Below, in pieces: positions 1 to 20,272 of a stretch of 20,272 bases of DNA (positions within the stretch are counted from its first letter, which is position 1; every line of letters starts with the position of its first letter). Position numbers and translations under genes: made by a program. Below the pieces are notes generated by a model. That model was not told the origin of the DNA. It did no database searches and saw only the letters and a program-made list of their open reading frames with translations. Origin of the DNA: a virus; the IMG/VR virus record IMGVR_UViG_3300025428_000024, positions 1 through 20,272 of that record, one strand, 5' to 3'.

Positions 1-342
1 GCTATGAAGAGAAAAGAAGCTGTTATTATATCTTATAATCCAGAACCTGAAAATGTAATAAGAAGTAAAGCACAATTAGCTTTAAATAGAAAAATGACGC
101 CTGAACAATTAGCTAAAAATAAACTAATTAACTTAGGTAGAATTACATCTCAAGAAATTAAAGATAAACAATCCCAAGCATTAATAAATTTTCATAAAAA
201 TAGAAAAGAAACAACTGTACCTATAAAACCTTCAAAATGTTGTGATTATCACTCTACTAAATGCGAGACAGTTACTACAAAAAAAGGTTTAGGTATTAGA
301 TGGAAATGTTTAAAGTGTAATAAAAAATATACAGAGTATTAG
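1..342 (+). CDS. Intron-borne protein, possible homing endonuclease C-terminal part (5' end may lie outside window)
   Basis: The first ATG is at position 4, but the frame is open to the window edge, so this may be the end of a longer protein; 112 residues are visible. It lies directly upstream of group I intron core elements, the usual place for an intron-encoded protein. The middle (about residues 20-68) is a Lys-rich helical stretch containing TSQEIKDKQSQAL, resembling NUMOD3-type DNA-binding repeats of homing endonucleases. The end holds Cys/His pairs (KCCDYH near residue 78, WKCLKCNKKY near 100) that look like a zinc ribbon. No GIY-YIG or HNH catalytic motif is visible, so a nuclease domain, if any, would be upstream. 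The stop is TAG. Assignment as intron ORF rests on position; nuclease function is inference. Confidence 0.5.
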   Translation, partial: AMKRKEAVIISYNPEPENVIRSKAQLALNRKMTPEQLAKNKLINLGRITSQEIKDKQSQALINFHKNRKETTVPIKPSKCCDYHSTKCETVTTKKGLGIRWKCLKCNKKYTEY

Positions 343-582
343 ATAGACGTTGTAAAACAGGAAGAATTGCTGGAAAACCCTACTTCAGTCTGAAGGGGCA
401 ATCAGCAGCCTAGCTTAGTTAGTAATAACTTTGAAGGTTCAACGACTAACTCACGACTCCTACTTAATTGAGGAGAGTAACTGAGACACGAGCATCCTGC
501 ACTAGTAATAGTGATGATATAGTCTAAACACTATAGTAATATAGTGAATTATAGGATAAAGAGCCTATAAGATAATAAATTG
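343..582 (+). ncRNA. Group I intron, 3' catalytic core
   Basis: Core elements appear in canonical order. P4 can form from GCTG (369-372) and CAGC (403-406). P5 is CCC (378-380) plus CTTCA (383-387), pairing with TGAAG plus GGG (391-398). The R element GGTTCAACGACTAA is at 436-449 and the S element GATGATATAGTC at 513-524. P7 is GACTA (444-448) with TAGTC (520-524). A CACTA/TAGTG hairpin (500-513) just before S resembles the extra P7.1/P7.2 stems of subgroup IA. P9 is CACTAT/ATAGTG, followed by TTATAGG/CCTATAA. The terminal G is either 582 (exon then starts ATC TAC AGT) or 571; both leave the downstream frame open. The 5' splice site and P1-P2 are outside the window. Confidence 0.88.
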
Positions 583-2217
583 ATCTACAGTGATGTCACA
601 AGAGATTACATTAAACATGTATTAGAAGAAGCTAAAGGAGAAGCCTCTGCAATAGTAGAAGAAGAGCTGAAAGAAGAAGATTTAATTCTATGGTTAAGTA
701 AAGCTAACAGTATATTAGGTAAAGTTAATGGTAATCCTACATTGTATAATATCTCTAAGATAGTAGATACAAGTAATATTACACCATCTTTTAAACTTGA
801 TAAACGTTTGAAGTTTTGTAAACCTGAATTATTTTTCTGGGGTATAAACATTAGAAAGATTAGTATACGTATAGATTACAAATCTGGTAAAAACAGTGTT
901 GAGAGGTTAAGCCTGCAAGACTGGTATAACTGGAGTGAAGATCGCATATACTTACAAGAAGGTATTACATCTCCCACTAAGGATTTCTTCTTATTACAAG
1001 ATAATGAGGCGTTTATAACTGTACAAGCTCCTACTAGAGATGAACTATTAGAGCAATATGTACGTGTAGACCCTACTACAGATTTTGAGAAAAAGTGGAC
1101 TGAAGATTATGTTAACTCTATGATAGATAAACGAGATGCCGTATTAGCCCATTTAAAGGCTTCTAAGCACATTCGTAACTATGATGAGGTAATAGTACCA
1201 GAAGAGTTCACTAAGGAGTTTACAGAGAGAGAAATCAAGGAAGGCGAGATAGATAAAACGAAGAATCTTACACCTAAAGAGTTAAGAGCTTTAGATAATA
1301 AGATATTGTTGTATAGACCTTCAGAGAATGATTGGAATGGTGATTACTATAGGTACAAAAAGTATGAGGTAAAAGCATCTGAATTTAAAGATTCTGAAAA
1401 GCCTACATATTATGGCCATCAAGATGATGAGTTGAAGATAGCTTATGCTGCATTTGTAACTAACTATAATGACGGTGATATAAATGATATAATAAGTATA
1501 GATGATCATCTTAATAGGGTTGAAAGAGATACAAATATAGACATCTTTAGAGCTAGTCAAACACTATCTAGTAAGTTATTCACTAATCATAAGTATATCA
1601 ACAAGTTCTTCAAAGAAGAAGCTATTATAGATAAAAAAGTAAGTATGAGTAAATTCTTAGTAAACTATTACACAGGTAAGTTGATTCATGATAAATTACA
1701 TCAACTAGAATTCTTAAAGAACTACAAATCTATAAATATTCAAATACATGAGCTTTATACTGAATTGGTAGAGTATAAAAAGATTTATTATAGAGATATA
1801 GCTGAGTGGAGACGTTCTACAAATGAAGTAGAAGAGTTCCATAAAGAAACTATGCACTATTGTGCTAATGTATTTGAAATGCAGACATATATCAGAGATC
1901 ACAAAGATAATCCAGAGCTTATTAAAGCTAAAAGTATGGAGTTATTCGGTGTAGATACTGTAGAAACTGCATTAGGTGTAGATTTGGCTATGTATGATAA
2001 GCTACAAAACTTGTTAGAATACGCAGAACCTGTTAAAGACTTGTTTAATCATGTAGAAGTATTGACATGTGATAAGTCTACAATATCTCCACAAACAGAA
2101 TCTTTAATTAATGAGTATTTACATTTCAAAGGTTTAACTAATTTTAAGATACATACGGATGATTCAGTAGAAACTACTGTTCCTGTTCAAGAAGTGGCTG
2201 AAGAACCTGTATTTTAA
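583..2217 (+). CDS. rIIA: Probable rIIA-like protein, downstream exon
   Basis: About 544 codons run in one frame from the end of the group I intron to TAA at 2217. There is no ATG at the front: the frame starts next to the intron terminal G, so this is an exon whose upstream part lies outside the window. The protein is acidic, highly charged and mostly helical, with a Gly/Asn-poor helical tail and an acidic C-terminus; no membrane segment is visible. I do not recognise a catalytic motif. The call as rIIA rests on synteny: the next gene is an rIIB homologue, and the two are adjacent in T4-like and crAss-like phages. rIIA proteins carry an N-terminal GHKL ATPase-type domain, which would be in the missing exon. 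It could instead be an unrelated intron-bearing phage gene. Confidence 0.5.
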   Translation: MYSDVTRDYIKHVLEEAKGEASAIVEEELKEEDLILWLSKANSILGKVNGNPTLYNISKIVDTSNITPSFKLDKRLKFCKPELFFWGINIRKISIRIDYKSGKNSVERLSLQDWYNWSEDRIYLQEGITSPTKDFFLLQDNEAFITVQAPTRDELLEQYVRVDPTTDFEKKWTEDYVNSMIDKRDAVLAHLKASKHIRNYDEVIVPEEFTKEFTEREIKEGEIDKTKNLTPKELRALDNKILLYRPSENDWNGDYYRYKKYEVKASEFKDSEKPTYYGHQDDELKIAYAAFVTNYNDGDINDIISIDDHLNRVERDTNIDIFRASQTLSSKLFTNHKYINKFFKEEAIIDKKVSMSKFLVNYYTGKLIHDKLHQLEFLKNYKSINIQIHELYTELVEYKKIYYRDIAEWRRSTNEVEEFHKETMHYCANVFEMQTYIRDHKDNPELIKAKSMELFGVDTVETALGVDLAMYDKLQNLLEYAEPVKDLFNHVEVLTCDKSTISPQTESLINEYLHFKGLTNFKIHTDDSVETTVPVQEVAEEPVF

Positions 2218-2229
2218 ATCTAATGGCAA

Positions 2230-2266
2230 CTCTAGGGTATTTAAATATATCCTAGAGACCCTTTTT
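2230..2266 (+). terminator. Intrinsic terminator after the rIIA-like gene
   Basis: CTCTAGG (2230-2236) pairs with CCTAGAG (2251-2257). The AT-rich loop can extend the stem through TAT/ATA pairs. ACCC and a run of five T (2262-2266) follow. It lies 13 nt after the upstream stop codon. Confidence 0.75.
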
Positions 2267-2285
2267 ATAAGATAAAATATTATAG

Positions 2286-2321
2286 TAAATACTTGACTTT
2301 TAAGTATTTATGTCGTAAATT
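2286..2321 (+). promoter_or_regulatory. Promoter-like region with inverted repeat before rIIB
   Basis: TTGACT (2293-2298), a 17-nt spacer and TAAATT (2316-2321) resemble a sigma70-type promoter. A perfect 9-bp inverted repeat, TAAATACTT (2286-2294) and AAGTATTTA (2302-2310), overlaps the -35-like hexamer and could be an operator or an RNA hairpin. It lies between a terminator and an A-rich leader without Shine-Dalgarno, so separate transcription of rIIB is reasonable. The phage may use its own polymerase, so promoter identity is uncertain. Confidence 0.4.
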
Positions 2322-2356
2322 AGTAGTAACAATTAACAATTAAAAACAACAAACAA

Positions 2357-3241
2357 ATGGCAATTATTCTAAATTGGAATGACAAAATTATTACTGGATC
2401 TATCAATGCTGATGTGTATAGCGTTACTTTTGCTCCTGAGAAACTTGCTAAGTTGCAGGAATTAATAGCTAAATCTAATGCAGCACAAACTGTAGCAGAT
2501 TACAATGCAGCTGTAGAAGAGTTTAAACAAGCAACTGAAGAAACTATTTCAGGTGTAATTGGTACAGATAATGAGTATATCTATGTAGACCAAGCAAAAG
2601 GTACTTTTCATTTGAAGTATAACAATGCTATCTCTACTGTACCTATGCCTAAAGCATTAGTAGACCGTATTAAAGAGTCTGTAGACAAAAAAATTGACTA
2701 CCTTCCATTGATTAAAGCATGGGTACGTTGGTTACGTAACCCTAAATTGCGTAAGCTGTCTAAAGCTGGCCAAGAAGCATTCAGTCAACGTTTCTTCAAT
2801 TACATTAATATTAAGTATACTAATCAAGAATTAGTAAATAAATTAATAGAAGAAAAGGGTTATTCTGAAGAATTGGCTCGTCAATTAGCAACTACTTACC
2901 AAGTAAAGATTACTAATGAAGGTTTATTAGCTACTTTTAAAGTATCTAGAGAGATTACTAAACGTTACAGGTTTAATGATAAAGGTAAAAAAGAAGAATA
3001 TGATGTGTATTCTACTGGAACTAAAACAATTGACCCTATTAGTGGCTTAGTAACTACTGAAAAAGTAGAGTTGTCTAATGAAGATAGGTATTTTGAGCCT
3101 GCAGTACAAGGTAAAGGTGGTGATGCATTCTATTGCGGAGATACATTAGGACATTATATCCGTGTAGGTCAAGTGCATAGATTACCAGATTGGTCATATG
3201 TAAATTGCGATGACAATCAATCTTGTGTTAAGGGGTTGCAT
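2357..3241 (+). CDS. rIIB: rIIB-like protein, exon 1
   Basis: The first 295 codons of an rIIB homologue. The start ATG follows an A-rich leader. The protein starts directly at the beta-rich domain (ILNWNDKIITG, comparable to the WNASKKFISITVDG region of T4 rIIB as I remember it), without the T4 N-terminal helix-turn-helix extension. Downstream are a helical middle (WVRWLRNPKLRKLS near residue 120) and the family signature CDDNQSCVKGLH at the exon end, matching the T4 DDDTQTCSRGLH segment. Colinear reading past His295 gives only six more codons and a stop. The T4-like continuation (V-x-x-x-DYIRG) resumes at 3524, so a group I intron separates the exons. rIIB acts with rIIA in host-membrane events and lysis control in T4; its role here is not known. 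Confidence 0.88.
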
Positions 3242-3523
3242 AAAACGATGTGCCTAGCTTAAGTAATTAAGCTGTGAAAATTGGGTAAAAACGGTGAATG
3301 CTAAAATTATATTGATAAATATAATCATGTAAATACCGTGCTAAGTGCTAAAAGTAAAAAATTAGCAACAGTGTAACGCATAGAGGGTGAAACTTAGAAA
3401 TAAGAATATAAACCTCCACGAGTGCCCAACATCCTCAGTTCGAGGATGATGATATATGCTGAACTTATAAGAAATTATAAGAATCTAAGGATAAAAAGCC
3501 TTAGAGATAACAATAATCCAATG
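3242..3523 (+). ncRNA. ORF-less group I intron in rIIB (282 nt)
   Basis: Exon 1 ends in T (CAT, 3241) and the intron ends in G (3523), the expected boundary bases. P1: exon GCAT (3238-3241) with GTGC (3250-3253), giving a U-G pair at the splice site. P2: AGCTTA/TAAGCT (3256-3273). P5: ACGGT/ACCGT (3291-3295, 3335-3339). P6: TGCTAA/TTAGCA (3346-3351, 3362-3367). P7: GCATA (3378-3382) with TATGC (3455-3459), the second strand lying in an S-like element GATGATATATGC. Extra hairpins are CATCCTC/GAGGATG (3430-3448), CTTATAA-GAAA-TTATAAG (3464-3481) and CTAAGG/CCTTAG (3485-3504). Removal joins two complete codons, giving Gly-Leu-His-Val-Gly-Gly. It has no open frame for an endonuclease. Confidence 0.9.
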
Positions 3524-3805
3524 GTCGGTGGATTAGATTACATCAGAGGTTACCAAAGTTCAAATACTGAAACACATAACACATTAGTATCTCCTGAACA
3601 TATTGGAGCTATTCCAGATGATTCTACAGGTGCTATTCGTGTAATTCAGTACTTTACTTTAGATGCTTTCTCAGGAGTTAATGGTTCAATTTATCATTCT
3701 TCTACGTATGCACAATTGACAGATGCTCAATTTGCAGAGAATCGTAAAGAAGTAATTGAAGCATTTAACAAATTAGCAGCTGAACAGTTTATATTCCTCT
3801 ATTGA
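3524..3805 (+). CDS. rIIB: rIIB-like protein, exon 2 (frame as spliced)
   Basis: Begins VGGLDYIRGYQSS and continues to IGAIPDDSTGAIRVIQYFTL, which parallels the T4 rIIB C-terminus (CSKSYIRHFGSS to VVSIPIDYNDAKMRTCQYEVV, from memory). After splicing it continues exon 1 in frame. The frame hits TGA at 3803-3805 after the residues AAEQFIFLY. The +1 frame is open from 3777 and reads naturally on as LYSSIEDKIVLP, so the true product probably continues into the next entry through a frameshift. If no shift occurs, the spliced protein is about 388 residues, longer than T4 rIIB (312), and so still covers the core fold. The apparent ATG-less start at 3422 in this frame is intron sequence. Confidence 0.82.
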   Translation, partial: VGGLDYIRGYQSSNTETHNTLVSPEHIGAIPDDSTGAIRVIQYFTLDAFSGVNGSIYHSSTYAQLTDAQFAENRKEVIEAFNKLAAEQFIFLY

Positions 3806-4274
3806 GGATAAAATAGTATTACCTAGTATAGCTTGCAGTAATCATACTAGATGGCAAGAAGAGCAAGAGAATACAAATGATGGAGCTTATGCAGATGATG
3901 AAGAAGAAGTTGGATTCTTAGAAGACTCTAATGGTAATGAGATCTACTTAGGATATATGGTATTCTATAGAGGTGAAATGTTTGATGTAGAATATTTACA
4001 TGCAAATGGTAATGTAACTATAGTTAATTTGGATAGTGAAAAACCTTTTGAAATATCCGCCAATGAATTAGTTGTATTTGATGCTGAATATAGTGCTACA
4101 GATTGTGATGGTGAATATTTGTATGTAGGTGATTTTGTATATCTTGAAGGTATAACATATGAAGTTTTAAGAATTTATAATGATAACTTTATACACATAG
4201 TAAGTAGAGATAAGCGTTATAATGCACATTTGGATGCTGTAGAGTTAAAGTTATCGCTTATGCAAAAAACATGA
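3789..4274 (+). CDS. Frame-shifted C-terminal extension of rIIB (or start-less separate ORF)
   Basis: This +1 frame runs from just after a TAG (3774) to TGA at 4272-4274 and has no ATG, GTG or TTG before 3957. Yet about 55 codons upstream of 3957 look truly coding: IEDKIVLPSIACSNH, then a Glu/Asp-rich linker (ADDEEEVGFLED). The simplest reading is that it is the rIIB tail, reached by a +1 shift near CAGTTTATA (3785-3793); dropping one T gives EQLYSSIED. The tail holds two similar small beta units (residues from LGYMVFYRGEMFDVEYL and from YVGDFVYLEGITYEVLRI), suggesting a tandem duplication of an SH3/KOW-sized domain. Alternatively, translation starts at ATG 3957 and gives a 105-aa protein. 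Function unknown. Confidence 0.6.
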   Translation, partial: LYSSIEDKIVLPSIACSNHTRWQEEQENTNDGAYADDEEEVGFLEDSNGNEIYLGYMVFYRGEMFDVEYLHANGNVTIVNLDSEKPFEISANELVVFDAEYSATDCDGEYLYVGDFVYLEGITYEVLRIYNDNFIHIVSRDKRYNAHLDAVELKLSLMQKT

Positions 4275-4438
4275 TTAATATTTTACTAATTATCATACTA
4301 GTTTATATACTAGTAGATAAATATAAAGTACACATACATCAAATAAATGGTGTATATGGCTTAGTCTATACTGTAGAAGTATGGAATGACCTAGAATGTA
4401 GGTATCTTTCAATAACAAGAAGAATTAAACTAATATAA
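4271..4438 (+). CDS. Small membrane protein, 55 aa
   Basis: The ATG overlaps the preceding stop as ATGA, typical of coupled phage genes. The first 15 residues (MINILLIIILVYILV) form a clear hydrophobic N-terminal segment. About 40 polar residues with Arg/Lys near the end follow (SITRRIKLI), suggesting an N-out/C-in or signal-anchor topology. It lies in a run of small ORFs between rIIB and the helicase block. No family recognised. The coding call rests on coupling, the tight fit to the next gene (7 nt gap) and amino-acid composition. Confidence 0.55.
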   Translation: MINILLIIILVYILVDKYKVHIHQINGVYGLVYTVEVWNDLECRYLSITRRIKLI

Positions 4439-4445
4439 TTGTGCT

Positions 4446-4661
4446 ATGAAGATTGAAAGTCTAGATGAATTACAAATGTATGTATCTTTGTTAGAAGATT
4501 TGTATGAAGAAGTACTAACAGATAACGATAGAATAGTAAAGCTACTTAAGAAAGAGTATGGTGTAACAACAAATATACATCAATTAGAGCTATTACAAGA
4601 AGCAAATATTAATTTATCATCAGCAGACTTTCAATTAACAACAAGAAATATTATGTCATGA
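4446..4661 (+). CDS. Small helical protein, 71 aa, unknown
   Basis: Starts with ATG after a TA-rich leader and ends in TGA, overlapping the ATG of the next gene by four bases. The protein is acidic and almost entirely helical, with Leu at heptad-like spacing in the first 50 residues (LDELQMYVSLLEDLYEEVL, IVKLLKKEY, LELLQEA), suggesting a coiled coil or an oligomerisation module. No catalytic motif. Its position immediately ahead of a probable initiator and helicase suggests an accessory replication or regulatory role, but that is inference only. Confidence 0.65.
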   Translation: MKIESLDELQMYVSLLEDLYEEVLTDNDRIVKLLKKEYGVTTNIHQLELLQEANINLSSADFQLTTRNIMS

Positions 4662-4876
4662 TAAATGATGATGAGTTAAAAAAGATAATTAAAGTACCCG
4701 ATCCACAAGAGTTAAATAAGCTTGAAGTAATACAGCGTTATATATACGATATAAAAGGTAAAGATGTAGGTCAAATTAAACCTATAAAAAATCCTATACA
4801 ACACTGGATGATGCAATCAGGATACGAGGCCGCTTTAAATTATTATCAAAGTATATTAAAAGATGAAGAAGTTTGA
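4658..4876 (+). CDS. Small protein, 72 aa, unknown
   Basis: ATGA overlap with the upstream gene and a 14-nt overlap with the next one show a tightly coupled unit. The sequence has Lys/Glu-rich helices (ELKKIIKVPDPQELNKLEVI), then a basic turn and an aromatic C-terminal helix (HWMMQSGYEAALNYYQSIL). No family recognised and no metal-binding or enzymatic motif visible. Confidence 0.65.
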   Translation: MINDDELKKIIKVPDPQELNKLEVIQRYIYDIKGKDVGQIKPIKNPIQHWMMQSGYEAALNYYQSILKDEEV

Positions 4877-5471
4877 AGTAAATGTAGATAAAGCACTAGA
4901 ATTAGGTATTATGCTTGAATCCTATTGTGTAGCATTGACTATTCATCATAACCCAGAATTAGATGTACTACTTAAGTATGCTAAAAATGTATCAGGTAAA
5001 GAAAGTATAAATAAGACTCTAAATGACTTAGTTGCTAGAGGATATTTAACTAATACATACCATGATAAGACTAAGTATATGCAAGGGTATATACATCTTA
5101 CTGAAAAGTTCAAAAAAGATATCCTAGAACCTTATGTAAAACCATTAGAAGATTGGTTTGATAGTTGGCATGCATTATGGCCACCTAAACAAAAGAATCT
5201 AAATGGTGATTATATCAAAGGGGATAAATCTGCAGCTAAAACGCGCTTAGCTAAACTAATGGAAAATAATCCAAAGTTTACAAAAGGTGCTATTATAGCA
5301 GCAACTAAACAATTCTTAGTAGAACAGGCTAATAAAGGCTTTGCATACTGCCCACAAGCACATTACTTTGTAATGAAAGATGGTGTAAGTAGGCTAGCAT
5401 CTGGTTGTGAGGCTCTGTTAAGCAATGAGAAGCCATTAGACGATAGTACTTACGAAGAAGATAGATTATGA
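4863..5471 (+). CDS. Probable replication initiator or helicase loader
   Basis: 202 residues. The N-terminal half (about 1-80) has the helix-helix-hairpin layout of a winged-helix domain: IHHNPELDVLLKYAKNV, INKTLNDLVARGYLTN, then a wing-like YMQGYIHLTEKF. The C-terminal half contains WFDSWHALWPPKQKN, then a Lys-rich stretch and a helical repeat (AAKTRLAKLM, IIAATKQFLVEQ), a layout seen in small phage replication proteins that recruit the helicase. The stop overlaps the helicase ATG as ATGA, so the two are translated together; that placement is the strongest argument for a loader or initiator role. No ATPase motif is present, so it is not a DnaC-type loader. It could be a transcription regulator instead. 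Confidence 0.6.
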   Translation: MKKFEVNVDKALELGIMLESYCVALTIHHNPELDVLLKYAKNVSGKESINKTLNDLVARGYLTNTYHDKTKYMQGYIHLTEKFKKDILEPYVKPLEDWFDSWHALWPPKQKNLNGDYIKGDKSAAKTRLAKLMENNPKFTKGAIIAATKQFLVEQANKGFAYCPQAHYFVMKDGVSRLASGCEALLSNEKPLDDSTYEEDRL

Positions 5472-6568
5472 TATACGATAGAGTACTGGCCGAATTAAAA
5501 GAAAATAAGGCTCTTAGAGAGTCTGGTAAAGAGATAGCTATTCCTTGGTTAAATCTTCCTAAACTGTCTAGTGTAATACCTGGTATACAAAAAGGTAGAT
5601 ACTACCTGATTTCTGCGAACAGTAAAGTTGGAAAAACTCAGATAGCAGATTATCTATTTTTGTATGAGCCATTAAACTATATCTTTAACACACCTAATAC
5701 TCAACTTAAACTTAAGATATTTTATTTCTCACTAGAAATGTCAAAAGAAGATAAGATTCTTCAGATGATAAGTAATAAAATATACAAAGATAAAGGTATC
5801 ATCATATCTACAGATAACTTAAGGTCTTATTTTAATGGTTATATCTTACCAAATCAAGCTGTTCAGTATATAGAGAGTTGTAGAGAGTATTTTGAATGGG
5901 TTGAAACTGTTGTAACATTTATAGATAAAACTAGAAATCCATTTGGTATATATAATACTGTAAGGCAGTATGCTAAAGATAATGGTAAGTTTTATCGTAA
6001 TGATGGTACACTAGTTACTATGATAGGTACTGATACTTTGTATGACTACTATATACCAAATGATCCTAATGAACAAGTAATTGTTATAACAGATCATGTG
6101 AGTTTGCTAACACCAGAGAAAGATGATGATTTGCATAAAACTATGAGTACTTTTAGTACAGATTATTGTCTTAAAATGAGAGATAATTTTAAATATACTG
6201 TAGTTAATGTTCAACAACAAGCGGCTTCGTCTGAAAGACAACAGTTTTCAATGGTAAGTAATAAACTTGCGATAGATAAATTACGTCCAACAGCTGAAGA
6301 ATTAGGTGATAATAAACTAACTTCCAGAGATGTAGATATAATGATTGGTTTATTTGCACCACATAGATATAAGATTAAAACATATGCAGGCTATGATATA
6401 TCTAAACTAAAAGATAACTATAGAGAATTAAGTATTATTTTGAATCGTAGAGGTCCTAGTACATCTTTAGATTTATATTTTGAAGGTGCTTCTAATTACT
6501 TTAGAGAATTAGGTAAAGATGAGTTTAGGGCAGAACAAAGCCCAGGGTTTAACATAAATGAAGAATAA
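5468..6568 (+). CDS. dnaB: DnaB-like replicative helicase (SF4), RecA-like domain only
   Basis: 366 residues. A Walker A variant, ANSKVGKT, is at residues 50-57 (Ala instead of the first Gly). FYFSLEMSKED at 85-95 is the DnaB H1a region with the catalytic Glu. Walker B is VIVITDH with Asp209. The Gln-rich H3 segment NVQQQAASSERQQ is near 247-259. LNRRGPST near 328 fits the H4/arginine-finger region. The usual N-terminal primase-interaction domain of bacterial DnaB is missing: only about 35 residues precede the ATPase fold. The expected role is to unwind DNA at the phage fork as a hexamer, loaded by the upstream coupled protein and working with the primase at 8277. It ends 3 nt before the next ATG. 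Confidence 0.88.
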   Translation: MIYDRVLAELKENKALRESGKEIAIPWLNLPKLSSVIPGIQKGRYYLISANSKVGKTQIADYLFLYEPLNYIFNTPNTQLKLKIFYFSLEMSKEDKILQMISNKIYKDKGIIISTDNLRSYFNGYILPNQAVQYIESCREYFEWVETVVTFIDKTRNPFGIYNTVRQYAKDNGKFYRNDGTLVTMIGTDTLYDYYIPNDPNEQVIVITDHVSLLTPEKDDDLHKTMSTFSTDYCLKMRDNFKYTVVNVQQQAASSERQQFSMVSNKLAIDKLRPTAEELGDNKLTSRDVDIMIGLFAPHRYKIKTYAGYDISKLKDNYRELSIILNRRGPSTSLDLYFEGASNYFRELGKDEFRAEQSPGFNINEE

Positions 6569-6571
6569 TAT

Positions 6572-7261
6572 ATGAGTATTATAGCAATTGCTGGACAATC
6601 AGGGACAGGTAAATCTAGTTCCTATGGCAATATACCTGAAATAGGTATAAAGGGTTTAGACCCAAAAGAAACTGTCGTAATTAACGTAGCAGGTAAAGAC
6701 TTGCCATTCAGAGGATGGAAGAAAGTGTACACTGGCTCGCCTAAAGATGGTGGTAACTATGTAGAAGTATCTGATGCACAAACTATCGCTAAAATAATTG
6801 AGTTTATTTCAGCTAGTAGACCAGATATTAAGAATATTGTACTAGATGATAGTCAATATATTATGGCATTTGAATTTATGCGTAGAGCTAAAGAAGCTGG
6901 CTACGGTAAATTCTCTGACATAGGAGTAAATATTAGTAAAGTTATTGAGGCAGGTAGAGTTTGCCGTAAAGATTTGGTAGTTTATTGTATCTGGCACCCA
7001 GAAAAAGATGGTATGGGGGATTATAAACTAAAGACTGTAGGTAAGATGGTTGATGATTACTTAACTTTAGAAGGACTATTCACTGTTATCTTGTATACTA
7101 AAGTGAATAAAGGTTTAAATAATAATATGGAGTATATGTTTGTAACAAACAATGACGGAGAGTACCCAGCTAAATCTCCCGTAGGTATGTTTAAAGACAT
7201 GTATATGCCAAATGATTTGAGTGCTGTATCTACAGCTATTGTTGAATATAATAACGGTTAA
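6572..7261 (+). CDS. Sak4-like ATPase (AAA_24, RecA-fold recombination protein)
   Basis: 229 residues, about the length of phage Sak4 proteins. Walker A GQSGTGKS is at residues 8-15 and Walker B NIVLDDSQ has Asp92-Asp93. The C-terminal part is a mixed beta/alpha region ending in the ordered LEGLFTVILYTKV and a GMFKDMYMPNDL motif usual in AAA_24 proteins. Such proteins bind ssDNA and assist single-strand annealing or strand exchange together with the phage SSB, encoded two genes downstream. The gene follows the helicase by 3 nt and is part of the same transcript by arrangement. Family membership is by motif recognition; activity is inferred. Confidence 0.8.
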   Translation: MSIIAIAGQSGTGKSSSYGNIPEIGIKGLDPKETVVINVAGKDLPFRGWKKVYTGSPKDGGNYVEVSDAQTIAKIIEFISASRPDIKNIVLDDSQYIMAFEFMRRAKEAGYGKFSDIGVNISKVIEAGRVCRKDLVVYCIWHPEKDGMGDYKLKTVGKMVDDYLTLEGLFTVILYTKVNKGLNNNMEYMFVTNNDGEYPAKSPVGMFKDMYMPNDLSAVSTAIVEYNNG

Positions 7262-7287
7262 TTTTAAACACTAAAAAACAAAAACTT

Positions 7288-7554
7288 ATGAGTACTATTA
7301 AAACACCAACACCTATTTCTAAAAAAGGTTTAACTGATGATATTAATGCAGGTCTTAAAATGGATGAATTAACTGCAAAATATGGTACTAACAAATCAGA
7401 GATGAAATATCTTTTGAAAGAAGCAGGTTTAACTATCAAGAAAACTCGTGTAAAACGTTTTATTTTAGCTGACGATATTTCTACTGAAGAAATCGTAGCA
7501 CAAATTACACAACCTACACAAGATATCGCAGTAGTAACTGAATCTATTAACTAA
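7288..7554 (+). CDS. Small helix-turn-helix-like protein, 88 aa
   Basis: Starts after an A-rich, Shine-Dalgarno-free leader and sits between the Sak4-like and SSB-like genes. Residues 14-48 (LTDDINAGLKMDELTAKYGTN, then SEMKYLLKEAGL) match the pattern of a homeodomain-type helix-turn-helix. A basic stretch KKTRVKRF follows, then an acidic C-terminal tail. It could bind DNA or the neighbouring recombination proteins. No named family recognised. Confidence 0.65.
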   Translation: MSTIKTPTPISKKGLTDDINAGLKMDELTAKYGTNKSEMKYLLKEAGLTIKKTRVKRFILADDISTEEIVAQITQPTQDIAVVTESIN

Positions 7555-7587
7555 TTAATTAATTATAAACTATAAAATATAAATAAA

Positions 7588-8202
7588 ATGAGCGAATTGA
7601 ATTTTAATTTTAACGATGTAAAGGTAGAAATTTTTGAAAGCAAATACCTAGAACCAGGTAACTATGTTGTAAAAACAACTAAAGTAGCCAAGGGAGTTTC
7701 TTCAGGTAAGAGTTCACCTTTCATTGAAATTTTTGTAGAAGCAGAAGATGGTTTAACAGCTAATCATAAATATTATTTGACTTCTACACCTGGAGCTTCA
7801 GGTAAATCAGCATTAGATATAACTTCTTCACAACTTGTTATCTTAGTAGCTGCGGCTAATAACTTAGATATTAACTCTGAAGAAGGTAAGACTAAAGCTA
7901 AAAGCCTTATTGGTCAAGTTAAATCTATTGATGAATTGATTGGTAAAGTAGCTAGCCTTTTAGTAGGTAAATCTTTTGCTTTGAAGTTGAATGGTAAATG
8001 GGTTAATCCTACAGATGTAACTAAAAAGCCTTACATTATTGCTGAATTTGCAGGTGGTGTATTTGCATTACCAACTTCTGAGTTGGCTAATTTGAAGCCA
8101 TTTGATCCATCAAAAGGTATTAAAGGTGAGCCAGGTAGTTCGGTTACTGCTAACTCTGCATCTACAGGTCTTCCTGGAGCAAATGCTACCGCAAATTGGT
8201 AA
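7588..8202 (+). CDS. ssb: Single-stranded DNA-binding protein-like (crAss/DUF669 type)
   Basis: 204 residues. The N-terminal 110 residues are beta-rich (NFNDVKVEIFESKYLEPGNY, SSPFIEIFVEAEDG, HKYYLTSTPG) and then helical (SALDITSSQLVILVAAAN), the arrangement of the OB-fold single-strand binding proteins found next to Sak4 in many phages. A second beta region (KSFALKLNGKW, KPYIIAEF) follows. The C-terminal 35 residues are Gly/Ser/Ala-rich and disordered and end in Trp rather than the acidic tip of bacterial SSB. Expected role: coat ssDNA at the fork and partner the Sak4-like ATPase. The call rests on fold pattern and position. Confidence 0.65.
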   Translation: MSELNFNFNDVKVEIFESKYLEPGNYVVKTTKVAKGVSSGKSSPFIEIFVEAEDGLTANHKYYLTSTPGASGKSALDITSSQLVILVAAANNLDINSEEGKTKAKSLIGQVKSIDELIGKVASLLVGKSFALKLNGKWVNPTDVTKKPYIIAEFAGGVFALPTSELANLKPFDPSKGIKGEPGSSVTANSASTGLPGANATANW

Positions 8203-8233
8203 GATAGTTTTTGTGTTTTGTTAATTGGTGTAT

Positions 8234-8257
8234 GTGGGCTAGGGAAACCTAGCTCAC
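8234..8257 (+). terminator. GAAA-capped 10-bp hairpin, possible terminator or processing signal
   Basis: GTGGGCTAGG (8234-8243) pairs with CCTAGCTCAC (8248-8257), with one G-U pair, around a GAAA tetraloop. It lies between the SSB-like stop and the primase start. No strict T-run follows (TTACTTTAAAC), so termination may be partial, or the hairpin may protect the upstream mRNA end. Confidence 0.5.
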
Positions 8258-8276
8258 TTACTTTAAACTATACATA

Positions 8277-9290
8277 GTGATAGATTTTAATAAAGTAGAT
8301 GTAGACGTACCTATAACAAAAGAAGAAATATTAGCTTATGTAAGTATATATGATATATTCAAGAAATATTGCCATAACTTTGAAGATCTAGATAAGTCAT
8401 TTTGTAGTAATCTACGAAGAGATAAAAATCCATCTTGTAGGATATTTGTTACTAGAAATAATGAATTAAAGTATAAAGATTTTGCTACAGGAGATTGTTT
8501 TAGTTGGATAGAATATATACAACATAAATATGCATGTAAATTCTATGAAGCACTAAACATTGTAGCAAATGACTTTAACTTAAGAAGATTAAAGACTGAG
8601 CACCCAGAGGTATTACTAGGTATGGAACCTATACTACCTAAATTACAACCTAAAACAAAGACTAACTTAATAATTGGTAGTCAACCTTGGAATATAGTAG
8701 ATTATGAATTTTGGAGTAAGTTTAATATATCTTTTGAGGTACTAAATAACTACGATGTATTCTCTTGTAAAAGAGTGCAGATGTTAAAAGGTGATAAAAG
8801 ATATATATTTGAAGCTACTAAAACATCGCCTATATATGCGTATAGATTTACGTATGATGGTGTGTATAGTTATAAGATATATAGACCTTATGAAGAGCCT
8901 AGAAGTAAATGGTTGTTTAATGGTGTGAAAGATAATATAGAAGGGTTTGATCAATTAGATCTACATGGTGATTTGTTAATCCTAACTAAAGCTATGAAAG
9001 ATGTAATGTGTTATAGATCATTAGGTTATAATGCTATAGCAATGCAAGGTGAAGCTAATATACCTACACAAGAATTAATAGATAAACTTAGTAATAGGTT
9101 TACACAAATACTAGTAAATTTGGATAATGATGCGCAAGGTATCATATCTACAAATAGGATAGTAGATCTTTATGGGCTAAAGCATTTTTATATAGATGAA
9201 GCCAAAGATTTGTCAGATTTAATTAAATTAAATGGAGTTGAATATGGAAGAAACCAAATTACCAGAAAAGTATCAAGCTGTAAGATTTGA
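8277..9290 (+). CDS. dnaG: DnaG-like primase
   Basis: 337 residues, starting at GTG; no ATG in frame lies nearby upstream. The N-terminal zinc-finger-like domain (residues 32-80) has Cys/His (YCHN, FCSNLRRDKNPSC, TGDC) and the primase signature around KDFATGDCFSWIEYI. The TOPRIM domain follows: LLILTKAMKDVM (about residue 235, with Lys in place of the usual first Glu, a variation I recall from phage primases), GYNAIAMQGEA, and the metal-binding ILVNLDNDAQG with KDLSDLI. No helicase domain is fused; the helicase is separate at 5468. It would synthesise RNA primers at the phage fork. The last 59 nt overlap the next ORF if that starts at 9232, or 47 nt if at 9244. Confidence 0.85.
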   Translation: MIDFNKVDVDVPITKEEILAYVSIYDIFKKYCHNFEDLDKSFCSNLRRDKNPSCRIFVTRNNELKYKDFATGDCFSWIEYIQHKYACKFYEALNIVANDFNLRRLKTEHPEVLLGMEPILPKLQPKTKTNLIIGSQPWNIVDYEFWSKFNISFEVLNNYDVFSCKRVQMLKGDKRYIFEATKTSPIYAYRFTYDGVYSYKIYRPYEEPRSKWLFNGVKDNIEGFDQLDLHGDLLILTKAMKDVMCYRSLGYNAIAMQGEANIPTQELIDKLSNRFTQILVNLDNDAQGIISTNRIVDLYGLKHFYIDEAKDLSDLIKLNGVEYGRNQITRKVSSCKI

Positions 9291-9441
9291 AGGTGTAGCA
9301 CAAGTTATTCACTCTGATAAGGGGTTTAGCAATGCACCTGTATGTAGTATACCTACATTTTACGAGAATGATCTAGCTATAGCTGAATCTATAGCAAGTT
9401 TAATGAACGCACATGAAGTAGAATTATATTTTACAGTATGA
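9244..9441 (+). CDS. Small protein, 65 aa, unknown
   Basis: Overlaps the primase end. ATG at 9244 is preferred over ATG at 9232 because GGAG (9234-9237) lies seven bases before it and the protein then begins MEETKLPEKYQ. The sequence is a plausible small alpha/beta fold (YQAVRFEGVAQVIHS, then LAIAESIASLMNAHEVELYF). It ends in TGA, sharing bases with the next ATG. Function not recognised. Confidence 0.6.
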   Translation: MEETKLPEKYQAVRFEGVAQVIHSDKGFSNAPVCSIPTFYENDLAIAESIASLMNAHEVELYFTV

Positions 9442-9617
9442 GTTATCAATTAGCATTGACAAATAGTCAAAAATTAGAATTAGATATTAGGTTAAATGAC
9501 CCTTATGATATTCTAGAAGAAAAAGACATGGATTATGGTTTTATACAAAGGAAAATTTATGAATTAGAAGGGAGGAGACATGCCACAAAATCCAACGGTA
9601 AAAGTAAAACCAAATAA
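9438..9617 (+). CDS. Small protein, 59 aa, unknown
   Basis: ATGA overlap with the upstream gene. It reads MSYQLALTNSQKLELDIRL, then an acidic region around DPYDILEEKDMDYGF, then a basic end (GRRHATKSNGKSKTK). It overlaps the following endonuclease gene by 38 nt, so its last 12 codons share DNA with that gene and their basic character may follow from the overlap. Coding is supported by coupling and by filling the otherwise empty gap. Confidence 0.5.
   Translation: MSYQLALTNSQKLELDIRLNDPYDILEEKDMDYGFIQRKIYELEGRRHATKSNGKSKTK
9571..9577 (+). promoter_or_regulatory. Strong Shine-Dalgarno before the endonuclease gene
   Basis: GGAGGAG ends two bases before the ATG at 9580. Most other genes here have A-rich leaders without any GGAG, so this site stands out and fixes the start of the next gene. 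The very short spacing is unusual. Confidence 0.5.
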
Positions 9618-10053
9618 GAAAGTAAAGAATGCTACACCTAAAGTGTATAAAGGTAAGACATATAGATCTGAATTAGAGGTATATTGTGCTGAACAATTAG
9701 ACTTATATGGTGTAGTATTTCAATATGAAGAAAATAAATTTGTATTACAAGACAAGTTTAAATCACCTAATATATCTATAGAACCATTTGAAACTAAGGG
9801 AGTTAAGAAATTTGAGCCGCTAAATACTAATATTAGGGCAATTTGTTATACACCTGATTTTGTAGATCCGGGTCTTAAGTGGGTTATAGAAGTAAAAGGT
9901 CATAGGACAAATGAGTTTGATATTAAGTGGAAGATGTTTAAATCATGGCTTAGTGATAATATGATACTAGCTGATTTATACCTACCTACTAATAGAAAAC
10001 AAGTGTTATATTGCGTACAATTAATAAAAAATAAGCTAAATGTTCAGAACTGA
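9580..10053 (+). CDS. PD-(D/E)XK endonuclease (phage endonuclease I / DUF1064-like)
   Basis: 157 residues with the nuclease core in order: KTYRSELEVYCAEQL (Glu in the first helix), YTPDFVD (catalytic Asp), then WVIEVKGHR (Glu-x-Lys), followed by helix KWKMFKSWL. The N-terminal 25 residues are very Lys-rich. Proteins of this type include T7 endonuclease I-like and DUF1064 nucleases that cut branched or junction DNA during replication and packaging. The position between primase and lysozyme genes, inside the replication block, agrees with a junction-resolving role. The exact substrate cannot be told from sequence. Confidence 0.75.
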   Translation: MPQNPTVKVKPNKKVKNATPKVYKGKTYRSELEVYCAEQLDLYGVVFQYEENKFVLQDKFKSPNISIEPFETKGVKKFEPLNTNIRAICYTPDFVDPGLKWVIEVKGHRTNEFDIKWKMFKSWLSDNMILADLYLPTNRKQVLYCVQLIKNKLNVQN

Positions 10054-10504
10054 AGAGAATAAACTGTTAGCCCTTTATGTAGGAGTACTACTTTTAGGAG
10101 TAGTATTTGCCACTGTAGTAAGAAATGAAGAAATAACCAAAAAACTTGACGTAGAGCGTTGTTTTACCCTAAGAGATACTACGGAAGCTTTAAACCTAGA
10201 TAATGTCTATAATGAGCTTATTTTGGATAGTATAGAGCATCCTGAAGTAGTTATTAGACAAATTATACTAGAAACTGGGTTTTTAACCTCTAGTGTATGT
10301 TTAGATAGTAATAATTTGTTTGGTTTTTACACAGATCACTATATAAAGTACGATAATTGGAAACAATCAATTAAGGCTTACAAAGCATATCAGATAAAAA
10401 ACTATCATAATGGTAATTATTATAAATTCCTAGATAGTATAGGTTATGCTAATGATACTAGTTATATTTATAAATTAAAACATATAGTATGGCCACGAGA
10501 CTAA
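10040..10504 (+). CDS. Membrane-anchored glucosaminidase-type lysozyme (GH73-like endolysin)
   Basis: 154 residues. A hydrophobic segment at residues 9-27 (LLALYVGVLLLGVVFATVV) is a signal anchor. From about 55 the sequence follows the glucosaminidase fold: VVIRQIILETGFLTSS carries the expected catalytic Glu, SNNLFGF matches the conserved N-L-F-G turn, then KYDNWKQSIKAYKAYQIKNY and YIYKLKHI. Such enzymes cut the peptidoglycan glycan chain. There is no cleavage-type signal peptide, so it may act as an anchored or signal-arrest-release endolysin. The start overlaps the nuclease end by 14 nt. No holin is recognised beside it, although the 55-aa membrane protein at 4271 is in the same block. Confidence 0.75.
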   Translation: MFRTEENKLLALYVGVLLLGVVFATVVRNEEITKKLDVERCFTLRDTTEALNLDNVYNELILDSIEHPEVVIRQIILETGFLTSSVCLDSNNLFGFYTDHYIKYDNWKQSIKAYKAYQIKNYHNGNYYKFLDSIGYANDTSYIYKLKHIVWPRD

Positions 10505-10758
10505 GTTTAAATGATAAACTAACTAGATTAGGGTATAAATGTATACCTGTAGATGCGGAAGTTTACTATGAATACCGCTTTAGAGTAAATGGTATCAAGT
10601 ATGAGATATTCATAGATGTAGATTCAAAGATAATTGGGTTTAGTGTGTTGGCGCCAAGTTATCCAGATGATTGGTTTTGTATTAAAACTTACAATCTAAC
10701 GTATAGTAATGCGGAAAAACTAATCACTTATTATAAAAAATTATCAAAAATTAAATAA
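10489..10758 (+). CDS. Small protein, 89 aa, unknown
   Basis: Overlaps the lysozyme gene by 16 nt. The sequence alternates beta strands (YYEYRFRVNGIKYEIFIDVDSKIIGFSVL), then has a Trp/aromatic stretch (PDDWFCIKTYNLTYS) and a basic C-terminal helix (AEKLITYYKKLSKIK). It looks like a compact soluble beta-alpha domain. No membrane segment, so it is not a holin. Function not recognised. Confidence 0.65.
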   Translation: MATRLSLNDKLTRLGYKCIPVDAEVYYEYRFRVNGIKYEIFIDVDSKIIGFSVLAPSYPDDWFCIKTYNLTYSNAEKLITYYKKLSKIK

Positions 10759-10780
10759 TTTTCTTGGAAATCAAGAAAAT
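10758..10780 (+). repeat. 9-bp inverted repeat between operon segments
   Basis: ATTTTCTTG (10758-10766) and CAAGAAAAT (10772-10780) pair perfectly around GAAAT. It begins in the upstream stop codon and lies just before a promoter-like motif. It lacks a T-run, so it is more likely an operator or RNA stability hairpin than a classical terminator. Confidence 0.5.
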
Positions 10781-10794
10781 CTTACATATATTTG
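10763..10794 (+). promoter_or_regulatory. Bacteroidota-type promoter candidate before the flap exonuclease
   Basis: TATATTTG (10787-10794) fits the Bacteroidota -7 consensus TAnnTTTG, and CTTG (10763-10766), 20 nt upstream, could serve as the -33 element. The ATG at 10801 is only six bases after the motif, so the transcript would be leaderless or nearly so. Confidence 0.35.
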
Positions 10795-10800
10795 GGTTAA

Positions 10801-11547
10801 ATGAAAGAGAGAATTGCTTTAATAGATGCAGATCATGCATTATATATTTGTTGCTACAACAAAAAAGATTCTCTAATAGAAAAATCTCTTGAAGATGTGT
10901 ATAATGCTCTAGATGAGTATATTACACATCTAATAGAGTTGGTAAATCCTTCTAAATATCTACTATTATTAAGTCCTAAGAAGACATTTAGGAATGATGT
11001 AGCAGATACATACAAGGCACAGCGCAAACCTAGTACTATTAACTACCTGAGAGAAGGTAAACAATACTTAATAGATAAATGGGGTGCTAAATTGCATGAA
11101 AATTTAGAAGCTGATGATTGCTGTTTAATATTAGAGAAACTGCTTAAAGATAAGTACGAAGTAGTTATAGTAAGTCCTGATAAAGATATACATAACACAG
11201 AAGGATATAGATTCATTCCTAGAGATAAAGTAATTAAATATACTACCAGAGAAGAAGATTTAGAGTTCTTTTGGACTAGTATGATCAAAGGTGATGGCGT
11301 TGATGGTGTAAAATCCATTCCTGGGCGAGGAGAAGCCTACGCTAAAAAATTATTCGCTAGTAATTATATAGATAAGAAAACACATGCACAACAAGTGCTA
11401 CAAGCATATATAGATCACTTTGGAGAGTATGTAGGTATTGAAGAATTCTATAAGAACTATAGATTACTAAAGATACTACAAGACTACGAAGGGTTTGAGT
11501 TTAATGAACAAAATTTGATTGACATTGGAAGCAAGGAAAGTATATAG
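10801..11547 (+). CDS. 5'-3' exonuclease / flap endonuclease
   Basis: 248 residues, the length of a stand-alone FEN-type nuclease. Metal ligands appear in the family order: RIALIDADHALY (Asp9, Asp11), the helical-arch segment YKAQRKPSTINYLREG, ENLEADDCCLILEKLL (Glu/Asp cluster near 102-106), VVIVSPDKDI, and the helix-hairpin-helix region MIKGDGVDGVKSIPGRGEAYAKKLF. It would remove RNA primers and 5' flaps during phage replication. The stop is TAG, showing TAG is a normal stop here. No polymerase domain is fused, so it is not a PolA fragment. Confidence 0.85.
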   Translation: MKERIALIDADHALYICCYNKKDSLIEKSLEDVYNALDEYITHLIELVNPSKYLLLLSPKKTFRNDVADTYKAQRKPSTINYLREGKQYLIDKWGAKLHENLEADDCCLILEKLLKDKYEVVIVSPDKDIHNTEGYRFIPRDKVIKYTTREEDLEFFWTSMIKGDGVDGVKSIPGRGEAYAKKLFASNYIDKKTHAQQVLQAYIDHFGEYVGIEEFYKNYRLLKILQDYEGFEFNEQNLIDIGSKESI

Positions 11548-11563
11548 CCCTAGAAAAGAATTT

Positions 11564-12133
11564 ATGGAGAAGCGGGGCTTAAAAAAGACAAAAAGTGGTG
11601 TGTTTATACTTCCTATATTAATGTATCAAAACATTATTAAGAAGTCACCATATTATATAGGTACTTATATACTCAATACACATCAACCTAGAATATGTGT
11701 TGTATTTCAAGATATAACTATGGATGAAGATCCTACACAACTAGTTACTCTAATGGGTGTTCTAGTTGCAGATCCTTTATACATTAATCAAGATGTACTA
11801 GATGGTGAAGTAATAGTTGAGTTTAGATTTCCTAGTAAGTTTAAAAAAGATTTTGATCTTATACTAGAAGGTAGGTACAGTGAGTTATCAAGAGAATACA
11901 AAGATATATTAATGATTGATCATGTTGAAGAGAGTTTACAAGGCTCTGCTAGATCTATGTTTGACATATTATATCCTACAAATGCTAAGCGTAAAGCTAT
12001 TGCTGAAGCTTTAGATGTAAGGTATGATAGTATTCCTAAAGAACTATTAGATATTCCTGTATTAGAGAATGAGATTTTTTGTAGATTAACAGAATATAAA
12101 GAAAAATATGAATCAAGAGAGTGTGTTAACTGA
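11564..12133 (+). CDS. Conserved-looking unknown protein between FEN and NrdJ
   Basis: ATG at 11564 is 16 nt after the previous stop and gives 189 residues; the in-frame TTG at 11519 would add 15 residues (RKVYSPRKEF) but sits within the exonuclease gene. The N-terminal half is beta-rich (SGVFILPIL, YYIGTYILNTHQPRICVVFQ, QLVTLMGVLVADPLYI, GEVIVEFRF). The C-terminal half is helical and acidic (FKKDFDLILEGRYSELSREYKDILMIDH, AKRKAIAEALDV). It overlaps the NrdJ start by 26 nt. No catalytic motif or family recognised; the placement suggests a replication or nucleotide-metabolism accessory. Confidence 0.65.
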   Translation: MEKRGLKKTKSGVFILPILMYQNIIKKSPYYIGTYILNTHQPRICVVFQDITMDEDPTQLVTLMGVLVADPLYINQDVLDGEVIVEFRFPSKFKKDFDLILEGRYSELSREYKDILMIDHVEESLQGSARSMFDILYPTNAKRKAIAEALDVRYDSIPKELLDIPVLENEIFCRLTEYKEKYESRECVN

Positions 12134-14954
12134 CTCTGAATTAAGTGCCAGTATTTTATCTGAAGTAACGATATTTAATAAATACGCGAAACATTTAGAA
12201 GATAAAGAAAGAAGGGAGACTTGGGATGAGATTTGTGATAGGTACGAAACTATGATGATAGAGAAGTACCCTAGTGAAGCACCTAATATCGTAGTAGCCT
12301 TAGACTATGTAAGAGCTAAGAAAGTATTACCTTCTATGAGAGCTATGCAATTTGCAGGTCCGGCTATAAGTAAGAATCATGCACGTATTTATAATTGTGC
12401 GTACTTACCTGTAGATGATTATAGAGCTTTTAGTGAAGGTATGTTCTTACTTTTAGGAGGTACAGGTTTAGGTTATTCCGTGCAAATGCATCATGTAGAT
12501 AAATTACCTGAAATAGTTAAACCTCTTAAAGAGAAGAAGTATCTTATAGGAGATAGTCTAGAAGGTTGGGCTGATGCAGTTAAAGTGCTGTTTAAAGCTT
12601 ATTTTGGATTAAGTAAATATAAACCAAGATTTGATTTTTCTGATATAAGACCAAAGGGAGCCAGGCTAGTTACCGCAGGAGGTAAAGCGCCTGGCCCTGG
12701 GCCATTAAAAGAATGTTTAGTTAAGATAGAGAATATCTTAGAATCTAAACAAACTGGAGATAAATTAAAACCTATAGAGTGCCATGATATTATTTGTCAT
12801 ATAGCTAACTCTGTATTGTCTGGAGGTATTAGAAGATCAGCTTGTATAGCTTTATTTTCTTTTGATGACCCAGAGATGACAGAATGTAAGTACGGTAACT
12901 GGTGGGAGACAAATGAACAAAGAGGTAGAAGTAATAACTCTGCTGTAATTGTAAGAAATAAAGTATCTAAAGAAGACTTTTTAAGTCTTTGGAAAAAGAT
13001 AGAGTTGTCTAATTCAGGAGAACCTGGTATTTATTTTACAGATGATAAAGATTGGGGAACTAACCCTTGTTGTTTTACAGGTAATACATCACTTTTAACT
13101 GAATACGGTAAATTAAATTTTTCTGAAATAGTAGAAGAATTTGGTGGAGAGTTAAATGCCTATAATTATAAAGGTGAATTAGTACCTTGTAAAGTTTGGT
13201 ATACAGGTGTTAAAAAAGTAATTACTCCAATACTATCTAACTATGGAGAGCGTTTTACTTGTACACCAGATCATGTGTTTATGTTAACTGATGGTACTAA
13301 ATGTGAGGCTAAAGACCTTGTGGGTAAAAGAATAATGCCTTTTGTGCAATTTAATAAAACTGTTAGTGAGTATACTAAGTATGGATTCATACAAGGTAAT
13401 ATCTCTTTAGGTGGGTTAGCTTCTGATACTCATAAAGGACTTGAAATTTATTTTGGAGAAAAAGATTTAGATGTAGCTATACTGTTTGGGTATGAAACTA
13501 CAGGTAAACAATATGTTACTGGTTATAATGAAATACTAGATTCTTTAGGATTTTCATCTGAACCATTACCTACTAGAGAATTGCCTGCTAGCTTTAGTAA
13601 GTTTAGTAGAGAAGAAATAAACCACTTTTTACAAGGTTTATATTCAGCTAATGGCTCTATAGTAAAAGGTCATAGAATAGCATTTAAAACTACTAGTAAA
13701 GTACTTGTACATCAACTAAGAAGTGTACTAAGTGATTTAAATATATATACTTACATAACTATAAATAAAGAGAAAGATGTTCAATTTAAGAATGGCCTTT
13801 ATACTTGTAAAGAGTCGTATGATTTAAATATAAGTAAATATAGTAGTCTGTTAATTTTTGCAGAGTGTATTAACTTTATACATCAGTATAAACAAGATGC
13901 ATTGTATGCATTAATAAAATCTAAAGCGCCTAAAGTATTAAGCATTTCAGAAGATATACATGAAACAGACGTATATGATTTTAGTTTAAATGATGATACA
14001 CATTGGGGAGTTGTAGCAGGTCAGTTTATTGCACATAACTGTGAAGTAGCTTTAAGGCCTAATCAATTCTGTAATCTAACTGAAGTAAATGTATCTAATA
14101 TAAAAGATGAGCAAGATCTTCATACAAGAGTATCTGTTGCAGCTTATTTAGGCACCTTACAAGCAGGTTTTACAGACTTTCATTACCTCAGACCTGTATG
14201 GAGAACTACTACAGAGAAAGAAGCTCTAATAGGCGTGGGAATGACTGGTATAGCTTCTGGTGAAGTGTTAAAGTATAATCTTAAGAATACAGCTGAAGTA
14301 GCTAAAACTATAAATAAAACAACAGCTGAAGATATTGGTATAAACCAAGCCGCTAGAACTACTGTAATAAAGCCATCTGGAACGACTAGTTGTGTATTAG
14401 GAACATCATCTGGAATACATGCTTGGCATAATGATTACTATATTAGGCGTATTAGGATTATGAAGAATGATCCATTATATACTTACCTAGTAATTAATCA
14501 TCCTGAGTTAATAGAAGATGATCAATTAAGAAGCCATGATACAGCAGTAATATCTATTCCACAAAAAGCTCCGCAAGGAGCTATTGTAAGAACTGAATCT
14601 ACATTTGATCTATTAGAACGTGTAAAGAAGTTTAACTTAGAGTGGGTTAGATCTGGTCATAGGAAAGGTGCAAATACAAATAATGTAAGCGCTACTATAT
14701 CAGTTAAACCTACTGAATGGCCTTCTGTTGGTGAGTGGATGTGGAATAATAAACATACTTTTAATGGATTAAGTGTATTACCGTATGATAATGGTTCATA
14801 TATACAAGCGCCATTTGAAGATTGTACTGAAGAGAAATATAAAGAATTAATGAAAACCCTAACAAGTGTAGATTTGAGTAAAGTTATTGAGTTATCTGAT
14901 AGCACAGAATTTACTCAAGAAGCAGCTTGTGCAGGTGGAAAATGCGAAGTATAA
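12108..14954 (+). CDS. nrdJ: Class II (B12-dependent) ribonucleoside-triphosphate reductase containing an intein
   Basis: 948 residues as translated, about 625 after removal of a 323-residue intein. RNR motifs: LPSMRAMQFAGP, IYNCAYLP (redox Cys), GGTGLGYSVQ, SGGIRRSA, NPC-CEVAL (radical Cys321 and Glu646, split by the intein), QFCNLTEVN, PSGTTSCVLGTSSGIHAWH, and the C-terminal redox pair AACAGGKCEV. No NrdB radical subunit is adjacent. The C-terminal Cys pair and the SGGIRRSA type agree with the monomeric adenosylcobalamin enzyme that reduces NTPs to dNTPs. No N-terminal ATP-cone is visible. It would enlarge dNTP pools for phage replication and needs host B12. Its stop overlaps the next ATG as TAATG. 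Confidence 0.85.
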   Translation: MNQESVLTDSELSASILSEVTIFNKYAKHLEDKERRETWDEICDRYETMMIEKYPSEAPNIVVALDYVRAKKVLPSMRAMQFAGPAISKNHARIYNCAYLPVDDYRAFSEGMFLLLGGTGLGYSVQMHHVDKLPEIVKPLKEKKYLIGDSLEGWADAVKVLFKAYFGLSKYKPRFDFSDIRPKGARLVTAGGKAPGPGPLKECLVKIENILESKQTGDKLKPIECHDIICHIANSVLSGGIRRSACIALFSFDDPEMTECKYGNWWETNEQRGRSNNSAVIVRNKVSKEDFLSLWKKIELSNSGEPGIYFTDDKDWGTNPCCFTGNTSLLTEYGKLNFSEIVEEFGGELNAYNYKGELVPCKVWYTGVKKVITPILSNYGERFTCTPDHVFMLTDGTKCEAKDLVGKRIMPFVQFNKTVSEYTKYGFIQGNISLGGLASDTHKGLEIYFGEKDLDVAILFGYETTGKQYVTGYNEILDSLGFSSEPLPTRELPASFSKFSREEINHFLQGLYSANGSIVKGHRIAFKTTSKVLVHQLRSVLSDLNIYTYITINKEKDVQFKNGLYTCKESYDLNISKYSSLLIFAECINFIHQYKQDALYALIKSKAPKVLSISEDIHETDVYDFSLNDDTHWGVVAGQFIAHNCEVALRPNQFCNLTEVNVSNIKDEQDLHTRVSVAAYLGTLQAGFTDFHYLRPVWRTTTEKEALIGVGMTGIASGEVLKYNLKNTAEVAKTINKTTAEDIGINQAARTTVIKPSGTTSCVLGTSSGIHAWHNDYYIRRIRIMKNDPLYTYLVINHPELIEDDQLRSHDTAVISIPQKAPQGAIVRTESTFDLLERVKKFNLEWVRSGHRKGANTNNVSATISVKPTEWPSVGEWMWNNKHTFNGLSVLPYDNGSYIQAPFEDCTEEKYKELMKTLTSVDLSKVIELSDSTEFTQEAACAGGKCEV
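13071..14039 (+). other. Intein with DOD (LAGLIDADG-type) endonuclease domain, 323 aa
   Basis: In-frame insertion in NrdJ, residues 322-644. It begins with Cys1 (CFTGNTSLLTEYGK, block A). Block B is FTCTPDHVFM with His68 of the intein. Block F is TDVYDFSLNDDTHWG and block G is VAGQFIAHN, ending His-Asn before Cys+1 of the extein. These are all the residues needed for protein splicing. Between blocks B and F is an endonuclease-like insert: GFIQGNISLGG (105-115) in the place of the first LAGLIDADG, LPASFSKFS, then FLQGLYSANGSI (186-197) in the place of the second. Both have Asn (110 and 194) where the catalytic Asp is expected. Splicing would rejoin NPC to CEVAL, restoring the reductase active site. 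Confidence 0.88.
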
Positions 14955-15382
14955 TGCCAGAATATAAATTTCATTATAAACCTGAAACAATAGCTAATGA
15001 TTTTTTAACTTCACCATTTGAAAGAATTGTTGGGCAAAGTTGGGGGCATAAAGTATCTCCTATAAAAGAACAAGGTCTTAAAAAGTTTGATCAAGGTAAG
15101 CCTAAATTCACTTCTATACCTCAAAAGGCTTTATTAGAAGTTGCTAAAGTGTTTACACATGGTGCAGAAAAGTATGGAATGTTTAACTATAGCTTAGGTA
15201 CAGATAATACTAGACTAGTTGATGCATTATTAAGGCACACTAATCAGTATTTAACTGGAGAAGATATAGATGAATCAGGAGTACATCATTTGGCCTGCGT
15301 AGCAGCTAATGCTTTAATGGCTTTAGATGCACATTTAACAGGTAAAGAAAGAGACACTCGTAATAGTGTTTATAAATCATAA
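14954..15382 (+). CDS. dATP/dGTP pyrophosphohydrolase-like protein (DUF5664, MazG-related)
   Basis: 142 residues from ATG 14954, which overlaps the NrdJ stop as TAATG; an upstream in-frame TTG would only add NrdJ-overlapping residues. The family signature is clear: KKFDQGKPKFTSIPQKALLEVAKVFTHGAEKYG is followed by NYSLG, RLVDALLRHTNQYLTGEDIDESGVHHLACVAANALMALDAHL. The Glu/His/Asp helices (VAKVFTHGAEKYG, EDIDESGVHH) fit the all-alpha NTP pyrophosphohydrolase fold. Such enzymes hydrolyse dATP and dGTP to monophosphates; some phages use a relative in the route to 2-aminoadenine DNA. Pairing with NrdJ suggests dNTP pool shaping. No PurZ-like gene is in the window. Quoted signature stretches are fragments of one region. 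Confidence 0.75.
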   Translation: MPEYKFHYKPETIANDFLTSPFERIVGQSWGHKVSPIKEQGLKKFDQGKPKFTSIPQKALLEVAKVFTHGAEKYGMFNYSLGTDNTRLVDALLRHTNQYLTGEDIDESGVHHLACVAANALMALDAHLTGKERDTRNSVYKS

Positions 15383-15408
15383 TGTTCCGTAAATTGAACA
15401 AAATAGTG

Positions 15409-15416
15409 TATTTTTG
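15409..15416 (+). promoter_or_regulatory. Bacteroidota -7-like motif in the intergenic region
   Basis: TATTTTTG fits TAnnTTTG and lies in the only sizeable gene-free gap of the right-hand block, 135 nt before the next ATG. No convincing -33 partner is at the right spacing, so this is weak. Confidence 0.25.
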
Positions 15417-15445
15417 TTTATTATAAGAAACATTATATCCTAATT

Positions 15446-15502
15446 AAATAGTTAATATTTTAGCTAAAATCATTAAATTTGTTTAAAATAGCTAATATTT
15501 TA
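15446..15502 (+). repeat. Two 17-bp direct repeats 40 bp apart
   Basis: AAATAGTTAATATTTTA (15446-15462) and AAATAGCTAATATTTTA (15486-15502) differ at one base and start exactly 40 bp apart, close to four helical turns. Both are in an almost pure AT stretch. They may be paired protein-binding sites. The AT bias raises the chance of coincidence. Confidence 0.5.
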
Positions 15503-15533
15503 ATACTTTTAGTATTAATTTGTTAGCTATTTT
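15485..15533 (+). repeat. 49-nt bipartite palindrome (cruciform or RNA hairpin)
   Basis: Outer arms AAAATAGCTAA (15485-15495) and TTAGCTATTTT (15523-15533) are perfect 11-bp complements. Inner arms TTAATACT (15500-15507) and AGTATTAA (15511-15518) are perfect 8-bp complements with a 3-nt loop. A symmetric 4x4 interior loop separates them. It sits 17 nt before the ATG at 15551, in a gene-free gap 15383-15550 that otherwise shows only AT-rich sequence. Possible roles: operator, terminator-like leader structure, or replication element. Confidence 0.6.
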
Positions 15534-15550
15534 ACTCTAAAATATATAGT

Positions 15551-16498
15551 ATGACTTTAAAACAATTAAAGAAAAAGCTTATAGATTGCCCTGGTTACAG
15601 AGAAAATGGTGCTGCAACAGTTGCAAAACATTTAGGAGTATCTGAAAAGATGGTTCGTAAAGCTAAAAAAGAGCTTCGTGAAGAAGAAAGAGCTAGAGAT
15701 TTGGCTGAAATACAGCCTAAAGTAAATCAATTACAGTATGAAGAGCCGGAGATTATCCAAAGTAATGGAATATATAAACCTGTTCAAAGGTTATCTAATT
15801 TGGGAGGTTTTAATATTAACAAGTTGATAGATGTAAATACTCTAGTAATTCCTGATACACATGAACCATTCTGCAAAGCAGGAGTTATGGAGCATTGCTA
15901 TAGAATAAAAGAGAAGTATAACTGTACTAGAGTAGTACATATTGGAGATGAGGTAGATGCATGCGCTATTTCTCAATGGGAACATGATCCAGATGGTATG
16001 TCTGCAGGAGATGAGGCTATTTTAGCTCAAGCAAAGATGAAACAATGGTATTTAAATTTCCCAGAGGTATATGTATGCATCGGAAATCACACAGCAAGGC
16101 CATTTAGATTAGCTAAGACAGCCGGAATACCCTCTAAGTTCATAAAGACCTATAGAGAGTCTTGGGAAGCTCCAGAGGGCTGGAAATGGGCTGATTCTTG
16201 GGAGTTTGATGGAGTACACTTTACACATGGCACAGGACATTCAGGCCCTAGAGCAGCTATTACAGTTGCTATGAGGTACCAAATGAATGTAGTAATGGGG
16301 CATATACACTCAGAAGCAGGTATACAGTATGCAGCTAATAAGCATAGATTAGTATGGGGTATGCAAGTAGGTGGTGCTATAGATGACAAATCTTACGCTG
16401 CAGCGTATGCTAAAGATCAATTAAAGAAATCAATTGTAGGTTGTGGTGTTATATTAAATAACGGCACACTACCAGTTTATGAACCAATGAAATTATAA
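15551..16498 (+). CDS. Calcineurin-like metallophosphoesterase with N-terminal helix-turn-helix
   Basis: 315 residues. Residues 1-50 form a DNA-binding-like module (AATVAKHLGVSEKMVRKAKKEL) and a basic/acidic helix. The phosphoesterase domain begins near 97 and has the metal-site motifs in order: VIPDTHEPF (Asp-x-His), VHIGDEVDA (Gly-Asp-x-x-Asp), VCIGNHTARP (Gly-Asn-His, with Thr for the usual Asp/Glu), FTHGTGHSG and VVMGHIHSEAG (Gly-His-x-His). It is expected to be a two-metal phosphatase or nuclease; the helix-turn-helix suggests action on DNA. It follows the palindromic region and is separated by 4 nt from a second phosphoesterase. Substrate unknown. Confidence 0.8.
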   Translation: MTLKQLKKKLIDCPGYRENGAATVAKHLGVSEKMVRKAKKELREEERARDLAEIQPKVNQLQYEEPEIIQSNGIYKPVQRLSNLGGFNINKLIDVNTLVIPDTHEPFCKAGVMEHCYRIKEKYNCTRVVHIGDEVDACAISQWEHDPDGMSAGDEAILAQAKMKQWYLNFPEVYVCIGNHTARPFRLAKTAGIPSKFIKTYRESWEAPEGWKWADSWEFDGVHFTHGTGHSGPRAAITVAMRYQMNVVMGHIHSEAGIQYAANKHRLVWGMQVGGAIDDKSYAAAYAKDQLKKSIVGCGVILNNGTLPVYEPMKL

Positions 16499-16502
16499 TA
16501 TT

Positions 16503-17036
16503 ATGTGTACAGTAAGATTCATAGGATGTCTACATTTAGGGCATCGTTGGATGGCTAAACATAGGGGTTTTGAGGAAAGCTATTTGCATGATGATTGGTT
16601 ATATCAGCAATGGAATAAAGTAGTTCACCCTAGGGATCTTACCTACATTTTAGGTGACGTAACTATGGAGTCTAGTAAAGAATATCCTATATTAAGTCAA
16701 CTTAAAGGTAGGAAGATTGTAGTACTAGGTAATCATGATCTACCTAAACATACTAGAAAGCTACTAGACCATGTAGAATCTGTAGCTGGTATGGTAGACT
16801 ATAAAGGTTTTGCATTAACACATTCACCTATACACCCTGATGAGATGGGTATGTATAGAGGAAATATTCATGCACATATACATGAGAATCAATTACAAGA
16901 GTTTTATGCTAGAGAATTATACAATGATAGACCTACTTTAAAACCTACATTAAGTAAGTATGTAAATGTAGATGCGCACTTAATCAATTATACACCTAAA
17001 ACAATAGACGAGCTATGGGGGAATTCATTAACTTAA
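16503..17036 (+). CDS. Second metallophosphoesterase, divergent first metal motif
   Basis: 177 residues, the length of small phage phosphoesterases. Motifs: FIGCLHLGHRWM in the first position, where the usual SDTHFGH-type sequence has Asp and this has Cys9; TYILGDVTM (Gly-Asp); VVLGNHDLPKH (Gly-Asn-His-Asp); LTHSPIHPDE; NIHAHIHEN (Ala-His-x-His rather than Gly-His-x-His); and the family end VNVDAHLINYTPKTIDEL. The overall fold is complete. Loss of the Asp ligand could change metal use or lower activity. The gene overlaps the next by 22 nt. Whether the two adjacent phosphoesterases act on the same substrate cannot be told. Confidence 0.8.
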   Translation: MCTVRFIGCLHLGHRWMAKHRGFEESYLHDDWLYQQWNKVVHPRDLTYILGDVTMESSKEYPILSQLKGRKIVVLGNHDLPKHTRKLLDHVESVAGMVDYKGFALTHSPIHPDEMGMYRGNIHAHIHENQLQEFYARELYNDRPTLKPTLSKYVNVDAHLINYTPKTIDELWGNSLT

Positions 17037-17434
17037 GTAAAATCCTAAAAAACAGGATAAAATGTAACTTATGTGGCGATATTATAGAATCAAAGCATGT
17101 TCACGATATGGAAACATGTTCTTGTGGATCTTGCTTTGTAGATGGTGGCCAAACTTACATAAGAGTAGGTTATAATAATCCAGGTGATATCACAGATATG
17201 GCTGTTTATGATGATGGTGAGCATGAAACACGTAGGAATAACTTACGGTGGGGTGTTAACTTTACCAAAAACATGGATAGATTACCTAAGACAGAGTGGA
17301 GATATATTAAAGATCTAAATACAGATCACATTAAAGCTATCTTAGATGGTGGGTGGTGTAGAGATAATATGTTCTACATAGAAGTATTCACAGATGAGCT
17401 AAAATATCGAGAAGATAATAAGATATTTGAATAA
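17015..17434 (+). CDS. Small zinc-ribbon protein (DUF7695-like)
   Basis: 139 residues. The N-terminal third carries the signature RIKCNLCGDIIESKHVHD, then TCSCGSCFVDGGQTYIRVG: two CxxC-type pairs that would bind one zinc, followed by a Gly-Gly turn. I associate this pattern with a widespread uncharacterised family of phages and bacteria. The remaining two-thirds has Trp/Asp-rich stretches (NNLRWGVNFTKNMDRLPKTEW) and may be a second domain. The ATG at 17015 lies in the preceding gene; the first CxxC begins near residue 17, so a slightly later start is possible. Function unknown. It is the last gene of the plus-strand block. Confidence 0.7.
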   Translation: MGEFINLSKILKNRIKCNLCGDIIESKHVHDMETCSCGSCFVDGGQTYIRVGYNNPGDITDMAVYDDGEHETRRNNLRWGVNFTKNMDRLPKTEWRYIKDLNTDHIKAILDGGWCRDNMFYIEVFTDELKYREDNKIFE

Positions 17435-17435
17435 A

Positions 17436-17474
17436 CAAAAAACCCCTAGATTTTATGTCTAGGGGTTCTTTTTT
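17436..17474. terminator. Bidirectional intrinsic terminator between converging genes
   Basis: AACCCCTAGA (17441-17450) pairs perfectly with TCTAGGGGTT (17458-17467) around TTTTATG. T-run on the plus side (17469-17474) and A-run on the other side (17437-17442, T-run for the minus strand) make it work both ways. It separates the plus-strand block from the minus-strand gene, and its T-run reaches into that gene's stop codon. Confidence 0.92.
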
Positions 17475-20272
17475 ACCTGAATTCTTCCATTAGTTGATCA
17501 TTGAGTATTCTATGGAACTGATCTATAAATGCTAAACCAGGAGTTAATCTAAGTGCAGCAGATTCTATCTTATATCTACCCTTCCTACTACCTGATTTAA
17601 ACTTAGCATTATCTCCGTAAGCTGTTAGTAAGTAACCAAAACCTTGCTTCATTGTATTTAGAGTAGTTACAGATGGTGCAGCTTTACCGGCCATATCTAT
17701 TGCAGATTGTGGGTTATAGAAGAATATAGCATCACCTGCAGCTCTATCTAACAAAGTCATAGCTAACTTAACTTGCCACATCTTCTTACGCTTCTTATCA
17801 TCGTAACTAGAACCATGTTTTAAAACCTGCATAATACCGAATAGAGCTCCTATAATAAGACCTTCTGCGATATTCTTACGCATATTGTACTTATCTATAT
17901 TACTTAAAGAATCCCAATTACCTGTAGCTATAGCTTTAATACCTTCGCCTAAAGATCTATACCTACCTTTCATAGTTTCACCTAAACGCACATCTTCATG
18001 CTCTTTAAGCATTCTAGACTCTACAGCTGTAGAAATCCACTTCTTAAATTGAGAAGCTAGCCTAAATAATACGCTCTGATACGCTATTGCAGCTTCTTTA
18101 GAAGTATATCTACCGTGTATAGTATAGTTAAGCTTTTGAATCTTATTGGTTAATTGAGACTTTTCTTTCTCTGTTAAGTTATTGTATTTATCTGTAAGTT
18201 CACCACTCTTAGTAAGCATACCTTCTTTAATAAGTACAGCTAACATAGTGCTAGACTGTAGGTATTTTTCACCTAACTTTTGTGGTAAATATAAGAATTC
18301 TTGTAGCTTATCAAAATCTAACTTTTTAGGATTGCCTGATACATGTTCTACCAAATGGTAGTCTTCAAGCTCTTGCAGTACGTTAAGTTCTTCTAAAAGT
18401 TTGTTTAATGTAGATTCTTTATCTGCAGTTTGCCTAAAGAATATATTTCTAGATGCACGTAAACCTTCATAGTTCATAAATTTACCGCCTACAGCCTCTA
18501 TAAAGTTACCCATTTGTCCAAACACTACGTTATTTATAGCACCTATTGGACTAAAGCCTATACGAAGTAATGAATTGTACTTTAAAAAACCATCTAATAA
18601 GTCTGAAGTATATACTACTCTTTTACCTACTAAGTTACCATTATCGTCTACTACATCAGTTTTAAACGGTAATTCAAACTTACCCTCTTTCTTCTTTAAA
18701 TCACCAAATATTTGCATTCTGATATAACCATCTACTATCTTATGTAGATTAGAGTCTTCATAACTAACAGGAGCTTTATTAGGTGTATCATTCTTGTAAT
18801 ATTGTCTATTTACTATATGACCATCTTTACCTACAGCCTTCTTCATACACTCTTCTATCATTCGTACTTCAGGTAATAATTCAACCATTTCATGGTGATT
18901 ATTTATGAATTGTCCGAATTGTAGTAAGCTAGAACTTAAATCTCTAGATTTCTCACTTTCATGCAGTGGTGTTAAGAACTCTAAAGGGAACATATCTTTA
19001 CCAGCTTCTGTAGATAATACACCATTAGAATTACGTTCTACTTGTACTAGCTTGTTAAATGCTATACGCCCTTTAGCTTTAACATTTGCTATAAAATGCC
19101 CACCCATTTGTTGAGGTGATAAAACTTGGAGTTTCTCCATCTCATCTATGTAGAAGTTATAGAACCTAGCTAATTCAGGTGTAGATTGTATCTTAATATA
19201 GTTAGCATTATCTGTACCATCATTATTAAACATAGAAACTATCTCGGTAGTGCGACCATTTGAGCTTATAAACACATCAAACATATGTTCAGGTTTCACC
19301 CCATTTTTTTTAGCCCAATCTCCTAGTAACTTAACCTCTTCTTTTATACGTTCTGCAAGTTGCTTACTAGCTATATCTGCTTTGTTTTGGCGCTCTTTAA
19401 TCAATAATCCAATAGTTCTAGCATAGTAATTCGCAGAGTCAGCTAAAGCACCTAGGTAAGTAGTTGCTACACCTTTATCTCTACTTTGAGCATCTATATC
19501 ATCTTGAGTTACTTGCTTAGGACTATTCTCTTGTACTATATCTAATACTTTCTTTTGAATCAGCGGAAATACTTCATTATAAGCATTGGCAGCTTCTTGT
19601 GCTAAAGAACTGAATTCTTTTAAAGCATTTAATGCATCTATAATATACTTAGCATTTGCTGTGGTTATTTCTCCACCATTCTTAAAGTCTTCAGTAAGAC
19701 CTTTTATCTCATTAATAGTCTCTAAACCTAACTCATGGTAATCATTAGCTTCTCCTGAAGCTCTAGCTACACCAAACTTATGCTCTAACTCTTCTAGTTT
19801 TGCAACTGCCTTAGGGAATTCAGGATCTCCAGAATCCATAGCTTGTAACTTCTTCTTAAGAGAGTTTATTCTACGAATGAATAATCCTGATTGTTTAGCA
19901 AATGGATCTGCAGGTAGAGAAGTTCTTTCATCTACTGCTTCTTCTTTTTTAAGACTTTCTAGGTCTAACCAAGTTTTATCATTAATTAATTCTTGTAAGG
20001 CATCTACATATGTATAGCCTTTACCAGTATCATTCGCGTAGTATAAAGTCTTATTATCTAATCTACCTTTAGCTATTTGATTTAAAATCCAGTTTCTTTG
20101 TGCAGGTCTTACATTTTCATGGTCTTCACCTTTTAACCAAGCTTTATAATCGTTAGCAGCTTTCTCTGCAGATTCTACTGATACATAACCTTTAATACCG
20201 CTAGCTGTAAATGGATTATCAAATTGTTTATAACCTGCATCTGGTACACGTTGTACAACTACACCATGATCT
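17473..20272 (-). CDS. Giant virion-associated protein, C-terminal part (start outside window)
   Basis: One frame is open on the minus strand from the window edge to TAA at 17473-17475, 932 residues visible; an internal Met at 19839 is not a likely start because coding sequence (DPFAKQSGLFIRRINSLKK and further) continues upstream of it. The protein is highly charged and helical, with long coiled-coil-like parts (residues beyond the internal Met: LEELEHKFGVARASGEA, LKEFSSLAQEAANAY). Near the end are a hydrophobic segment (IAEGLIIGALFGIMQVL) and a Gly/Ala-rich amphipathic stretch. crAss-like phages encode very large virion proteins in the late block, thought to be ejected with the DNA. That fits size, strand and place, but no catalytic motif is seen in this part. 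Confidence 0.65.
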   Translation of the reverse strand, partial: DHGVVVQRVPDAGYKQFDNPFTASGIKGYVSVESAEKAANDYKAWLKGEDHENVRPAQRNWILNQIAKGRLDNKTLYYANDTGKGYTYVDALQELINDKTWLDLESLKKEEAVDERTSLPADPFAKQSGLFIRRINSLKKKLQAMDSGDPEFPKAVAKLEELEHKFGVARASGEANDYHELGLETINEIKGLTEDFKNGGEITTANAKYIIDALNALKEFSSLAQEAANAYNEVFPLIQKKVLDIVQENSPKQVTQDDIDAQSRDKGVATTYLGALADSANYYARTIGLLIKERQNKADIASKQLAERIKEEVKLLGDWAKKNGVKPEHMFDVFISSNGRTTEIVSMFNNDGTDNANYIKIQSTPELARFYNFYIDEMEKLQVLSPQQMGGHFIANVKAKGRIAFNKLVQVERNSNGVLSTEAGKDMFPLEFLTPLHESEKSRDLSSSLLQFGQFINNHHEMVELLPEVRMIEECMKKAVGKDGHIVNRQYYKNDTPNKAPVSYEDSNLHKIVDGYIRMQIFGDLKKKEGKFELPFKTDVVDDNGNLVGKRVVYTSDLLDGFLKYNSLLRIGFSPIGAINNVVFGQMGNFIEAVGGKFMNYEGLRASRNIFFRQTADKESTLNKLLEELNVLQELEDYHLVEHVSGNPKKLDFDKLQEFLYLPQKLGEKYLQSSTMLAVLIKEGMLTKSGELTDKYNNLTEKEKSQLTNKIQKLNYTIHGRYTSKEAAIAYQSVLFRLASQFKKWISTAVESRMLKEHEDVRLGETMKGRYRSLGEGIKAIATGNWDSLSNIDKYNMRKNIAEGLIIGALFGIMQVLKHGSSYDDKKRKKMWQVKLAMTLLDRAAGDAIFFYNPQSAIDMAGKAAPSVTTLNTMKQGFGYLLTAYGDNAKFKSGSRKGRYKIESAALRLTPGLAFIDQFHRILNDQLMEEFR

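Follow-up and report, generated by a model that had tools for sequence, protein, structure and literature searches.

The reductase gene and its setting

The window analyzed here is the whole of a 20,272-base stretch of DNA from an IMG/VR virus record. It carries a replication and nucleotide-metabolism module encoding a DnaB-like helicase, a Sak4-like protein, a primase, a 5'-3' exonuclease, a reductase, and a dATP/dGTP pyrophosphohydrolase. A megablast comparison of the whole window with phages returned no match. On the minus strand, opposite to the replication genes, a large protein of at least 932 aa (17473-20271) runs off the window edge, and it has no match in Pfam or PHROG.

The reductase open reading frame (12108-14954, plus strand) is a single intact frame of 948 codons encoding 948 aa, and its sequence identifies it as a probable phage class II ribonucleotide reductase (RNR) of the RTPR type with a class 1 intein inside. 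It matches phrog_367 over residues 4-948 (E = 4e-121, 406 bits) and 1l1l with an E value of 1.5e-31; the unspliced protein scores 239.8 bits with TIGR02505, for which the curated cut-off is 340. The N-extein (321 residues, 12108-13070), delimited with phrog_367 and the 1l1l alignment, ends in WGTNPC. The C-extein (304 residues, 14040-14951) opens with CEVALRPNQFCNL directly after the intein end FIAHN, contains the C-terminal CAGGKC pair, and is followed by the stop codon at 14952-14954. After splicing, the N-x-Cys-x-Glu active-site loop would read NPCCE. Among 14 aligned relatives, Cys97 and Cys655, which we take from RTPR to be the redox cysteine pair, are invariant, and Cys941 and Cys946, presumably the C-terminal cysteine pair, are nearly so. 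The neighboring dATP/dGTP pyrophosphohydrolase-like gene (14927-15382, plus strand; Pfam dGTP_diPhyd_N, E = 4e-27; phrog_801) would begin before the reductase gene ends, provided that the first start codon of its own ORF is used.

Anatomy of the intein

Profiles, homologues, and fold together delimit an intein of 323 residues (969 nt) at 13071-14039, running in frame from Cys1 to the terminal His-Asn and leaving a predicted spliced product of 625 aa. A preliminary description of this DNA had placed the insert at 13060-14045, a range that brackets these boundaries, and had given the same sizes, 625 and 323 residues, for the two products. The family alignment defines block A (CFTGNTSLL, 13071-13097) and two LAGLIDADG motifs, YGFIQGNISLGG at 13380-13415 and FLQGLYSANGSI at 13626-13661. 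Block B (TPDH, 13263-13274) contributes Thr65 and His68, and blocks F and G (DVYDFSLNDDTHWGVVAGQFIAHN, 13968-14039) contribute Asp303, His322, and Asn323; all five residues are invariant in 22 relatives. Blocks A, B, F, and G are all complete, and the sequence features of a class 1 intein are present, namely Cys1 with block A, the Thr-x-x-His of block B, and a C-terminal His-Asn followed by Cys (AHN/C, where the slash marks the splice junction). The splicing residues named in the preliminary description (Cys1, block B His, His-Asn, and Cys+1) are thus in place, and self-excision is predicted.

In a search with the full protein, the TIGR01445 intein N-terminal region reaches 30.3 bits against a cut-off of 24.5, and Pfam LAGLIDADG_3 scores 35 bits (cut-off, 22.5); the Intein_splicing profile, at 26.2 bits, stays under its cut-off of 35.8. 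An AlphaFold model of the intein, built from the family alignment, has a pLDDT of 93, and a Foldseek search of the PDB with this model places the TliVMA, PI-PfuI, and PI-SceI inteins first, with E values down to 1e-13. The modeled intein has the HINT fold.

The insertion site

The precursor junctions read TNPC/CFTGNT...FIAHN/CEVALRP, with Cys321 (13068-13070, plus strand) as the -1 residue of the intein, an assignment based on the 1l1l alignment and intein-free homologues. Since phmmer aligns Glu646 of the precursor with a glutamate, residue 410 of 1l1l, Cys321 is the equivalent of Cys408 in the Lactobacillus leichmannii RTPR, which we take to be the thiyl-radical cysteine. The earlier suggestion that the intein lies directly after the predicted radical cysteine and parts it from its partner glutamate is borne out by this alignment. 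The +1 cysteine (14040-14042, plus strand) is Cys645 in the precursor and would be Cys322 once spliced; it is a native residue of the NPCCE loop, present in 80/80 intein-free homologues.

An uninterrupted NPC-CE occurs in three isolated phages (Mel-JY01, PD0307, and VPs20) and in all 80 of the nearest IMG/VR reductases, which were found with the C-extein alone, so that the search selected neither for nor against an intein. These proteins align across the junction, as the preliminary description had anticipated for intein-free homologues; the empty site is therefore exactly NPC/CE, and the +1 cysteine belongs to the host protein. We rejected a boundary one residue earlier (NP/CCFTG), as its product, NPCE, would be one residue shorter than all homologues. 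In an AlphaFold model of the precursor, pLDDT falls under 50 at both junctions (residues 317-321 and 644-648); this low confidence fits a disturbed loop and is no test of it.

State of the endonuclease and homing in relatives

The first LAGLIDADG motif reads GNI in the window, whereas nearly all relatives, L094 among them, have GDG; the second reads ANG both in the window and in nearly all relatives. Acidic residues in both motifs were thus not found in the window (GNI, ANG). Read from the first motif, the endonuclease has probably decayed and is no longer a working nuclease.

Relatives of this intein bear the marks of mobility. In the pair L224/L233, the exteins have diverged to a dS of ~0.34 and the inteins differ at 1 base in 960; the stretch of identity flanking the insert spans about -58 to +123 nt, as in a co-conversion tract. 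Similarly, the exteins of L011/L128 have a dS of 0.43-0.59 versus 0.08 for their inteins. Such near-identical inteins in diverged exteins read as footprints of recent homing, and because the inteins of both pairs are far closer than their exteins, the family was mobile in the recent past. The contig with L128, which was binned into a Sphingomonadaceae MAG, is possibly of phage origin. Separately, L104 and L120 (both NP/C-A-E) have near-identical exteins, one with an intein of 324 residues and the other with a mini-intein of 126 residues; their N- and C-terminal splicing parts are closely similar, as would result from loss of the endonuclease or its replacement in situ.

Comparison with known reductase inteins

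This kind of insertion is already known, and the window is a further example. The natural split intein NrdJ-1, an ultrafast intein in wide use that comes from a marine metagenome (PMC13123727; PDB 8ubs), lies in the same type of phage class II reductase, at the same NPC/Cys1 point, and uses class 1 chemistry. Unlike the window intein, it is split between two genes, lacks a LAGLIDADG domain, and has Ser at +1, and the two are related at the fold level only (Foldseek E value, 5.8e-4). Its native exteins are NPC and SEI; the natural locus in IMG/VR, L297, reads GTNPC/CLVG and HN/SEIVL, with both halves of the split reductase on the plus strand of one viral contig (1990-3315 and 4059-5141), ~740 bases apart.

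The closest annotated relatives are the inteins of Nodularia phages (kac68v161, kac65v162, and 2AV2; annotated "intein-containing RnR"), which belong to the same family, with ~38% identity over the full length, and also interrupt a class II NPCxE. They differ in lying one codon upstream (NP/C-G-E), which makes the radical cysteine the +1 residue, and in having an intact GDG in the first motif. The closest relatives overall (50-55% identity) are unannotated viral contigs. The RNR inteins of Thermus phages G20c and TSP4 likewise interrupt the NPCxE of a monomeric class II reductase; they differ in occupying the upstream register (NP/C-A-E) and are distant (~24% identity for G20c). The G20c reductase had been noted as containing a likely intein (PMC6459318), and published reviews deal with phage reductase inteins and, more generally, with inteins that interrupt catalytic sites (PMC3653736, PMC5874633).

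The best sequence match in the PDB is PI-PfuI of Pyrococcus furiosus (1dq3; E = 2.6e-8), which we take to be a reductase intein. It likewise combines a HINT domain with an embedded LAGLIDADG domain, differing in its larger size (454 aa) and in having acidic residues in both motifs.

Two insertion registers at the radical cysteine

Inteins at NPCxE occupy two registers, one codon apart. In the upstream register, NP/C-x-E, the radical cysteine doubles as the +1 residue and Pro stands at -1; the 34 loci have Gly (17), Ala (12), Val (2), Phe (1), His (1), or Leu (1) at x. The downstream register, NPC/x-E, comprises 20 loci with Cys (12) or Ser (8) at x. Neither NP/CCE nor NP/CSE, nor any Cys, Ser, or Thr at x, was found among the 34 upstream loci. 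These counts are of distinct loci, some of them near-identical; L255 and L104, one and the same contig, enter as a single locus. For five apparent upstream loci the C junction had not been parsed, and manual inspection showed that four end in Gln/C-[G/V/L]-E, and one is truncated. The junction of the window recurs in the relatives L094-L097, L100, L101, and L128.

The register has changed repeatedly. We place at least three changes on the intein tree and at least four on the extein tree (starred branches), or at least three to five overall, and x changes each time. Examples are L012 within the NPC/CE clade, L108 within the NPC/SE clade, and L210 beside L116. All four independent pairs agree in register and x, which are too few for significance (sign test, p = 0.125). 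The downstream register also spans distinct intein families: the LAGLIDADG family, HNH-type and related mini-inteins (L211, L213, L218, and, standing apart from these, L210), and NrdJ-1 as a split intein (L297).

In class I phage reductases the motif is NLCxE, which puts Leu at -1, and the inteins stay upstream even where x is Ser or Thr; the comparison covers only four such loci, L271 with Ser and those of S-CBWM1, PAU, and SH-Ab 15599 with Thr. We therefore discarded the general rule that an intein follows the radical cysteine whenever the next residue is a nucleophile, which these four loci break. When 292 genomes from a single phylum were scanned for NPCC[F/L]xG, five matches turned up in four genomes, none of which resembles this type of intein start. 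In an incomplete coverage of the literature, we found no earlier description of the two-register pattern.

Two other observations emerged from the survey. Four loci (L227, L232, L242, and L258) carry a distinct RNR intein family with Gln instead of Asn before Cys+1; a Gln-ending RNR intein has been reported for Chilo iridescent virus (PMC4031507). In addition, the class I reductase NrdA of Vibrio phage SUMAE (L281, 740-4183) has an apparent second intein elsewhere (KSCCLHPDMKVEIMT...VLTHNSQGG) besides the one at the radical cysteine.

What sets the register

Pro at -1 has been described as incompatible with splicing (Ye et al.), and the simplest reading of the pattern is that the intein would avoid a -1 Pro wherever the host residue that follows the radical cysteine is a nucleophile. 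More broadly, avoidance of -1 Pro may determine which positions in the reductase active site are open to inteins: distinct families would independently take the register after the radical cysteine where the host has Cys or Ser, lineages would shift by exactly one codon with the spliced NPCxE always kept, and the many inteins confined to the upstream register would have evolved tolerance of -1 Pro. We hold this broader account tentatively, at slightly less than an even chance. The class I loci are what avoidance of proline would predict, since an intein with Leu at -1 has no proline to avoid and could stay upstream with Ser or Thr at x. Proline is no absolute barrier, because all 34 upstream inteins live with it. 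Moreover, the splicing chemistry itself requires Cys, Ser, or Thr at x in the downstream register, which makes one half of the correlation inevitable; the half that carries information, that Cys and Ser exteins are never found upstream, rests on few independent events.

Alternatively, the register may be fixed by the DNA cut site of the homing endonuclease rather than by splicing chemistry, with register and neighboring residue co-converted. Both registers can be written as a single DNA insertion point right after the radical cysteine codon, and homing with co-conversion tracts of about -58 to +123 nt is seen in relatives (L224/L233). Yet the same choice of register is made in families without this LAGLIDADG endonuclease, whether HNH-type, mini-, or split (L210, L211, L213, L218, and L297), and nested switches such as that of L012 inside the NPC/CE clade involve a locally derived, not an imported, intein. 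Since several intein families use the downstream register, we favor a constraint at the protein level over the cut site of one endonuclease and regard the latter as rather unlikely to be what fixes the register.

A probable self-excising intein in the active-site loop

We conclude that the phage class II reductase of the window is very likely interrupted by a class 1 intein that was acquired by homing, is kept without a working endonuclease, and excises itself to give an active enzyme, in the register that avoids -1 Pro. Under this proposal, the intein was probably acquired by homing and probably persists without endonuclease activity. The active-site loop of the precursor would be cut between the radical cysteine and the glutamate two residues on. 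Excision would proceed through an acyl shift at Cys1, transesterification to Cys+1, and cyclization of the terminal Asn, restoring an intact NPCCE loop and thus an active enzyme. A register without -1 Pro would be possible because the second cysteine of this reductase lineage can serve as the +1 nucleophile.

A decayed, inactive reductase whose insert no longer splices would share the altered endonuclease motif, and the window itself has no close relative with which to measure selection. It would hardly be expected to retain a single intact frame of 948 codons, all of the splicing residues, and the catalytic residues of the reductase in its exteins, and we consider decay very improbable. That the unspliced protein is inactive, as the preliminary description stated, is to be expected from the position of the insert, as for any active-site intein. 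Its further statement that dNTP supply depends on splicing goes too far; only the activity of the phage enzyme would.

The same description proposed that splicing might act as a redox- or time-sensitive switch, in which oxidation would couple Cys-1, Cys1, or Cys+1, leaving the reductase inactive until conditions become reducing, and splicing would time dNTP synthesis. Three cysteines do lie at the two splice junctions, and in other inteins splicing is blocked by disulfides that join cysteines of the intein to each other or to those of the N-extein (PMC5874633; compare the "redox trap" of PDB 3nzm). However, the host reductase itself supplies Cys-1 and Cys+1, as shown by the 80/80 intein-free homologues that read NPCCE, and among the 20 loci of the downstream register, where +1 is Ser in eight, no pair of junction cysteines was found to be peculiar to the intein and conserved along with it. 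In vitro, NrdJ-1 takes only seconds (half-life, ~26 s) to splice at its native NPC/Cys1 junction (PMC13123727). Finally, an intein at this site occurs in 0/80 of the nearest reductases, which gives no hint of a conserved regulatory role. The switch thus has no specific support, and we judge it very unlikely.

As a single case the window is ordinary; the comparison to which it led has the greater use. The more than 50 inteins, distributed over two registers around a single catalytic cysteine, amount to a natural experiment in which the part played by the -1 residue and the shifts between registers can be tested directly. Its upstream members are natural inteins that apparently cope with a -1 Pro, a residue described as incompatible with splicing at that position.
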